The notes below the pieces were generated by a model. That model saw only the letters and a list, made by a program, of their open reading frames with translations, ran no database searches and was not told the DNA's origin. A stretch of 64,000 bases of DNA from Armatimonadota bacterium. Its GTDB lineage: Bacteria; Armatimonadota; Fimbriimonadia; Fimbriimonadales; Fimbriimonadaceae. Position numbers and translations under genes: made by a program. Positions 1 through 64,000 of the stretch are shown here, one piece after another. The stretch's first letter is position 1. Every line of letters begins with the position of its first letter. Where the stretch lies: NCBI GenBank assembly GCA_016125185.1, contig WGMG01000006.1, positions 1,612,001 to 1,676,000 on the forward strand. Reading direction: 5' to 3'.

Positions 1-5
1 CAGCC

Positions 6-866
6 ATGACCAAAAAGCTCTTAGGAACGATTTCGATAGCCTTGACGGTTGCATCCGCCAATGCCCAGCTATTCAAACCGTCTCCCGCTGACCAGGTAAA
101 GGCAGGTAAAGAATACGCGGCTAAGATTCGCAAAGAAAACAAAGTCCTGCCCGATTCGGACCCGCGAGTCAAACTGCTTCGGGAGGTCGGCCAACGATTC
201 CTCGATGCTCGAACCCCAGAAGAGAAGAAGAAAGAGATTTGGCAGTACTCGTTTGACGTTATCGACTCGAAAGAAGTCAATGCTTTCGCCATTCCCGGAG
301 GCCCAGTCTTCTTCTTTACCGGTCTTCTCGACAAACTCACCAATGTCGATGAAATCGCGGGCATCATGGGGCACGAGCTCACCCACGTACGCCGCCAACA
401 CTGGGCGAGCGCCGTCAACTCCCAACAGGAGAAACAGGCAGGTCTGATCCTGCTTGGAACGCTTTTTGGCGTTAAACGCCAACAGATGGACATTCTGCAG
501 GTCGTCAACGAGTTTGGCTTTAACCTTGCCGCCAGCCGCGGCCAGGAACGCGAAGCCGACCAATTTGGCTTCGATTTCGACTTAAGAGCGGGCTATAACC
601 CCGAAGGCATGATCCAAGTCTTCCAAATGTTCGAGCACTTGAAGGGCTCGGGCAGTACGCCGGAATTCCTGAGCACCCACCCGGACGACAAGAGCCGCAT
701 TTCTTCGCTTCAGAAAAAGCTCGCCGACTACCAAAAGAGCGGCAAGATCAGGTCGCTTCCTGCCCTGACGCCGTTGCCTTTCGAGACCACCGCCATGAAG
801 GAAGCCAAGAACCCCAAGACCAAAGATGGAGGCGGGGGCGGAAAGTCCTCCGGCGGAACGCGCTAG
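6..866 (+). CDS. M48 family zinc metalloprotease, exported
   Basis: A 286-residue peptidase probably acting outside the cytoplasm, as M48 family members often degrade or quality-check envelope proteins. The N-terminus has a short basic stretch, a hydrophobic core and an ASANAQ cleavage site near residue 20. The zinc motif HELTH lies at 123-127, and the EREAD segment at 181-185 supplies the third zinc ligand, as expected for the family. The C-terminal 30 residues are a low-complexity Lys/Gly/Ser tail. The ATG lies 5 bases from the window edge, so its ribosome binding site is not visible. The family is clear; the substrate is unknown. Confidence 0.92.
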   Translation: MTKKLLGTISIALTVASANAQLFKPSPADQVKAGKEYAAKIRKENKVLPDSDPRVKLLREVGQRFLDARTPEEKKKEIWQYSFDVIDSKEVNAFAIPGGPVFFFTGLLDKLTNVDEIAGIMGHELTHVRRQHWASAVNSQQEKQAGLILLGTLFGVKRQQMDILQVVNEFGFNLAASRGQEREADQFGFDFDLRAGYNPEGMIQVFQMFEHLKGSGSTPEFLSTHPDDKSRISSLQKKLADYQKSGKIRSLPALTPLPFETTAMKEAKNPKTKDGGGGGKSSGGTR

Positions 867-890
867 TCCAGCAACCCGTCAAATTGTAAC

Positions 891-1112
891 GTGAACCAAA
901 CGATTCGGTTTGCCAAGGCAGCCAAGAATGCCGACAATCCTTGGCCCGTGCGGATCGCCTGCGCTCTGGCGACGGCGTATCTACTGTTTCCATTTGATGT
1001 CTTGCCCGACTTCTTACCCGTTATTGGATGGCTAGACGATTTCCTCGTCGTCTTCGGTGTGGTCATGTGGGTTGTCAACCGTCGCCGGAACCGTCTGCCG
1101 GTCCAATCCTAA
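891..1112 (+). CDS. DUF1232 (YkvA-like) small membrane protein
   Basis: A 73-residue protein with the DUF1232 signature: a hydrophobic helix containing PFDVLPDFLPVIGWLDD, followed by a second hydrophobic helix and a basic tail. The LLFPFDVLPDFLP core is diagnostic of the YkvA family, whose biochemical role is not established. A GTG start at 891 is the only one that includes the whole domain. It follows the M48 gene by 24 bp on the same strand and may be cotranscribed with it. Confidence 0.82.
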   Translation: MNQTIRFAKAAKNADNPWPVRIACALATAYLLFPFDVLPDFLPVIGWLDDFLVVFGVVMWVVNRRRNRLPVQS

Positions 1113-1186
1113 AACCAGCAATTCAGCGAGTCGTTCAGCGTAAGGTTGGTGCCATCTAGAACCGACAATATCAGCAAACCGCCGAT

Positions 1187-2713
1187 ATGACTGAACGACA
1201 AGAGCAAGCCCTCAGCGATGCTAAATCCGCGCTCGAACTGAGCAATCGGATTCCGTATCAAGCCCTCGAACTCGCCAATAGTGCGCTGAATTTTGCGCAT
1301 GATGACGACACGGAGACTCAAGCATTCGCCTTCGCCGCGCTCGGTTCGAGCTATGCGAGCCTGGGCCGATTCGAAGAAGCCGCTCGTCATATCGGCGAAG
1401 CCCAGAAACTGGCTTTCGAGCTTCGGCTGACCTACGTCATCGCCCGCATTCACCAGGCCCGAGGCTGGATCGCTTACGCCCAAGGAAACTCGGTCCTCGC
1501 GTTCTCCGACTGGCAGATCGCTTTCGACTATTTCCAACAGATTCGCGACATGCGCGGCACCGCGTGGATCCTGATGCACTACGGGGCCAACTACTGCTCG
1601 CTCGGCCTGCTCGATCACTCAATCCGATGCCAAGTCAGCGCCCTCGAATTAGTGACTCTGCTCGACGACACGGCGACTCAAATCGACTTGAGAATCTCGC
1701 TCGCCCGAACCTACGTCGAAAAGGCGTGGCAGCGATCGTTTGTCGGCGACAAGGGCTTTTCCTACTACGATGCCCAGATCGCGACCGCCATTGTCCTGAA
1801 GGTCCTCGACCAGTACGCCAATGACCTGACGCCGCTCGCGATGGAGCAGGCTTACCATTCGCTCGGAGAGGCGTTCCTCATCCAGGATCGACCTGAAGAA
1901 GCCCTGCAGAATCTGCAGATTGCCCTAGAGGCCTCGACTCACGGTGGCCACTACAGTTCCGAAGCGCGCATCCAGGGCGCTATCGGCTACGCCCATTTTC
2001 TTTGTGGAAACTCAAACGAGGCTCGCCGGTTCCTGGCGTCGGCCATCGACGAAGCACCGGACGCGACGCCCGTCGACGACATGGCGCTCATTCAACTTTT
2101 CAATTCGTCCGTCCTCGAGGGCGAACGAAACTACCGCGCCGCCATGCTGGCCATGCGTAAATCGGCCGAGCTCGAACAGAAAGCTCAGCAGTCCCGCATG
2201 ACCCGCTGGGCCAAGGTCCACGACATGACGCTTGGTATTGGTCAAGCGCTCGTTCCGGTCGAGACCATCGCTCAACAAGAGAACGGCTGGATATTCACGG
2301 AGCGGCAGATCGAGCGACACCACTCGCGCGTCGAAACCATGCTCCGCTACGACCCGCTGACCGCAGTCCTCAATCAAAATGAGGCCCTCGCCCAGGCATC
2401 GTCGAATCACTTCGAAGTTGCCGCGATCTTTGAGGTCACAAACATGGGGCTGATCAACGAAAAGTTCGGTCGTACCGCCGGCGACGAGGTCCTGCGCAAC
2501 ATCGCAACGATCCTGGTAGCAAGTCTGCCGCGCGACGCAGTGATCGGTCGCTATTCGGGTAACGAATTCTTTGTGGCGACGCACGCCAACGGTTTCGAGA
2601 AGATCGATGCCGCGATCAAGCGGTTCCCGTGGCTAGCCATCGACCAGGAACTGAGCGTCCACGTCAATCGTCGATTGGTTCAGCCCGAAAAGCCGAACAT
2701 TCTGGCGGCCTAA
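1187..2713 (+). CDS. TPR-repeat protein with C-terminal degenerate GGDEF domain
   Basis: A 508-residue cytoplasmic protein. Residues about 10-340 form repeated helix pairs of TPR type (for example the FAALGSSYASLGRFEEAARHI repeat, which has the usual A..G.Y...G....A spacing). Residues about 385-500 match a GGDEF fold: YDPLTAVLNQNEAL near the start, then FGRTAGDEVLRNIA. The catalytic signature, normally GGDEF, reads SGNEF here. Loss of the second Gly and the Asp predicts no diguanylate cyclase activity. It is more likely a sensory or regulatory protein that uses the fold for binding. No signal peptide or membrane segment is seen. The ATG follows a 74-bp spacer after the DUF1232 gene. Confidence 0.86.
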   Translation: MTERQEQALSDAKSALELSNRIPYQALELANSALNFAHDDDTETQAFAFAALGSSYASLGRFEEAARHIGEAQKLAFELRLTYVIARIHQARGWIAYAQGNSVLAFSDWQIAFDYFQQIRDMRGTAWILMHYGANYCSLGLLDHSIRCQVSALELVTLLDDTATQIDLRISLARTYVEKAWQRSFVGDKGFSYYDAQIATAIVLKVLDQYANDLTPLAMEQAYHSLGEAFLIQDRPEEALQNLQIALEASTHGGHYSSEARIQGAIGYAHFLCGNSNEARRFLASAIDEAPDATPVDDMALIQLFNSSVLEGERNYRAAMLAMRKSAELEQKAQQSRMTRWAKVHDMTLGIGQALVPVETIAQQENGWIFTERQIERHHSRVETMLRYDPLTAVLNQNEALAQASSNHFEVAAIFEVTNMGLINEKFGRTAGDEVLRNIATILVASLPRDAVIGRYSGNEFFVATHANGFEKIDAAIKRFPWLAIDQELSVHVNRRLVQPEKPNILAA

Positions 2714-2995
2714 GATACAAAAGGTGTAGACAACTCGCTTATTTGGTCTCCCTGCAACACTTGGCCTTATCCTCACTAAGGAAGTCAAAAATACGAAGCC
2801 TGTTGCCACCAATCCTCTACAACAAAGGCATCAACAGACTACCCCAGACGTCCTGCCACTTAGGAAAAAGACCTGATTCAATTCTTGAAATCGCCTTGGA
2901 TGAAAACAACCAAAGTGACTGGTGCCCCAAAGCATTATTACAAACAAATAACGCGCTCATTTGGTAAACACGCCAATGATGCTCTTATTAAGACG

Positions 2996-3883
2996 TCATA
3001 CCTTAACAGCCTTCTTCAGTTCTTCGATTAACGTATCCATGTTCTTTAGGCGATTTCCGCCCTTCGCTCGTATAAGGTCGCGATATCTAGTCAAGTCCTT
3101 TACAGCCAGGGCAGAATCTGATTTTCGGCGAAAAGCTAGACCGCGGTAGAGCCAAAATGTCGGGTAGTTCGGCCATCGCTTAATCGCCTCCGTACAGGCC
3201 GTTTCCACGTATTTCCAATTCGGGCCCCATCCCGGTTTGAACTCTTTGTCCTCCGCGTTGCGATAACCGCCAGTATACTCCTCGACAGCGCAAGCTAGAA
3301 AGAACGGTTCGTCGGGATACATCTTTACACAATCATTGACAATCGCTCTATATTCATAGGACATAGTGCCAAGTCCAAGAGCGGCCAACGTCAAGTCATG
3401 CCCCAGAGATTTAGACGTACGCAGTTGTCCAAAATTAGCTAGAGGAGCAAGAGTTTGGGCAGTACCACTGCTTAGCCCCTGCCTGCTCAAATTAGATAAT
3501 TCTCGCAAACAAACGGACATATAGCAGATGGCCAGCTGTGATTCTCCGTTCTTCAGTCGCGATAGTCCTTTTGCCAGCAGTGCGTCAGATATTTTTTCTT
3601 GAATTTTAGACACAACGGTCGTCTTGCGAAGAGAGTCAATTGCCAACTTAATTTTGAATGCAGTAACGGGCTCTGATGAAAGTTCTGTGATTACACTCTG
3701 CGCGGCCATATCAAATTTACCGATTTTGAAATCTCGATAGTATGACGATCCGAGCTCATCCTTTGTTGCTACTCTGTCCAAGGAAATATCTCCCCGCCGG
3801 TCCAACATACCGGCAGGGAAGACTTCAGATGGCAAGAGGGCTAAACGGCTCTGTAAGGCTACAACCAGCAGAGATAGAATCAA
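2996..3883 (-). CDS. Hypothetical protein with TPR-like C-terminus
   Basis: An unrecognised 295-residue protein. The N-terminal 15 residues are hydrophobic and could be a signal peptide or anchor. The last 100 residues contain helix pairs typical of TPR proteins (a conserved W-P-N-Y..FWLYRGLAFR.K segment). The TTG start overlaps the stop of the upstream gene (TTGA at 3880-3883), which indicates translational coupling in a two-gene unit. Base composition is visibly more AT-rich than the flanking genes, suggesting transfer. No function can be assigned. Confidence 0.72.
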   Translation of the reverse strand: MILSLLVVALQSRLALLPSEVFPAGMLDRRGDISLDRVATKDELGSSYYRDFKIGKFDMAAQSVITELSSEPVTAFKIKLAIDSLRKTTVVSKIQEKISDALLAKGLSRLKNGESQLAICYMSVCLRELSNLSRQGLSSGTAQTLAPLANFGQLRTSKSLGHDLTLAALGLGTMSYEYRAIVNDCVKMYPDEPFFLACAVEEYTGGYRNAEDKEFKPGWGPNWKYVETACTEAIKRWPNYPTFWLYRGLAFRRKSDSALAVKDLTRYRDLIRAKGGNRLKNMDTLIEELKKAVKV

Positions 3884-5478
3884 TAGGAACCACCACTTGA
3901 AAATAAATGGCCCCTGACAATTATGTTGGCTGGCTGAGTGTTTGAAATCGTATCGATGTCGTCAGACTCATATCCTTCATCATCATAAAGTGCCTCGTGT
4001 CGATCCCTGTAATAAGTCCTTATTTGTATCTGTAAACCCCACTCTTCCACTGGGTCTTGACAAGGTCCGATGGGTACAGAGGCACCACTTGAGATGTTAA
4101 ATCCCTGAGAATCACCAATTTGCCTATTTATGTCAGCCTTTACAGTGGCCTTTAGGAAGCCAATGTCTCCTCCAAAAGATACACCTGTCGAGAGGCCAAC
4201 TGGAAATTTGTACGTATCGGTTTCTGTAATCGAGAAGGACAGCGAAGCGGATTGTCCTACTGCAGTAAGGTCCTGTCTTAGCGTGTAGTTTCCGTTAGGG
4301 CCCTGTAGTGCCGGCTCATACCAATCCGTCAATGAATCGTAATTATACGAACTTAGGAGCCTCGCTGGTGCCCAGATTTCCGCTTTCATCGTGCCAGAAA
4401 AGGGTCCCACGTTTGTGGAAAATGGATCGGTACTTTGCACCCTCAGCGTCACGTATTTTGGAGTAGTCCTCATCGAAAACATGTCGTCTACACTTATATC
4501 CATAAGGTGCTCGACTCCACTAACGTAAAACATGTCCCATGTCGGACCACCATCCCATAGTTCAACTTTACTTCCTTGATCAACAGACGAAACGAACGAT
4601 TCGTTCCTTTTTACCCAATTCCCAAGCCGAGCGACCCCATAGGTGCGATCCACCGTTCCACCGTCAAAGTCCGAGTGAGGTGGAACCAAGTAGCCAATCC
4701 ACTTAGACTTTGCAGCAAAGACACACGTTTGAGCGTCAAACTCAGGTGAATCCACTAGGGTACGCCTGATTTCGGGAGTGCCAGTATTAATTTCATCCCT
4801 ATAGTAGGTTGGAGAGCTACTTACTCCAAGTGCCTTTGGGTCCAAAGCCGCGTCTGCGCCGCAACCCGCTCCAAGATTAGCCTTCAAGCCGGTCTTTGTC
4901 GCTTTTGCAGATACGGATACGTAGTAAGAAGCTGTATTGTCTGAGCCAACGGAGAGCTTTTTGGCATGAGTTCCAGCACTCTCGCCAGAATCACCGGATA
5001 TTGTGTATGGGTCCCCTTGCCCGTCCGATCCGCTGTAAGATCCACCAGTTGCATCCCCTAATTCCGCGCTAGAAGCGCTACTGGATATTCCTAAGTACAT
5101 ATAATTCGGCGGACTCCCAGTTCCGTTCCAAGTCGCCGTGATCTTAATAATTCCTGTGGATTCCGCGGAACCAGAAAATGAGGTCGGCGTATTCCACGAT
5201 GCTTGTGAGGGAACAGCGACTCCTTGAGGCAAAAGTGCCCCATCTTCAGACCATCGACCAGTCTTCCAGTCTCTGGTGTAGGTGTAGAGTCGATAACTTC
5301 CTTGAGACTGATCCCATTTCGGATACACATAGGTGTCTGTTCCAGCGTAGTCATAGGTGATAGTCCAGGGATTACTGTTCTGTCCCCCACCCGCTCCGGC
5401 TTGAGCGAAAGTCTCTTGCGCCATTCCGGCAAAGGTAACACTTCCAAGTAACACTCCAATAAACGCAAATAGTTTCAT
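3880..5478 (-). CDS. Hypothetical secreted protein, AT-rich insert
   Basis: A 532-residue protein with a clear Sec signal peptide (MKLFAFIGVLLGSVTFAGMAQ) and a mature region rich in Ser, Gly, Thr and Tyr with alternating beta-type patterns. I recognise no catalytic motif. Four Cys residues (at CGADAA, TCVFAA and PCQDP, plus one other) could form disulfides. I chose the ATG at 5478 over one 11 codons upstream because the signal peptide begins there and a promoter at 5488-5519 would place transcription start only about 2 bases before it. It is the first gene of a pair with the gene at 2996-3883. Confidence 0.8.
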   Translation of the reverse strand: MKLFAFIGVLLGSVTFAGMAQETFAQAGAGGGQNSNPWTITYDYAGTDTYVYPKWDQSQGSYRLYTYTRDWKTGRWSEDGALLPQGVAVPSQASWNTPTSFSGSAESTGIIKITATWNGTGSPPNYMYLGISSSASSAELGDATGGSYSGSDGQGDPYTISGDSGESAGTHAKKLSVGSDNTASYYVSVSAKATKTGLKANLGAGCGADAALDPKALGVSSSPTYYRDEINTGTPEIRRTLVDSPEFDAQTCVFAAKSKWIGYLVPPHSDFDGGTVDRTYGVARLGNWVKRNESFVSSVDQGSKVELWDGGPTWDMFYVSGVEHLMDISVDDMFSMRTTPKYVTLRVQSTDPFSTNVGPFSGTMKAEIWAPARLLSSYNYDSLTDWYEPALQGPNGNYTLRQDLTAVGQSASLSFSITETDTYKFPVGLSTGVSFGGDIGFLKATVKADINRQIGDSQGFNISSGASVPIGPCQDPVEEWGLQIQIRTYYRDRHEALYDDEGYESDDIDTISNTQPANIIVRGHLFSSGGSY

Positions 5479-5487
5479 TGCGGTCAC

Positions 5488-5519
5488 ATTATATAGGCAC
5501 TGCCACATGAATATGACAA
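5488..5519 (-). promoter_or_regulatory. Promoter of the 5478 secreted-protein gene; near-leaderless
   Basis: Reading the minus strand, TTGTCA at 5519-5514 is followed 18-20 bp later by overlapping TATATA/TATAAT elements (5495-5488). The TATAAT ends 9 bases before the ATG at 5478, so the mRNA would have almost no 5' leader. No Shine-Dalgarno sequence is present, in line with leaderless translation. Confidence 0.55.
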
Positions 5520-5536
5520 TAAAAGTTTAAAAAATA

Positions 5537-6136
5537 TTATGCACCTTCGTTCACGATGTTGAGAGCGCGTTCGACGCCGCTCTCAACAAGCATCTCAATC
5601 CCGGCGATCGCCTTGCGGATCGCGGCGTCGACATCGACGCGCTCCTCGGGATGGAACTTGGACAGCACGAAGTCGATGGTTTCGTTGCGCCGCTCTGAGT
5701 GAATACCGATTCGGATGCGCGGATATTCGTCGGTGCCCAGCGAGTGAATGATGCTCTTGTGGCCGTTGTGCCCCGCCGATCCGCCCTTCGGCTTCATCCG
5801 AACCTTCCCGACCGGGAAATCAAGTTCATCCGCGATGACCACCAGATGGTCGGGCTTCACTCCATACTCGCGCAAGATCGGAGCTAGTGCCTGGCCGCTG
5901 AGGTTCATGAACGTCAGCGGCTTCACCAAAGCAACGCCGACACCATCGATGGTTCCGACTCCGATGCGAGCCTTGTGCTTGGCTCGATCAATCTTGATTC
6001 GATGCTTATCCGCCAGCACATCGATGAGATCGAATCCCACGTTGTGCCGGGTGCGAGCATATTCCGGCCCAGGATTGCCCAGACCTGCGATGATCCACTC
6101 GACGCTAGTTGGCGGTTGTGGTTTGCGACGAAACAT
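5537..6136 (-). CDS. pth: Peptidyl-tRNA hydrolase
   Basis: This 199-residue enzyme releases peptides from prematurely dissociated peptidyl-tRNA, recycling tRNA. The family signature is intact: GLGNPGPEYARTRHNVGFD with Asn21 and the catalytic His31, the LVKPLTFMNLSG segment, and the VIADELDFPVGKVRMKPKGGSAGHNG stretch, which holds the Asp and Asn that position substrate. Length is normal. It is the last gene of a leftward operon and its start overlaps the 3' end of the undecaprenyl-diphosphatase gene by 32 bases, so translational coupling is likely. Confidence 0.97.
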   Translation of the reverse strand: MFRRKPQPPTSVEWIIAGLGNPGPEYARTRHNVGFDLIDVLADKHRIKIDRAKHKARIGVGTIDGVGVALVKPLTFMNLSGQALAPILREYGVKPDHLVVIADELDFPVGKVRMKPKGGSAGHNGHKSIIHSLGTDEYPRIRIGIHSERRNETIDFVLSKFHPEERVDVDAAIRKAIAGIEMLVESGVERALNIVNEGA

Positions 6137-6971
6137 TGGCGGTATCGGACGAGTGATCGACCGGATCGATCACGTGGGCGGCACAAAGGCCAAACAACAG
6201 GAGGCCGAGGATAATTCGGTAAGCAACGAAGGGCCGCGTGCCCTTGCGGGACAAGAACGAGATCAGCCAACCGATACAGGCGTAACCGACGACAAAGCTA
6301 ACGAACGTCGAGACGAGGGTCGGTGTCATCATGCCACCCGACAGGTGCTTGAACTCCTTGGCGCCCTCATAGAGGCCCGCCAGCGTGACCGCCGGAACTG
6401 ACATCAAGAACGAAAGGCGAGCCGCTGCCGCACGGTCGAAACCGGTCAAAAGCGCGCCGCTGATCGTACTGCCGCTTCGGCTCATGCCCGGGATCAGAGC
6501 CAGACACTGCCAGAGGCCGATCTTCAAGCCGTCCATCGGCTCAACCGTCTTAAGGTCGCGGCCACCTTGGCCCTTGTCGGCAAATCCCATCAGCACGCCC
6601 ATCGCGATCATTGATCCGCCGATCACCCAGAGCGACCGAAGGGGCCCCTCGATGTACTTGTGAAGCGCCAAGCCAATGATGACGATCGGGATCGTGGCGT
6701 AGAACACCGCCCAGCCGGTTTTGGCTTCCACCGATGATTTGTCGCCCGACAGCGATCGAGCCCAGGCCATGAACGCAGCGGATAGATCCTTCCAGAAATA
6801 GATGAACACCGCGAGCACGGTTCCAAGCTGGATGACCGCCGTAAAAGCGGAGCCCGGGTCGGTCCAGTGAAGCAACGCCGGAACAAGCCGAAGGTGCGCC
6901 GTGGACGAAATAGGAAGAAATTCGGTCAGTCCTTGAACGACGCCGTAGACGATGGCTTGAATCAGGTTCAT
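6105..6971 (-). CDS. uppP: Undecaprenyl-diphosphatase (BacA/UppP)
   Basis: A 288-residue polytopic membrane phosphatase that recycles undecaprenyl diphosphate to the monophosphate carrier for peptidoglycan and other envelope glycans. Both family motifs are present: the (E/Q)GLTEFLPISSTAHL region near residues 14-27 and PGMSRSGSTISGALL near 165, with the catalytic Glu, Ser and Arg. Several hydrophobic segments follow. The ATG overlaps the stop of the upstream transferase gene (ATGA at 6968-6971). Pairing with a lipid-carrier-dependent sugar transferase in the same operon is functionally coherent. Confidence 0.96.
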   Translation of the reverse strand: MNLIQAIVYGVVQGLTEFLPISSTAHLRLVPALLHWTDPGSAFTAVIQLGTVLAVFIYFWKDLSAAFMAWARSLSGDKSSVEAKTGWAVFYATIPIVIIGLALHKYIEGPLRSLWVIGGSMIAMGVLMGFADKGQGGRDLKTVEPMDGLKIGLWQCLALIPGMSRSGSTISGALLTGFDRAAAARLSFLMSVPAVTLAGLYEGAKEFKHLSGGMMTPTLVSTFVSFVVGYACIGWLISFLSRKGTRPFVAYRIILGLLLFGLCAAHVIDPVDHSSDTANVSSQTTTAN

Positions 6972-7990
6972 TTATGGTTTCCGTAGACCCGTACGATCAG
7001 CAATCCGATCACACAAAGGATCGCGACCGCCGTATAGAGTACCGCTACGGTTTGACGCTGAGATAGGCCCCGGGCCAAGAGTTCGTGGTGAAAATGTCGC
7101 TTGTCGGCTTGGGTGATCGGCGAGCCGCTTCGGATGCGCTTAATCACCACAACGACCGCGTCCACAATCGGCAGACCGAAGATCAGGAGGGGCATGAAAA
7201 TAGCCGCCGCCGCCGCTGTCTTAAGGGTCCCGACCACGCTCAAACAAGCCAAGGTGAAGCCAAGCACGTAAGCGCCGCCAGTGCCCATGAATATCTTGGC
7301 CGGATTGTAGTTGTGGCGTAGGAATCCCAGCGCCGCGCCACAGATGCCCGCCGCGAGAATGCCTACTCTTCCCTGCCCTTCGTAAATCGCAATTAGGGAA
7401 AGGGTTGCCGCCGCAATAGTCGCAATGCCCGCCGTCAATCCATCGATCCCGTCGATGGTATCCATCGTCTTCGTCACCACGAAGATGTAGATCGCCGTGA
7501 GGGGTATCGCCATCCAGGCGAGATGAATGTAGCCAGGTGCAAACGGCACATCGAATCCCTGAATCTGAATCCGGCCATTCTTGACACCGTCATCGAAAAA
7601 CTGAATAGCGACACCGGCCAGAAGCAGAACCCCGGCCTGAATCTTGGCCTTGTACTGGTAAAGGTCGTCCAACGCCCCAACCACCACGAGAGCGCTCGAT
7701 ATCGCCAAAATGCCCCAGATATAGGCGCCGATCCCGCGATTGAACACGAGCAGAGCGATGATCCACGCCGCCACGATACCGGCATAGATGGCCAGACCGC
7801 CCCAGCGAGGCGTCGGCTCTTTGTGGACCCGCCGGTCGTCCTGCTTCGGATCGTCCACAACCCCTCTCTTTATCGCCAGGTTGCGGACATAAGGCGTGAG
7901 GACGTAGCTGACAAAGACGGCGATTGCGAAGGCGATTCCCGCCTCCTGCACATTGTGCATCAGTGCTGCCCGATTGTGATCTCCTATCAT
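6968..7990 (-). CDS. Undecaprenyl-phosphate sugar-1-phosphate transferase (WecA/TagO/MraY superfamily)
   Basis: A 340-residue polytopic enzyme that would transfer a sugar-1-phosphate (probably GlcNAc-1-P) from a UDP-sugar to undecaprenyl phosphate, starting a polysaccharide or teichoic-type polymer. The motifs appear in order: DDP near 42, R.WGG near 62, the MDTIDGIDGLTAG catalytic Asp cluster near 178, and HFHHELLARGLS near 300, the His motif typical of the WecA/TagO group rather than MraY. The ATG at 7990 directly abuts the stop of the dCMP deaminase gene. A second ATG 10 codons in is possible. Confidence 0.92.
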   Translation of the reverse strand: MIGDHNRAALMHNVQEAGIAFAIAVFVSYVLTPYVRNLAIKRGVVDDPKQDDRRVHKEPTPRWGGLAIYAGIVAAWIIALLVFNRGIGAYIWGILAISSALVVVGALDDLYQYKAKIQAGVLLLAGVAIQFFDDGVKNGRIQIQGFDVPFAPGYIHLAWMAIPLTAIYIFVVTKTMDTIDGIDGLTAGIATIAAATLSLIAIYEGQGRVGILAAGICGAALGFLRHNYNPAKIFMGTGGAYVLGFTLACLSVVGTLKTAAAAAIFMPLLIFGLPIVDAVVVVIKRIRSGSPITQADKRHFHHELLARGLSQRQTVAVLYTAVAILCVIGLLIVRVYGNHK

Positions 7991-8458
7991 TTACTGAACC
8001 GGCTCCAGCCTGCCATCGAAGAATCGATAGAGCTCGGTACCTGCTTCCCTAAACAGTTCTAACGAAAACTCGTCGAGATAAGCTCCCTCATAAATCACCT
8101 TCTCGATTCCGGCATTGATGATCATCTTCGCACACATGTTGCAAGGCTGATTGGTGACGTAAATGGTCGAACCGGCGCACGGTGTACCGATCATGGCTGC
8201 CGACAAGAGGGCATTCTGCTCGGCGTGCAGGGCGCGAATGCAGTGACCCGCCCGCAGACATCCTTGTGGCCATTCAGTCGAGTGACCGCCCTCGGGGCAA
8301 TGCGAGATTCCGCGTGGAGCGCCGTTATAGCCCGTGGCGAGAATGCGACGATCTTTCACCAAGACCGCCCCAACACTCAGGCGAGGGCAGGTGGCCCGCG
8401 TCGCAACCAGATGGGCGATTTCCATAAAGTAGGTATCCCAACTTGGCCGTTCTGCCAT
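7991..8458 (-). CDS. Deoxycytidylate deaminase (ComEB-type)
   Basis: A 155-residue zinc enzyme converting dCMP to dUMP for thymidylate synthesis. HAE at 78-80 supplies a zinc ligand and the proton-shuttling Glu, and PCNMC at 105-109 gives the two Cys ligands. The intervening CPEGGH...GCLRAGHCIRALHAEQNA block is characteristic of dCMP deaminases rather than cytidine or tRNA deaminases. It is the first gene of the leftward four-gene operon with the lipid-carrier genes and pth. The ATG at 8458 is the natural start because the conserved W..YFM helix begins at residue 7. Confidence 0.93.
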   Translation of the reverse strand: MAERPSWDTYFMEIAHLVATRATCPRLSVGAVLVKDRRILATGYNGAPRGISHCPEGGHSTEWPQGCLRAGHCIRALHAEQNALLSAAMIGTPCAGSTIYVTNQPCNMCAKMIINAGIEKVIYEGAYLDEFSLELFREAGTELYRFFDGRLEPVQ

Positions 8459-8478
8459 ACGAGTTGATTATGAAGCAC

Positions 8479-8514
8479 AAAGCCCTCCTTGTGTCCAGAA
8501 CACAGGAGGGCTTT
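8479..8514 (-). terminator. Intrinsic terminator between the subtilase and dCMP deaminase genes
   Basis: An inverted repeat of about 14 bp (arms near 8479-8493 and 8501-8514) with a single bulge and a 7-base loop lies 17 bp beyond the subtilase stop. The T-run on the minus strand is short, so efficiency is uncertain. Confidence 0.6.
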
Positions 8515-8530
8515 TGCGGTCCGCCGGACC

Positions 8531-11092
8531 TTAGTTGTCGCCGAGTTGACCCCAGAAGTTACGGAGAATATTGAAGTCTGCCGTTCCAACCGTGCCGTTG
8601 CCATCGAGGTCGCAGTTGGCATTCCAGTTCGACGAAGTCGAAATTGAACCCCAAGCGGCTCGCATGGCGTTGAAGTCCGACGTACCGACAACGTTGCTTC
8701 CGTCGCAGTCGCCATTCTTCAGGCTTGGAGTCAGGCCACTCACGCCGGTGCTTCCGATATTCACGTTCGTAAGGGTCTTTCGCAGGAAGTGCGCGCCCTT
8801 GAACGCGAGGTCGAAGTTGCCCTGGCGCGTCGTCGTGAATGAGAAAGCCGAGCCGTTGTGAACGGTGATGTTGTGGCTTTCCAGGACAGTCGTCGTGCCA
8901 TGGGTGCGAATATCGACCGTGATCGTACGATCATTCGTCGTTCCGAAGTTCTGCAACGTAATCGTGCCCGAGACGTTGACCGAAGCCGTACCAATGGTGA
9001 ACGGCTTATCGACCGTCGTCGTAAAGCCTTCGCCGTTGGTGTAGATCGCTCGCATTTTGTACGAGCCGTTCGGGAGCGTTGTTCCGAACGGGAACGTCAC
9101 GGCCGAACCTTCGGGGAAGATGCGATACGGGTTCACGACCACGTTGTTGCTCGAATCCAGAACCTGGAAGGTGATGTCTTCAAGCCGCGTGTCGGGGTCG
9201 TAGGCGAAGTGGTCGACGCCAAGGCCAGTCGCCGTCACCGAAGTGAGGTTCAGCCGCTGAACGACCGGCCCGTCCGAGTCGATGACGGGAGGTCCGCAGT
9301 AGAAGTCGATTCCACTTCGGTCCGAACCAGCCTTGACCTGAACATAGATGTCCTTTCGCGATCCGAAAGCCACGCCCCAGACCTTGTAGTAGCCGGGAGG
9401 CATGCCGTCGAATCGGAAGTTACCTGTCGCGTACGACGTCGTCGAATACTTCGTGCCCGAGGATGTTCCCGTCGTAGGATCCCACTTCTGGGCTTGGATC
9501 GAAGCGTTGCCGATCGGCGTTCCACCATAGTAGATAACGCCCTCAACACCGCCGATCTGCGCACCACGGGAATCCTGGTTTCGCATTAACGCATCCAGAT
9601 CGAAGAAACCGTAACCGTTGGTCGGTTCCCAACCTCCGAACGCGGCGCCTTGGCTCTGGGCCGCGAGTTCTGCCGCTCGATAGACCTTGATGTTATTCCA
9701 GTCACCGTGACGCCAGTTGTTCATCGCCATGTAGTTGCCAAGCGATCCCGAAACCACCGGACAAGCCATGCTCGTACCGGTTAGGTACGTGTAGTCCAGC
9801 GTGTAGGGCGGAAAGGCCAACTGATTGATCGTGATGTAGTTGTCATAGCGCGTCGCAGTTGACCAGTCGAACTGGATCACGTAGTAGCCGTCGCCATTAA
9901 AGATGTCGCCGACCTGCTGGAAGTCGCCGCCAGGAGCGCCGACGTCAACGTACCAACCATAACCCGCATAGCTAGCAAACGTCCAGTTGGGACCATTTGC
10001 GGTAACGCCGAGCGCGCCACTGCTAGCCGCTGGCCAGATTGGCCCGAGGTCGCCGCCTCCGTTCCCATTTTCATTGCCAGCACAGACCACCACACAACCT
10101 TTTTCGGTCGCGTAGGTCACAGCGTCCTGCATTACCTGACTGAAGTTAGTGGTGCCAAGGCTGATGCTGATCACATCGGCACCGTTGTCGGTCGCCCAGT
10201 AGATCGAGCCCGCCACGTCGGAGTCCAAGCCGCTACCGTTGTCCTGCATACAGTTGATGATCATGCCTTTGCAGGAGTAGCCCGTACCCAAGGTGCCGTG
10301 ACCGACAAAACTACCGTTGTTGCCCGACGCAAGCGCCAAGCCGGTCACATGGGTTCCGTGCCCGTTCATATCGGTGGGGTCGCCACCCGGCACCACATCG
10401 CCAAGTTGAAACTTGATGGATCGAGATTTGTCGATTTGACCGCCCTGCGTCACATCGCTACCTGAGCCGCCCGCATTCATAAAGTCGGGATGGTCCATGT
10501 CACAGCCGCTGTCGATGATCGCAATCGTCGGGGTGTTCGTCGGCTTGTTGGCCGCCGTGTAATATGTGTTGGGCCAGGTCGACCACCCGTTTAGGGCGTC
10601 GATTTCATCGAGGTGCCAGTCTCGACGGAACGAGAGAGGCACAGACTGATCGTCGCGGAAGTCGAGGAAGTAGGTTCCCGAACCATCATCGACCTCGAGC
10701 GCGTTAAAGTCGGGATCGTTGGGCGGGCCTAAAAGCGTGTGAACCGTATGGACATTTTCGACTGTGATTGCCCCAGGCTCATTCTTTCGAAGATAATCGG
10801 CTGCCTTCACTGGATCGACGATCGTCGGCATTCGATACATAATCCAGCCGGACTTGCCAAGCCTTGACTGGTAGGTCAGTTGAACGCCACCAGTGCCGCC
10901 CGCTCGTACGGGGCGTAACGGCTGCCCATTTGCGATCGCGTCCGCAGCCTCCTTCTTATACTTCACCATCACGAAGCCGGGCACAATCTGGCCACTCAAC
11001 TGCTCCGATGTGGGGACAGGGACACGAAATGTCGGGTTAGCAAAAGATAGTCCCGCAACGGCCAGGACCAAGGAAGTTGACAATAATTTCAA
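8531..11092 (-). CDS. Secreted S8 (subtilisin-like) peptidase with dockerin-like C-terminus
   Basis: A secreted serine protease of 853 residues. From the TTG start the order is: signal peptide (1-18), prodomain-like region (to about 140), catalytic domain with Asp194 (AIIDSG), His245 (NGHGTHVTG) and Ser441 (GTSMACP), beta-rich repeats resembling carboxypeptidase-regulatory and Ig-like modules (about 530-770), then two dockerin/EF-hand-like loops (GDCDGSNVVGTSDFN and CDLDGNGTVGTADFN) at the end. I chose TTG 11092 because GGAGGG at 11099-11104 sits 6 bases before it and the signal peptide starts exactly there; the ATG 16 codons upstream lacks both. Such tails are common on exported proteins in this phylum without implying a cellulosome. 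Confidence 0.93.
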   Translation of the reverse strand: MKLLSTSLVLAVAGLSFANPTFRVPVPTSEQLSGQIVPGFVMVKYKKEAADAIANGQPLRPVRAGGTGGVQLTYQSRLGKSGWIMYRMPTIVDPVKAADYLRKNEPGAITVENVHTVHTLLGPPNDPDFNALEVDDGSGTYFLDFRDDQSVPLSFRRDWHLDEIDALNGWSTWPNTYYTAANKPTNTPTIAIIDSGCDMDHPDFMNAGGSGSDVTQGGQIDKSRSIKFQLGDVVPGGDPTDMNGHGTHVTGLALASGNNGSFVGHGTLGTGYSCKGMIINCMQDNGSGLDSDVAGSIYWATDNGADVISISLGTTNFSQVMQDAVTYATEKGCVVVCAGNENGNGGGDLGPIWPAASSGALGVTANGPNWTFASYAGYGWYVDVGAPGGDFQQVGDIFNGDGYYVIQFDWSTATRYDNYITINQLAFPPYTLDYTYLTGTSMACPVVSGSLGNYMAMNNWRHGDWNNIKVYRAAELAAQSQGAAFGGWEPTNGYGFFDLDALMRNQDSRGAQIGGVEGVIYYGGTPIGNASIQAQKWDPTTGTSSGTKYSTTSYATGNFRFDGMPPGYYKVWGVAFGSRKDIYVQVKAGSDRSGIDFYCGPPVIDSDGPVVQRLNLTSVTATGLGVDHFAYDPDTRLEDITFQVLDSSNNVVVNPYRIFPEGSAVTFPFGTTLPNGSYKMRAIYTNGEGFTTTVDKPFTIGTASVNVSGTITLQNFGTTNDRTITVDIRTHGTTTVLESHNITVHNGSAFSFTTTRQGNFDLAFKGAHFLRKTLTNVNIGSTGVSGLTPSLKNGDCDGSNVVGTSDFNAMRAAWGSISTSSNWNANCDLDGNGTVGTADFNILRNFWGQLGDN

Positions 11093-11337
11093 GATAGACC
11101 CTCCAAGTTCAGAACTGGTACAAATGCTCGATGCTGACATTCTATCAAAAGAATGCAGAAACGAAAACTGGGACTTATGCCTGGGAGCGATAGTTCCCCC
11201 ACCTGCGAAGGAAAGATTGACGAGGATAGTCCTTTAGTCCTGCTTCTTTGCCCTGTAAGAAGGCTAAAAGAATTTCCTCTGATTTTCTAACCGCAAATTA
11301 CATTTTCTGCGCACGTCCGAAAAACTTGGTGTATAGT

Positions 11338-11369
11338 ATTCCGAAACGTTTCGCGAAACGTTTCGGAAT
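11338..11369. promoter_or_regulatory. Tandem palindromic LacI-family operator
   Basis: A perfect 32-bp palindrome. It contains two abutting copies of the 12-bp palindrome CGAAACGTTTCG (11342-11353 and 11354-11365). The core GAAACGTTTC is the classic LacI/CcpA-type operator. A TATAGT -10-like hexamer at 11332-11337 touches its left edge, and the LacI-family start codon at 11380 lies 11 bp to the right. The layout predicts direct autorepression of the lacI-prepilin-lipoprotein operon. Confidence 0.85.
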
Positions 11370-11379
11370 CCAGACGGCG

Positions 11380-12396
11380 ATGGCGACGATCAAGGATATT
11401 GCGAGAGAGGCAAAGGTGTCGGTGAGCACGGTCAGCTATGCGCTGAACGACGGTCCCCGTCCTGTTCCCGAAGACGTCAAGCAGCGCATCCTCGAAGTCG
11501 CGAGCAAGCTTCACTACCGCCCGAACCGGGTCGCTCGGTCCCTCATCACCCGGCGCAGTCACGTCATCGGCGTGGTTCCGACCCGGATCGAGCGGGACAT
11601 GATCATCGGTCCGTACTTCGTGAACATGCTCAATGGCATCGTCAACGCCTGCGAGGACATGCAACAAGACGTGTTGCTGCTCACCCAGATCAGCTCGACC
11701 GAATCGAAGGAGTCCCTCTATCCCCTTCTCGATGGCCGATGCGACGGCGCGATCTTCCTCGCCCCCCAAGAGGACTCGACCGGTCTCGACTACCTTCAGG
11801 AGATCGAATTCCCCCACGTCATCGTCAGCGGCCACCGACGGGACTCCACCAGCTTTGAAATCGACAATCGATCCGGCATCCGCCAGGCCGTCCGGCACTT
11901 AGCCGATCTTGGACATAGAAAGATCGGCATGCTCCTCGGTCCCGAGGACCTCGTCGATGGCCACGAACGCAATACGGCCTTTGTCGAGGCCATGAGAGAA
12001 CTTGACCTCCCGATTCGCGAGGAATGGATGGTTTCCGCGATGTTTCATCCAGACACGGGCCAGCGTGCCGGGGGGTTACTGCTGGCCCAAAAATCCCTGC
12101 CCACCGCAGTTTGTTGCGCCAACGATGAAGTCGCCGTCGGCTTCTATCGAGCCTGCAAGCAGAAGGGTTTGCGCATCCCCGACGACATCTCTGTCGTCGG
12201 CTTCGACAACGCACCGGTCACAACCCTCATCGAACCCAACCTCACCACGATTGAGCAACCCATCGGCAGAATGTCCCGCCACGCCGCCGAAACGCTCATC
12301 GCCCTCATCGAGTGCAACACCGCACCGGCATCCGTACGATTTGAAACAACCTTGGTCGAGAGAGACTCGACGACCCGTCCAAAGGAGGACACGTAA
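11380..12396 (+). CDS. LacI-family transcriptional regulator
   Basis: A 338-residue repressor. The helix-turn-helix occupies residues 2-24 (TIKDIAREAKVSVSTVSYALN), followed by the hinge helix (YRPNRVARSL) and a periplasmic-binding-protein-like effector domain that probably senses a sugar or sugar derivative. Open reading extends further upstream, but the ATG at 11380 is the start: the domain begins at residue 2, and a 32-bp operator occupies the sequence just before it. The stop is 3 bp from the prepilin ATG, so the regulator probably controls its own operon and that pilin-like protein. The ligand cannot be predicted. Confidence 0.95.
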   Translation: MATIKDIAREAKVSVSTVSYALNDGPRPVPEDVKQRILEVASKLHYRPNRVARSLITRRSHVIGVVPTRIERDMIIGPYFVNMLNGIVNACEDMQQDVLLLTQISSTESKESLYPLLDGRCDGAIFLAPQEDSTGLDYLQEIEFPHVIVSGHRRDSTSFEIDNRSGIRQAVRHLADLGHRKIGMLLGPEDLVDGHERNTAFVEAMRELDLPIREEWMVSAMFHPDTGQRAGGLLLAQKSLPTAVCCANDEVAVGFYRACKQKGLRIPDDISVVGFDNAPVTTLIEPNLTTIEQPIGRMSRHAAETLIALIECNTAPASVRFETTLVERDSTTRPKEDT

Positions 12397-12399
12397 GCA

Positions 12400-13290
12400 A
12401 TGATGAAAAATAATCGAGCGTTTACGCTCATCGAACTCCTCGTCGTGATTGCGATCATCGCAATCTTAGCGGCGATTCTTTTCCCAGTCTTTGCTCAGGC
12501 CAAGCTTGCGGCAAAGAAGGCGGCTGACCTTTCTAATCTCAAGCAAATCGGGCTTGGGACGATGATGTACGCCGCTGACAACGACGACTACTATGCCCGT
12601 GGCGGCTATCCGGCCGACATGGCAAACCCTACCGGGTATTGGTACTCCTGGCGAGAATTCACGAACCCTTATATTAAGAGTGGAATCGATAAGAGCAACC
12701 CCTACACGATGGGCAAAGAGAGGGCTGTGGGTGGAATCTGGCGCTCGCCAACCGAACCGGGTAACTCGGTCAACGGCTACGGTGCGCACAACGCAATCTT
12801 CCCCGAGATGATCTGCGGCGGCTACTTCGCCTACGCTAATGAGACTGGCTGTACCCTTGGCGGTACAGGCGCACCGAGACCGTCCGTCTCCACAACCCAG
12901 CTCAGCCGACCGGCCAACCAGCTTCTCATCACGACCAACGGTCTGAACCCCGATTGGTCGAACTCCGGACCGACCACGCTGGAAGGCGACTGGTGGTTCT
13001 ACGGCGGCGAAGTATGGCCTCCGAACGTCACTGGCGGTCCCAACAGCGGCGCGAAGAACGAAGGCGACGGCAACAACTACAACCAGTACGCAATGCCGCG
13101 CTACCGCTACACGCAGGTCGCCAACGTCGTCTGGGGAGACGGCCACGCCAAGGGCGTCAAGAAGTTCTCGCTGAACTGGTGTACGCAGGTCTATCCGGGC
13201 TTTAGCCACAACCCTCCAGGAGGCGACAACTGGCAGTGGATGTTTGCCCCGGGTAACCCTTGTTACGGACAAGATTCGCCACTCGGATGA
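12400..13290 (+). CDS. Prepilin-type protein with DUF1559-like C-terminus
   Basis: A 296-residue type II/IV pseudopilin-like protein. The prepilin leader [20 protein letters not shown] carries the F-T-L-I-E cleavage/methylation motif. It is followed by [14 protein letters not shown], a hallmark of Armatimonadota and related groups. The C-terminal half resembles the H-X9-DG domain family ([14 protein letters not shown]). Such proteins are often present in many copies per genome; their role is unclear, possibly surface filaments. AAAGGAGG lies 11 bases before the ATG. It is cotranscribed with the LacI regulator, so expression is likely carbon-source dependent. Confidence 0.93.
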
Positions 13291-13505
13291 AGTACTTCGT
13301 TCTCCTCGCGATGGTTGGAGCGGTGGTCGGATGTAATTCCGACCACCTCGACGTGACCAACAATCCAACGACCCCGCCCCCGACCAAGGAGCAACTGGAC
13401 AAAATGCCGCCTGAAGCGGCTGCCCACGCGTCCCAGATGTCGGAGTACTCGAAGGCTATGGCCGATCAGAACAAAGGGCGTTCAAATCAACCTTCAAATC
13501 GATAA
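13287..13505 (+). CDS. Small lipoprotein, hypothetical
   Basis: A 72-residue lipoprotein precursor with [16 protein letters not shown] as lipobox-ending signal peptide and Cys16 as the lipidation site. The rest is Pro/Gln/Lys-rich and low in complexity. Its ATG overlaps the prepilin stop (ATGA at 13287-13290), showing translational coupling; an in-frame upstream start would run into the prepilin gene and spoil the signal peptide. No function can be inferred beyond membership of the LacI-controlled operon. Confidence 0.8.
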
Positions 13506-13563
13506 GTGAAAGGAAGATAAGCGCGGGTGTCCAAGGGAAACCTTGGGCCCCGCCGGCTCAATC

Positions 13564-13950
13564 ATGAAACGAATACTAGTACCGATCCTCATTCTCTCCG
13601 CAGTCGTAGGTTGCTCGAATCCTGACGACGAAGTTGTAACCGCGCCAACCCAGGCTACGGTTCCCTTTGAAGGAAGCGTCGACAAGAAGCTCGTCGGCTC
13701 CTGGTCAAACGACGACAAGAGCCAAAACCTGGACATGAAGGAGGACGGAACCGTCCATATCCATGGCTTTGCCAACACCCCGAAGGGCAAGCAGGAAATC
13801 AACGACGACATGGAATGGAAGGCCGACGGAGAAAAGCTCCTTTTCAAGGCCAAGACCGGGGTCGTGCAACAGTACAAAATGTCGATGGACAAGGACGGGC
13901 TCGAACTGAAGACGTCCAAAACGACAACCAAGTACAAAAAGAATCCGTAA
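13564..13950 (+). CDS. Lipoprotein, lipocalin-like small beta protein, hypothetical
   Basis: A 128-residue lipoprotein. The signal MKRILVPILILSAVVGC ends in a lipobox with Cys17. The mature part has a GSW...D......EDGTVHIHG pattern followed by alternating hydrophobic strands, as seen in small lipocalin-like META or DUF-type lipoproteins. The lipoprotein at 36283-36732 has a similar pattern. No good Shine-Dalgarno is visible upstream of the ATG, which I chose because the signal peptide begins there. It may belong to the LacI operon (58 bp downstream of the previous gene). Confidence 0.8.
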   Translation: MKRILVPILILSAVVGCSNPDDEVVTAPTQATVPFEGSVDKKLVGSWSNDDKSQNLDMKEDGTVHIHGFANTPKGKQEINDDMEWKADGEKLLFKAKTGVVQQYKMSMDKDGLELKTSKTTTKYKKNP

Positions 13951-14089
13951 AGATTTTACGGCCCGGGCCTGATGCGCTTGCGTTTCGCCTGATTGGCCGC
14001 CCTCTCAACCCAGATGGCCCAAGTCACTCTGGAATACTAAAGTTTCGGATCTCGCTTCGGCGAGTGAAGAAAGTGAAACCTCTACGAAC

Positions 14090-14109
14090 GGTGCTCCGAA
14101 AGGAGCACC
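14090..14109. terminator. Hairpin between convergent genes
   Basis: A perfect 8-bp stem (GGTGCTCC/GGAGCACC) with a GAAA loop, located 7 bp past the aldehyde dehydrogenase stop and 140 bp past the lipoprotein. There is no strong T-run on either side, so it could be a weak bidirectional terminator or an RNA-stabilising hairpin. Confidence 0.45.
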
Positions 14110-14115
14110 TACACT

Positions 14116-15582
14116 TCAAGGGCGAATCACCGTTGACCGAAGCTCGGTCATCTCTTCCATTGCATAGCAAACGCCCTCGCGCCCAAATCCGCTCTCGCGC
14201 ACTCCCCCGTACGGCAGACTGTCGAATCGCAGGCTCGGCGAATCGTTCACAATCAGGCCCCCAGTTTCGATCTCGGAAGCGACCAGAATGTCGTCATCCG
14301 AGTTCGTAAAGATCGACGCATGGATTCCGTACTTTCCGCAATTGAGGTCTTTGGCAAGGTCACCTAGATCCGAAAAGCGACTGAGAGTAAGGACAGGCCC
14401 AAAAACCTCTTCCGTCATCAGCGGCGAGCCTGGACGCGGCTCCTCGATTAACTGAGGCGGCAAAAGATTGCCGTTCGGTTCTCCACCGACCAACACCTTC
14501 CCTCCTGACGCGTCGATCATGTTCAAGATCTTCTCAACCAGATTCGTACCGATCAGAGGACCGCAAAGGGTCTCTTCCCTACTCGGATCGCCGGTCGATA
14601 CCGCCTTCACTGCCTCGATCAGCCTGATTCGGACTTCGTCATACACAGACTCGTGGACATACAAATTCTGGAGCGAGATGCACACTTGCCCGGCGTATCC
14701 ATAAGCGCTTGGCACCAGCTTGCCAATCGCTTGATCCAGATCGGCGGATGAGCAGATGATAGCTGGTGCATTCCCGCCAAGCTCCAACGTCACTGGTAGC
14801 TGCGAGTGAGCCTGCTTGATCGACCAGCCGACCGCCGCCGAACCCGTGAACGAAATCATCTTCACTCTCGGATCTCGTAAGGCCTTTTCGACCAGTGGAG
14901 TCGGGCCGTTCCAGCAGTTCACCACTCCCGGTGGACACCCGGCTTCGTGGATCAGGTGGGCCAAGGTGAGCGTGCACAGCGCCGACAGCGGATTCGGCTT
15001 TAGGATCACCGTGTTGCCGGTGGCCAGCGCGGGGGCCAGCTTATGCGCGGCCAGATTGTAGGGCCAATTGTAAGGTGTGATGGCATACACGACGCCACGC
15101 GGCCGCCTTTCGACAAACGCCTTCGCCCCCTGCGAACGGGGATCGTACGAGATGTCGACGTGCCGCGAAATCCATTCGTCGCTCTCCAACTCTTTTGCTG
15201 CAAGTTCGAAGGTTCGCACCAGCCGATCTACCTCTGCCAGGGCCATGTTGACCGGCTTCCCAATCTCCTTGACCGCAAGGTCAGCCAGTTCCTGCCGACG
15301 AGCTTTTGTCAAACTGGCGATATTGAGCAACAACTCGATGCGAGTCCCAATGCTCGACTTGCGCCAGCTATCGAAGGCATCATGAGCCGAGGCAAGCGCC
15401 GTCGAAAGCTCCGACCATCCGCCCTCTGCCACCGTTCCGACAATGGAGCCGTCATACGGATTCCGCACGACTTCCTTACCGACCGCTTGGTCGCATGGTC
15501 CTCCGATTCGATACCCAGCTATCAGCAGTTCCTGATGCACGACACTTATATATGACGCAATACTGGCCTCGCGATGCGGCAT
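14116..15582 (-). CDS. NAD(P)-dependent aldehyde dehydrogenase
   Basis: A 488-residue ALDH-superfamily enzyme oxidising an aldehyde to the acid. The motifs are present: PYNWPYNLAAHKLAPALATGN (cofactor), FTGSAAVG, the general-base Glu in LELGGNAP, and the nucleophilic Cys in GYAGQVCISLQN. The sequence style (ITPYNWP, EEVFGPV) is closest to the lactaldehyde/succinate-semialdehyde or non-phosphorylating GAPDH-like groups, but substrate cannot be fixed. GAGGAG lies 5 bases before the ATG. It stands alone, divergent from the GNAT gene with a 25-bp gap. Confidence 0.93.
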   Translation of the reverse strand: MPHREASIASYISVVHQELLIAGYRIGGPCDQAVGKEVVRNPYDGSIVGTVAEGGWSELSTALASAHDAFDSWRKSSIGTRIELLLNIASLTKARRQELADLAVKEIGKPVNMALAEVDRLVRTFELAAKELESDEWISRHVDISYDPRSQGAKAFVERRPRGVVYAITPYNWPYNLAAHKLAPALATGNTVILKPNPLSALCTLTLAHLIHEAGCPPGVVNCWNGPTPLVEKALRDPRVKMISFTGSAAVGWSIKQAHSQLPVTLELGGNAPAIICSSADLDQAIGKLVPSAYGYAGQVCISLQNLYVHESVYDEVRIRLIEAVKAVSTGDPSREETLCGPLIGTNLVEKILNMIDASGGKVLVGGEPNGNLLPPQLIEEPRPGSPLMTEEVFGPVLTLSRFSDLGDLAKDLNCGKYGIHASIFTNSDDDILVASEIETGGLIVNDSPSLRFDSLPYGGVRESGFGREGVCYAMEEMTELRSTVIRP

Positions 15583-15607
15583 GAATTCTCCTCGGTAGAC
15601 TTAATCG

Positions 15608-16105
15608 ATGCTGTTCGAGACCGAACGCCTGCTTGTGCGTCGTCTGACTCACGAGGATGCCGAGGCAATGTTCGCCATTTACGGAGACCCGGAAGCCTCG
15701 ATCTATATAGCGGACGGCGACCCGCTGCCGCTTGAAGATTGTCATAGGTGGGTTGACGTCACCGACAAGAACTTTGCAGTAAGAGGATATGGAATGGTGG
15801 CATTTGCCGACAAAGCTGCGGGCGAGGTCATCGGTTGCGGAGGCATCGTTCACCCAAACCAGCAACCCGAACCGGAGGTCAAATACGCATTCCGACGAGA
15901 CAAATGGGGCCAAGGCTACGCCTCCGAAGCCATTCGCGGCCTCATCGAGTTTGGAAAGGCAAACTGGGGCATCGGGCGCCTCATCGCCACCGTCCACCCC
16001 GACAATCGCGGTTCGCAGAATGTCTTGACGAAGCTAGGCTTTCAATTAACCGAGACGCGAACCGAAGAAGATGGCTCCCACACCCAAGTGTGGGAGTTGA
16101 ACTAA
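15608..16105 (+). CDS. GNAT-family acetyltransferase (RimJ/RimL type)
   Basis: A 165-residue acetyl-CoA-dependent N-acetyltransferase of the Acetyltransf_3 group. The typical opening LETERLLVRRLTHEDAEAMF is seen as FETERLLVRRLTHEDA. The acetyl-CoA loop falls in the KWGQGYASEAIRGLIEFG segment (Q/R-x-x-G-x-G/A variant), and the NVLTKLGFQL ending is conserved. The target could be a protein N-terminus or a small molecule. It shares a 25-bp divergent promoter region with the aldehyde dehydrogenase. Confidence 0.93.
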   Translation: MLFETERLLVRRLTHEDAEAMFAIYGDPEASIYIADGDPLPLEDCHRWVDVTDKNFAVRGYGMVAFADKAAGEVIGCGGIVHPNQQPEPEVKYAFRRDKWGQGYASEAIRGLIEFGKANWGIGRLIATVHPDNRGSQNVLTKLGFQLTETRTEEDGSHTQVWELN

Positions 16106-16112
16106 CAGCCCC

Positions 16113-17594
16113 TTACAGCCCGTATAGCTCTCGGTACTTTGCGCCCAAGCCATCCAGATAGTACTTGGCGTTCATCGGCTCGCCCGTCGCGTTCAGGATC
16201 AACTCCTTCGGCGTATACTTGCGACCCTGCGAGTAGATCTTCGCCTGAAGCCAGCCCAGGATCGGCTCGAATTCGCCCTTCGCGATCAGTTCGTCAGGAT
16301 TCTTCACATCCTTCTCCAGCGAATTCCAAATCTGGTAGCTGAGAATGTTGCCCATCGAGTAGGTCGGGAAGTACCCGATCGATCCCATTGACCAGTGCAC
16401 ATCCTGGAGGCATCCCTCAGAATCCGTCGTCGGACGGACGCCCAGGTACTCTTCATACTTGGCGTTCCAAGCTTCCGGCATGTCCTTCACCTTCAGCTCG
16501 TCCGTCAGAACCGCGCACTCGATCTCAAATCGCACTAGCGTGTGCAGGTTGTAAGTTAGTTCGTCGGCCTCCACCCGGATTAGCGAAGGTTCGACCTTGT
16601 TGATGATCTTGTAAAAGTGGTCGACCGAGAGATCGGCGATTGCCGGGAACGTCTTCTGCAGGTCGGGCAGGAAGTGCGTCCAGAACGCGCGACTGCGGCC
16701 CACGATGTTCTCCCATGTGCGGCTCTGGCTTTCGTGTACGCCCAGCGAAACGCCGCCGGCGAGCGAGGTCAGGTCCCATTTCTCCGGCGAGCCCTGCTCG
16801 TACATGCCATGCCCAGCCTCGTGCATGGAGCCGAAGATCGCTGAGCCGAGGTATGGCTTGTAGCGCGTCGTCAATCGGATATCTCCCACCGACCAGCCCG
16901 TGCAGAACGGGTGCGGCGCCGTATCCTGGCGGCCACGATTGAAGTCGAAGCCGATCGCCTTCACGATCATCTCGGTGAATTCGGACTGCTTAGTCTTGTC
17001 CCAATCGCCGTACAGTCGCGAGTCGTCGACCGGACCGCACTCCTTGATCGCCTTGACCAACTCGACCTGCGGGCCCTTGATCGACTCGTACATCTTCTTC
17101 CACTCGGCGGCGGTCATGCCTTCTTCGTACTGATCGGTCAGCGCATCGTAGATATGGTCTGTGTAGCCCAGGCACTCCGCTTCCTCCTTGCAGATGTCGA
17201 ACATCTTCTCCAAGGTCTCGGCAAAGCCAGGGAAATCGTTGCGGGTCCGCGCCGAAACCCAATCTTCGTGGGCGATGGCCGCCAGCTTGCTCTTGCGTGC
17301 CACCAACTCAGACGGGAGTTTCGTCGCCAGCTCAAGATCGCGCTTGATGACTCTTACCAAAGCTAGGTCGTCGCCTTCCGCGTCTTTTGCTGCGGCCTCA
17401 ACCAGCTTCTGAACTTCATCCGAAGTGAAGAGCTCGTGTCGCATTCGAGAGAGCGATTCCAAATGCGCGGCCCGGGCTTCGGCGCCACCACGCGGCATAT
17501 AGGTCTGTTGGTCCCAATCCATGATCGACATGGCCGCCCCAAGGGCGTTCACATCGGCCATACGCTCTTTCAAAATGTCTAACGAAGATGACAT
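16113..17594 (-). CDS. M32 family metallocarboxypeptidase
   Basis: A 493-residue zinc carboxypeptidase of the Taq carboxypeptidase 1 type that trims C-terminal residues from peptides in the cytoplasm. HEAGH (in SMHEAGHGMYEQ) provides two zinc ligands and the catalytic Glu. Also conserved are DIRLTTRY (in GDIRLTTRYKP), GVHESQSR..EN with the third ligand Glu, and IRVEADELTYNLH, all M32 hallmarks. The length is typical. The start ATG at 17594 precedes the coiled N-terminal helix MSSSLDILKERM. Confidence 0.96.
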   Translation of the reverse strand: MSSSLDILKERMADVNALGAAMSIMDWDQQTYMPRGGAEARAAHLESLSRMRHELFTSDEVQKLVEAAAKDAEGDDLALVRVIKRDLELATKLPSELVARKSKLAAIAHEDWVSARTRNDFPGFAETLEKMFDICKEEAECLGYTDHIYDALTDQYEEGMTAAEWKKMYESIKGPQVELVKAIKECGPVDDSRLYGDWDKTKQSEFTEMIVKAIGFDFNRGRQDTAPHPFCTGWSVGDIRLTTRYKPYLGSAIFGSMHEAGHGMYEQGSPEKWDLTSLAGGVSLGVHESQSRTWENIVGRSRAFWTHFLPDLQKTFPAIADLSVDHFYKIINKVEPSLIRVEADELTYNLHTLVRFEIECAVLTDELKVKDMPEAWNAKYEEYLGVRPTTDSEGCLQDVHWSMGSIGYFPTYSMGNILSYQIWNSLEKDVKNPDELIAKGEFEPILGWLQAKIYSQGRKYTPKELILNATGEPMNAKYYLDGLGAKYRELYGL

Positions 17595-17757
17595 AGGGCC
17601 CAGTGTACCGACCGGGACCTATGCCCGTCAAAAGTTAAACTTTTCTAATGATCAGGCTAGAATTATAACGAATATTGCGGAAAGGTCCCAAATAATTGAA
17701 GGTGGGACCACTATGGCTTTGCAACCGATCCGCCAAGATAAGAGTAAGTAGGCACAT

Positions 17758-18156
17758 ATGGACCGGAACAGACTTCACAGAATTCCCCACAAGGACCCGG
17801 TAAGCGGTGGCGAGCTCTTCATAAGCGAACTCACCAGCGAGGAAACCGGCATTACCATTCGTGGAAATTTTGAGATCCCGCGGTATGCGAGACTGGACCC
17901 CGACCAAATCGAATTCCTCGAAATCTTTTTGAAGAGCCGAGGAATGCTGAACGGAGTCGAACGAGAGCTTGGCATCAGCTACCCTACCGCCAAAGCTCGC
18001 CTCGATACCCTGCTCAACGCCCTGGGCCTCACGCCATACGAGACCAAGGAACGCGGCGACAAGCTATCGGGCAAACGCAAACAGATTCTCGAGCAGTTGG
18101 AGAAGGGTGAAATCACCGCTGAGGAAGCGAAGAGAAAATTGGGAGTTTTAAGTTGA
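17758..18156 (+). CDS. DUF2089-family protein lacking the zinc-ribbon cysteines
   Basis: A 132-residue protein. The family usually starts with a two-CXXC zinc ribbon (CPVCGGEL) followed by a winged-helix-like DNA-binding part. Here the equivalent is DPVSGGELFISEL with no Cys, so the ribbon cannot bind zinc. The helical core (LDPDQIEFLEIFLKSRGMLNGVERELGISYPTAKARLD) is well conserved. It is probably a transcriptional regulator of the coupled downstream gene. An in-frame 12-codon open frame (ATG 17713 to TAG 17749-17751, with AGGTGG upstream) precedes it and could be a leader peptide. Confidence 0.85.
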   Translation: MDRNRLHRIPHKDPVSGGELFISELTSEETGITIRGNFEIPRYARLDPDQIEFLEIFLKSRGMLNGVERELGISYPTAKARLDTLLNALGLTPYETKERGDKLSGKRKQILEQLEKGEITAEEAKRKLGVLS

Positions 18157-19391
18157 AAGAGGAAATCAAGCGCATTAACAAGCTCGTAGCCGAGGGCAAG
18201 CTGTCGCCCGAGGACGCGGCCGACCTGATCGACGCCTTTTACAATTCGGAGAGCGAAGAAGCCGTCTACGCTGGTGCCGCCAGCACGACGAACGGCGCCA
18301 CGACCGGCACTGAGGAGCCGCCGAAAACGGACGAGAAAGCCTACTCCGGCGAGTCTCGGCCCAGAGACCCATTCCGAGCCATCATCGACACCGTCGAGCG
18401 ACTGGGCAAAGAAGTCACCGAGAACGTCGATTGGAAGGAGGTCACCGAATCCGCGCGAACCAACGCTAAGAAGGGTCTGGACGCGCTCAAATCGGGTCTC
18501 GAAGAGGTCAGCAAAGGCAAGTTCAACATCAATTGGCTGTTCAGCACCACCACCCGCGAGATTCGCCTTCCCATCACCATTAAGGAAGGTCAGACGCTCC
18601 GAGTCGAAAACGGAAGCGGCCACGTCACGATCATGCCCGACACCGCCGAATCCTACGTGATAGCCCGAGCCAAATTCCGGGGAGCCACCCAAGAAGACGC
18701 CAAAGCCAAGGCCGATGCCTACACGCTGATCGTGGAAGGCAACGACCGCGCGGTTGAGATTAAACAGCCCCACGTTACCGGCCTCGACGTTGATCTCGAG
18801 ATTTTCGTCGCCGCCACCCCAGCGGTCGAAGTGAAGTCGGAGGCTGGACATGTAACGGTCAAGGACACGAAGAATTCGTGCCGCATCAATAGCACCGACG
18901 GTCGCATCGACCTGTCTGGCCTTGAGGGTCAAATCGAAGTCCAAGCCTATTCGGGTGATGTGTATCTCGAAGATTCCACCGCCAGCAATGTTCTTATCGA
19001 GAACAAAGCGGGCAACATCTCCGTCGACAAGGTCACCGGAAACATGAACCTCCGCTCGGCAAGCGGCAACATCTCGATCCGAAGCTCCAGCGGCAAGACG
19101 ATCGCGGTCGAAGCCGTCTCTGGCGATATTTCGATCGACGTCATCGAACCGGTTACAGGATCGATGAACGTCCGAACCGTCAACGGCAACGCCTGGATTT
19201 CGATCCCCGATGGCTCGGACGCTCGGGTCGCGGTCACCACGCTTCGCGGCTTGGCCCAAACTTCGATTGAACTCGAAGACCGAGCTCAAAACGACCAGCG
19301 AATCACCGGCCGACTCGGCGCCGGCAATGGCTCCATCGACGTCAGTGCCGTCACTGGCAACGTCTCACTGGGCCTGAGAAACTCAGGCTAA
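18153..19391 (+). CDS. DUF4097 beta-helix repeat protein with SHOCT-like N-terminus
   Basis: A 412-residue protein. Residues 1-25 (KEEIKRINKLVAEGKLSPEDAADLIDAF) form a short SHOCT-like helix pair also seen at the DUF2089 C-terminus (EKGEITAEEAKRKL). A linker follows, then a long DUF4097 region (about 150-400) with repeated VxxxSGxIxIxxxxG strands typical of a right-handed beta-helix or adhesin-like fold. There is no signal peptide. The TTG start overlaps the DUF2089 stop (TTGA at 18153-18156), so the two are translationally coupled. This pairing is common in Gram-positive bacteria and suggests envelope-stress-type regulation, but that is inference. Confidence 0.85.
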   Translation: MKEEIKRINKLVAEGKLSPEDAADLIDAFYNSESEEAVYAGAASTTNGATTGTEEPPKTDEKAYSGESRPRDPFRAIIDTVERLGKEVTENVDWKEVTESARTNAKKGLDALKSGLEEVSKGKFNINWLFSTTTREIRLPITIKEGQTLRVENGSGHVTIMPDTAESYVIARAKFRGATQEDAKAKADAYTLIVEGNDRAVEIKQPHVTGLDVDLEIFVAATPAVEVKSEAGHVTVKDTKNSCRINSTDGRIDLSGLEGQIEVQAYSGDVYLEDSTASNVLIENKAGNISVDKVTGNMNLRSASGNISIRSSSGKTIAVEAVSGDISIDVIEPVTGSMNVRTVNGNAWISIPDGSDARVAVTTLRGLAQTSIELEDRAQNDQRITGRLGAGNGSIDVSAVTGNVSLGLRNSG

Positions 19392-19410
19392 CCAATCCAG
19401 GACACAGAAT

Positions 19411-19448
19411 GAAGGGTGCGACGATTTCGTCGCACCCTTCTCTGTTTT
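19411..19448 (+). terminator. Intrinsic terminator after the DUF2089-DUF4097 operon
   Basis: A perfect 13-bp stem (19411-19423 with 19428-19440) with an ATTT loop, followed by TCTGTTTT. It lies 20 bp past the stop and also between convergent genes. Confidence 0.88.
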
Positions 19449-19457
19449 GATGAGTCC

Positions 19458-19913
19458 TTAGCGTCGAGCCCGGAACTGGTGGAGGCTCACGCGAGCATCC
19501 ATCTCGTCTTCCGACCACAGCAGGTAGGTCGCAAAACCAATTCCCGCCGTTAAAATGCCGAACAGAACCAGGAATAGCAAACTGATCCAACCGCCAAATG
19601 AGGCCCGTGCGTGATCCACGGTCATCGTTAGGCTGTTGGCCAGTGCAAGGAATGTGGCGAAGCCAAAGGCGAAGAACATGCCTAGCGGCAGCTCAAACTG
19701 CACAGCCTTGTATCGCCGATTGGCAATCACGTAGTTGGCAACGCTGAAGCAAGGAACCGCATAGGCGGGCAACATGGCAACGGATTCGCCCGTCACCAAA
19801 CTCAATAGAATCCCAATGATCGCATCCGCGACCAAGAATTGGACGACAATATCCCTGTGGAAGTACCACATCGTTTCGAGCTTGTCTCGAACCGTTATTC
19901 GGCTTTTGTTCAT
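19458..19913 (-). CDS. Hypothetical four-helix membrane protein
   Basis: A 151-residue protein of unknown function. An N-terminal amphipathic region (RITVRDKLETMWYFHRDI) precedes four hydrophobic segments at about 25-45, 48-65, 75-95 and 110-133, and the tail is charged. The ATG at 19913 follows a GGGAGAGGG stretch that serves as ribosome binding site; a TTG one codon earlier is an alternative. I recognise no family. Confidence 0.7.
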   Translation of the reverse strand: MNKSRITVRDKLETMWYFHRDIVVQFLVADAIIGILLSLVTGESVAMLPAYAVPCFSVANYVIANRRYKAVQFELPLGMFFAFGFATFLALANSLTMTVDHARASFGGWISLLFLVLFGILTAGIGFATYLLWSEDEMDARVSLHQFRARR

Positions 19914-20113
19914 CAATCCCTCTCCCTTTGTGAGACGAGATTAGCCTGGTAAATATGACAGGTCTTCCCGATTTTGGGACTTTAGGACCTGTAGGGAACC
20001 AAAACGCGACCGCACCAAACAATTCGATAATCGAATGGACATTTGTTTTTGAGTTATTAGAAATTGACGCTGTACATCACCCAATAAATGTATCTTCCCC
20101 TATACTGGGGACC

Positions 20114-21232
20114 ATGGCTCGTTCCCTTTTCATTGCTTTGGGTTTGGTAATTGCGACGGCGGCCAATGCTCAGACCGCGTCAAACTACTCGTTCGACATA
20201 CACACCCTTCGGACAGACCGCGCTCTTAAGTTCAAGTCCCTGAACGATTCGGGCGACGTGACCGGGTTCTACCACGAGACAACCGGAGTCGAGAAGGGAT
20301 TCGTGTACAACCCGTCGACCGGTTTCCAAGACATCGCCCTTGGAAACAACGACGTCATGTTTGGCAATTTCACGTCCGGCGGTTATGTCTACTCGCAGAA
20401 CAAGGGTTCCTCCGGCAACGCCGACCCCAACAGCGGTATCTATCGGACTTCGGTGGGCGGAACCAAGACTCTCCTTGACCTGACCAACGGCGGAACCCTC
20501 AGCCTGGGAACAACCATTACTAATACGGTCCTCGCCGACGATGACCGCGTAAGTTTCTGGAGCGGCGGCCACTACTACGTTTGGTCCCAAGCAACTGGCA
20601 CCCAGCAGCTAGCCGATGGATACGTGGTCTCCTTCGGACCTAGTGGCAGCATGTTCCTCAAGACCAGTTTGGGAATTGAGAAGGTTGACTCCGGCGGAAA
20701 TCACTCGATCGTCGATCCTCCATCCGGCTCGGACCAATACGGCACCTTCGTTGGCTACAAAGAGTTGGCATCAGGAACAAAGCAGTACACGTTCACTTCT
20801 CCTTACACCGGTACGCAAACCGAGCTCGTTGTGCCCGTCGGAGGATACGCATCTAATATTTTTCGACATGGAAGTTCCGTTGGCGATTTCGGCATCACCT
20901 ACTATTGGGGCGATCACGTTTTAGCGATCAACGACAACGGTCTCGCCATTACCGGAAACAATGCTGGAGGCGAGCCCTACCGCCTCAATAATCCCATGTT
21001 GTACGACGTCAAGAACGATGCAACGGGAACGGTCTATCACAACACATTCTTGGATGCCCAATTTGCTTCGACCGGCTACATCGTCGGCATCAGCAACTAC
21101 GAAGCAAGCACCGGCTTCGAGACAGTCTACGGAACTTACACCGGCTTCGCCGAACCGCTTCCCGAGTCAGCCTCATTCGCCATCCTCGGCGTCGGATGCC
21201 TCGCGCTGATGCGACGAAAGAAGACTTCGTAA
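20114..21232 (+). CDS. PEP-CTERM sorted secreted protein
   Basis: A 372-residue exported protein. The signal peptide is MARSLFIALGLVIATAANAQ. The mature region contains repeated short units of the form SLNDSGDVTGFY..TG...GFVYN, like HAF-type repeat proteins. The C-terminus is a PEP-CTERM anchor: PLPESASFAILGVGCLALMRRKK (PES in place of PEP, hydrophobic helix, RRKK). Such proteins are handled by exosortase, which is not in this window. The product of 36757-37881 is a paralogue with the same layout. ATG 20114 is chosen because the signal peptide begins there. Confidence 0.88.
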   Translation: MARSLFIALGLVIATAANAQTASNYSFDIHTLRTDRALKFKSLNDSGDVTGFYHETTGVEKGFVYNPSTGFQDIALGNNDVMFGNFTSGGYVYSQNKGSSGNADPNSGIYRTSVGGTKTLLDLTNGGTLSLGTTITNTVLADDDRVSFWSGGHYYVWSQATGTQQLADGYVVSFGPSGSMFLKTSLGIEKVDSGGNHSIVDPPSGSDQYGTFVGYKELASGTKQYTFTSPYTGTQTELVVPVGGYASNIFRHGSSVGDFGITYYWGDHVLAINDNGLAITGNNAGGEPYRLNNPMLYDVKNDATGTVYHNTFLDAQFASTGYIVGISNYEASTGFETVYGTYTGFAEPLPESASFAILGVGCLALMRRKKTS

Positions 21233-21235
21233 CCG

Positions 21236-21685
21236 CTATTCGATCTCGTAGGCCCGCTTCGCAAGGCGGGTCTTCGAGAAGTGCAATAGGCTAAACAGGA
21301 CGAACAAAAGTCCAAAGTCGATCGCGAAATACTCGGTATACGGCATTGGGGTCCAACCGTGAAAAATCTGGCTGATCGTCAAAATCGGATAAGTCTCTAC
21401 GAGGCCAAAAGTAAGGATGATCGAATAGAACCCCGATCCAAGCGCCTCGTTCGATCCTGCCCAAAGGATCGGAAGACCGACGTAATAGACAACGCGAACG
21501 ACGGTGATGACCGCCACCACAGCCAAAGTCAACCGCCAACTGAGGCGATGCCACAAAAGCCAGCACCGACGGTTCTTGGTGAGAAAAAGAGCCGCCACAT
21601 AGGGCAAAAGCACAATGACCAGCAACAAAAACTGGGACGGAATGGCCACGATCAGCGGGACGTCTGGCTTTGGCGGGGCAAACAT
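21236..21685 (-). CDS. Hypothetical membrane protein
   Basis: A 149-residue protein with four predicted hydrophobic segments (about 10-35, 48-70, 85-105 and 115-135) separated by short basic loops. There are no recognisable motifs. It stops 4 bp from the convergent PEP-CTERM gene and lies 9 bp downstream of the gene at 21695-22261, with which it is probably cotranscribed. Confidence 0.68.
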   Translation of the reverse strand: MFAPPKPDVPLIVAIPSQFLLLVIVLLPYVAALFLTKNRRCWLLWHRLSWRLTLAVVAVITVVRVVYYVGLPILWAGSNEALGSGFYSIILTFGLVETYPILTISQIFHGWTPMPYTEYFAIDFGLLFVLFSLLHFSKTRLAKRAYEIE

Positions 21686-21694
21686 GGCGATCGA

Positions 21695-22261
21695 CTAACC
21701 AAGATTGGAGACGGGCTGAGCTTTCCAGTCAAAAAACGCCAAAAGCGCTTGCATGTCAGGGTCATTGGCGCTCGACTCATTATGAAGGTGAGGAAACGGA
21801 ATCGTTGGCATCTCTTCTCCAAAGCCTCGCTCGATCAAGAACTCTTCAACGGCGCCTAAGTTGCCGTAAACGTAGATCCAATCGTGCTCATCACAGATGA
21901 GCGTTCCTCCGCCCCCCTCGGCGTGAATCCACAGATGGTGCCGAGCGTCGCTCTCCAAGAATCGGCGAAACCGCCCGAAAAGGTCCACGATTTGACTTTT
22001 GTCCAACCCGGTAACTTCGTATTTCATCGGCTCGAACCCTTCCGGCGGAGTTACCAGCAGGTATGCCATCCGATACGGGCCGGGAAAGAAATCCAGCAAG
22101 TCGGTCAAGAGTTGGGTCGTGCTTCCCGCCGTCGCCGCCAGTATCCGACACACGCCCGAAATCGACTGCTTCTGAAAGCAGTTCAGATAGGTCACCGGAA
22201 TCCAACCATGCACCGGATCCCACGCGCCAAGCTTCGAACCGAAATTGTCGGGCAGCACCAT
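21695..22261 (-). CDS. Hypothetical soluble protein
   Basis: A 188-residue soluble protein without signal peptide. It has a mixed alpha/beta pattern with a WIHAEGGGGTLICDEHDWIYVYG strand-turn-strand segment near residues 120-142. No family is recognised. It is probably in one transcript with the membrane protein just downstream. The ATG at 22261 is the first Met. Confidence 0.68.
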   Translation of the reverse strand: MVLPDNFGSKLGAWDPVHGWIPVTYLNCFQKQSISGVCRILAATAGSTTQLLTDLLDFFPGPYRMAYLLVTPPEGFEPMKYEVTGLDKSQIVDLFGRFRRFLESDARHHLWIHAEGGGGTLICDEHDWIYVYGNLGAVEEFLIERGFGEEMPTIPFPHLHNESSANDPDMQALLAFFDWKAQPVSNLG

Positions 22262-22292
22262 TCATAAGGTTACTAGAAGTTTGTTGGCGTTC

Positions 22293-22481
22293 TTATTGTT
22301 TCTTGAGAAGCATGATGACTTGGAAGACTTGAACTCCGATTTGTTTAGGTTTAAAGAAATCCAATTCCCATCCTTGGGCGATGTGTTCGTTAAGCGCAGA
22401 CTCTGCCCGTTCCAAGACGGTGCGATCTGGCTTAAAAACCGAATCTTCCTTGACAACGTGGATGGTTTTATAGGTGGGCAC
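22293..22481 (-). CDS. DUF4177-like small protein
   Basis: A 62-residue protein with a GTG start. The pattern TYKTIHVVKED..., a central amphipathic helix with LNEHIAQGWELDFF, and a final strand VFQVIMLLKK matches the small DUF4177 fold (strand, helix ending in GWEL, strands). It is a divergent paralogue of the neighbour at 22621-22812, so a local duplication is likely. The function of the family is unknown. Confidence 0.6.
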   Translation of the reverse strand: MPTYKTIHVVKEDSVFKPDRTVLERAESALNEHIAQGWELDFFKPKQIGVQVFQVIMLLKKQ

Positions 22482-22620
22482 AACATTAGGTACGACTCCG
22501 GGAAGAGTAAAGGTGCGGGTACCTCACCGAATGCTGGCCCTCAACACAAAGAACCTTCCCCCTGCTTCGTCGCAGTTTTCAAATCCACCTACCTTCGCCG
22601 CTGAAGGAGAAGAGTTAGAT

Positions 22621-22812
22621 CTAGGCTTTGTTCAGGACCAGAAAGACACCCAACCAGTCACCCGAGGCTGTATTCACATTCGGAAGAATCTCCTTCAGCT
22701 TCCAGCCCTGGGTGGCCAACTCGTTCAGGATATGCTCGACTCGGCACATGAGTTCGTCGGCGTGCTCGATGCCCCGCTCCTTTTTCACCCAATGGATTTT
22801 ATATTCATCCAT
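22621..22812 (-). CDS. DUF4177-like small protein (paralogue)
   Basis: A 63-residue protein starting MDEYKIHWVKKE, with the helix LNELATQGWKLKEILP and closing strand WLGVFLVLNKA. This is the same architecture as the neighbour at 22293. An ATG seven codons upstream is also possible; neither has a clear ribosome binding site. It is divergent from atpD. Confidence 0.6.
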   Translation of the reverse strand: MDEYKIHWVKKERGIEHADELMCRVEHILNELATQGWKLKEILPNVNTASGDWLGVFLVLNKA

Positions 22813-22822
22813 ATTCGTTTGA

Positions 22823-24355
<1,533 letters not shown>

Positions 24356-24358
24356 AAA

Positions 24359-24766
24359 ATGGCAACCGAATTCGCACTCTCCGTCGTTGCTCCCGACCGC
24401 GAGGTCGTGAGCACGACCACGATCAGCGTGATCGCTCCTGGCGTCGATGGATACTTCGGCGTCCAGGCTGGCCACGTCGCCGTCGTGTCGGCTCTTCGAC
24501 CGGGCGTGCTGGAGTACCTGGATAACTCCAACAACCGGCATCATGTCTATGTCGGTGGCGGATTCGTGCAGGTTGGCGACAACTCGGTGACCGTTTTGGC
24601 CGATGAGGCCCGCTATGCAGGCGATCTCGATGTCAGCGAAGCTGAAAAGGCGCTGGAGCAGGCGCGAATGGAACTCCGAGGCGATGGTAACTCGACCATG
24701 ACCCAAGGGGAAGCCATCCTCGAAATCGAGCGAGCAACCGCTCGCCTCAAAGCCGCGAAGCGGTAG
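24359..24766 (+). CDS. atpC: ATP synthase F1 subunit epsilon
   Basis: A 135-residue epsilon subunit linking the rotor to the catalytic head. The N-terminal beta-sandwich shows LSVVAPDREV and GVDGYFGVQAGH (the usual G.F/Y.....H motif) and the V.GGF..V strand; the C-terminal helical hairpin spans about 88-135. It lies 3 bp after atpD, forming an atpDC unit. Confidence 0.96.
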   Translation: MATEFALSVVAPDREVVSTTTISVIAPGVDGYFGVQAGHVAVVSALRPGVLEYLDNSNNRHHVYVGGGFVQVGDNSVTVLADEARYAGDLDVSEAEKALEQARMELRGDGNSTMTQGEAILEIERATARLKAAKR

Positions 24767-24857
24767 CTGATTGCAAATCTTGGATTGGCCTCGCCCCAGT
24801 GCGTGGCCTTTAATATGAGCGGGGATGTCTGTGGCGGCAAGTGGAGTCAGGCATAAG

Positions 24858-25442
24858 TCAGCTTCTTAATTTATTGAGGATTGAATTGGGAATGCCTTGT
24901 TCACCGTATTGCTCATACAGTAGGCGAAAGTGCTGAAGCTGAAGATCCGCCACTCCAGCAATCTCTCCATTTAGGATATCTGGCGCAAATTGAGTTAGCT
25001 TACGAATATCTTCTTGGATTGCTTGAGCCACTTGGGGTGAAGTTAACCGACTAGGTGCCCTCTTTTCGCCGCCACGAAGATTAACGGCATAGGCTAAGGG
25101 GAGGAGTTGTGCGTGCAATTCTCCGCTGTGGTCTCTCCAAACTCTCCCGTTCTCTAAATAGTAGGCCGTGTAATAATAGTCGCCGGTGTCGTAATGAAAA
25201 GTCAATTGGATACTTTCGTTCTCAAGGGACATCGTGAATTTTATTGGCCCTGATACACGTTCGGAGACAATCCTAAATCCAAATGCCTCAAGTCTTTGTG
25301 TGAGCTCTCGTATTTTGGGCAGATAGTACTGAATATCGTTTTCGCCAGATTTTCGAAAGAATTTCATATTTTGTCTTGCATTGCTGAGTTCGGAGGGACA
25401 AGCCCGTTGAAACTGAATTCCATTGAGTTTTACTAGACTCAT
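24858..25442 (-). CDS. Hypothetical protein, candidate immunity partner of the RHS protein
   Basis: A 194-residue soluble protein of unknown family lying downstream of, and in the same orientation as, the RHS gene in the same AT-rich island. The central part, with strands around FTMSLENESIQLTFHYD and DYYYTAYYL, and the helical C-terminus show no known motif. Position directly after an RHS gene is where immunity genes usually sit, so an immunity role is an inference from context only. A second possible start is Met26 (ATG 25367). Between it and the RHS stop is a 40-codon open frame at 25532-25654 that may be a remnant. Confidence 0.6.
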   Translation of the reverse strand: MSLVKLNGIQFQRACPSELSNARQNMKFFRKSGENDIQYYLPKIRELTQRLEAFGFRIVSERVSGPIKFTMSLENESIQLTFHYDTGDYYYTAYYLENGRVWRDHSGELHAQLLPLAYAVNLRGGEKRAPSRLTSPQVAQAIQEDIRKLTQFAPDILNGEIAGVADLQLQHFRLLYEQYGEQGIPNSILNKLRS

Positions 25443-25673
25443 AACTTGCGGGGAGAAATGTTGGCTGCTTCAATTCTAACATTAAGCGATCGGTCTCCGC
25501 AAAGAGTATCATGGGTACCCTTTGCTGCTTGCTAGAGGTACCTGGCGATTCCCGCGGAAGGGAAAAAGATGGACAAATCACAGATATACTCGTCGACTTG
25601 AAAATATCTAGACCAAGGATTGTTCTTCCTGGATTTCAGCCAAAGGAACACCATCCAAGGCTGTTCCGCGACT

Positions 25674-28600
25674 TTAGTGTATCATCATCGTACCTTGAGT
25701 TGGTGGCCAGCCCGTAGGCGGATAACTCAGAGGTATCGTCGGGTAATCTCCCACCCATCCTTGCTCATAGATAAAGCCAAGCCCCCGCTCGCTTCGAGCA
25801 GCGTCAATGCCAATCGAGTAAATAATGCGCCCATTAGCCTTAGCTGAATCGATGAAGGCTTGATTCTCCAATGTCAATTTATCCCAGTCTCCACGCTTTG
25901 CAGCCCTCAGCGCACTTTTGGACGGTTTGAAGTACTCTAGGTCATAAACTTTAGCCGCATTGATCACGCGATCCATGGTCTCGCCAATTACAATCGGGCG
26001 AGCCGTTACTGATTCAGACGCGCTAATCCCAGAGGCCTGCCCAGCTGTCAGCAGATTCAAAGCAATGTTTGCCCCATCCATTACGGCGGCACTAAGTGGG
26101 GTACAAGGGTCACCTCCGGCATAATGCCCTAAGTCCGTCCCCATTCGAAGAATATTGCTTAGGCCACCACCAACGAAGTCAACAGCCGTGGTTTCGAGCG
26201 TAGCAATACCGACTCCAAGCGCACCGTGATTGGCTTGACCGTCACGAATTGCGTCATCAACATAAGGCAAAAAGCGATGTATGCCCGCACCAAAATTCGA
26301 TAACCAAGAGTCTGTACCTGCGGGATCCACCTTGCTGATCGGACTGTTTTGGGTATAGGAATACAGATTGATTCCCCCAGCCGCTCCAATCGGATCTCGA
26401 GTGAGGAACCGGGCCGTAGTAGGGTCGTAGTATCGATTGCCGAGACAATACATTCCGATCGCGGGCTCGAAATAATAGCCGTACTTGGCACCCATGCCGA
26501 AACACGATTCAGTTTTCTTGGATGAAATCGCTGCTAATCCGTAGGGATCAACATATTGATAACCGCCGATTGCCTGCGAAGAACTCGTCTTAAATGCAGC
26601 GTTACCTTGGCCATCAAAATGATAGTATGACGTCGTATAGGTGCCCAGGCCACCTGTAGGCGCTACCCGAGTAGATACGAGGCCATCGGGGCCATACGTA
26701 TAGTAGGTTTGCCAGTCAGGCGAACTGTCAGTCTCGAACGCAACGTGCCCGTCGAGGTAGTAGAAGTATCGGGTGACGCCATCGATCGTACGGCTGGCAC
26801 GATTGTTATCGAATCTATAAGTTGCAGTGTAGCTAGATCCAAAGGATAACAATCGATTCTCAGTATCATATGTTGCTGTCAAGCCTCGATAAGTCGTGGG
26901 GTTACCAGCCAGATCATAAGTGAACCCAGTTCCCGAAATCTGATTCAGGTTGTCATAGGAATACCCCGTTCCCCGAATCGTAGTCAGATTTCCGGCGCCA
27001 TCGCTCGCAAAGGCCTGTGAATATCCGCCATTTAGAGTCGAAACAGCGCTAGTGAGTTCGTCCTTTGAGTTGTATGAATACGTAGACGTACCGCTGTACC
27101 TTGGGGCTCCAGGAATCGAAGAAGTCAAGCCCGTGACGTCGCCGATACCACTTCGCCCAGTGACGGAAAAGCTGCCGAGAGTAGTTCCCGAACTATTCTT
27201 GTGGATGATGCTTTGGACCTGTCGAAGAGCATTATAGCTATATGTAGTGTTGACACCATTTGCGTCTGTCTGCTTGTTAAGCGAGTTGTCAGCATTGTAG
27301 TCATAGTTGGTCGTCTCTCCAAACGGATTTACAATACTGGCCGGTCGCCCACCCGCATCATAGCTATAATTGCTCTGGAAGTCGAATTGCGGAACTTGTA
27401 CCTGGCTGCGGCTGCCATTCGAGTAGTAGCCAAAGCTCATTGTTACGGACTTGACCCCAGTATAGGTAGTTGTATCCGTCAACAACTCGTCGTTCCGACC
27501 GTAGGTGTAGTTATAAGTTCCCTGACCATCCGTTACCTGCTGAGTACGACCAACGGAATCATAGAGGTAACTAATATTGTCTGACGGCGTAAGGGGGTAA
27601 CTTACGCTTGTCAGGAAGCTCTCAGGGTCATTGTAATCGTAGTTGATGATTCGGCCACGAGGCTCAATTCGCTGTAGCAAATGTCCCTCATTGTCATAGG
27701 ACGTATATTGCTCATTGGCACCGCCGGGGTATGTCACTTGGCTCAGCCGGCCAACATTGTCATAAGAAAACTGGGTCGCGTGATTGTTTCCGTCATAGCG
27801 GTAGGTCGGTCGATACACCGCATCGTACACCAGCGAAACGTTTTCGTTATCTCCCGATCGACCGAGCAACTCACCTTCATAACCGTACGTGAAATGAGAT
27901 TGATTGACTAGCGCACCGGACTCATCGAAGAGCTTGGAATCGGAGAGTGGCCCTCCCGGCCACATAAAGGTGTCCTGCTTATGAGTATTTCCCGTACCAG
28001 TTTGCCCGCTCGCCGGGAAGTAGGCATCCGTGATGCTGCCAATGATGTCATATGTGAAGTTAGTTGTCCGCCCGACCTGATCCGTCGCATCGGTTACCCG
28101 CCCCTGGCTATCGTAGCGAAGATGCGACTGGTTGCCATTTGGATCGGTAATGACAATCGGTTCGTGCGACCTAGCTGTTTGCGAGTAGCTTCCGTCTGTC
28201 GTATAGCCGTATGTCGTCGTTGCAGACGTAACGGCGTTATTACCCGGAATCGTCTTTGTAGCGATGTTCCCGAGGCTGTCATAGGTGAAGGAAGTGTTTA
28301 CCGTGCCAGAAGTAGCACCCGGCTTAGGCGACGTGACCGTATCGACGAGGCCATTACTGAAATAAGAAATGTTCGTTGGCGACTCTGAACCGCGTTGAAT
28401 TTGGATGAGTCTGCCCGTCGGCCAAGCACTATAGTTGTACGAAAAGGTTGTAGTTACAGTCCGTGGCGTCGTAATAGAAACGACGTGACCAAAGCCGTCA
28501 TATCCAAAGTGAGTAATATGTCCGTTTCGATCAGTGACCTTCGTCGGCCGATATGGGTTCGCTGAGTCCAGGTATTCATAAGTTGTGGTATGACCATTGG

Positions 28601-30167
28601 AGTCTGTGAAGCCCGTATTTCGAAGCTGGGAGTCGAAGTTCTGTGTGTACTGAAGAACAACACTATTACTCGGATCTTTGTCACTGACGACGGTTGCTAG
28701 ACTGTTGTAGGTGTAGACCTCCTTGTTACCGTTTGCATCGGTGACATCGGTAACTCGAAGTCCAGAGTTATAATTAAGAACGGCCTGGCTAGTCGCCCCC
28801 CCACCAATCGGACTTGGAACAGTAACGGTACTCAAGAGTCCGTCTATGATGACTCCACCGCTGACGTCCACCGATGAATATGCGTAAGCTGCCTTCGAAG
28901 GTGGGTTAGCAGTACCGGTGGCAACTAATTGACTTGCTGACTGAAGCAATGAAGTTGTATTGCCAGAGTAAGCAAAGTAAGTACTCCTCGAGTAGCAATC
29001 TCTCACCTCGGAAAGCAAGTTGGAGCTGTAAACAAGAGTCAGGAGAGTAGTGCCATCTTGGTTCGAGACAGAAGCTAAATAGTCTCCATTCCAAGTCAAG
29101 GACAGGTACTGACCGGTGTTACTCGTGATCTTTGTTAAACGAAGCTTCCCAGAGCCGGATGGAGTGAGCGTCCAAACGGTCTCGTCATTCCACTTGATTG
29201 TTATGACATCCCAACTGAATGCGGTTGTAGTACTCGGCGTACCTTGTACAACATACGGTGAGCCTGAAGGAATCGTAAAAGAGCCCGTCGGATTTCCCGA
29301 AGAAAGGACTGGATCAAGAGTCACCTGCGAGTTGCCAGGGAACTTGAGGAGGATCGGTGCCCAACCGTTTAAGGTCGTATCATAAACGGCTGAAACATCG
29401 TAATTGTTCGACCAGCCCAAACCCATTCCTGCGGATGTCCCAGACTGAGAAACGCCAAGTTCATGGTACGTACGCTGAAAGATCACATTCGGGCCGGCAG
29501 GGTTGTAAACAGCTATGTCGGGCTTGGGCCGATAGCTTTCGAAACCCAATGCCAAATTGACAGGGTCCGCACTCCGCCCTTCATCGCTGCAGTTTGCCCT
29601 GGCACCACCCATAAGGGGGCTGCTTGGCCCACAAGGATCGCCCGGGTTAAAGGAATAATAGGGAATTGCTGGCCCATTTGGAGTCCAGATGATGGCGACG
29701 CTCGCCCACGGCCCGCCAGTTAGAACGCCATCGCCGTCGTAGTAAATGAACCTTGCCCGAATCCGGTAGATTCCCCCTACCACAGAACCGGGGCCTAGAT
29801 AGAAGTTATATTGTCGTCCATCATCAAAATAGTACTCGTGCGTGACGGCGGTCCAAGCTGTCCAACCGCTTTCTGCAGGAGTCCATTTTTGAACTTCGAT
29901 ACTATCGGCACCTGGAATCGAATTGAGATGAGCGCTGATATTTCGAATAGCGCCCTGAAGATCAACGGTCAGATTTGGCGCAGGGAAAAATGGCGCTTCC
30001 GATGCTGCGACAGACCTGGCCCCAAAGAGTCCCCAGTTTCGGTACGAGAACTGATGGACGACAATAAAAACTGTCGACAATAAGACCGCCCAAAAAAGGC
30101 ATTTGAGTTGAACAAGAGTATCAGTGCTCTTCTCCTGGGGAAGACTCTTAACCATAAGTACCATCAT
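25674..30167 (-). CDS. RHS/YD-repeat protein, possible polymorphic toxin
   Basis: About 1497 residues. The N-terminus has a membrane/signal segment (CLFWAVLLSTVFIVVHQF). About 180-300 resembles the DUF6531-type region (DPVNLALGFESY...TYHELGVSQ...GLGWSNNYD). Dozens of YD repeats (G.....YDS.GR...) run from about 400 to 1200. The RHS core ends in RFLTRDPIGAAGGINLYSY..NSPISKVDPAG. After the DPAG boundary comes a C-terminal domain of about 185 residues unlike the core (IGETMDRVINAAK...), as in polymorphic toxins; its activity is unknown. The ATG at 30167 is chosen over an upstream TTG. The gene is AT-rich relative to its neighbours, suggesting transfer. Confidence 0.88.
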   Translation of the reverse strand: MMVLMVKSLPQEKSTDTLVQLKCLFWAVLLSTVFIVVHQFSYRNWGLFGARSVAASEAPFFPAPNLTVDLQGAIRNISAHLNSIPGADSIEVQKWTPAESGWTAWTAVTHEYYFDDGRQYNFYLGPGSVVGGIYRIRARFIYYDGDGVLTGGPWASVAIIWTPNGPAIPYYSFNPGDPCGPSSPLMGGARANCSDEGRSADPVNLALGFESYRPKPDIAVYNPAGPNVIFQRTYHELGVSQSGTSAGMGLGWSNNYDVSAVYDTTLNGWAPILLKFPGNSQVTLDPVLSSGNPTGSFTIPSGSPYVVQGTPSTTTAFSWDVITIKWNDETVWTLTPSGSGKLRLTKITSNTGQYLSLTWNGDYLASVSNQDGTTLLTLVYSSNLLSEVRDCYSRSTYFAYSGNTTSLLQSASQLVATGTANPPSKAAYAYSSVDVSGGVIIDGLLSTVTVPSPIGGGATSQAVLNYNSGLRVTDVTDANGNKEVYTYNSLATVVSDKDPSNSVVLQYTQNFDSQLRNTGFTDSNGHTTTYEYLDSANPYRPTKVTDRNGHITHFGYDGFGHVVSITTPRTVTTTFSYNYSAWPTGRLIQIQRGSESPTNISYFSNGLVDTVTSPKPGATSGTVNTSFTYDSLGNIATKTIPGNNAVTSATTTYGYTTDGSYSQTARSHEPIVITDPNGNQSHLRYDSQGRVTDATDQVGRTTNFTYDIIGSITDAYFPASGQTGTGNTHKQDTFMWPGGPLSDSKLFDESGALVNQSHFTYGYEGELLGRSGDNENVSLVYDAVYRPTYRYDGNNHATQFSYDNVGRLSQVTYPGGANEQYTSYDNEGHLLQRIEPRGRIINYDYNDPESFLTSVSYPLTPSDNISYLYDSVGRTQQVTDGQGTYNYTYGRNDELLTDTTTYTGVKSVTMSFGYYSNGSRSQVQVPQFDFQSNYSYDAGGRPASIVNPFGETTNYDYNADNSLNKQTDANGVNTTYSYNALRQVQSIIHKNSSGTTLGSFSVTGRSGIGDVTGLTSSIPGAPRYSGTSTYSYNSKDELTSAVSTLNGGYSQAFASDGAGNLTTIRGTGYSYDNLNQISGTGFTYDLAGNPTTYRGLTATYDTENRLLSFGSSYTATYRFDNNRASRTIDGVTRYFYYLDGHVAFETDSSPDWQTYYTYGPDGLVSTRVAPTGGLGTYTTSYYHFDGQGNAAFKTSSSQAIGGYQYVDPYGLAAISSKKTESCFGMGAKYGYYFEPAIGMYCLGNRYYDPTTARFLTRDPIGAAGGINLYSYTQNSPISKVDPAGTDSWLSNFGAGIHRFLPYVDDAIRDGQANHGALGVGIATLETTAVDFVGGGLSNILRMGTDLGHYAGGDPCTPLSAAVMDGANIALNLLTAGQASGISASESVTARPIVIGETMDRVINAAKVYDLEYFKPSKSALRAAKRGDWDKLTLENQAFIDSAKANGRIIYSIGIDAARSERGLGFIYEQGWVGDYPTIPLSYPPTGWPPTQGTMMIH

Positions 30168-30273
30168 ATTCCAGTTCGCCAAGCATTTTTACGGGAATAA
30201 ATGAAAATTTAATAATATTCTAGACTTAGTCGACTGATGTGGGAGTCGTTTTGCTCGAGGCGACGCGCAAAGC

Positions 30274-31362
30274 TTGACCTTTCGGGCAAAAGCGAGTTAC
30301 GCCGGAAAGCTCGGTCGCCTTAAAAGAAGAATCCTTACGAATCACCCCACCGTACTACTTGTTGTGATAGAACTATTCTTCGCACAGGCGTCGGACGGTC
30401 CAGGGGCGGGAGTCGTCCTTTTGCCGTTCCTGGCCCTCGTCGGGATCATTCTCTTTTTCAGTGGGGTCTTCGTCGTCGGTCAGCAGGACGCGGTCATCAT
30501 CCAGAGGCTGGGCAAATTCAACCGCGTCGCCCGAGCAGGCCTCAACTTCAAGGTGCCGGTCCTTGAGACCGCCGCCGGAAGGCTCTCCCTCCGCATCCGT
30601 GAACTCGACATCCCTGGTCAGTTCAAAACCAGCGACAACGTCTTCATCAACATGATTCTGCGCGTGCAGTACGCGGTCATCCCCGAGCGAGCATCGGACG
30701 CCCATTATAAGCTCCAAAGCCCCGAACAGCAGATCACAGCGTTCGTGCTCAACGTGGTCCGCGGCGAGGTTGCCAAGATGCAACTCCGCGACGTCTTCGA
30801 GCATCAAGACTCCATCGGCAACGCCGTCAACGAGCAACTGACGATCTCCATGAGCGAGTTCGGATTCCAAATCCGCAACGCGCTGGTGAACGAAGTTCGT
30901 CCCGCCGAAGAGGTCGTTCGCGCCATGAACGCCGTTCAGGCTTCGGAGAACGAGAAGGTCGCAGCCAAGAACCAAGGTGAAGCCCAAAAGTTCCGCACCG
31001 TTCTCCACGCTGAAGCCGAAGCCGAAGCCAAGCGCCTGCAAGGCGAAGGTATCGCTGCCCAGCGCGAAGCCATCGTGCGCGGCCTGTCCATTTCAGTGGA
31101 AAGCCTCAAGACCGCCATGCCTGGCGCCGATCCCCAAACCCTGATGAACCTTGTGCTCATCAACCAGTATTTCGACGCCATGCGCGATATCTCGCAGGGT
31201 GAAAAGGCCAAGGTCATCTTCGTCCCCTCTGGACCAGGTGCTTACCGAGAAATCAGCGACCAGCTCTTCCAGTCGTTCATCAATGCCGCCGAGGCGAGTT
31301 CGCCCGTACCAGTCGCGGCCAAGAAACCTACGAAGGCAAACGAACCGCCTCCCATCCAATAA
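30274..31362 (+). CDS. SPFH/Band 7 (stomatin/HflK-like) membrane protein
   Basis: Up to 362 residues. A hydrophobic N-terminal anchor (VVLLPFLALVGIILFFSGVFVV) is followed by the SPFH domain: QQDAVIIQRLGKFNRVARAGLNFKVPV, then RELDIPGQFKTSDNVFINMILRVQY. A long Ala/Glu-rich coiled-coil (NEKVAAKNQGEAQKF...AEAEAEAKRLQGEG) precedes the oligomerisation tail. These proteins scaffold membrane microdomains or regulate proteases. The true start is uncertain: the first codon at 30274 gives a basic leader, while TTG or GTG codons around 30360 would begin just before the anchor. Confidence 0.88.
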   Translation: MTFRAKASYAGKLGRLKRRILTNHPTVLLVVIELFFAQASDGPGAGVVLLPFLALVGIILFFSGVFVVGQQDAVIIQRLGKFNRVARAGLNFKVPVLETAAGRLSLRIRELDIPGQFKTSDNVFINMILRVQYAVIPERASDAHYKLQSPEQQITAFVLNVVRGEVAKMQLRDVFEHQDSIGNAVNEQLTISMSEFGFQIRNALVNEVRPAEEVVRAMNAVQASENEKVAAKNQGEAQKFRTVLHAEAEAEAKRLQGEGIAAQREAIVRGLSISVESLKTAMPGADPQTLMNLVLINQYFDAMRDISQGEKAKVIFVPSGPGAYREISDQLFQSFINAAEASSPVPVAAKKPTKANEPPPIQ

Positions 31363-31363
31363 C

Positions 31364-31402
31364 CAAAAAGGGGACCGCAATCTGCGCTCCCCTCTTTCTC
31401 TC
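31364..31402. terminator. Bidirectional terminator between convergent genes
   Basis: An interrupted inverted repeat (AAAGGGG ... GCA/TGC ... CCCCTCTTT) flanked by A-rich and T-rich runs lies between the SPFH gene and the PEP-CTERM gene end at 31420. It could serve both directions. Confidence 0.65.
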
Positions 31403-31419
31403 TTACTGGCAAGAGATGT

Positions 31420-32292
31420 TTACTTCTTTCGTCGTCGAAGCAAGGCTACCGCGCCCAGACCGAGGACGGCGAAGGAAGCCGGTTCTGGAACCGGACTGCC
31501 AACCGTGAACTCAAGAACATCGAACGTTCCTGCCGGGTGGCTGCCAGCGTAAACCGATGTCCCATTGACATTGACGTTCATATTGCCCGTCGCATTGCCC
31601 GCGAAAGCAAAGCCGTTCGCAAACGTGCTGTTGTAGCCACCGGCCACAATGTAATAGTCCCCGTCTGCCAGGACGCCCGGAGTCAAAAGGCTGAGCGTTC
31701 CCGTGCCTCCATCGTCATCGTTGCCCAAAAGCGTTCCTGTCGACGTGTACAGAGCCAATTCGGTATCGAAGCTCGACGATTCGGTATCGATCGTAAAGTC
31801 CGTACCGGAAGAGTAGTTGCCGATGTTGATGATCGACGGACCACGGCTAAAGGTGAACGAAACGTTGTTCCAGGTCGAGTCCGGTCCAGCCCCATCATCA
31901 AAATACTCGTACGATTCGAATCCAAAGGTATCACCCGCGTTTGCCCACACGAGCGCTGAAGAATCTTTGGTAACAGAGATCGTGCCGCTATACGAACTTG
32001 TTGTACTGGGCTGAAATGACTGTGAGAACCCTGTGTTGAGATTCGAAATGTTCCAGCGAGCTTCGCTGGCATAGGTGCCTGAAATGACCTTCGTCAGATC
32101 TCCAGAGAAGCTAATATTGCCGAACAATGTTGTTGCGCCTGTGTAGGTCCCTGTGAAGTATCCGTTTCCTGCCGTCCCAATAGCCCCGACCGAGTCCAAA
32201 GGACCCGCATTCGAGACAGTAAAGTCGGCGAACGAGTAACTCGCAGAGAAGCCCAAGACAAGCATCGTGGTTAGCGATCTGCTTATTTTCAT
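31420..32292 (-). CDS. PEP-CTERM secreted protein
   Basis: A 290-residue exported protein. The signal peptide is MKISRSLTTMLVLGFSASYSFA. The beta-rich mature domain has a DFTIDTESSSFDTELALYTSTGTLLGNDDDGG block near 190-220 that resembles bacterial pre-peptidase C-terminal-like (PPC) domains. The C-terminus is a canonical PEP-CTERM: PVPEPASFAVLGLGAVALLRRRKK. GGAG lies 5 bases before ATG 32292, which settles the start over an in-frame ATG 28 codons upstream. Exosortase would process it at the membrane. Confidence 0.88.
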   Translation of the reverse strand: MKISRSLTTMLVLGFSASYSFADFTVSNAGPLDSVGAIGTAGNGYFTGTYTGATTLFGNISFSGDLTKVISGTYASEARWNISNLNTGFSQSFQPSTTSSYSGTISVTKDSSALVWANAGDTFGFESYEYFDDGAGPDSTWNNVSFTFSRGPSIINIGNYSSGTDFTIDTESSSFDTELALYTSTGTLLGNDDDGGTGTLSLLTPGVLADGDYYIVAGGYNSTFANGFAFAGNATGNMNVNVNGTSVYAGSHPAGTFDVLEFTVGSPVPEPASFAVLGLGAVALLRRRKK

Positions 32293-32626
32293 GTGTGCTC
32301 CAAAAAGAATGAGGCAAGTCCCCACGCTGGAACTCAAGCCGCTCGTATTTTTAACATGTTTAAGGAATGCCCGCAACCCGAAATCCCCCTTTTCACCCAG
32401 TATTTTTACCGTAAATAGAATTTCGTAAGAATCAGGACATTACCACGAACACAATAAAAGACCATTTGAAGTGTCTTGAATTCAGCGTGACCGTACTTCT
32501 ACCAGGGCAATTCTCATACAATTTCCTAACTCCAAGCACTGCTCTATCGCCAATTCCCGCGACATTCTTTTTCGCACCGAAAAAGAGTTTGAACGATTCC
32601 CATGTTAAGGCGCACCCACGTTCTGT
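32293..32626. other. Intergenic region between divergent PEP-CTERM and sigma factor genes
   Basis: A 334-bp AT-rich stretch between divergent starts. It must hold both promoters, but I see no convincing -35/-10 pair, hairpin or open frame. The sigma-factor ATG has no Shine-Dalgarno sequence before it. Confidence 0.4.
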
Positions 32627-33157
32627 ATGATGCTAGTTGTCCAACAACAGGCGGCCCCAAAGGTGGAAAAGCTGGATATTGCCCAACTTGCCAAGCAGCA
32701 CTACGACCGTGTGTTTCGGTTCTGCTCGACGCGAGTGGGATACCACCACGCCGGAGACGCCGCCCAAGAAACCTTTCTGACGGCTCAGCGCAACCTTGCC
32801 AAATTCCGCGGCGAAAGCCAACCCCTCACCTGGCTGATCGGCATCGCGCTGAACGAATGTCGGCGCGTCAACCGCAACCTATCGCGCACCGAGCCACTCC
32901 CCGAGTTCAAGGATGAGACGTCCCAGGAATCCCAACTAATCAACCGCGAATTCCTGCGCATCGCTCTCTCCAAGCTCTCGGACGAGCACCGCGAGGTCGT
33001 CACCCTCCACGAGATCGACGGCTTCACCTACGAAGAGATCGCCCAAATCACCGGCGTCCCCGTCGGTACGGTCAAGAGCCGCCTCTTCCACGCCTTCACC
33101 AACCTGCGAAAGTCCATCTATTCGCCCGAAACCCAGCCTCAAACGGAGGTTCAGTAA
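32627..33157 (+). CDS. ECF-type RNA polymerase sigma factor
   Basis: A 176-residue extracytoplasmic-function sigma factor that redirects RNA polymerase to a stress regulon. Region 2 spans about 22-90 (YDRVFRFCSTRVGYHHAGDAAQETFLTA, then RGESQPLTWLIGIALNECRR). Region 4 spans about 115-165 (LSKLSDEHREVVTLHEIDGFTYEEIAQITGVPVGTVKSRLF). The downstream membrane protein starts 0 bp after its stop and is the presumed anti-sigma factor. Confidence 0.93.
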   Translation: MMLVVQQQAAPKVEKLDIAQLAKQHYDRVFRFCSTRVGYHHAGDAAQETFLTAQRNLAKFRGESQPLTWLIGIALNECRRVNRNLSRTEPLPEFKDETSQESQLINREFLRIALSKLSDEHREVVTLHEIDGFTYEEIAQITGVPVGTVKSRLFHAFTNLRKSIYSPETQPQTEVQ

Positions 33158-34567
33158 ATGGAAAACATCAAGAGCTACCTGGACGGCGAACTCGACCTCG
33201 CCCAGCAGACGGAAGTCGAAACCCACCTTCGAAACGATTCCCAACTGCAGAAAATGGTCGAAGACTTCAAGACGATTTCAGACACCCTTCGCACCGCCGA
33301 TGCGGGCGAGCCCTACGGCTTCGACAAGCTTCAAGAGCGCTTGCAGAAGTCGGGGGCCGACCGAAAGAAGGAGACCCAGAAGATTTGGCGCATTGCCACC
33401 TATCTCAGTCTCGGCATGGGCTCACTGATCGTCGCCGCCATGATCTTCCCTGTCTTTGCCCAGTCTAAGGTTGCGGCAAAAGCGTCGAGCGAAAAGAGCG
33501 ATGTGACGGCATCGGCCGCCAAACAAATGACGGAGAAGTCCAGGCTCAGCGCACAGTACCAGAACCCTGTTAACGGGGCCGCTCCCACGATGGCTGGCAA
33601 AGCACCCATGAGCCCCGGGGACAGCACCACCGATTCGCCTGCTTTGAGTGAGTCGAATGGCGTATCCGGTCTGAGTCGCTACAGTGGCGGCGGCCTCCCG
33701 GGCGATGCCGAAGCAGATAAGGCCGTTGACGGCGCTTCAATCAAGGGCATGCCCGAACAAATGAGCCAAGCCAAGGGATCAGGCTATATCCCCGCCGACT
33801 CCATGAAGAAGGCGGCCGAACCCGAAACTCCGTTCAAGTCCCAAATGCGCGACATTCGCGATAAGACTGCCAACGCGCCTGTCACCCTCAACGACACACC
33901 CCACGGCATCTACCTCGAGCGCACCGGCGAAATCCGCCTCCAGGTGGAAGACCTGCTCCGCTCGGTCGACGAAGTGACTGGCATGGTCCAAGGCTTCGAC
34001 GGATTTGTGGTCAACAACCAGATGCAGAACACCGAGGACGGCGGCTCCGCCAACATGGTCGTTCGCGTCCCTACCAAGAACTACAGCGGCGCGATGAACA
34101 AGCTCCGCAACATGGGCAAGGTCCTCTCCGAAAGTGGCGCGAGCCAGGACATCACCAGCGAAACCGTCGACAGTTCCACCCGAATGATCTCGTGGGCCGA
34201 CGAAGAGGATCGCCTGGTCAAGGCAATGGACAAGGCCAAAACGGAGCATGAGAAGAACGTATTGCGACGTGAGATCGCCGAGGTCCGAGTCAACCTGAAC
34301 GCTTACCGAGCCCAAGTCAAGAGCCTCACCGAGCGTTCGCAGTACAGCACCATCACGGTGGACCTTCTGCGTGGCGACAAGGCCGATCAAGCCGGTGGAA
34401 GCACGAGCAGTAACTGGTCCGGCAATGCGTTCAAAGACGCTAAGAGCGGCCTCGGTTCCGTCGGACAAGTCCTCGGCGTGGTCTGCATCTACGCCCTGGT
34501 CTTCACTCCGGTCTGGCTTCCCTTCGCCATCGCCGCCTACATCGTCCGCAAGAAGAATCTTAGCTAG
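33158..34567 (+). CDS. Probable anti-sigma factor with DUF4349 domain
   Basis: A 469-residue membrane protein cotranscribed with the ECF sigma factor (the ATG immediately follows its stop, with GGAGG 8 bases upstream). Residues 1-45 (IKSYLDGELDLAQQTEVETHLRND) match the helix pattern of anti-sigma N-termini but lack the zinc Cys/His. A membrane segment lies near 80-100 and reads AAMIFPVFAQSKVAAKAS, strikingly like the prepilin motif of this phylum. A low-complexity linker follows, then DUF4349 (about 245-410) with a coiled-coil, and a C-terminal membrane helix (about 435-460). DUF4349 may act as the sensor. Confidence 0.85.
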   Translation: MENIKSYLDGELDLAQQTEVETHLRNDSQLQKMVEDFKTISDTLRTADAGEPYGFDKLQERLQKSGADRKKETQKIWRIATYLSLGMGSLIVAAMIFPVFAQSKVAAKASSEKSDVTASAAKQMTEKSRLSAQYQNPVNGAAPTMAGKAPMSPGDSTTDSPALSESNGVSGLSRYSGGGLPGDAEADKAVDGASIKGMPEQMSQAKGSGYIPADSMKKAAEPETPFKSQMRDIRDKTANAPVTLNDTPHGIYLERTGEIRLQVEDLLRSVDEVTGMVQGFDGFVVNNQMQNTEDGGSANMVVRVPTKNYSGAMNKLRNMGKVLSESGASQDITSETVDSSTRMISWADEEDRLVKAMDKAKTEHEKNVLRREIAEVRVNLNAYRAQVKSLTERSQYSTITVDLLRGDKADQAGGSTSSNWSGNAFKDAKSGLGSVGQVLGVVCIYALVFTPVWLPFAIAAYIVRKKNLS

Positions 34568-34586
34568 GTCTCTGCGAACCCTCAAT

Positions 34587-34620
34587 GCCCCGACCCAAGT
34601 TCCTAGGGCGGGGCTTCTTC
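34587..34620 (+). terminator. Intrinsic terminator after the sigma/anti-sigma operon
   Basis: GCCCCGACCC (34587-34596) pairs with GGG-CGGGGC (34606-34614) with one bulge and a 9-base loop, followed by TTCTTCTT. It lies 20 bp past the stop. Confidence 0.75.
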
Positions 34621-34651
34621 TTGCTCGCACCGGTAGTAACATAGCGATACC

Positions 34652-35509
34652 GTGGACAAAATCCCGATCCTCCTCGACACCGACCCAGGCAACGACATCG
34701 ACGACGCCCTGGCCATCAGCTACCTTCTCAGCAAGCCGGAATGCGACCTTTTGGGGATCACCACGGTTACCGGCCCCGTCGATCAGCGAGCGGCCATCGC
34801 CGAAGTCCTGTGCTCCGCCGCTGGTCGAAAAGACGTTCCCATCCATTGCGGCCGCTCCGACGTGCTCGCCTACGGCCAGGGCCAGCCCTGGTGTGCCCAG
34901 TACGAACCCATCAAAGACCTGCCTCACAAACTCGACCGAAAGCAGGACGAAGCCGTCGACTTCCTTCGCCAAACCATCCGCTCCCGCCCTGGCGAGATCA
35001 CCCTGCTTAGCATCGGCCCGTTCCCCAATGTCGCTCTGCTCTTCGCTCTTGATCCCGAAATCCCGTTCCTGCTCAAGGAGTTCGTCTCCATGGCTGGCGT
35101 CTTTCACCTCGACTTCGATACCGAATGGAACTGCGTATGCGACCCCGTCGCCACCGCCATGGTCGCCCACGCCAAACGGCGACGCCACTACTGGGTCGGG
35201 CTCGACGTCACCCTTCAATGCCAAATGGAGAAAGCCGAATGCGAAAAGCACTTCAAGGGCCCCCTGCTGGAGTTGGTGCTAAAGATGGCCACCAAGTGGT
35301 TCGAGCGTGAGGGCAAAATCACGTTCCACGACCCTCTCGCGGCCGCCTCGATCTTCAACCCCGGCTTACTCACCTTCGAGCAAGGCAAAGTCGCTGCAAA
35401 TCCCGAGAAGGGTCAAACCAAATTCGCCGCTGGCGAAGGCACCGATTTTGTCGCCAGCAAAGTCGATTCCGCCAAGTTTTTCGAGGAATACTTCACCGTC
35501 GTCAAATGA
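34652..35509 (+). CDS. Inosine-uridine-preferring nucleoside hydrolase family protein
   Basis: A 285-residue calcium-dependent N-ribohydrolase that cleaves nucleosides to ribose and base. The N-terminal DTDPGNDIDDALAI (residues 9-22) is the Ca-binding Asp cluster of the family; MAGVFHLDFDTEWNCVCDPVA holds the typical A...EfN...DP.A motif. The GTG start at 34652 places the cluster where expected. It is coupled to the downstream methyltransferase (ATGA overlap 35506-35509). Confidence 0.93.
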   Translation: MDKIPILLDTDPGNDIDDALAISYLLSKPECDLLGITTVTGPVDQRAAIAEVLCSAAGRKDVPIHCGRSDVLAYGQGQPWCAQYEPIKDLPHKLDRKQDEAVDFLRQTIRSRPGEITLLSIGPFPNVALLFALDPEIPFLLKEFVSMAGVFHLDFDTEWNCVCDPVATAMVAHAKRRRHYWVGLDVTLQCQMEKAECEKHFKGPLLELVLKMATKWFEREGKITFHDPLAAASIFNPGLLTFEQGKVAANPEKGQTKFAAGEGTDFVASKVDSAKFFEEYFTVVK

Positions 35510-36327
35510 GCGCACTTCACGAGATTCAAGGGATTCAAACCGCCCATCGCCGCCGAATGCTCGAAACATGGAGCATTCCAGCGGGATCAAAAGTGCTCGA
35601 GGTTGGATGCGGGCAAGGCGATATGACCGCTGTGCTCATGGAAGCCGTCGGCCCAGACGGACACGTCACTGCCGTCGACCTTGCTTCGCCGACCTACGGC
35701 GCTCCAGAGACCCTTGCCGAAGCGACGGAGAAGATTCAAAACTCTCCTATCGGCGACCGAGTCGACTTTCACTTCGAATGCGACATCCGAAGGGCTGACT
35801 TCCCCGAAAACTCCTTCGATGTCGCCGTCATGGCGATGTCGTCCTGGTACTTCGCTTCCCAACAAGAACTGGTCGAAACCCTCCAAGCGCTTCGCCGTCT
35901 CTCACCACGCCTCGCCTTCGCCGAATGGGATCTCCACCTCCACTCAAGCGATCAATTGGGTCACTTCACGGCAGTGCAAATCCAAGAAATGATCGAGTCC
36001 GCCAAACCCGAAAGTCAGGCCAACATCCGTACCCCGCTCACCCAAGATCAATTGAAAAGCCTTCTGCCCCGCTCAGGCTGGACGCTCGATAGCGAGTCGC
36101 TTGTCGATTCTCCCGACCTTCAGGACGCCGACTGGGAGATCGCCCACACCCAAAAACACTCAATCCTCGAAGCCGAGGACCTCGTCATCAACAACGAACA
36201 GAGATCGATGCTGAATCGCGACATCGCACGTCTTCGCGAGGTCGCCAAGCCGAACGGCAATCGTCCCCTCTTCGTGTACTCGTTAACCGCCGTTCATGGC
36301 CCGCTGCATGATGGCCGCGTTGGTTGA
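35506..36327 (+). CDS. Class I SAM-dependent methyltransferase
   Basis: A 273-residue Rossmann-fold methyltransferase. SAM-binding motif I is VLEVGCGQGDMTAVL (about 25-39), followed by the acidic residue in VTAVDLASP and motif IV FDVAVMAMSSWYF. The C-terminal part has no recognised substrate domain. Overlap with the nucleoside hydrolase stop implies joint expression. Its last 45 bases overlap the convergent lipoprotein gene. Confidence 0.9.
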   Translation: MSALHEIQGIQTAHRRRMLETWSIPAGSKVLEVGCGQGDMTAVLMEAVGPDGHVTAVDLASPTYGAPETLAEATEKIQNSPIGDRVDFHFECDIRRADFPENSFDVAVMAMSSWYFASQQELVETLQALRRLSPRLAFAEWDLHLHSSDQLGHFTAVQIQEMIESAKPESQANIRTPLTQDQLKSLLPRSGWTLDSESLVDSPDLQDADWEIAHTQKHSILEAEDLVINNEQRSMLNRDIARLREVAKPNGNRPLFVYSLTAVHGPLHDGRVG

Positions 36328-36732
36328 GTCCTGATCGTCGCTGGACATCTTGTCGAACTCCAGCGGAGTATTCACGCCAAAAACCTGCCCCGATTCATCC
36401 GTAATCTCGATTTTCTTGTCCGAAACTCGCTTCAGGTCGAACGGAAACTTGGCATTTGGGTCCGCCGAATAGTTGTGACCTTTCATCGTCGCCTTGCCGG
36501 CATCGACGGTCAGCTTGTCACCCTGCAAATCGCCCGGAGCCTGCATGTCCTGCCGAGTTCCAAAAAGGTTGACGGAGTTATCCTGGTAAATCTCCATCAC
36601 CATGTAGTTGTCCTTCGACTTTCCCGTCCGCCAGTAGCCCTTGTACGTCGGCTTCACCGCCGTAAGGTCTGGCGGCTCGCCGCAACCAACAACAACCGAA
36701 AGGACCAAGACCACCAACGCAACCCGACGCAT
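36283..36732 (-). CDS. Lipoprotein, hypothetical
   Basis: A 149-residue lipoprotein with signal MRRVALVVLVLSVVVGC (Cys17). The mature domain begins YKGYWRTGKSKDNYMVMEIYQDNSVNLFG, a beta-rich pattern similar to the lipoprotein at 13564-13950, suggesting a small lipocalin-like family in this genome. It overlaps the end of the convergent methyltransferase gene by 45 bp. Confidence 0.8.
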   Translation of the reverse strand: MRRVALVVLVLSVVVGCGEPPDLTAVKPTYKGYWRTGKSKDNYMVMEIYQDNSVNLFGTRQDMQAPGDLQGDKLTVDAGKATMKGHNYSADPNAKFPFDLKRVSDKKIEITDESGQVFGVNTPLEFDKMSSDDQDSTNAAIMQRAMNGG

Positions 36733-36756
36733 GGTGCATTATAACGCGGTCAAAGG

Positions 36757-37881
36757 CTAGCGGTTGGCAGTTCTCCGCGTCTTTCTTCGAACCAGAAGTG
36801 CCGCAGTCCCTAAGCCCAAAATTGCAAACGACGCAGGTTCAGGCACCATGCCATATTGTCCGATGATATTGACGTTCGTCCCCAGTCCAGAGCCGGTGCC
36901 ACGCCCAATCACCCAGCCCATGGAGGCGCTTTGCCCTTTCACCGAAATCCCGCTATCGAGAATGTTATTCCGGTCCAGAACCGAGTAGCTGGGAAGGTTA
37001 GTAAGGTACCCATCTGCGTCTCTCCTAGCCGCATACCCGTCATCCGTCAAACCCAGGATGATTTCACCAGAATTGACCGCGCTTGCATTTGCCGAAGCGT
37101 AATAGGCCTCGCGAGAAACGACATAGGGTGCGGCTCCGCTGGATGGAACCACATAGTCGCGATTGAACCAGGAGGAGGCACCGCCGCCATAATTCTGTAG
37201 GCTAAGCATCTCGTAAACAGCGCTTCCCGACGGGGTCTCAGCGTACTGAATTTCAGTCTGACCTTGTGCAAGGGCACCAGAAGGAAAGGCAATATCCGAA
37301 GTGGTGCCATCCCCATAGACTCGCAAGATTTTGCCCGGACCGTTGGCCAACAGAGTCCCATTGTTCCCAAAGCCGAAAATGTTCGAAATTCCCGGACCCG
37401 ACTTCGGAGCAAAGTAGGTCGTCCCCGTCGTCGGAGTCCAAATGTAGAAATCGGTATCGTCATTCAAAACGAGTCGGTCGTCATCGCTGACCAGCGGCGC
37501 CTGCATTTGGCCATGAAACGAGATGGCCCCGCCGTTGGTAAAGTCGATTTGAGACCGAGTGCCGTCGAGTGATGTTCGGTAGTAGGGTCCAGACGCGAAT
37601 TGGCTGTAGAGCCGAGAATAAACGCTCCCGCTTTGCGTCAGCTTTCCAAAGACCTGGTCGTCATCCGTGATTCCTAGGTTGTGGAATCCGGTCGCCGAAT
37701 TGTAAACCGTGCCCGTCTTGGTACCGTCCGCGTGGGTCAGAACGCCGACGACATCTCCTCGGTCGTTCACCGAGTTCATGGTAAACGGATCATCGCTCAC
37801 GATCTCGGTGAACTTGAAGGATTGAGCATAAGCCGAAGAAACCGCCACTCCAAGGGCGAATGAAAAAGCAACCTTAACCAT
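36757..37881 (-). CDS. PEP-CTERM secreted protein, paralogue of the 20114 gene product
   Basis: A 374-residue exported protein with signal MVKVAFSFALGVAVSSAYAQ. The mature region matches the 20114-21232 product in layout: SVNDRGDVVGVLTHADGTKTGTVYNSATGFHNLGI, followed by similar Gly/Ser-rich repeats. The C-terminus MVPEPASFAILGLGTAALLVRRK is a canonical PEP-CTERM anchor. An in-frame TTG three codons upstream is an alternative start. It is monocistronic. Confidence 0.88.
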   Translation of the reverse strand: MVKVAFSFALGVAVSSAYAQSFKFTEIVSDDPFTMNSVNDRGDVVGVLTHADGTKTGTVYNSATGFHNLGITDDDQVFGKLTQSGSVYSRLYSQFASGPYYRTSLDGTRSQIDFTNGGAISFHGQMQAPLVSDDDRLVLNDDTDFYIWTPTTGTTYFAPKSGPGISNIFGFGNNGTLLANGPGKILRVYGDGTTSDIAFPSGALAQGQTEIQYAETPSGSAVYEMLSLQNYGGGASSWFNRDYVVPSSGAAPYVVSREAYYASANASAVNSGEIILGLTDDGYAARRDADGYLTNLPSYSVLDRNNILDSGISVKGQSASMGWVIGRGTGSGLGTNVNIIGQYGMVPEPASFAILGLGTAALLVRRKTRRTANR

Positions 37882-38054
37882 CGACTTCAATTCTACGCCA
37901 GAGATTTGAGATCTCAGACCTCGAAACCAACACTTAACTCGACTTAGCGCCCTAGCCTAGTGCACAACGGCTAGCGTGGCCGACTTGTCCGGCACAACTT
38001 GACCTTTAAGTGCACAAATCGACTTAGCCAAGGACATTCAAGTATCCTCGCAAA

Positions 38055-38642
38055 GTGAAGCCCGAGATATATGTCGACACTCATGTCATCACTCTTTACA
38101 ACTTCCTAGACGCACCACAAAAGTTCTTGCCGGAGGGGATTGCCGAAGGAGATTTCTACATCTGCATGCCAATTCTGCGTGAATTAGAGTTAATAAAAGA
38201 TAACCACATCAGCAAAGGGCAACGAAATCGAGCTCGAAATCTCCTTAACATGTTCCGAGACAATCCGATGGCCGGTAATTCCGTAAGCCTCTCATCTCTT
38301 ATCAACCTTAAGATTGACCTTACCGAACCTACAGTCGATGAACATAACCTTTTTAAGCCAGTTACTCCCGACGACCAGTTCGTAGCTAAGGTGTGCGGAA
38401 GGGCAAAGTACGGCAGTCAAGATGTTTACTTGCTATCCAATGATGGTGGCGTTATCCTTAGAGCTAATTACGGTTCTCATCGGAACGGGTCGCCTAGAAA
38501 TATCATTTGCTATTCCCCACCCGAGGAAGAGCGTCTCGTTAGTGATGACGATACCTTTTCTCAGAACTTCAAGGGCTTGGTGAAGCAGTTTGCGATCGCT
38601 TTAACTACGGAGCTAACGACAAATATAGTGGCTGAAGAGTGA
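38055..38642 (+). CDS. PIN-like domain protein, candidate ribonuclease
   Basis: A 195-residue protein. A PIN-like acidic pattern is visible: YVDTHVI at 6-12 (first Asp), an E in ILRELELIKD near 55, and the DDQFVAKV...DVYLLSND cluster near 115-145. This is the usual order for PIN nucleases, but similarity is faint and the call tentative. The GTG start at 38055 opens the first beta strand. It is AT-rich relative to its neighbours. It has no antitoxin-like partner; the next gene is an RtcB RNA ligase, which makes an RNA-processing role worth considering. Confidence 0.65.
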   Translation: MKPEIYVDTHVITLYNFLDAPQKFLPEGIAEGDFYICMPILRELELIKDNHISKGQRNRARNLLNMFRDNPMAGNSVSLSSLINLKIDLTEPTVDEHNLFKPVTPDDQFVAKVCGRAKYGSQDVYLLSNDGGVILRANYGSHRNGSPRNIICYSPPEEERLVSDDDTFSQNFKGLVKQFAIALTTELTTNIVAEE

Positions 38643-38959
38643 TGCTGCCCCAAAAATGAGGCAAGCGGGACCAATTTGGTCGCAACTTCGATTACCAATT
38701 ACTCTAGTGGAGCCTGGAACTCAATTGTTGTGTGTTTAGGTATTTCATTCAATGCGGTCTTCGGTCAAAGTCATTTTAGGATTTGACCACGCACATCTGA
38801 TAAGTGAAGTATTCGACCAAAGCCTTCCAAGGAAGTGAGAGCAAATTCTTACCTTCTTCTCTCTCTGACTTTGGAGTCTCCCTCGCTGGACGCGCCACTT
38901 CTCCCGCTCACAAAATTTCGAACCTTTCCGCCCCTCCCAACGTCTACATATCCTTGCCA
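38643..38959. other. Intergenic region before rtcB
   Basis: 317 bp. It contains GGTCAAA (38763-38769) and TTTGACC (38782-38788) as an inverted repeat with a 12-base gap, a possible operator, and a short palindrome GACCAATTTGGTC near 38670. An open frame in phase with rtcB runs back to 38804, but its composition is unlike the protein family, so I treat it as non-coding. Confidence 0.4.
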
Positions 38960-40117
38960 ATGAAGCTCATTGAGAACATTCCGTGTTGGGGCGATCCGGT
39001 TTTTCCGGAGGCCTTGCAACAACTCGACAACGCTCGAGCCACGGGTGCGGAGCGGTTGGCGCTGATGGCAGACCATCACGTCGGCTATGGCGTCCCCATC
39101 GGGGGCGTGGTGGCCTACAGACACCGAATCTCACCCAGTGGCGTCGGCTACGACATTGCCTGTGGCAATAAAGCCGTCCGGCTGGATGTAGACGCGATTA
39201 AGGTCAAAGCCAAGATCAATCCGATCATGGACGAGGTCTTTAAGAAGATCTCATTTGGCGTAGGACGCGCAAATAACGAAGACGTGGATCACGAACTCTT
39301 CGACGACGAAGCCTGGAAAATGAACCCGCTGAAAACTCTGAAAGAGAAAGCGAGGGCCCAGCTCGGAACCGTCGGGAGTGGAAACCACTACGTGGATATC
39401 TTTGAAGACGAGCAAAACCGAATCTGGGTTGGCGTGCATTTTGGTTCACGCGGACTTGGGCACGGCATTGCCCAGCACTTCATGGATATCGCGAAAGCAA
39501 ACGGCCAGACGGAGCACTTCATCTCCTGGCTGTCGACTGAGAAGTACGAGGGACAGGAGTACCTGGAAGCGATGCGAGTGGCAGGCGAATACGCCTACGC
39601 CGGCCGCGACTGGGTATGCGCCAAGGTCGCCAAGATCCTCGGTGGGAAGATTGTTGAGGAAGTCCACAACCATCACAACTTCGCATGGAAAGAGAATCAC
39701 GAAGGTCAGGAATTCTGGGTCGTACGCAAAGGGGCGACTCCGGCTTTCCCGGGCCAACGCGGATTCGTCGGCGGATCGATGGGTGACAATAGCGTGATCT
39801 TGGAAGGCGTCGATTCACCCGAGAGCCGAGAGGCGCTGTACTCGACCGTTCACGGCGCGGGTCGCGTGATGTCGCGAACGGCGGCCAAGGGTAAAGGCAA
39901 GGTCAAAGGTGCGGTCTCGAAAGAAGACATGCACAAGTGGATCAAACGGGAACAAGTCGTTCTTCGCGGGGCGGGAGTTGACGAAGCTCCCCTCGTGTAT
40001 AAGCGACTGCACCGGGTACTGGAGCACCACTCCAGTTCAGTAAAGATCATCCATACGCTGAAGCCGCTTGGCGTGGCGATGGCAGGTGGCGACACCTTCG
40101 ATCCTTACAAGGACTAG
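38960..40117 (+). CDS. rtcB: RtcB-family RNA ligase
   Basis: A 385-residue member of the RtcB family, which joins 2',3'-cyclic phosphate or 3'-phosphate RNA ends to 5'-OH using GTP and Mn. SPSGVGYDIACGNKAVRLD contains the metal-binding Asp and Cys. VHFGSRGLGHGI, HNHHNFAW and RKGATPAFPGQRGFVGGSMG, with the HGAGR motif (TVHGAGRVMSR, guanylylated His region), follow in the expected order. The ATG at 38960 is chosen because family homology starts with MKLIENIPCWG; no Shine-Dalgarno is seen. It follows a PIN-like gene. Confidence 0.92.
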   Translation: MKLIENIPCWGDPVFPEALQQLDNARATGAERLALMADHHVGYGVPIGGVVAYRHRISPSGVGYDIACGNKAVRLDVDAIKVKAKINPIMDEVFKKISFGVGRANNEDVDHELFDDEAWKMNPLKTLKEKARAQLGTVGSGNHYVDIFEDEQNRIWVGVHFGSRGLGHGIAQHFMDIAKANGQTEHFISWLSTEKYEGQEYLEAMRVAGEYAYAGRDWVCAKVAKILGGKIVEEVHNHHNFAWKENHEGQEFWVVRKGATPAFPGQRGFVGGSMGDNSVILEGVDSPESREALYSTVHGAGRVMSRTAAKGKGKVKGAVSKEDMHKWIKREQVVLRGAGVDEAPLVYKRLHRVLEHHSSSVKIIHTLKPLGVAMAGGDTFDPYKD

Positions 40118-40123
40118 CCGTCG

Positions 40124-40164
40124 CTCCCCTCTCCTAGTTCTCCGCAGGAAACTGGGAGAGGGAG
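40124..40164. terminator. Long hairpin after rtcB
   Basis: Arms at 40124-40140 and 40148-40164 pair over about 15 of 17 positions around a 7-base loop. It lies 6 bp past the rtcB stop. There is no T-run, so it may act as a 3' stabiliser or belong to the repeat family of the adjacent element. Confidence 0.45.
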
Positions 40165-40190
40165 GCCCTCGATAGGATGGCGACCTAAGA

Positions 40191-40246
40191 TTCTCCCTCG
40201 CTCGCCGAGGGAGCGGTGAGCCGACCATAGGCGAACCGGAGGGAGC
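40191..40246. repeat. REP-like palindromic element
   Basis: A composite hairpin: CTCCCTCG pairs with CGAGGGAG, followed by CGGTGAGC ... GCGAACCG. The same architecture recurs at 57912-57963, 63421-63480 and 63777-63825, making it a dispersed intergenic repeat of the REP type. Confidence 0.7.
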
Positions 40247-40350
40247 GCCATGCTCTTGCGGTTCGAAAAGGGTTCGCCCATACTGTACTCACATCTTCAT
40301 AATGTGAAGGCTATTGGGTGAGGGCTGACGCGCAACCCGCACCCATTTCT

Positions 40351-43300
40351 CTACTTGGCCAACGCCAGCAGAATCCGGCGATGCCCGGCTTCCAACCGAG
40401 CCAGATTATTCCCGCTCAACAGAGCGTTCACATCCACTCCGGCGTTGCTCGACGCTATGGCCCGCCGCAATCCCTCGCGAACGCTATCCAAGAACTTCGG
40501 ATACTCCTTGTTTGTGATCTTGCCCGACTCGCGAGCATGAATGAACTCGAAGCATGCCTGTTGCATCTTGTCCACGCCGTCCAGCTTCGCCAGCGCCGGA
40601 CGAAGGAACAGCGCCCGTTGCCACCGCACCATCTGCAGAATGTCGGCCACGTCGCCGTTCATCAACTGCATCTGCGTCAGACGCGAGTCGATGCCGTTCA
40701 TCAGCGTCGCCATCGCCTGGATCATGGTCTCCGGCGTCGTCGCTTTGCCCGCCGCCGTGATCGCGGCAACCAGTCCAAACGGATCGGCGCCCGTCAGAGC
40801 CCCAGCCTTCTTCAGGTCGCTCGCCATCAGCGGTAGCGACTTCCCTTTCGTGAATGCCAGGTACGTCGCCCCATTCTTTGCCGCGCCGTCGAAATACTGA
40901 CTGGGAACCTTGACGCCGCCAAATCCCGCCGCCAAGCGCTCCAACTCCTGCTGTTGCGTATCCAGACTCTCGCGGATCGCTTGCTCCAAGGTGCCAGCCG
41001 TCACGCCAACCCCAAAGCTGCTCGCCGCTTGACCGGCCGCAAGCTCATCGACGCCGACAAAAGCCGTCGTCCCTTTTGGAACTCCGTTCGTCTGGACGTT
41101 CACTCGAACCCACCGGTTTTCGCCCGGCTCCATGCCCTTCAGCACAATGGATGAACCGGTCTTGACCGTGATTGGTCGCCCTTCGCGCTGACCCGCCACC
41201 TGGTACGAAATGCTTCTCACGTAGCGTCGCGAGAGCCCCGAAACGCTGATCTGGAGCGGAATATCGCGCCGCATCAGGCCCGCGTTATGGATGATCGCCC
41301 AGTCGCCGATGAGCCCAAACCCGCCGTGCGGAGCGTCAGTCGTCAGGTGCATGTTGCGTTGCGCCTTGTTGTTGTCGCTGATGATCCGAAGGTCGGTCCC
41401 CGTGCCCCATCCTGGCGTATTGCCCACCAAGGATGGCGCGACATACGGGTCCGACGGCGACGAGATTTCAACCGCCAAGCAAAGGTGATTGCCCGAGGTC
41501 GGCTCCAGGTGCCAGTGGCACGCATCCGTAATCCACGGCCCCGCCGTACCGTCCGTCGTCAAAACCGGATCGGGATCGATCGTCACGTTCGGGTCGGCCG
41601 ACGTGTTGTCCACATAGTTGCTTCCCGTCCCAAAGCGGGACACCAAGAAGTGGGCCGTCATGTTGGTCACCGGACCGCTGGTGTTGCGTCGAATCCGCGC
41701 AAACGCCCAATTATCGCCCGTCGAGCCCGAGCCGTTGCCCGCATCCTCGTTCGGCGGCTGATCGTTCACAAACGTTCCCGCCGTCGGACCCCGCCGATTC
41801 CACACGTCGCTAAACGAATAGAAGTTGCCATGGGTCGAAGGCTCCGCGCCATTGTCGCCATGAGTCGGATCATCGGTCCAGTCGCGCACATACACATCGT
41901 TGGACGGCGACGTCGTCTCGATCTCAAAGTAGTACGGATCGATCGAAGGCGCCACCGTCGTTGTGTGCGAAGCGTTGGTATACAACGTGTGCGTGGCCCA
42001 ATTCACCTCCCGATTGAACTGTACGCCTGGCATAAAGTTCGCCGTATCTGGGTAATTGCTGGCGCAGAACATCCCCATGAAGTTCTTCCCCGCCGCAAAC
42101 AGCGACGCGTAGTCGCCGATGTAAACGAGGTAGGTGGCCGAGGGAGTCGTCGCACTCTGGTTGCACATCGTAATGCCCGGAGTATTAAACGTCGTCGCAT
42201 CGGGGTCCGTAGTCTGCACAAAGTGTGTTTCCCATCGTCCCGAAACGACCCGCTGGTACAAACAGCCGACCGTCCCTTCGATGTTCACCGCCACGTGCGG
42301 GTTCATCGCGCTCGTCACCGTCAAGAGGTCTCCCGACCACGTTTGCCCACGATTCGTCGACCGGCGAACGTGGATCGTTTCCAGATTCGAACCTCCGCTA
42401 TCGCCGTACGCCAGGTACACGCGGTCGCTATTCCGAGGGTCGACGGAGATCGAAATATTGCTCGCTCCAAGCCGCTGTTGCCCCATATTGCCAGATGGCA
42501 AGGTCAACACCGGCGTAACGAATCGGCCGGCCACCGTGTCGCTAGGATCCTTCAAGATCGTAAATCCGCTTGCGCCGATGCCCCAGTTGTCATCGCGGAC
42601 CACGCAGATTCGCGGCGATGAGTTCCAGTTTCCGTAGAAAGCCGCGTAAACCGTCCCGTCGTGATGCGGCGCGGGAACCTCGGCGAAGCCGTCTTGTCCA
42701 CCCGTGTCACGATGCTGAATCAGGTTCAGCGCAAAACTCGCCGCCCCGACTTTGGCGTCCTGAGAGATGTCGAGCGTGGCCGTGCGGCCATTCGGAATCA
42801 CACCGCCCCATCCGTTATTAAAGCCGACGTACAGTTTGTCCTCGCCGCCAAACACCGAAGTCGCCGACAGCACATGTGGCTGATCGACGTTACCGCTCCG
42901 CGTATCCAAAACCGTCATCGGCGTCGCCGAGTACGCATTTTGAGACCGCAGAACCACCATCGGCAGACCCGAAGTCGCCGTGCTGAGGATGCCCCCATAC
43001 AACCAGCTCACGTCCGTCCCCGATCCGCCAAGGGTCGAGCTGAAGTTGAGCTGGATATCTCCCGTGCAAAATCCCCCGACCTTGCTCGGCACAATGAACG
43101 AAAGCGTCCACGTGTTGCCGCGGTCAGTCGAAACGTAGATCGGCGCCAGGCTACCCGTCATCGTCGATCCCGCCAGGTTGTCCCACGTAAAGGCGCTTCC
43201 CGCCAAACGGGCGTAGTTGTTCGGGTCGATCGCCAATGTCGGTTCACAGTCGCAGTTGGTTTCCGCGCTCCGGTTGTTCGGCGTCATATTGATCAATCGA

Positions 43301-43362
43301 TTCTGGGCGAGCCCTAGGCTCGGAATCAGAGTCAATAGGCTAATCGCATGCAGACGTTTCAT
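40351..43362 (-). CDS. Large secreted protein with BNR/sialidase-like repeats
   Basis: A 1003-residue exported protein. The signal peptide is MKRLHAISLLTLIPSLGLAQ. The N-terminal 450 residues contain Asp-box-like BNR repeats (APIYVSTDRGNTWTLSF and HVRRSTNRGQTWSGDL), typical of beta-propeller sialidase-like folds, though no full catalytic set is apparent. The C-terminal 250 residues are helical with no known motif. AAGGAG lies 8 bases before the ATG. The start overlaps the stop of the upstream gene (43359-43362), so both are one operon. A surface or extracellular role is likely. Confidence 0.85.
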   Translation of the reverse strand: MKRLHAISLLTLIPSLGLAQNRLINMTPNNRSAETNCDCEPTLAIDPNNYARLAGSAFTWDNLAGSTMTGSLAPIYVSTDRGNTWTLSFIVPSKVGGFCTGDIQLNFSSTLGGSGTDVSWLYGGILSTATSGLPMVVLRSQNAYSATPMTVLDTRSGNVDQPHVLSATSVFGGEDKLYVGFNNGWGGVIPNGRTATLDISQDAKVGAASFALNLIQHRDTGGQDGFAEVPAPHHDGTVYAAFYGNWNSSPRICVVRDDNWGIGASGFTILKDPSDTVAGRFVTPVLTLPSGNMGQQRLGASNISISVDPRNSDRVYLAYGDSGGSNLETIHVRRSTNRGQTWSGDLLTVTSAMNPHVAVNIEGTVGCLYQRVVSGRWETHFVQTTDPDATTFNTPGITMCNQSATTPSATYLVYIGDYASLFAAGKNFMGMFCASNYPDTANFMPGVQFNREVNWATHTLYTNASHTTTVAPSIDPYYFEIETTSPSNDVYVRDWTDDPTHGDNGAEPSTHGNFYSFSDVWNRRGPTAGTFVNDQPPNEDAGNGSGSTGDNWAFARIRRNTSGPVTNMTAHFLVSRFGTGSNYVDNTSADPNVTIDPDPVLTTDGTAGPWITDACHWHLEPTSGNHLCLAVEISSPSDPYVAPSLVGNTPGWGTGTDLRIISDNNKAQRNMHLTTDAPHGGFGLIGDWAIIHNAGLMRRDIPLQISVSGLSRRYVRSISYQVAGQREGRPITVKTGSSIVLKGMEPGENRWVRVNVQTNGVPKGTTAFVGVDELAAGQAASSFGVGVTAGTLEQAIRESLDTQQQELERLAAGFGGVKVPSQYFDGAAKNGATYLAFTKGKSLPLMASDLKKAGALTGADPFGLVAAITAAGKATTPETMIQAMATLMNGIDSRLTQMQLMNGDVADILQMVRWQRALFLRPALAKLDGVDKMQQACFEFIHARESGKITNKEYPKFLDSVREGLRRAIASSNAGVDVNALLSGNNLARLEAGHRRILLALAK

Positions 43363-44243
43363 CGTCCAATCTCCTTCGCCATCAGCGTGCGGACCTTTTC
43401 CATCTGCGAACCAGGTTGAAACGCCGCATTGTCCGTCAAAAGCACCGCATTCATCTTGTCGATCATCTCCAAAGCGCCGGTTTCGCGCATCAAGATCGCC
43501 TCCTCTCGCTTTGGATTGCGAGTGATGAAAACACCCTCGTCGCCTTCCTTAAACTTGGGCGACGCGTACCAAACGATGTCACGACTGTTGGCAAACAGAA
43601 TGTGAACGGTTTCGCCCTGCTTGACCGACTTCATCCCTGTTTCGACCGCGACCGTCGCCATCTGCCACTCGGGGTCGTGCTCAGAATCCAAATCCTTGGC
43701 CTCCCTCTCGATAGGTTCCACCTTCACGACTTTGCCCCGGAAAACCTGGCTGGCTTCCCGCAGTACAAGGCGAACTGGTAAATCGATGCGACCCTGAACG
43801 GCCGACGTGAAATCAGCTTTCGAGGCATCCGCTACTCGGCCGGTAACCTCACCAATGGCCGACATTGTCAGCGACTTGCCGATGAATCTGGGCACGCCAA
43901 AGAACACCATATCGGTTCCTGCTTTCGCGCCCCTGCTGGACATCTCTATTGTCGCGAGACTTCCGACGATGTTCCCGGTGATCGATTCCCCGACGTAAAC
44001 CTTACTGACCTTTACGACCACCGTACGATTCGATGCCGGCATTAAAGGCTCGATGCTCGTATTGACTTTCTGAATCGTCCCACGCAAGATGATCGTCGAT
44101 CGATCGGCCAGGCTCGCAAGGTTGACCTGCTGAGCCGAACTCCAAGGTGGCGCAAACTCGTACCGCGCTGAGGTGACCGGTGCCAGACAAATGCTCGCCG
44201 CGAGCACTCCCGGCATCACCCCTCTTATCCCATACATTTTCAT
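43359..44243 (-). CDS. Hypothetical secreted protein
   Basis: A 294-residue exported protein with signal MKMYGIRGVMPGVLAASICLAPVTSA. The mature part starts with a beta-rich module (STIILRGTIQKVNTSIE...VVKVSKVYVGESITG), reminiscent of small OB-like barrels found in secreted proteins. I cannot name a family. AGGAAG, 5 bases before ATG 44243, fixes the start over a longer in-frame option. It is the first gene of an operon with the BNR-repeat protein. Confidence 0.78.
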   Translation of the reverse strand: MKMYGIRGVMPGVLAASICLAPVTSARYEFAPPWSSAQQVNLASLADRSTIILRGTIQKVNTSIEPLMPASNRTVVVKVSKVYVGESITGNIVGSLATIEMSSRGAKAGTDMVFFGVPRFIGKSLTMSAIGEVTGRVADASKADFTSAVQGRIDLPVRLVLREASQVFRGKVVKVEPIEREAKDLDSEHDPEWQMATVAVETGMKSVKQGETVHILFANSRDIVWYASPKFKEGDEGVFITRNPKREEAILMRETGALEMIDKMNAVLLTDNAAFQPGSQMEKVRTLMAKEIGR

Positions 44244-44501
44244 AATGACTTCCTGAACCGTCGGACAAGCGACGCTCGAAGCAAGTCGGCGGGCGAATGG
44301 CGGGCCATCACGTGTCTTCCCAATGACAGGTGGGGACCGCCCGCTCGCTCTCCCACATTCAAGGCGATCAATCTCGCCAACGCACATTCACCAAACAGAT
44401 GAATCGATTCCGTTATAACGCCTGGTAGAAATACTGTGTAGAGCCCCCCTCCAAAGGTCCTACTCACCCGATCAACGCCTTCGCCAGGCTTGAGCCGCCA
44501 C

Positions 44502-44527
44502 GTTATCCCCAGCTACCTGTGGAAAAC
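44502..44527. promoter_or_regulatory. Palindrome upstream of structured RNA 1
   Basis: GTTATCCCCA and TGTGGAAAAC separated by 6 bases, centred at 44514.5, which is 63.5 bp before the predicted start of RNA 1. It is a degenerate version of the perfect palindrome at 45327-45354. Confidence 0.7.
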
Positions 44528-44565
44528 ATGATGATTTTGTTAGCGCGATTGGCGTACCGCACACC

Positions 44566-44571
44566 TATAAT
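44566..44571 (+). promoter_or_regulatory. -10 element of structured RNA 1
   Basis: A perfect TATAAT seven bases before the predicted G start of RNA 1. The -35 region is poor (GCGCGA at 17-bp spacing), unlike those of RNAs 2 and 3, suggesting dependence on an activator at the upstream palindrome. Confidence 0.65.
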
Positions 44572-44577
44572 AATCAT

Positions 44578-44790
44578 GTCTCTCGTGCACAGCCTTCGGG
44601 CTCCTAAGACGCGAAAGACAGAGAGCCAGGATTCGGATGCTTCGGCAAAAGAATGCGATGCTCGTATTCCTTCGGTTGAAGGAAAAAGTCTTTCAGGTGG
44701 CTGATTTCGATCGGCCACCGAAAAGGACGAGATTTGGGACTCTGTCACAGTAGCCGAAAGGCAGCTTGGGTAGAGTCCCTTATTCATTTT
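44578..44790 (+). ncRNA. Structured RNA 1 of a three-member tandem family
   Basis: About 210 nt beginning GUCUCUCG. No protein-coding frame is plausible. The 3' domain is shared with the two RNAs downstream: AAGUCUUU, then a 10-bp hairpin with a UUCG loop (44696-44719), a complementary AAAAGGAC strand, and a terminal stem GGGACUCU/AGAGUCCC enclosing a GCC-GAAA-GGC hairpin, followed by a U-rich tail (TTATTCATTTTT) resembling an intrinsic terminator. The 5' part has an AGCC-UUCG-GGCU hairpin. The three copies differ in sequence but keep the pairings. I know of no family that fits. Confidence 0.78.
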
Positions 44791-44812
44791 TGCGAACCCT
44801 TCTTTCGGTAGC

Positions 44813-44839
44813 AGTTATGCACATAACATGGGGATAACT
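44813..44839. promoter_or_regulatory. Palindrome upstream of structured RNA 2
   Basis: AGTTATGCACA and TGGGGATAACT separated by 5 bases, centred at 44826, 63 bp before the predicted start of RNA 2. The left half contains TTATGCACA, a match to the DnaA-box consensus TTATNCACA. Confidence 0.75.
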
Positions 44840-44853
44840 TAGCGCAATTCTTC

Positions 44854-44882
44854 TTGTTAATTTTCAATATGCATCGTATAGT
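44854..44882 (+). promoter_or_regulatory. Promoter of structured RNA 2
   Basis: TTGTTA (44854-44859), 17-bp spacer, TATAGT (44877-44882). It predicts a start at the G of GUCUCC, 44889. Confidence 0.78.
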
Positions 44883-44888
44883 AAAGAT

Positions 44889-45120
44889 GTCTCCAGCAGA
44901 CGGCCTCGGCCAGAAGCAAACGGAGGCACCGCCTTCAGTGAGAGACTTCGGTCAGACCATGTAAGTAGGGCAACCGTCTTCCGAGATCGACTTCGGTAGG
45001 TTCAAAGAAGACAAAAGTCTTTGAGGTGGTTAGCTTCGGCTAGCCACCGTAAAAGACGAACATTTTGGGGTTCTGCAACCAAAGCCGAAAGGCGACGGAG
45101 GTAGAGCCCCTTAATTGTCT
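44889..45120 (+). ncRNA. Structured RNA 2 of the tandem family
   Basis: About 230 nt beginning GUCUCCAG. It has the same 3' architecture as RNA 1: AAGUCUUU, UUCG-capped 10-bp hairpin (45025-45048), AAAAGAC strand, then GGGGUUCU (45067-45074) pairing with AGAGCCCC (45103-45110) around GCC-GAAA-GGC, and a UUAAUUGUCUU tail. The 5' half holds GGCC-containing and GAC-UUCG-GUC hairpins, and CUCC can pair with GGAG. Compensatory changes relative to RNAs 1 and 3 support the fold. Confidence 0.8.
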
Positions 45121-45326
45121 TGAGAATTCCCAATCATTCAAGGATATAGAACTATCCACATACTATGTGGATAACTATTGGAACATTGATTTCACATCGA
45201 TGCGCCCTAGGAAACCCGAATCTTTAGATCGCAAAATCCTTGCGACGCCGATCACTCGTTTGCGTCTTACACTCTGCCGGTAAGGCGAGCTTTCTTTCAT
45301 GTAAGCCGGGCGCAACTAACCCTTTT
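45121..45326. other. Spacer between RNA 2 and RNA 3 with an orphan palindrome
   Basis: No gene is seen. It contains the palindrome at 45150-45176 and, near 45280-45292, GCCGGTAAGGCGAGC, which recalls the GCCGAAAGGCGAC hairpin of the RNAs. This may be the relic of a further copy, but no promoter lies at the expected distance. Confidence 0.4.
45150..45176. promoter_or_regulatory. Orphan palindrome of the RNA-associated family
   Basis: AACTATCCACA and TGTGGATAACT separated by 5 bases. The right half holds a perfect DnaA-box 9-mer (TGTGGATAA). No -10 element occurs at the 51-bp distance seen for the other three palindromes, in either direction. Confidence 0.65.
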
Positions 45327-45354
45327 AGTTATCCACACTAATTTGTGGATAACT
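45327..45354. promoter_or_regulatory. Perfect palindrome upstream of structured RNA 3
   Basis: AGTTATCCACA and TGTGGATAACT, 11-bp perfect arms with a 6-base spacer, centred at 45340.5, 63.5 bp before the predicted start of RNA 3. Both halves contain the exact DnaA-box 9-mer TTATCCACA. The geometry equals that of a class I activator site. Confidence 0.82.
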
Positions 45355-45368
45355 TCGCGAATCTTTTC

Positions 45369-45397
45369 TTGTTTTCTAAGAATTAATGTCGTATAGT
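45369..45397 (+). promoter_or_regulatory. Promoter of structured RNA 3
   Basis: TTGTTT (45369-45374), 17-bp spacer, TATAGT (45392-45397). It predicts a start at the G of GUCUCC, 45404. Spacing from palindrome to -35 (14 bp) equals that of RNA 2. Confidence 0.78.
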
Positions 45398-45403
45398 ATT
45401 AAT

Positions 45404-45690
45404 GTCTCCGGTGGAGAGCTTCGGCAGGAAACCAGGGGCGAGTCGCCTTTAGATCAGATTTCGGTCAGATCCACAGATAGGGCGGCAGCCGGAAGGCGCG
45501 GAGTTTCGACAAGGCGCAACATGGCAAAACCCGCTTTTGCTCGCTGGCTTCGGCCCGTGAGCCCTAGACAGGCGGAAAAAAGTTCTTGAAGGCGCTTAGC
45601 TTCGGCTAGGCGCCGAAGAGAGCTAAATTTTGGGGTTCCGTCAGGATCGTCGAAAGGCGACTCAGGCGGGACCCCTTAATTCTGTTTGAG
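45404..45690 (+). ncRNA. Structured RNA 3 of the tandem family (longest)
   Basis: About 285 nt beginning GUCUCCGG. The 3' domain is shared with RNAs 1 and 2: AAGUUCUU, a 10-bp hairpin with UUCG loop (45591-45614), AAGAGAGCU, then GGGGUUCC (45632-45639) pairing with GGGACCCC (45668-45675) around GUCG-AAAGG-CGAC, and a UUAAUUCUGUUU tail. Relative to RNA 2, the hairpin stem changes T-A to C-G and G-C to C-G at two positions with pairing kept. An extra 60-70 nt of hairpins in the middle makes it longer. It ends just before a convergent gene at 45692. Confidence 0.8.
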
Positions 45691-45691
45691 C

Positions 45692-46267
45692 CTAGGCTAC
45701 TACTTGCGATTGCGCCTCGCGTAGTAGCTCCAGAACCCCGAAGTGCTCAGCCCAGCGAGTCATGTACGCCTCGTCCAAGTCCTCTCCCTGAGTCTCCAAC
45801 ACCTGCACAATATCGTTCCATTGACGATCGCTGACCTTATTCCCCAGAACAAACCATCTTAGCTTCGTGATCACGATGTCTTCGGGAGACGCGAACGGTA
45901 ACGACTTTCCCGGCAGGAATTCGACCCATCGCTTCCGCTCTAATTGCCCTCTGGAATATTCGTCGTGGGGCAAAAGGAAGATGTCGAACTTATCCAGCGT
46001 CTCTCCATGCAGAATCTGACCCGCCGCAAACTCCTGGCGCCCTTTCAGAGATTCCCGCATGAGTTCGGCGTCGATCACGTAGGGCCACTCGAAAGCCTCT
46101 TCCAGGAGGTCGATCTGTTCAACAGACAAAGAAGCCGCAATGTCCACGTCGCGAGTATTGCGCTCCTGCCCCCAAACAGAACTCGCCATCGACCCGCCGA
46201 TCACAAAATCCACGCCAGCGGTCTGGAGCTTCTCGACCACCTCGAATAGGGTCTCGAAAATGGTCAC
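45692..46267 (-). CDS. Nucleotidyltransferase-like protein (DUF6036/AbiEii-type)
   Basis: A 191-residue protein of the nucleotidyltransferase superfamily. VDFVIGGSMASSVWG near 18-32 and TRDVDIAASL near 37-46 match the GG(S) and D-x-D signature of MNT/AbiEii-like proteins. The region after GLRWFVLGNKVSDRQWNDIV (here KLRWFVLG) is typical of the DUF6036 group often found in toxin-antitoxin-like pairs. I chose GTG 46267, because it overlaps the stop of a small upstream gene (GTGA) and removes a composition-poor N-terminal extension present from a TTG at 46345. Confidence 0.75.
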   Translation of the reverse strand: MTIFETLFEVVEKLQTAGVDFVIGGSMASSVWGQERNTRDVDIAASLSVEQIDLLEEAFEWPYVIDAELMRESLKGRQEFAAGQILHGETLDKFDIFLLPHDEYSRGQLERKRWVEFLPGKSLPFASPEDIVITKLRWFVLGNKVSDRQWNDIVQVLETQGEDLDEAYMTRWAEHFGVLELLREAQSQVVA

Positions 46268-46425
46268 TCGGGCCGGTACTTCCTTGTCGTCTCCCGAACG
46301 ACCTTCATGCCCGCCATCAGCTCCAAAGTCTTTTTCAGACGCCAAGAAGGGCCCTTTTCACGCGAAAGCCGAACCCGAGCCCGGTGCATCTCGATCGACG
46401 TATCCTGTAGGTCCGTCCGCTTCAC
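46264..46425 (-). CDS. Small protein coupled to the nucleotidyltransferase-like gene
   Basis: A 53-residue product starting at a GTG (46425) and ending in TGA that overlaps the GTG of the next gene (46264-46267). The sequence (TDLQDTSIEMHRARVRL... then LKKTLELMAGMKVVRETT) resembles short helical proteins that commonly precede DUF6036-type nucleotidyltransferases. A TATAAT (minus strand, 46437-46432) lies 6 bases before the GTG, so the transcript would start on the GTG itself and be leaderless. Overlap and promoter support it as a true gene despite its length. Confidence 0.68.
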   Translation of the reverse strand: MKRTDLQDTSIEMHRARVRLSREKGPSWRLKKTLELMAGMKVVRETTRKYRPE

Positions 46426-46431
46426 GAACCC

Positions 46432-46437
46432 ATTATA
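46432..46437 (-). promoter_or_regulatory. -10 element for the leaderless small gene pair
   Basis: A perfect TATAAT read on the minus strand, 6 bases before the GTG at 46425. The predicted transcription start coincides with the start codon. Confidence 0.5.
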
Positions 46438-46462
46438 CTAGACACTCGTCTCCCCTAAAAAC

Positions 46463-46493
46463 AAAAATCCCCATGGCCAAAGCCCTGGGGATT
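46463..46493 (-). terminator. Intrinsic terminator after rplI
   Basis: AATCCCCA/TGGGGATT stem with a GC-containing inner loop, followed on the minus strand by TTTTGTTTTTA. It lies 20 bp past the rplI stop. Confidence 0.88.
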
Positions 46494-46512
46494 CCTATTC
46501 AAAACCGAGAAC

Positions 46513-47019
46513 TTAGGCTTCGACCGGAGCGGACTCTTCTTCCTCTTCTGTTTCCTCGACCACGTTCAATGCCGGGTCGAAGACGTCGACGGTGATGTGT
46601 CCGTCAACATGTGCGTGCAGATCGAGCTCGACCGAGTACGAACCCAGTCGCTTGATCGGATCGTGCAGAGCAACCTGCTTCTTATCCAACTCGACACCAA
46701 GCTGAGCCTTGATCGCATCGGCGATGTTCTGCGAAGTGATCGCACCGTTCAGTCGGACGCCGTCTGCGCCAACCTTGGTCTCGATCTTGACGGTCTGACC
46801 GTCGAGCTTCGTCTTCAGGCCTTCGGCATCGGTCTTCTTCGCCGCAACCTTTTCGGCCAAGCGAGCGTTTCGCTTCTCAAGTGCCGCGATCTGGCTCTTA
46901 TCGGCATAGATCGCCAAGCCGCGCGGGAAAAGGTAATTCCGCGCAAAGCCGTCGGCAACGTTCACGACCGTTCCGGCTTTGCCGACCTTCGGTACTGTCT
47001 GATTCAGGATTACCTTCAT
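46513..47019 (-). CDS. rplI: 50S ribosomal protein L9
   Basis: 168 residues. The N-terminal domain carries the L9 signature MKVILNQTVPKVGKAGTVVNVADGFARNYLFPRGLA, followed by the long connecting helix (about 40-75) and the C-terminal rRNA-binding domain (IT..NIADAIKAQLGVELDKK). An acidic EETEEEEE tail extends it beyond the usual 148 residues. It is a structural protein of the large subunit near the L1 stalk. It lies 40 bp downstream of the MCE-domain gene, not with rpsF/rpsR as is common. Confidence 0.97.
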   Translation of the reverse strand: MKVILNQTVPKVGKAGTVVNVADGFARNYLFPRGLAIYADKSQIAALEKRNARLAEKVAAKKTDAEGLKTKLDGQTVKIETKVGADGVRLNGAITSQNIADAIKAQLGVELDKKQVALHDPIKRLGSYSVELDLHAHVDGHITVDVFDPALNVVEETEEEEESAPVEA

Positions 47020-47058
47020 CTCGTTAAAATCTTCTCCAGCGGTTTCTTGTCCCGGGCC

Positions 47059-48501
47059 TCAGCGCTTAATTCCAAAGCCGATGCTCGGGGCGTTGTCCTT
47101 AAAGACGCGGTCCATGCCAAACCAGCCGTACACGTCTTTTCCGAAGTTATATCGGAGTCGCACATCGAATCTCGGATCGTTCAAACTGAACAAATCCGCA
47201 CGCAACGATGCCGCAGGACCGAACGAATAATCTACCCCAAGTCCGGGCTTAGATGCAAATATTCCGTACCGTATTTGGAACCGATCGTCGATTTTCTTAC
47301 CCAACTGCGCGATCAGGTTGTTCCCCTCAAACGCATTGTAAAGTCCAAAATGCACGCTGTCCCCGTTGCTCTGCGGGAAAACCAGCGTAAAGTCGGTCCG
47401 CGTAAAGTTCGGCTTCGACTCCTCGATCACGTCGAAATGCGACTCATACTTCAGAGCCGGAATCAGCGATCCGTTACCGCCCACGGTGTCGGAAACCTTC
47501 TTCACTGCCCCTTTCACATCGTCCGCAATATCGTTGATCTTCGTAGCGATTTCGTTCGCCTTCGTCATCAACTCGCTCATCTTGCGGCTGATCTCGGGCC
47601 CATCCTTCGACATCGTCTCGACGTTCTTGGCGATGACCTCGCCGTTGGCTGCCATCTTAACTCCGCTATCCGTCATCGCTTGGATGTTCTTCGCAGAACT
47701 CTTGATCGCCGTCTGGAGGTCGGGGTCGCTCACCAGCTTGTTCATCTCCGCGATCATCTTGCTTCCCTGCTCCGAAGCCACCCGGATATTCTCTAGCGTC
47801 TCCTTCAGATCGCCCTGAATCTTCCCTTCTTTCGACAGCGCGTACAGATCCTTCGTCATCCCCTGGATGTTCGCCATCGTCGCCGAAGCCTCCTGAAGCG
47901 TCTTCGAGAGGGTCGCTTGGTTCGAAACGATCAAGCTATTCACCGACGATGCCGTCTGGCCAAACTGCGCCATCGTCTTGTTCGTGGTCGCCATCAGGTC
48001 CTTGACCTCGTTCACCAGCGTCTTGTCTTCGAGGATTTTTCGGAAAGCCGCCATGGTCTTGGTCAGCTCGGCCACCGCATCCTTTCCGTTCGGCAAAAAG
48101 CTGTCCAGCGCGCCTTGCTTCACGCCCATCATCTCGTCGCCGGGCGAAAGGTAACCGTCGGCTGAGGTCGGCGGCACGACCGAAACGATGTTCTCACCAA
48201 TGCCCGTCAGGCTGGTCGGAAGTTGAACCACCGATCCCCGTGGAATCTGCACCTCTGGGTTCACCGCCAGCACCATCTGCGCCTCGGTTGGAGACTTCAA
48301 CGCCACCGCTTTCACCGTCCCGATGTTCACACCCGCCATCAAAACGCGGGTTCCCGGCGCGATCCCGCCCGCATCCTGGAATTTTGCGTAGTACGTCTGC
48401 GTCTTAGGCCCAAACAGCTTCTGACCCAGCACCGCATACGCGGCGTACAGCATCGCGAAAAAGGCGACAACTAAGACCCCAACTTTCCCAGCGTTTTGCA
48501 T
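47059..48501 (-). CDS. MCE/MlaD-family protein
   Basis: A 480-residue membrane-anchored lipid-transport-type protein. An N-terminal helix (VGVLVVAFFAMLYAAYAVL) anchors it. The MCE domain follows (about 38-120: YYAKFQDAGGIAPGTRVLMAGVNIGTVKAVAL...IPRGSVVQLPTSLTGIGENIVSV). A long helical stretch then contains repeated short Met/Lys/Asn-rich heptads (about 150-330), and the C-terminal region is beta-rich. MlaD-type proteins form hexameric tunnels between membranes. No MlaE/F permease or ATPase genes lie nearby. Confidence 0.9.
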   Translation of the reverse strand: MQNAGKVGVLVVAFFAMLYAAYAVLGQKLFGPKTQTYYAKFQDAGGIAPGTRVLMAGVNIGTVKAVALKSPTEAQMVLAVNPEVQIPRGSVVQLPTSLTGIGENIVSVVPPTSADGYLSPGDEMMGVKQGALDSFLPNGKDAVAELTKTMAAFRKILEDKTLVNEVKDLMATTNKTMAQFGQTASSVNSLIVSNQATLSKTLQEASATMANIQGMTKDLYALSKEGKIQGDLKETLENIRVASEQGSKMIAEMNKLVSDPDLQTAIKSSAKNIQAMTDSGVKMAANGEVIAKNVETMSKDGPEISRKMSELMTKANEIATKINDIADDVKGAVKKVSDTVGGNGSLIPALKYESHFDVIEESKPNFTRTDFTLVFPQSNGDSVHFGLYNAFEGNNLIAQLGKKIDDRFQIRYGIFASKPGLGVDYSFGPAASLRADLFSLNDPRFDVRLRYNFGKDVYGWFGMDRVFKDNAPSIGFGIKR

Positions 48502-48555
48502 CGGCTTCCATTAAGTGTAGACGCTTAACCTGGCAATTTTGCTGTTCGAACCTGC

Positions 48556-49017
48556 TTACGGAGCGTTCGCCACATACAGACCGGGGTACTCGCCCGGCTC
48601 TTCGGCTAGTTCGTTGTCTACCGGCGACTCCAAAATCTTTGTCCAGAACTCCTCAAATTCCGCATCGTCCCGAATGATCCGGTCATAGCTTTCCTCGTAA
48701 AACGGTGGCCACCGCTCGCCCGTCTTCTTCACGATTCCTTTGCCCGTCTTCGTCTTCGCCTTCTCCACGATGTCGCTCAGTTCGTTGCCCTCCTCGACCC
48801 TAAACATTAGCTCTGTCTGGTTGGGTAGCACGCAGGCGATGATGAGGTCCCACTTCCGCCCATCCGGGCGGAGCAGATTGGAGAGTAACCGATTCCGCTC
48901 CTCGTCCGATAAGTCGCGCCGATGTCGAAAAGTCACGTAGTAAACGACGTTATCGGCCCGCCAATGCGGCAACCGGCCTCGCCAAATCGAAAAGTTCTCC
49001 CATCGCTTGCCCGCCAT
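48556..49017 (-). CDS. REP-associated transposase-like protein without HUH motif
   Basis: A 153-residue protein of the Y1_Tnp/RAYT family shape: LPHWRADNVVYYVTFRHRR opening, LLRPDGRKWDLIIACVLPNQTELMF in the middle and EESYDRIIRDDAEFEEFWTKILESPV..L.EEP.EYPG at the end. In active members the middle motif is MPNHVHLL, whose two His bind metal; here it is LPNQTELM, so both His are gone. The Tyr in ESYDRIIRD remains. This implies loss of DNA nicking, and it is either domesticated or decaying. REP-like repeats elsewhere in the window could be its former substrates. Confidence 0.85.
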   Translation of the reverse strand: MAGKRWENFSIWRGRLPHWRADNVVYYVTFRHRRDLSDEERNRLLSNLLRPDGRKWDLIIACVLPNQTELMFRVEEGNELSDIVEKAKTKTGKGIVKKTGERWPPFYEESYDRIIRDDAEFEEFWTKILESPVDNELAEEPGEYPGLYVANAP

Positions 49018-49020
49018 CGG

Positions 49021-49359
49021 CTAAGAAAGCGCTGCGTCCCCGCGCTCGTCGGTCCGAATCCGAATCGCCTCGACGATTTCGGAGACAAAAATCTTTCCGT
49101 CACCGATCTCGCCCGTCTTCGCCGCCCCAACGATCGCGTTCACCGCGACGTCCAGTTGATCGTCCGGCACCACCACCTCGACCCGCATCTTGGGCAACAG
49201 CACCGGCGCTTTGGTCTTAGCCGCGCCTTTCGTCTTCCCCATCTGTCGGCCATAGCCGCGAACCTGGTCGACGGTCACGCCTTGGATATCGGCGTCGTGC
49301 AGAGCCGCCTGCACCGCCTCAAGCTTTCCGATCTGAATAATGGCTTCGATTCGCTTCAC
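49021..49359 (-). CDS. PII-family signalling protein (GlnB/GlnK-like)
   Basis: A 112-residue PII protein. The start KRIEAIIQIGKLEAVQAALHDADIQGVTVDQVRGYGRQ and the C-terminal VVVPDDQLDVAVNAIVGAAKTGEIGDGKIFV match the family, which senses 2-oxoglutarate and ATP/ADP to control nitrogen assimilation. The T-loop differs: GKTKGAAKTKAPVLLPK replaces the usual GxTELYRGxEY, so the uridylylated Tyr is absent. I chose GTG 49359, because GGGGG precedes it by 5 bases and the family begins M(K)KIEAI. No glnA, amtB or glnD is nearby. Confidence 0.93.
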   Translation of the reverse strand: MKRIEAIIQIGKLEAVQAALHDADIQGVTVDQVRGYGRQMGKTKGAAKTKAPVLLPKMRVEVVVPDDQLDVAVNAIVGAAKTGEIGDGKIFVSEIVEAIRIRTDERGDAALS

Positions 49360-49424
49360 GAGGACCCCCAAATTTACGCTGAATTAGACGATTCAATCGG
49401 TCGATTTGATGCGTCTTCTTTCTT

Positions 49425-50669
49425 GTGGGCGAATTTGTGTCCCAACGTTCGCTGATCATCGGTGTCCTGCTTGCCATTGGCGTTCTCGCCGTCGGCGCGT
49501 TTTCTGGTGCCTGGATCTGGGTCGCCATTCCCCTTGGCGTCGGCATTTTTGCCTTCAGTAGTGCCCTCAAGCGCGAACTCGACGCAGTGGAGGCCGACCT
49601 AGCCCGCAAACGCGAGCAGAACGAAACCCTCGGCGAAATCGCCCGATCTCAAAAGTCGGCGGTCGATGCCTTCGCCGACGGCCTCGACGTCGGCATCTTT
49701 GTCTGCGACGAGCGATGCCAAATCGCTTACGCTAACCGTTTCGCCCAAAGCCTCTTTGGCTTCGAGAATCCGCTCGGCCGCTCCCTCCTCGCCGTCACTC
49801 TCTCGGTCGAACTCGAACAGCTAGCCCTCAACGCCCTCGACGAAAAGAACGTCATCGAGGCCGAGATCAGCTTCAGCTTCCCCAAGGAGCGAATCTGCGT
49901 CGCCCGCGCCTGGACCACCAACGAGCCGCCCCAGCGCGTCTACCTTTCCCTGGTCGAAATCACGGACCTACGCCGGATGGAGCGCGTGCGAAAGGACTTC
50001 GTCGCCAACGTCAGCCACGAGCTTCGAACCCCAATGACCGTCATCCGTGCCTACGCGGAAACCATGATCGACGACGACAGCAAGGAGTTTCGCAAGAAGT
50101 ATCTCCCGCGCATCATCTCCGAGGTAGATCGCCTCACCAGCATCACCCACGACCTGCTCGTCCTCAGCACCGCCGAGTCTAGCCCCGTCCGCAAAGGCCC
50201 CTGCGAGTTCGGCGCCATCATCCGCTACGCCATCAATCTACTCACGCCCCAGGCCAAGGAGAAAGGACTGGTCATCACCTACGAGGGTCCCGAGGACATG
50301 GACATCGAGGCCAACGCCCAGCAGATCACTCAAGTCGTGGTTAACCTCGTCGAGAACGCCATCAAATACACCAACGAGGGCGGCGTCGATCTTCGGCTCG
50401 AAGACCAAGGCGAATACATTCGATTCGACGTCACCGACACCGGCATCGGCATTCCCGAGGAACACCTTCCCCGCCTATTTGAACGCTTCTACCGCGTCGA
50501 CAAAGCTCGTAGCCGCGCCAGCGGAGGCACAGGCCTGGGCCTCAGCATCGTCAAGCACATCGTAGAAGCCCACGGCGGCTCCATCCACGTGGACAGCGCC
50601 CAAAACCGCGGCTCGACCTTTAGCGTGGTGCTCCCGAAGGGCGACTCTACCTCTTTGTCGGTTGGATAA
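49425..50669 (+). CDS. Sensor histidine kinase, PhoR-like
   Basis: A 414-residue membrane kinase. Two N-terminal membrane helices span about 10-45 (LIIGVLLAIGVLAVGAFS and WIWVAIPLGVGIFAF). A PAS domain follows (about 85-180), then the H-box VRKDFVANVSHELRTPMTVIRAY with the phosphorylated His, the N-box VVNLVENAIKYTNEGG, the G1 box DTGIGIPEEHLPRLFERFY and the G2 box GGTGLGLSIVKHIVEAHGG. The arrangement matches PhoR-type phosphate sensors, but the cognate response regulator is not adjacent. The GTG at 49425 is used; a GTG four codons later is possible. Confidence 0.93.
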   Translation: MGEFVSQRSLIIGVLLAIGVLAVGAFSGAWIWVAIPLGVGIFAFSSALKRELDAVEADLARKREQNETLGEIARSQKSAVDAFADGLDVGIFVCDERCQIAYANRFAQSLFGFENPLGRSLLAVTLSVELEQLALNALDEKNVIEAEISFSFPKERICVARAWTTNEPPQRVYLSLVEITDLRRMERVRKDFVANVSHELRTPMTVIRAYAETMIDDDSKEFRKKYLPRIISEVDRLTSITHDLLVLSTAESSPVRKGPCEFGAIIRYAINLLTPQAKEKGLVITYEGPEDMDIEANAQQITQVVVNLVENAIKYTNEGGVDLRLEDQGEYIRFDVTDTGIGIPEEHLPRLFERFYRVDKARSRASGGTGLGLSIVKHIVEAHGGSIHVDSAQNRGSTFSVVLPKGDSTSLSVG

Positions 50670-52134
50670 CCGGCTCGCTCGCCACGCCGGTATCGCTGAA
50701 CGTAACCGCCGCAATCGGTCCATGCGCCACGTTCACCCAACTGATCGGATCGCCCGAGTGGTACCGTTGCCAGTTCCCCCAAGTCACGTTCTCCGCTTCA
50801 TCGCCGCCGTCCGGGTCTTTCCGCGTCCCGTAGCAAATCGCCATGAACTCGCCCGACTTCGGCGCCTCAAAACTCACGCTGCCCGCCACCACTATTCGCG
50901 GCATCCGCGGCTTCTTGTCGCCCAGCCACGGTGAGGCCGGCACGAACGCGTCGTCCTGGTACGGCCCGTTCTTCAGCGCCGTGGCGACATTCGCAAAGTT
51001 GTTGGCCAAGCACTTAAAGCTGAAGTGGACATTGCCCGAATCATCTTCCAACTTCCGCGAAATCGCGATCTGATTGAGGATTTCCGTAGCCTTCCAGTTC
51101 CCTTCGCTCGGGTCGGTCCGACCTGTGTAAAGCCCCGCCCACACGTGCCGGTCGTGCTTGTTTTGCCCCAGCCAATACTTCAAAAGGTCGGGGTACGGTT
51201 GCGGCGACGAAATCGCCCAATAAAGCTGGGGCGAGTAGTAGTCGCACCACCCTTCGTTCAGCCACTTCTGCGCGTCGGCATAAAGCTCGCTGTACTGATC
51301 GAAACCGGCCTTCACTGTCGACGGCTTGCCCGGACGCGCAATCCCAAACGGGCTGATACCCACGAGCACGTGCTTCTTCAGCTTCTTCACGCCCTTATAC
51401 AGGTTCTCGATGAACTCGTCGACGTTTTGCCTCCGCCAGTCGTCCCGACTCAGCGTCCCTCCGCTCGATTTATACTTGTTCCAACTCGGTCCGTCGGGAA
51501 AATCAACTTCGTTCCCGCTTCCGTCCTTCACCGGGTACGGATAGAAGTAGTCGTCCAAGTGCACGCCATCGATGTCGTACCGCTTCACCACGTCGAAAAT
51601 GACGTCGAGCGAGCGCTTCTGCACATCCTTCTCGCCCGGGTCCATCCAAAGATATCGGTCGTACTTCTTCACGATGCCCGGATTCGTGTTGAAAAGGTGG
51701 TTCGCCGCCAGCGGCCCCTTCTGCGCCGGGTGCTCCGCCCGATAGGGGTTGAACCAGCAATGAAGCTCAATTCCCCGTCGATGACACTCCGTCACCGCAA
51801 ACTCGATCGGGTCCCACGCCGGATCGGGTGCTCGCCCCTGCAAGCCCGTCAAATACTCCGACCACGGCTCCAATGACGAGCGGTATAACGCGTCGGCCGA
51901 GGGCCGCACCTGAAACACCAACGCATTCAGATTGAGGTCCTGCGCCTTCTGAATGATCTTCAGCAGTTCGTCCTGCTGTTGCTGGGTCGTCAGGTCCCGC
52001 CGAGAGGGCCAGTCGATGTTGTCCACAGTGGCAACCCAAGCCGCCCGAAATTCCCGTGGAATCGGTGGAAGGGTGGCGGTGAGTTTGTCGTTCGCTAGCA
52101 TCATTGTCGCAAACAGCAGAGTCATTACCCCCAT
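50647..52134 (-). CDS. Family 10-type glycosyl hydrolase (GHL10/DUF187)
   Basis: A 495-residue exported protein. The N-terminus MGVMTLLFATMMLA is a weak signal. The catalytic barrel shows EFRAAWVATVDNIDWPSRRDLT, ALVFQVRPSADALYRS, GIELHCWFNPYRAEH and YDIDGVHLDDYFYP, all hallmarks of the GHL10 family, which is related to glycosidases acting on cell-wall or storage polymers. The C-terminal 110 residues form a separate beta domain. It overlaps the end of the convergent kinase gene by 23 bp. I chose ATG 52134, which leaves room for a divergent gene starting at 52156. Confidence 0.88.
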   Translation of the reverse strand: MGVMTLLFATMMLANDKLTATLPPIPREFRAAWVATVDNIDWPSRRDLTTQQQQDELLKIIQKAQDLNLNALVFQVRPSADALYRSSLEPWSEYLTGLQGRAPDPAWDPIEFAVTECHRRGIELHCWFNPYRAEHPAQKGPLAANHLFNTNPGIVKKYDRYLWMDPGEKDVQKRSLDVIFDVVKRYDIDGVHLDDYFYPYPVKDGSGNEVDFPDGPSWNKYKSSGGTLSRDDWRRQNVDEFIENLYKGVKKLKKHVLVGISPFGIARPGKPSTVKAGFDQYSELYADAQKWLNEGWCDYYSPQLYWAISSPQPYPDLLKYWLGQNKHDRHVWAGLYTGRTDPSEGNWKATEILNQIAISRKLEDDSGNVHFSFKCLANNFANVATALKNGPYQDDAFVPASPWLGDKKPRMPRIVVAGSVSFEAPKSGEFMAICYGTRKDPDGGDEAENVTWGNWQRYHSGDPISWVNVAHGPIAAVTFSDTGVASEPVIQPTKR

Positions 52135-52155
52135 TCTACTGGTAAATTTGAGAGT

Positions 52156-52683
52156 GTGAGTTCGCACGGCGTGATCCAAATCGGGGAAATAACCTCGAAG
52201 CTCACGTGGCTTATGACACCGATCGGCCTGCTGATCGATGAAGTCAATCTCCAGGGCGGCCCCCTCGATATCGACACCGACGACCTCGACAAGAGCCGCG
52301 GCAAACTCTCCTTCGAAGCTATCATCCGCAATCAGTCGGTCGCCGTCTTCCTCGAAAAACTCCAGCCGGGCGGACTGACGAATTTCCAAGTCTCGATCCA
52401 GCCCACGGGACTCCATATCCAGGCCGTCAAGACCGTCATCGTTCCGATTCCTGCCACCGCCCACGCCATCCTGAAGCTCGATTCACCCGAAGAAATCTCG
52501 GTCGAACTCGTCTCTGCCGAGGCTCTCGGAGCCGGTCTCAAGAACATGGTCGCCAACCAGATCGCGCAGATCAACCCGATCGTCAAGTCCGACATGTTCC
52601 CGATCCCCGTCCGCTTCAAAGGGGTCATTCACGGCGACGGACAGGTGACTGTCATCGGCGAAGGCGATCTTTCTGCAACCTAA
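52156..52683 (+). CDS. Hypothetical protein, LmeA/DUF2993-like
   Basis: A 175-residue soluble protein from a GTG start. It has a repetitive beta-strand layout (GKLSFEAIIRNQSVAVFLEKLQ, then FQVSIQPTGLHIQAVKTVIVPIPATAHAIL) with helical insertions, resembling the DUF2993/LmeA lipid-binding fold. This is a tentative comparison of patterns, not a firm assignment. It is divergent from the GHL10 gene (21-bp gap), and 27 bp upstream of the next gene. Confidence 0.65.
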   Translation: MSSHGVIQIGEITSKLTWLMTPIGLLIDEVNLQGGPLDIDTDDLDKSRGKLSFEAIIRNQSVAVFLEKLQPGGLTNFQVSIQPTGLHIQAVKTVIVPIPATAHAILKLDSPEEISVELVSAEALGAGLKNMVANQIAQINPIVKSDMFPIPVRFKGVIHGDGQVTVIGEGDLSAT

Positions 52684-52710
52684 ACCGGTCCCAAACCCGT
52701 CTCTACAAGC

Positions 52711-53622
52711 ATGAAGCTTGCAAGTGTTTCGGGGTTCATTCTGCTCGCGTCCATCGCCTTTTCCCAAGGCACCGACCCGCTCGGTAGTGGACGACCGTCG
52801 TCATACACGGTCGATAGCCTGCCCGCTGATTTGGTAGCCGTCGAGGTCGCAACCACCAAAGACAACCTGGCCACACTGATGGGTCTGAGCATGTCTCAAA
52901 CCATGATTTCCTCCCACGATTCGGCGCCAAATCCGTTTAGCCGAGAATTCCTGATGTCGCTGATGGATGTCATTTGGATCGGCAAAGGCGAAGAACAAGG
53001 CAATAGCGAATATCTGATCGGCTACAAGCTAGATGTCTCGCGCGCCTTCCTACCGAGCCAGTCCCAAGGGAACAGCTTCACGTTCCGTCTGACCTACGTT
53101 CGCCGTCAAGCCATCGTGAGCCTCACTCCTCGCGAAGACCTCGCGCCGACCGCCCTCCGCGACATGATGAAGACCCCGGTTCAGGCCGTCGGGACGGTTA
53201 CACAACGAACCGCCACGCTGTCAAACCTCAAGCAGGTCGCCACCGCCCTCGCCATCTTCGAAGCCGACTACGACGACCGGATTCCCTACGTCGAGAGCAC
53301 GCCTCAACTCTTCGACCTCCTGAATCCTTACATCAAAAACCGCGAAGTATTCAAGACGCTGAATCCGGCGGGCGGCATGTTCCGGCTCAACATGAGCCTG
53401 GCGGGCACGAACTCTGACGAAATCCCCAATCCAGCGGGAACCGTGCTCTTCTACGAGTCCCTTCCGTGGGCCGATGGACGCCGGTGCGTGGCCTTCGTTG
53501 ACATGCACGCCAAAGTCGTCGATGAGGCCGAATGGCAAAGCCTCCAACCCACGCTCAACCTCAAACTGAAGCGTTACGGCAAACCCCTCAAGCCCGGACA
53601 ATTGCCGCCATCGACCAAATAA
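52711..53622 (+). CDS. Secreted protein with pseudopilin-like C-terminal module
   Basis: A 303-residue exported protein. The signal peptide is MKLASVSGFILLASIAFSQ. The N-terminal 150 residues are of unknown type. From about 170 the sequence TATLSNLKQVATALAIFEADYDDRIPYVE reproduces the region that normally follows the N-terminal helix of DUF1559-like prepilins (compare [25 protein letters not shown] in the gene at 12400), yet there is no prepilin leader here. It seems to be a Sec-exported protein that acquired the pilin globular domain. Confidence 0.75.
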   Translation: MKLASVSGFILLASIAFSQGTDPLGSGRPSSYTVDSLPADLVAVEVATTKDNLATLMGLSMSQTMISSHDSAPNPFSREFLMSLMDVIWIGKGEEQGNSEYLIGYKLDVSRAFLPSQSQGNSFTFRLTYVRRQAIVSLTPREDLAPTALRDMMKTPVQAVGTVTQRTATLSNLKQVATALAIFEADYDDRIPYVESTPQLFDLLNPYIKNREVFKTLNPAGGMFRLNMSLAGTNSDEIPNPAGTVLFYESLPWADGRRCVAFVDMHAKVVDEAEWQSLQPTLNLKLKRYGKPLKPGQLPPSTK

Positions 53623-53650
53623 ATTGGTCTGGTAAAATAGACGTTTCGCT

Positions 53651-53736
53651 GGGCGAGTGGCGAAATTGGTAGACGCACTGGATTTAGGTTCCAGCGCCTA
53701 ATCAGCGTGAGAGTTCGAGTCTCTCCTCGCCCACCA
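53651..53736 (+). tRNA. tRNA-Leu (UAG anticodon)
   Basis: A class II tRNA with a complete 7-bp acceptor stem (GGGCGAG/CTCGCCC), discriminator A and encoded CCA (53734-53736). The anticodon stem CTGGA/TCCAG encloses TTTAGGT, giving anticodon TAG. A 15-base variable arm and the T-arm GAGAG-TTCGAGT-CTCTC are intact. A TAAAAT 12 bp upstream may be its -10 element. Confidence 0.97.
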
Positions 53737-54171
53737 CGCATGTCATCGGTCGGCACTCAAACCTAGGCGACCGTGACCATGGAAGTTAAATCTAGTCTCA
53801 AAACTTTCCGCTCTACTTTAGCCTCTAAAATAGCCGAACAGCCTTGACCGCGTAGCGGTCACAGCAGGTAGCCGGGGCGTCGGAGCGAGGTACGAGCGTA
53901 GACCCCCGGATGAATTCGAACCCAAAATAGTCCGAGGAGTCCCGTGAATGGGACGACCCCGCCATTTTGGCGGCACTGATGAGATGAGGCAGAGAGTTTC
54001 ATCCAACCTCGCTGTGCCAAGTGAACCTAGAAAATGGGCGACCCAAAATCCCTCTCCCAATTCTCCGATTTGAGGGTCCACATTTCAACTGCCACAAGGG
54101 CAGTTGAAATGTGGATGGGTGGCTCCTGACTGATGTCTGGAGCCGGGTGAGGGCCATTCCGCCCACCAACC
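53737..54171. repeat. Palindrome-rich gene-free region downstream of tRNA-Leu
   Basis: No gene is found in these 435 bp. It holds a series of perfect hairpins: TGACCGC/GCGGTCA (53845-53861), CCGGGG.../...CCCCCGG with the inner GAGCGAGGTACGAGCG (53872-53909), GTCCC/GGGAC (53939-53954), CCGCCA/TGGCGG (53959-53973) and a 17-bp stem with 5-base loop (54077-54115). The 53872-53909 element resembles the REP-like repeat at 57912. The last hairpin may terminate the tRNA transcript. Confidence 0.7.
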
Positions 54172-56685
54172 CTAACTCTTAACCGGGGCAAACCATGAAC
54201 CCAAAAGCTTCTCAACATCCGAAGAACTCAGCCGAGACAAATCGAGGCAACACGTAATCGGCTTCGGGCTCTTCGACAATCCATCGATCGCCAAGTTCAA
54301 CTGCCACTTCACTTCGTCTCCACTCAAGCTATCGATCACGAACCGAGCCCCTGCTATGTTCGCCAAATTCACACCGAACGGCATCCCCGCCCCGCCGCCA
54401 TCGAACGTAAACGGAGTGTCTTCCGTCATCAAGCAAAGCGGCACGATCTTTCCCTCAACCTTATTCGAGAGCCCCGGCAACAGGTCAGACCATACTGGCA
54501 CGGAGATGCCCGCAAGCACCTTGGTCCGAAGCCGCTTTAACCCGTCCGCCATCTCCTTGGCTCGAAAATCGTCCCACTGCGCCACGTAAGGATGAATAAT
54601 GTATTCATCCCCGTCGATTCGCCCATAGGTGCGCGGGTATCCCATCAGTTCCATGTCGGGAAAGAAGTATGGCGATACGTTCACGCTCGACATGAGCCCA
54701 TCCGGCACCAAGTCGATCGGGTCCACGCCCGTCATCCGCAGAAACGCCGACCGCATTGACAGCGAATACCCGAGTCGCCGACCCACCAACTCCGACGGAC
54801 TATTTCCGATCGAGTATCCCTCACCCAACTTCGCCTCGTAGCCGATCGGCTGTTCATCGCAGACGACCACTCCGGCAAGGCCAGGAGTCTTGGCTAGGCG
54901 ACCCATCAACGACCAATCATCCGGCGTCTGATCGGGCGAAACCCCATTCTCCCAGGCAAGCACGGAACGAGTGATTTCGCTCGGTTCCCGCAGGCGGTTC
55001 AATCTTTTGCTCGTCAAAGCCCATTTCCCCGCCTCTTCCCCGGTTGTGCTGATCACCGTCCGATCGAGGTCGTCCGACGAAGAAACAGATCGCCATGGTC
55101 GGACGACGTATTTCACCTTCAACCCCGACCGAGTAGAAGCGTCCACCGCCGCCGTGAGCGTGCCCGAGTCCAGCGTGTCAACCCAAAGCTCGCTCATGCC
55201 AATCGCTTTGGCTTTCGCAACAAGCCCCCGAATCTGTTCGGGTTCATCCGTTCGGACAATGCAACTAACGTTGATGCCCTTAGCAATCGTCCACGGAGGC
55301 GTCGGTGCTGCCGGTCCCTGGCGACGTTGTCCACCAAACACAAAAGTCCTAAACTGCCCGATCGAGCCTCCCGCCTCCTCAAAGACGTCCTCTCCACTAG
55401 GCAAGGCAAAGTGGTAGCTCAGGGCATTATGAGCTCGTGCCCCGTCAACCTTTACGGGTTGCACGGTGTACTCTTCGTTGAACTTCGCCACCATCGACCG
55501 CAGACCATCGTCGACCAGACTCGGCGGTATCGCTCCCTCTCCTTTCGCAAGGTACTCCTCCATTTCCTTCGTCGGCTGATACGGGTCGCGCGGACTCGAT
55601 TTGGCCGCCTTCAACAAACTGCTTTTGCCCACTGCCGCGCCCCATTCGTCCGACATCTTATATTGGTAGTCGCGAAGCTCGGCTTTCCACTGGTCGAACC
55701 TCGCTTTTCGCGTCCCCAATCCCATCAAGTCTGACGTCAGAACGTACTGGCTCCCAACTCGACGGTAGGTGCCCGTCACCATCTGTGCAATCGCCGCCAA
55801 AAGGTCCCCCGCCCGCGCCTTGCCGCCCACCATCGTCATCGAGCGCTTGGCGACTCTTGGGTCGGCATAAATCGTCAGATGGACCACTTGCCCGATACTC
55901 GCCAAAGCCTCCTGAACTGTAACCTGAGCCGAGAACCCGACGAGCGAGTCGAGGCTCTTCGCTGAATAATTCAGGTCCGAAGGTTTCTGTTTGTTAGGGA
56001 CCTCCGTGCGGACGTTGATCCCAAAAATCGATCCCGGTCCGCTCTGCATGTCCGAAAGCTGGCGATAGAATCCCGCCACCTGGTGGAGCCCAACGTTGTC
56101 CATCGAGTCCGGCTGAACCGTGCCCTTACCATCCTTGAGGGAAAAGTCGAACGACACCGTCCGCGTGATGCGGAGCCGCACCTGCTTTCGTTGCTCGTCG
56201 TTCAGCGTGAACTTGTCGGTCGTCTTGAAGTCGTTGCCCAATACCTCGCGTCGCTCGACCTCAAACTTCTTGGGTAGAAGCGACTCGAACACAAGCTGTT
56301 GGTCGCGATTAAGATCGCCGAAGCCAATGCCTCTGGACGTAACCTGGTCGATCTGCCCTGGCGTCAGCGTTGAAAGCAGATAGATGATCTTGCTCCGCAT
56401 GTCCATGCCCTCGTACAGGTCCGGTTGCTTGCTGAACGAGTCATCGATCTGAATCATCGTCGTGGGAACAATGGCCGTCAGGTCGCCAATCTCGACTACC
56501 TTTCGACGGAAAGCCGCAATCGAAGCGCTCTCGACCTTTAGTCGCTCTCCTTCCAGGTAAACCCCCGGACCGCCTTTAAACAAATCCGCCTTGTGCTTGG
56601 AAACATAGGCGTCGAGTGTGGTCTTTTGGCCAAAAGCGCTGGACGAAGCAACGACGAGTCCCCAAACAAGTAAGCGAAATTTCAT
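54172..56685 (-). CDS. Hypothetical secreted protein with STN-like segment
   Basis: An 837-residue exported protein, signal MKFRLLVWGLVVASSSAFGQ. The region about 255-335 (NYSAKSLDSLVGFSAQVTVQEALASIGQVVHLTIYADPRV then GKARAGDLLAAIAQM) has the helix/strand pattern of STN domains from secretins and TonB receptors. From about 480 an alpha/beta barrel-like sequence appears (SELWVDTLDSGTLTAAVDAS, KVKYVVRPW, GLAGVVVCDE), perhaps a catalytic barrel without recognisable active site. AAGGA lies 6 bases before the ATG. It follows the S4-domain gene with 1 bp between them. Confidence 0.8.
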   Translation of the reverse strand: MKFRLLVWGLVVASSSAFGQKTTLDAYVSKHKADLFKGGPGVYLEGERLKVESASIAAFRRKVVEIGDLTAIVPTTMIQIDDSFSKQPDLYEGMDMRSKIIYLLSTLTPGQIDQVTSRGIGFGDLNRDQQLVFESLLPKKFEVERREVLGNDFKTTDKFTLNDEQRKQVRLRITRTVSFDFSLKDGKGTVQPDSMDNVGLHQVAGFYRQLSDMQSGPGSIFGINVRTEVPNKQKPSDLNYSAKSLDSLVGFSAQVTVQEALASIGQVVHLTIYADPRVAKRSMTMVGGKARAGDLLAAIAQMVTGTYRRVGSQYVLTSDLMGLGTRKARFDQWKAELRDYQYKMSDEWGAAVGKSSLLKAAKSSPRDPYQPTKEMEEYLAKGEGAIPPSLVDDGLRSMVAKFNEEYTVQPVKVDGARAHNALSYHFALPSGEDVFEEAGGSIGQFRTFVFGGQRRQGPAAPTPPWTIAKGINVSCIVRTDEPEQIRGLVAKAKAIGMSELWVDTLDSGTLTAAVDASTRSGLKVKYVVRPWRSVSSSDDLDRTVISTTGEEAGKWALTSKRLNRLREPSEITRSVLAWENGVSPDQTPDDWSLMGRLAKTPGLAGVVVCDEQPIGYEAKLGEGYSIGNSPSELVGRRLGYSLSMRSAFLRMTGVDPIDLVPDGLMSSVNVSPYFFPDMELMGYPRTYGRIDGDEYIIHPYVAQWDDFRAKEMADGLKRLRTKVLAGISVPVWSDLLPGLSNKVEGKIVPLCLMTEDTPFTFDGGGAGMPFGVNLANIAGARFVIDSLSGDEVKWQLNLAIDGLSKSPKPITCCLDLSRLSSSDVEKLLGSWFAPVKS

Positions 56686-56686
56686 C

Positions 56687-56905
56687 TCATTCCTTTGTTA
56701 CTATTTTAACAGACTGTTTGTCAGGAAAAGTGACAATATCGCCTGGGCGAATTTTTCTCCCTCGACGGTTGTCCGGCTCACCATTAATCAGCGGCGAATG
56801 GTTTGCAAGATACTCCTTGGCCTCCGCCCCATTCGAGATGTAGTCCGTCAGCTTCAAAAGCTGGCCCAAGGTGATGTATTCGCTCCAAATCTCGACGGTT
56901 TTCAC
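56687..56905 (-). CDS. S4-domain RNA-binding protein, YaaA-type
   Basis: A 72-residue protein with EYITLGQLLKLTDYISNGAEAKEYLANHSPLINGEPDNRRGRKIRPGDIV, the S4 RNA-binding fold as in YaaA/RlbA, a small protein linked to ribosome-associated RNA in Bacillus and usually encoded near recF. Its position here beside a secreted protein gene is unusual. The ATG at 56905 is the natural start. Confidence 0.88.
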   Translation of the reverse strand: MKTVEIWSEYITLGQLLKLTDYISNGAEAKEYLANHSPLINGEPDNRRGRKIRPGDIVTFPDKQSVKIVTKE

Positions 56906-56952
56906 TGGATGAAGTATCCCCCATTTGACCCTCCTGATCCGTCTTGGAAATC

Positions 56953-57366
56953 ATGGACTATCGGATTTACGCCTTGCTCTCGGCCCTCTTCGCCGGCATC
57001 ACCGCGATTCTAGCCAAGAAAGGTGTGGAAGATGTTCCCGCCAACACCGCTCTCGCCGTCCGCGTCGCGTTTGTTTTCCTCTTCTCGCTGGGCCTGGCCG
57101 TCGCCTCCCGCCAAGCTTCCCTTGGCGGACTCACACGCCAAAACTGGATATTCCTCGTCCTCTCCGCCGTCGCTACCTGGCTCTCGTGGCTGTGCTATTT
57201 CCGCGCGTTGCAACTCGGCGAGGTTGCCAAGGTCGCTCCCATCGATAAACTCAGCTTCGTCATCGCCATGGTCCTCGGTATCGTGATCCTCAAGGAAAAG
57301 GTCGACGCCAAAGTCATCGGCGGCGCCGCCCTCATCGTCACCGGCGTTCTGCTGACCTTGCGCTAG
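56953..57366 (+). CDS. Half-size EamA/DMT-family transporter
   Basis: A 137-residue membrane protein. It has five hydrophobic segments and the EamA pattern (YALLSALFAGITAILAKKGVEDVPANTAL..R, and near the end DKLSFVIAMVLGIVILKEKVDAKVIGGAALIVTGVLLT). Normal DMT transporters contain two such domains; this one has one, so it may work as a dimer. The substrate is unknown. ATG 56953 is preferred over a TTG three codons earlier. Confidence 0.85.
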   Translation: MDYRIYALLSALFAGITAILAKKGVEDVPANTALAVRVAFVFLFSLGLAVASRQASLGGLTRQNWIFLVLSAVATWLSWLCYFRALQLGEVAKVAPIDKLSFVIAMVLGIVILKEKVDAKVIGGAALIVTGVLLTLR

Positions 57367-57367
57367 C

Positions 57368-57700
57368 CTACTTGGGCTCGATGATCGAAATGGCGGTCAA
57401 GCCCTTGATGCCTCGCGTCACCATGATCTGCATCTTGTGGCCCTCAGAAACCACATCGAAGGTTTGCGAGTCGTAGCCCTTGTTGGGCACACCAAACTCT
57501 TTGCAGTAAAACTCGATCACCTGCTTTGGCGAGTCGGGTGTCGTGAGATTCGCACCAATGACACCCGCATTCTCACCGTTCGAAATGATCTTCGCGCCCG
57601 GATACAGCTTCGCATGCGGCAACTGAGCGCTAGAACCTGTGCGGGCATCGCAGCCAATCACGGCGGCAACGACAACCGCAACCAAAGCCCACTCTTTCAC
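57368..57700 (-). CDS. Lipoprotein, hypothetical
   Basis: A 110-residue lipoprotein. GTG 57700 starts the signal MKEWALVAVVVAAVIGC (GTG read as Met), with Cys as the lipidation site. The mature part, KLYPGAKIISNGENAGVIGANLTTPDSPKQVIEFYCKEFG, resembles the lipoprotein at 60124-60576 (GIKAYPGTENESG, then TTSDPMAKVAQFFKDQG), so these are likely paralogues. It is convergent with the EamA gene, 1 bp between stops. Confidence 0.7.
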   Translation of the reverse strand: MKEWALVAVVVAAVIGCDARTGSSAQLPHAKLYPGAKIISNGENAGVIGANLTTPDSPKQVIEFYCKEFGVPNKGYDSQTFDVVSEGHKMQIMVTRGIKGLTAISIIEPK

Positions 57701-58004
57701 TGGAGCAAATGCTACCCCTACAAAGCGACATCTTCTCTGCACTCTGCACTCTGCACTCCGCTCTGAAACGTCCACCAAACCAAGGTGTCTCTCTGGCGAG
57801 AGAGACCGGAGAGTCTGTTCCCCAAAAAAGAGAATTCGAAACTGCCAGACGAACCGAGAGAGTCGCGAAAGCCTCTGAATTCTCAAGCCTGAACCATTCG
57901 GAAAACGAGGCTATCCCTTAAAAAAGGGATCGGTGAGCGAGGAACGAGCGAACCGAGGGATTGACGACAAACCCAAGACAAAACGGGCCACTAACCCTAA
58001 CTCC
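57701..58004. other. Gene-free region with tandem repeat and REP-like element
   Basis: 304 bp. CTCTGCA is repeated three times in tandem at 57735-57755. At 57912-57963 is a REP-like element: ATCCCTT/AAGGGAT hairpin, then CGGTGAGCG ... CGAGCGAACCG and AGGGAT. Nothing else is seen. Confidence 0.55.
57912..57963. repeat. REP-like palindromic element
   Basis: The same composite hairpin as at 40191, 63421 and 63777, closest to the latter (ATCCCTT-N4-AAGGGAT, CGGTGAGCGA, GCGAACCGAGGGATTG). The inner GAGCGAGGAACGAGCG is close to GAGCGAGGTACGAGCG at 53872-53909. Confidence 0.7.
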
Positions 58005-59525
58005 TCATTTAATCCGATCGTACGGCGAGAACCCGTTCACCCGCGTCACCACCGGAACAAATATCTGAATCGACTTCGGTGGAGCCTCCACCGTCATCAA
58101 TCCCATCTTCTGCAAAACCTTTCCGCCCGACACCAAATCCTGCATCTCCTCCCAGCTCATCAGGTTCCCCATCCGATGCGCAAACGTCTCCGTGACCTTC
58201 TTCGCCGTCGGATTCACGACCACGATCACATCCTCGCGCAACAGCCCCGTCGTCCGCGTAAACGCCAGCAGCTTCTCCGTCCTAAGAGCCTGAAAATCCC
58301 CGTACCGCAGCGACGGATGGCTCTTTCGGAACCCGATCAGCTTCTTCACCCACGCCAGGGTCTCGTTCTGCGGACTCACCAAATCCCATCGCATCGGTGC
58401 GCGATTCTCCGGGTCGCCGCCTCCGGTCATCCCCAACTCGCTTCCGTAATACACGTTTGGACAACCCGGCAACGTGAACAATAGAGCCCACTCCAACATC
58501 CGATCCTTGTCGCTGGGCAACATCGAGGTCAAGCGCGGCGTGTCATGGTTGTCCGCCACCAGCCAAGACTTCAGCACATTCTCGATGCCCGCATCCGCCA
58601 CGTAGTCGTTGAGCATGTCAGCCGCTCGCCCACCGGACACTGTCCCATCCAACATCTCCATGCAAAGACCCGGTGCGAACAGATTGTATTGCCCGTCGAT
58701 ATTCGGGAACCAACCCGCCGGGTAGCCCAGAATCTCGCCAACCACTAAGCTTCCCTTCTTAGCCTTGTGCGCGTATTTCGTGATCTCGCCCAGCAATTCT
58801 GGGCCGATTTCATAGGCCACATCCAGCCGCCAACCGTCAATCCCCAGGTTCAAATAATGCTGAACCACCGAGTCCTTGTCTCGCCAAAGATACTTCTGAA
58901 GTCCAGCATCCTCCAGATGCAGGACCGGCATATTCACGCCTCCCAGCCACCCCTTGTAGCCCGCCTGGTACTGCTTGCCGAGGAAGAACCAATCGCGATA
59001 CGGGCTCTTCGCCGACTTCAATGCGTCCTGCAAATAAGGCGATCGCCGTCCCATATGGTTGAACACGCCGTCGAGCACAACCTTGAGCCCCGACTTATGC
59101 GATTTCGAAATCAGGCCTGACAAGTCCTTCGTCGTCCCAAACGCCGGATCGACCTTCTTGTAGTCGATGGCATCGTACTTGTGGTTCGTAAACGCCTCGT
59201 GGATCGGATTCAGATAAAGTACATCCGCCCCAAGGTCGCGAATGTACGACAGCTTCGACTCCACACCCTTCAGGTCGCCGCCCCAAAAGTCGAGTTCATG
59301 CGTCCAAACCCCCAGCTTAGGGTCAAATTTTCCCGCTTTCGGCAGGTCGTCCCATGAGTGAAACGTTCGCGGACTGGCGTAAAACTTTGCTTTCGCCAGA
59401 GGGTTCGCAGGCGGCACAAACCGGTCGACGAACACCTGGTACACCACGGCGCCGTTTCTCCAATCCTTTGCGCGGCTTTCGATAGAGGCTTTCGACAAAC
59501 TCATAGCAACGATCGGAACGATCAT
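58005..59525 (-). CDS. Alpha-amylase family glycoside hydrolase (GH13)
   Basis: A 506-residue glycosidase or transglycosidase acting on alpha-glucans. It has the GH13 barrel motifs in order: DVLYLNPIHEAFTNHKYDAIDY (region V-like), VVLDGVFNHMG (region I), GIDGWRLDVAYE (nucleophile Asp, region II), LVVGEILGYP (acid/base Glu, region III) and LVADNHDTPRL (region IV, Asp and His). The N-terminal hydrophobic stretch MIVPIVAMSLSKA is a weak signal. I chose ATG 59525 with AAGG upstream over a GTG six codons earlier. The C-terminal beta domain is present. Confidence 0.94.
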   Translation of the reverse strand: MIVPIVAMSLSKASIESRAKDWRNGAVVYQVFVDRFVPPANPLAKAKFYASPRTFHSWDDLPKAGKFDPKLGVWTHELDFWGGDLKGVESKLSYIRDLGADVLYLNPIHEAFTNHKYDAIDYKKVDPAFGTTKDLSGLISKSHKSGLKVVLDGVFNHMGRRSPYLQDALKSAKSPYRDWFFLGKQYQAGYKGWLGGVNMPVLHLEDAGLQKYLWRDKDSVVQHYLNLGIDGWRLDVAYEIGPELLGEITKYAHKAKKGSLVVGEILGYPAGWFPNIDGQYNLFAPGLCMEMLDGTVSGGRAADMLNDYVADAGIENVLKSWLVADNHDTPRLTSMLPSDKDRMLEWALLFTLPGCPNVYYGSELGMTGGGDPENRAPMRWDLVSPQNETLAWVKKLIGFRKSHPSLRYGDFQALRTEKLLAFTRTTGLLREDVIVVVNPTAKKVTETFAHRMGNLMSWEEMQDLVSGGKVLQKMGLMTVEAPPKSIQIFVPVVTRVNGFSPYDRIK

Positions 59526-59596
59526 TAACGTGACCTTACCCACTCACTTTCGGCGGAGTCGCCGAAAAATCCGTGAATCTAGATTCACAAACAGAA

Positions 59597-59625
59597 AGGG
59601 CTCTTTCGTCAACCGAAAGAGCCCT
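59597..59625 (-). terminator. Intrinsic terminator downstream of the helix-hairpin-helix gene
   Basis: A perfect 12-bp stem (59597-59608 with 59614-59625) and 5-base loop. On the minus strand it is followed by TTTCTGTTTG. It lies 21 bp past the stop at 59646. Confidence 0.85.
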
Positions 59626-59645
59626 CGAAATGGCCAAAATACGAC

Positions 59646-60050
59646 TTAGTACATGACGATGCGCGGAAGCGCCTTCGCCTCTTCCACCCACTTCGCAACT
59701 TCGCTTTCCGATGGAACCCGATTCGTCAGGTTCTTCGTCTCGTTCACCTCGGTCATCTTTGCCGCCAGGTTCGTCGCATTGCGCGTCGCAAGCTCGGCGA
59801 CGGTGTCCACACCGGCCGCTTCAAGCAGTTCGGCGAACTGCCCGGCCACACCATCGATGCGGAATAGGTCGGCATGATTAACCCATTTCAAAACGTGCGC
59901 ATGGGCCAAACCGGTCCCTTCTTCGATCTTCTTTCGACCGGCCGGGGTCGAACCCTGCTCCAAAAGGGTCTCTACGGTCTTGATGCCTGCCGCTTCAAGC
60001 TTCTCCGCGTACGAATCTCCAATTCCTTCAATATCTCGAATGTTAGACAT
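59646..60050 (-). CDS. DUF4332 helix-hairpin-helix protein
   Basis: A 134-residue protein with two helix-hairpin-helix-like units: IRDIEGIGDSYAEKLEAAGIKTVETLLEQG (about 3-33) and LFRIDGVAGQFAELLEAAGVDTVAELA (about 60-87). This is the DUF4332 layout. Members are thought to bind nucleic acid. ATG 60050 is used; a GTG five codons upstream is an option. Confidence 0.85.
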   Translation of the reverse strand: MSNIRDIEGIGDSYAEKLEAAGIKTVETLLEQGSTPAGRKKIEEGTGLAHAHVLKWVNHADLFRIDGVAGQFAELLEAAGVDTVAELATRNATNLAAKMTEVNETKNLTNRVPSESEVAKWVEEAKALPRIVMY

Positions 60051-60123
60051 AGTCTTAAAAGGCACAGTTTCCTATCCGTGCTCTCCATTTATTCTAACGC
60101 TTCGACCCCAAACGGGCCGGGAC

Positions 60124-60576
60124 CTAAGGGCTTTTCTGATCGTAGTGAAGACTCTTAACCACCACTTCACATTTGCCGTCCGAAGTCGGTTTGTACGAAA
60201 TAATCAACTGTGCGTTGGTCTTGGTCGCCGCCATCGTCGTGGCCTGATCCGCCAAGATATTGGTGTCCAGCCCCTGATCCTTGAAGAATTGAGCCACCTT
60301 CGCCATCGGGTCGGAAGTGGTGAAAGTAATCTCATCCTTCAGCCCCCCGTCCGATCGCTTAAAGACGTCGCCACTCTCATTTTCCGTTCCCGGGTAAGCC
60401 TTGATGCCGGCAGTCTTGCACAGGTCCGCCATCGTAACCGTCCCCGACTTTTCTTCGGTCGGCTTATCGAAAGTCACCGAGTCCGGTGCCGCGTTGCTCG
60501 AGACCGCTTGCGCACCACCATTGCCGCATCCAACGATTGAAAAAATCAGAACGAGGAGAATCAGGTACCGCGACAT
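60124..60576 (-). CDS. Lipoprotein, hypothetical
   Basis: A 150-residue lipoprotein with signal MSRYLILLVLIFSIVGC (Cys17). The mature domain contains KAYPGTENESGDVFKR, then a helix AKVAQFFKDQGLD and closing strands. It is probably paralogous to the lipoprotein at 57368-57700. It is divergent from the SIS-domain gene (35-bp gap). No function can be proposed. Confidence 0.78.
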   Translation of the reverse strand: MSRYLILLVLIFSIVGCGNGGAQAVSSNAAPDSVTFDKPTEEKSGTVTMADLCKTAGIKAYPGTENESGDVFKRSDGGLKDEITFTTSDPMAKVAQFFKDQGLDTNILADQATTMAATKTNAQLIISYKPTSDGKCEVVVKSLHYDQKSP

Positions 60577-60611
60577 CAGAGGAAGGTTACTTCAAAAGCT
60601 ATAATTTCGGC

Positions 60612-61574
60612 ATGACCCTCGGCGTCGCAATGGAGAGCGAAATTCGTCAGCAACCCTCTGTGCTGGCAGAAAACGGTCCGAAGTATTTTCAACAGCTCGA
60701 AGCCTTCTTCCGCGAGCGCGAAGAGTTCGACATGGTCCTGCTGGCCGCCCGTGGCTCTAGCGACAACGCGGCGCTCTACGCCCGATACCTGATCGAAATC
60801 CACCTCGGCATCCCTGTTTCGCTCGCCGCTCCCAGCGTCATCACCCGTTACAAAAGCAACATCCGCTACCGCAAGGCGCTTGCCATCGGCATCTCGCAGA
60901 GCGGCGCCGCACCCGACGTCGCCGAAGTCCTGGGCTACATGAAGGAGCAGGGCCACACCACCCTCGCCATCACCAACACGCCCAACTCCCGGCTGACCAC
61001 CGTCGCCACCGAGAGCCTGCTTCTCGGATGCGGACCCGAGAACTCCGTCGCCGCCACCAAGACCTACACCTCGACGCTTCTCGCCCTCTATCAGTTGGTT
61101 CGTGCCCTTGGCGGAAAGCTCCCGTCGCCCCAAATCCCCGACGACGCCTGGATCGAGCGCAGCTCAGAAATCGCCCAAGGCTTCTCGGGACCGATGAACC
61201 GGTGCAATCCCATCTTCGCCATCGCCCGCGGCTACGGCTTTTGCACCGCTCTCGAAACCGCCCTCAAGCTGATGGAATGCGCTCTGGTGCCTTGCAAGGC
61301 CTACAGTGCCGCCGACTTCGAACATGGCCCCAAGGCTCTCGCCGGGCATGGCAGCGCGGCGATCTCTTACTTCGGGTCGCTTCCCGGCCTTCGCGATCAG
61401 GGATGCGAAATCCTCGAAGTCGATTCGCCCCTTCCGAAGTCGAGCGACACCGAACCGATCTTCCCTATCTGGGACATCATTGTCGGCCAATGGCTGGCTC
61501 TCCATGTTGCCCGCTCTCGTGGCCTCGATCCCGATAAGGCCCGTCACCTTAGCAAGGTCACCGAGACGCTATAA
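60612..61574 (+). CDS. SIS-domain sugar-phosphate isomerase/deaminase-like protein
   Basis: A 320-residue cytoplasmic protein with two SIS domains, as in the isomerase half of GlmS, AgaS or FrlB. Evidence: MESEIRQQPSVLAENGPKYF and LAARGSSDNAALYARYLIE at the start, ISQSGAAPDVAEVLGYMKEQGHTTLAITNTPNS (phosphosugar loop), AATKTYTSTLLALYQL, and the C-terminal KSVT-like KVTETL tail. There is no glutaminase domain, so it probably deaminates or isomerises an amino-sugar or fructoselysine-type phosphate, exact substrate unknown. ATG 60612 is the start matching family length. Confidence 0.93.
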   Translation: MTLGVAMESEIRQQPSVLAENGPKYFQQLEAFFREREEFDMVLLAARGSSDNAALYARYLIEIHLGIPVSLAAPSVITRYKSNIRYRKALAIGISQSGAAPDVAEVLGYMKEQGHTTLAITNTPNSRLTTVATESLLLGCGPENSVAATKTYTSTLLALYQLVRALGGKLPSPQIPDDAWIERSSEIAQGFSGPMNRCNPIFAIARGYGFCTALETALKLMECALVPCKAYSAADFEHGPKALAGHGSAAISYFGSLPGLRDQGCEILEVDSPLPKSSDTEPIFPIWDIIVGQWLALHVARSRGLDPDKARHLSKVTETL

Positions 61575-61625
61575 AAAAAGTGGGCCGTGCCTAAAAAAAG
61601 TGGGCCGTGCCTAGGCACGACCCAC
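61572..61625 (-). terminator. Terminator of the BMP lipoprotein gene with duplicated arm
   Basis: A 12-bp stem (61600-61611 with 61614-61625, one wobble) with a 2-base spacer, followed on the minus strand by a run of 7 T. A 20-bp segment (TAAAAAAAGTGGGCCGTGCC) occurs twice in direct tandem (61572-61591, 61592-61611), so a second copy of the T-run and one stem arm lies beyond it. Confidence 0.88.
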
Positions 61626-61645
61626 GGTTCGCGGCTTACCGCCGG

Positions 61646-62686
61646 TTACAGCTTCGTCGGAACCTTGATCTTTCCGTCGATGATGTCCTGCTTCGCCTGG
61701 TCGAGCTTCTTCAGCGTATCCGCACCGATGATGTCCTTGGTGTACTTCATGTCGCTGAGGCCCACGCCGTTGACCTTCAGGTCATAAACCTTGATACCCG
61801 GCGTGAACTTGCCGTCCTTCACGTCCTTGATCGTTTGGTAGACCGCTTCATCGACATGCTTGATCATCGAGGTCAGAACGTGGCCCGGAGCCTGGTCGTC
61901 TTGGTCGCTATCCACGCCGATGGCATACTTGCCCGTTTCCTTGGCCGCCTCGATCACGCCGATGCCGCATCGGCCCGCCGCGTGGTAAACGATGTCGGCC
62001 CCGTCGCTGAACAACGCCTTGGCGTTCTCTTTGCCCGCCTGGGTGTCGTCCCAGCTCTCGGTGTACTTGCCCGGAAGCACGACGACTTTCGGGTTGGCCG
62101 CCAGGGCGCCCGCCTTATAGCCAGCCTCAAACTTCTCGATCAGATCGATCTTTTGTCCGCCGACGAAGCCGATCTTGCCCGTCTTGGTCGTCGAACCGGC
62201 AATGAATCCCGCCAGATAGCTGCCCTGCTCTTCCGAAAACAGCAGAGATCGAACATTGGGAGCATCGACAGAAGCATCGATGATCGCAAAGTGAACCTTG
62301 GGATATTTCGGAGCAACCTGCTGAACCGCGTTCTGCTGGTTGATTCCAACTGCAAAAATAATGTCTTCGCCGTCTTCGGCAAGTGTCGAGAGGTTGGTGA
62401 CGTAGTTGTTGGCGGCCTTCGTATCAACCGTTCGGCCCTTAAAGCCAAACTCTCTTTGGGCTCGGTCCAAACCTGCGTAGGCCGAGTCGTTGAAGGACTT
62501 GTCGCCCCGTCCGCCGGTATCGAAAACCATCGCAACCTTGAGGTCAGAACCGGATGGATTGGTCGCACCGTTATTCGCCGTCGAAGACGCGGAACTCGTA
62601 CCGGAGCCGTTGGAATCACCACCCGTGCAGCCGGTTAGGAGGAGCGCCATGGTGGCCGCAACCAGTCCAAATGTCAGTGTTTTCAT
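61646..62686 (-). CDS. BMP-family ABC transporter substrate-binding lipoprotein
   Basis: A 346-residue extracytoplasmic solute-binding protein. The signal MKTLTFGLVAATMALLLTGC ends in a lipobox. A Ser/Gly/Asn linker is followed by the BMP/PnrA fold: KVAMVFDTGGRGDKSFNDSAYAGLDRAQREFG, VTNLSTLAEDGEDIIFAVGINQQNAV, and the late GVDSDQDDQAPGHVLTSMIKHVDEAVYQTIKDV. Members bind purine nucleosides or similar ligands. AAGGA precedes ATG 62686 by 5 bases. The matching permease and ATPase genes are not seen in the window. Confidence 0.94.
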   Translation of the reverse strand: MKTLTFGLVAATMALLLTGCTGGDSNGSGTSSASSTANNGATNPSGSDLKVAMVFDTGGRGDKSFNDSAYAGLDRAQREFGFKGRTVDTKAANNYVTNLSTLAEDGEDIIFAVGINQQNAVQQVAPKYPKVHFAIIDASVDAPNVRSLLFSEEQGSYLAGFIAGSTTKTGKIGFVGGQKIDLIEKFEAGYKAGALAANPKVVVLPGKYTESWDDTQAGKENAKALFSDGADIVYHAAGRCGIGVIEAAKETGKYAIGVDSDQDDQAPGHVLTSMIKHVDEAVYQTIKDVKDGKFTPGIKVYDLKVNGVGLSDMKYTKDIIGADTLKKLDQAKQDIIDGKIKVPTKL

Positions 62687-62762
62687 GAGAATCCTTAATA
62701 CCGTACCTGGTAAACTAGGCGAATTATGGCGCAGTTTCTTGCGCCAATAGGAGCCCCATAGT

Positions 62763-63338
62763 TTGATTACTTGTAATCTCACCAAACTTGAATCCGCCGT
62801 AGACCAATTGCGTAAAGCTTATCCGAAAGTGGCCGCCGCTGATGCAGCCCTCGTTGCCACCGCTTTGAGCATCTCTGGTCGCCACGCTAAGGCGGTTTAC
62901 GAAGGTGAGTATTTTCTTTGGCCGGACGACAATCAGAAGCTGATGGAGTCCATGTCGGCCCATCTCCACTCCGTCAACGAGGCGATCGAAGAAAGCACGC
63001 CTAAGAAGACCACCAAGGCCGCGGCCGCCGCTCTCGAAGAAGAGCCGGTCATGGTCAATATCGGCCTCGCCCCGAACCTTCCTGCCGGCGAAGCCGTTCT
63101 CACCAACCGCGAAGACCTGAAGACCCTGCTGTCTGATGTCCTTCAAGGCGGCGTCGAATACGTCTATGGTGCACAGGATATCGGCTGGCAGTGGGCGCTC
63201 GACCGAGCGAACTGGAGCACGATCTCCGATGGCGACCTCAGTCGGCGAATCAAGATCAAAGCCAACTTCACCGAAGGCGCCGTCGGCGTCGAGCAAGGTG
63301 CAACTACCAAGAAGCGCGGCAAGAAGGGCGAAGAATAA
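62763..63338 (+). CDS. Hypothetical protein with TTG start
   Basis: A 191-residue soluble protein. The N-terminal 75 residues are helical with hydrophobic repeats (LTKLESAVDQLRKAYPKVAAADAALVATAL). A low-complexity EE/KK linker follows, then a mixed alpha/beta part. The AGGAG ribosome binding site lies 8 bases before TTG 62763, which decides the start. The C-terminus is basic (KKRGKKGEE). No family is recognised. Confidence 0.72.
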   Translation: MITCNLTKLESAVDQLRKAYPKVAAADAALVATALSISGRHAKAVYEGEYFLWPDDNQKLMESMSAHLHSVNEAIEESTPKKTTKAAAAALEEEPVMVNIGLAPNLPAGEAVLTNREDLKTLLSDVLQGGVEYVYGAQDIGWQWALDRANWSTISDGDLSRRIKIKANFTEGAVGVEQGATTKKRGKKGEE

Positions 63339-63357
63339 GCTTCTAGAAGTAACCGGA

Positions 63358-63400
63358 AATCTGGGCACTCAGACTTGTCTGAGTGCCCAGATTCATTTTT
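63358..63400 (+). terminator. Intrinsic terminator
   Basis: A perfect 17-bp stem (63358-63374 with 63377-63393) and 2-base loop, followed by TCATTTTT. It lies 20 bp past the stop of the gene ending at 63338. Confidence 0.92.
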
Positions 63401-63420
63401 AGGAGGGCATTACGGACGGC

Positions 63421-63480
63421 ATTCTCCCTCGCTGGCCGAGGGAGCGGTGAGCAGGCGCTAGGCGGCGAACCGGAGGGAGT
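63421..63480. repeat. REP-like palindromic element
   Basis: CTCCCTCG/CGAGGGAG hairpin, then CGGTGAGC ... GCGAACCG and GAGGGAG. It is nearly the same as the element at 40191-40246 except for the variable inner loop. Confidence 0.72.
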
Positions 63481-63485
63481 GGAAA

Positions 63486-63720
63486 CGAACCGTGGATTGA
63501 AGCAAACCGCCCAAGCGCGAAGCGCGAGCCCCAAGCGAAGCGGCCCTAGCGAAGCAGCCCTTGCACTCCGAACCAAGATATCCCTTGGCGAAGGAGGGTC
63601 CGCCAGAAAGGGCATCACAAAGATGCCCTTTCCGTGGAGGGTAAGCGACGCACGAGCGAACCGTGGGATTGAAGCAAACCGCCCTAGCGCGAAGCGCGAG
63701 CCCCAAGCGAAGCGGCCCTT
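63486..63720. repeat. Duplicated 62-64 bp segment flanking a hairpin
   Basis: 63486-63547 and 63657-63720 are near-identical (CGAACCGTGG..ATTGAAGCAA start, AGCGCGAAGCGCGAG centre, AGCGAAGCGGCCCT end). Between them is a perfect 10-bp hairpin AAAGGGCATC/GATGCCCTTT (63607-63631). Inside each copy AGCGCGAAGCGCGAG is itself repetitive. No coding potential is seen. Confidence 0.72.
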
Positions 63721-63776
63721 GCACCAGCTTTCCTATCGGCGAGCGTCCCCAACCCCCAAACACCCACCAGCCAAAG

Positions 63777-63825
63777 ATATCCCTTGGCGAAGGGATCGGT
63801 GAGCGACCAGCGAACCGAGGGATTG
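63777..63825. repeat. REP-like palindromic element
   Basis: ATCCCTT-GGCG-AAGGGAT hairpin, then CGGTGAGCGA...GCGAACCGAGGGATT. It is almost the same as the element at 57912-57963. Confidence 0.72.
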
Positions 63826-63870
63826 TTGCCCTGGCGACCTGAGCGAAGCGGCCCTTGCCCTGAGCGAGCC

Positions 63871-64000
63871 CTAGCGAAGCGAGCCCTTTGTCCCCGCCAA
63901 CTTCTCCGCCGCCTCCAGATACCGCTTCGCCGCTGGCTCCGACGAATTCCACGTCGGTCGAGCCTCGCTGTTCGCCACATCCAAAACCGTCGCCGCCGTC
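63871..64000 (-). CDS. C-terminal end of a gene running off the window (partial)
   Basis: One minus-strand frame reads as protein for about 42 codons from the window edge to TAG at 63871-63873: AATVLDVANSEARPTWNSSE, then AAKRYLEAAEKLAGTK. Composition is natural and lacks the repeat-derived patterns to its left. The REP-rich region begins right after the stop. Function cannot be inferred from this fragment. Confidence 0.5.
   Translation of the reverse strand, partial: TAATVLDVANSEARPTWNSSEPAAKRYLEAAEKLAGTKGSLR

Follow-up and report, generated by a model that had tools for sequence, protein, structure and literature searches.

The window analysed here, a 64,000-nucleotide stretch of the genome of an Armatimonadota bacterium, carries three tandem RNA genes, R1, R2 and R3, with predicted promoters and upstream palindromes (Table 1). 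A sequence-only reading had described three paralogous segments within 44502-45690, each beginning with GUCUCY. Re-reading the sequence gave the same coordinates and starts, and likewise the UUCG-capped 10-bp hairpin, the outer helix of the AAGUCUUU/AAAAGAC type and the three terminal stems. The U-rich tails reported earlier held in part: the ends are moderately U-rich only, and no intrinsic terminator was called by pattern in the window copies. No reading frame stays open along the copies, thus a protein-coding reading was dropped. tRNA apart, no Rfam 15 family reached its gathering threshold in the window, and a permissive run on the segment returned chance matches only (best E 1.4 and 9.8). 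Folding, Rfam, covariance-model and covariation tests together uphold the claim of tandem paralogous structured RNAs with covariation that belong to no known family. On this sequence evidence we regard it as near certain that R1-R3 are real structured RNA genes of a new family. The upstream palindromes, a common promoter spacing, a common 5' P1 domain and homologues in other genomes are additions to the earlier description.

Table 1. Predicted RNA genes, control elements and neighbouring genes of the locus, in window coordinates.
Feature	Coordinates	Strand	Description
RtcB RNA ligase	38804..40117	+	same strand as the RNAs; other border of the locus
R1 palindrome	44503..44526	.	TTATCCCCA-N6-TGTGGAAAA; centre 63.5 bp before first G
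R1 -10 element	44566..44571	+	TATAAT, without a good -35 at 17 bp
RNA gene R1	44578..44790	+	about 213 nt; 5' domain GUCU..AGAC with nested hairpin, middle hairpins, T hairpin
R1 terminal stem			GGGACUCU/AGAGUCCC
R2 palindrome	44815..44837	.	TTATGCACA-N5-TGGGGATAA; centre 63.0 bp before first G
R2 promoter	44854..44882	+	TTGTTA-17-TATAGT
RNA gene R2	44889..45120	+	about 232 nt; 5' domain GUCUCC/GGAGGC, middle module GCCUU..AGGGC, T hairpin
R2 terminal stem			GGGGUUCU/AGAGCCCC
Solo palindrome	45152..45174	.	CTATCCACA-N5-TGTGGATAA; no promoter or RNA 63 bp downstream
R3 palindrome	45329..45352	.	TTATCCACA-N6-TGTGGATAA; centre 63.5 bp before first G
R3 promoter	45369..45397	+	TTGTTT-17-TATAGT
RNA gene R3	45404..45690	+	about 287 nt; 5' domain GUCUC/GGGGC, middle module GCCUUUAG..CACAGAUAGGGC, extra hairpins, T hairpin
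R3 terminal stem			GGGGUUCC/GGGACCCC
Nucleotidyltransferase-like gene	45692..46345	-	weak DUF2204; convergent to R3; adjoins the array in all three species
RAYT-like protein	48556..49017	-	NCBIfam NF047646, E 2.8e-9, under the curated cut-off

We examined the stability and conservation of the folds. R1, R2 and R3 each fold more stably than 200 of 200 dinucleotide shuffles (z -4.3, -4.55 and -3.85, respectively). Across eight copies of the 3' domain from three species, standard pairs occupy 93.8% of cells, compared with 86.1% in shuffles (0/500); pairing is nearly always kept, and not strictly always, which is how the sequence-only reading had put it. Changes on both sides of a pair occur in at least one of the eight copies at 16 of 33 pairs, compared with 7.2 in shuffles (0/500), a count that does not represent independent events because the copies are kin. 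The covariation score of the same copies is 0.458 versus 0.290 in shuffles (0/500), and sliding the partners by 1-3 columns as a control lowers pairing to 35-53%. Covariation was also computed on seven copies; both the seven- and the eight-copy pair counts rest on an alignment with light edits to the seed rows of three copies: one base was taken out of the R3 internal loop, and the G002 copies entered the model seed minus their extra hairpins. Genome searches ran with natural, unedited sequence. Within one helix, exchanges of U-A for C-G, of G-C for U-A and C-G, and of A-U for G-C are difficult to account for unless the strands pair.

Each RNA is a string of capped hairpins with constant 5' and 3' ends and a variable middle, and the lengths, about 171 to 378 nt, vary because middle modules are added or missing. 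Starting from the first G, the 5' domain consists of helix P1, then a short inner helix and a capped hairpin. P1 is formed by GUCUC/GAGAC, GUCUCC/GGAGGC, GUCUC/GGGGC, GUCC/GGAC or GUCUUC/GAAGAC among the copies. This domain folds alone in 6 of 7 excised copies; the exception is R1, whose excerpt ended at the wrong AGAC, and P1 does form in the full-length R1 fold. The middle module GCCUUUAG-hairpin-CACAGAUAGGGC adopts the same fold in five instances, two of them inside one RNA of G009, and the 3' end is made of the T hairpin and the terminal stem. As to the stem that the 5' and 3' ends close in bacterial Y RNAs, both ends are separate domains in most minimum free energy (MFE) folds, and a cross-pairing test was non-discriminating. 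The capping tetraloops GAAA, GCAA and UUCG interchange freely, therefore they look like caps and are probably not recognition sites. The sequence CAAA occurs 33 times, compared with 16.7 in shuffles (0/300), and is unpaired in 27 of the 33 occurrences in MFE folds.

When 60 relatives were searched at the DNA level, two from the same genus, G002 and G009, proved to carry similar arrays; they are two other species (uncultured Fimbriimonas relatives), and their arrays likewise sit at the RtcB / L9 locus. The 3'-domain covariance model (A4) recovered both arrays and gave no convincing match elsewhere in 85 family genomes or 291 phylum genomes, so that the claim of a new family also withstood the phylum-wide search. 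A second model, built with one copy more, led to the same result across 113 order genomes. Because filtering was strict and a limited number of candidates per genome was scored, very diverged relatives could escape these searches. Weak model matches in G070 and G029 were single hairpins or partial fits and were not accepted. Scanning 84,980 species genomes with a pattern yielded two records only, G009 (uncultured Fimbriimonas sp. MAG) and G002 (Armatimonadetes MAG), and the viral, phage and plasmid collections searched gave no match. The RNAs are absent from sister species at the L9 and RtcB loci, and the family occurs in 3 of 20 genomes of the genus, each species having two to about four members.

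The nine copies that we read comprise the three of the window, two of G002 and four of G009, of which three are complete and one is cut by a contig end. A 3' fragment at the opposite contig end of G009 may belong to the cut copy. The most diverged copy, L022:242-412 of G009, was found only as a weak model match, yet it keeps the whole plan: it opens with GUCUCU/AGAGAC, its T hairpin still pairs although the sequence is altogether different, and UUUUU comes after its terminal stem. As the family is limited to three related species, functional links are inseparable from shared descent.

The palindrome TTATCCACA-N5/6-TGTGGATAA, with at most 2 mismatches, lies upstream of 8 of the 9 copies in the three species, its centre always falling 63.0 or 63.5 bp ahead of the first RNA base. 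The R3 palindrome is the only exact match in its genome, and the exact palindrome of G002 also occurs once, at the array. One G009 copy resembles R1 in having TATAAT without a good -35. This fixed geometry of palindrome and promoter argues for separate, co-regulated transcription units and not for leaders or riboswitches, and judging from it, co-regulation of the RNA genes through the palindrome is very likely. One DNA-binding protein on the palindrome, either DnaA or a dedicated regulator, would switch all copies on or off together, presumably acting like an activator that sits upstream of the -35. Two cases run counter to a shared switch, namely the G009 copy at L022:242, which lacks the palindrome, and the solo palindrome at 45152, which lacks an RNA. 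The sequence that follows the solo palindrome (45175-45325) is weakly similar to R3, 13 of 200 shuffles scoring as well; the palindrome is possibly the front of a decayed fourth copy.

The palindrome half-site is the canonical DnaA box TTATCCACA; TTATGCACA, seen once, and TTTTCCACA, seen twice, depart from it but agree with the degenerate DnaA box TTWTNCACA. Hence the RNAs might be under DnaA control, their dose tracking the replication cycle, or the array might double as a DnaA-titration locus. The exact box occurs 3 times in 941 bp of the array and 0 times in the other 232 kb of the genome examined. However, the 169-kb contig that carries dnaA holds zero exact boxes, and an ordinary dimeric regulator would equally fit the fixed position and the near-fixed 5-6 bp spacing. 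DnaA boxes in the dnaA contig and in one sampled relative are too rare to decide, and we hold control by DnaA to be unlikely. Still less likely is the fuller scheme in which modular RNAs under DnaA control would couple the level of an RNA-binding protein, or of what it targets, to the replication cycle, the dose being tuned by the number of copies and modules.

We favor, tentatively, an array of three separately transcribed genes under a shared switch, whose products would be trans-acting, multivalent, protein-binding regulatory RNAs. That the RNAs act in trans is probable; that they bind protein multivalently is a possibility we rate lower, at about one chance in three, and the assignment of function as a whole is weakly supported. 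The repeated sites offered to a protein would be the A-rich CAAA linkers and the internal loops that separate stable capped hairpins, and the RNAs would titrate or scaffold that protein in trans, while gains and losses of gene copies and internal modules would tune dose and valency. If the RNAs do offer several repeated sites, this would account for the gain and loss of copies and modules. We prefer a protein-binding regulator because of the stable capped hairpins, the A-rich linkers, the variable module number and the shared regulation, and because the main alternatives failed tests or lack support. As a counter-point, the linkers may be neutral spacers.

The Rsm/Csr RNAs (RsmX, RsmY, RsmZ and CsrB) are paralogous intergenic strings of hairpins, several to a genome, with a common palindromic upstream site (PMC2375449). 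Each RNA of the window has its own predicted promoter and palindromic upstream site, a likeness in arrangement only, since the palindrome sequence differs and the RNAs have no sequence kinship. Moreover, ANGGA occurs 9 times in the nine RNAs, rarer than the 14.2 of shuffles, and its core is unpaired in none of the copies in MFE folds; a CsrB/Rsm sponge is therefore not supported. STAXI, chiefly a repeated pseudoknot close to DNA-handling genes (PMC2864571), and other candidate motifs from comparative genomics are likewise tandem structured units found by covariation with an unexplained role, but STAXI itself consists mainly of pseudoknot repeats, and the RNAs here have no Rfam match.

The RNAs could instead be sibling small RNAs whose linkers, or a GUCUY strand freed from its helix, pair with target mRNAs. 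Independent promoters, unpaired linkers and several copies with diverged middles suit such pairing. On the other hand, almost all of the sequence lies within stable capped helices, no long unpaired seed is conserved across copies, and the conserved CAAA linker is too short for specificity; we give this explanation roughly one chance in five.

The genes around the array bear on three further explanations. In all three species the nucleotidyltransferase that abuts the array is followed by L9 and a Mce gene, with RtcB across the array from them. In G001 and G018, sisters that lack the RNAs, RtcB is elsewhere and L9 is followed by an unrelated convergent gene. That gene (L093, L094) encodes a 724-aa thioredoxin/TPR-like protein and stands in the array's place. 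Between RtcB and the array, the window encodes a 1003-aa protein with no Pfam match (40351-43362, minus strand); this interval is variable, and G002 and G009 carry different genes there.

Toxins are known among nucleotidyltransferases of the same fold, and this gene stands tail-to-tail with R3, next to the array in every RNA-bearing species. The RNAs might thus be a type III-like antitoxin, or an antisense control, of the gene, and like ToxI and TenpI they are repeated structured units next to a protein gene. Type III antitoxins, however, are tandem repeats on the same strand, upstream of the toxin, whereas the neighbour here is convergent, on the opposite strand, the RNAs have their own promoters, and the nucleotidyltransferase matches no defence or toxin family. 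In addition, G007, G012 and G004 carry homologues of the gene yet lack the RNAs, and the gene was dropped as an obligate partner. We consider a role as antitoxin or antisense control improbable.

In diverse bacteria the genes for RtcB, Rsr and Y RNAs lie next to one another (PMC7790460), and as RtcB borders the locus, the RNAs might be Y RNA-like partners of RNA repair. Like YrlA and the Deinococcus Y RNA they are multi-module non-coding RNAs close to RtcB, and the G009 copy L022:242-412 starts about 160 bp past the RtcB stop, directly downstream. Against this, there are zero matches to Rfam Y RNA families and no adjacent rsr; Ro60/Rsr (TROVE) is found in G000 and G009, with no match in the RNA-bearing G002 (a 98% complete genome), and several TROVE-bearing genomes lack the RNAs. 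G000 has TROVE and RtcB on different contigs. In L065 and L066 (G004 and G007) and in G003:C7, about 1 kb or less separates RtcB from a TROVE (Ro60-like) gene. A Y RNA-like role is, if anything, slightly less credible than an antitoxin.

The RAYT-like gene lies beside Mce in the three RNA-bearing species and in 0 of 16 RNA-less genomes of the genus, a co-occurrence that is a single coincidence of descent because the three species form one clade. Its product, 78-79% identical among the species and encoded 3 bp from a PII-like gene, differs from an annotated transposase by HVH to QTE and YILENPV to KILESPV (tyrosine to lysine), which suggests loss of the catalytic residues; the protein is probably a domesticated transposase without catalytic activity. 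A role as hairpin-binding partner of the RNAs is speculative. The AlphaFold model of the protein (pLDDT 34) was set aside. The array itself, being clade-restricted, tandem, hairpin-rich and 3 kb from this RAYT relative, could be remnant or passenger DNA of a mobile element, akin to REP/RAYT-type hairpin repeats, but compensatory changes, a constant promoter geometry and confinement of the copies to one locus make this the least probable of the explanations weighed, and REPs usually exceed 100 copies per genome (PMC2817692). A riboswitch or leader is not supported, as R3 and its counterparts end against a convergent gene with no same-strand gene downstream, and neither is a housekeeping RNA (6S, SRP, RNase P or tmRNA), given the absence of an Rfam match and the restriction of the family to so few genomes of the genus.

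A literature search for non-coding RNAs of Armatimonadota, a little-studied phylum, found nothing. The family described here is compact and testable, with defined predicted 5' ends, a control site common to its members at one locus, and modules that have visibly come and gone. If the RNAs are truly a multivalent protein sponge, they would be a CsrB-like solution with different binding sites, and if DnaA control is true, they would link replication to RNA regulation. The restriction to three species offers an example of how an elaborate RNA family is gained, or lost, inside a genus.
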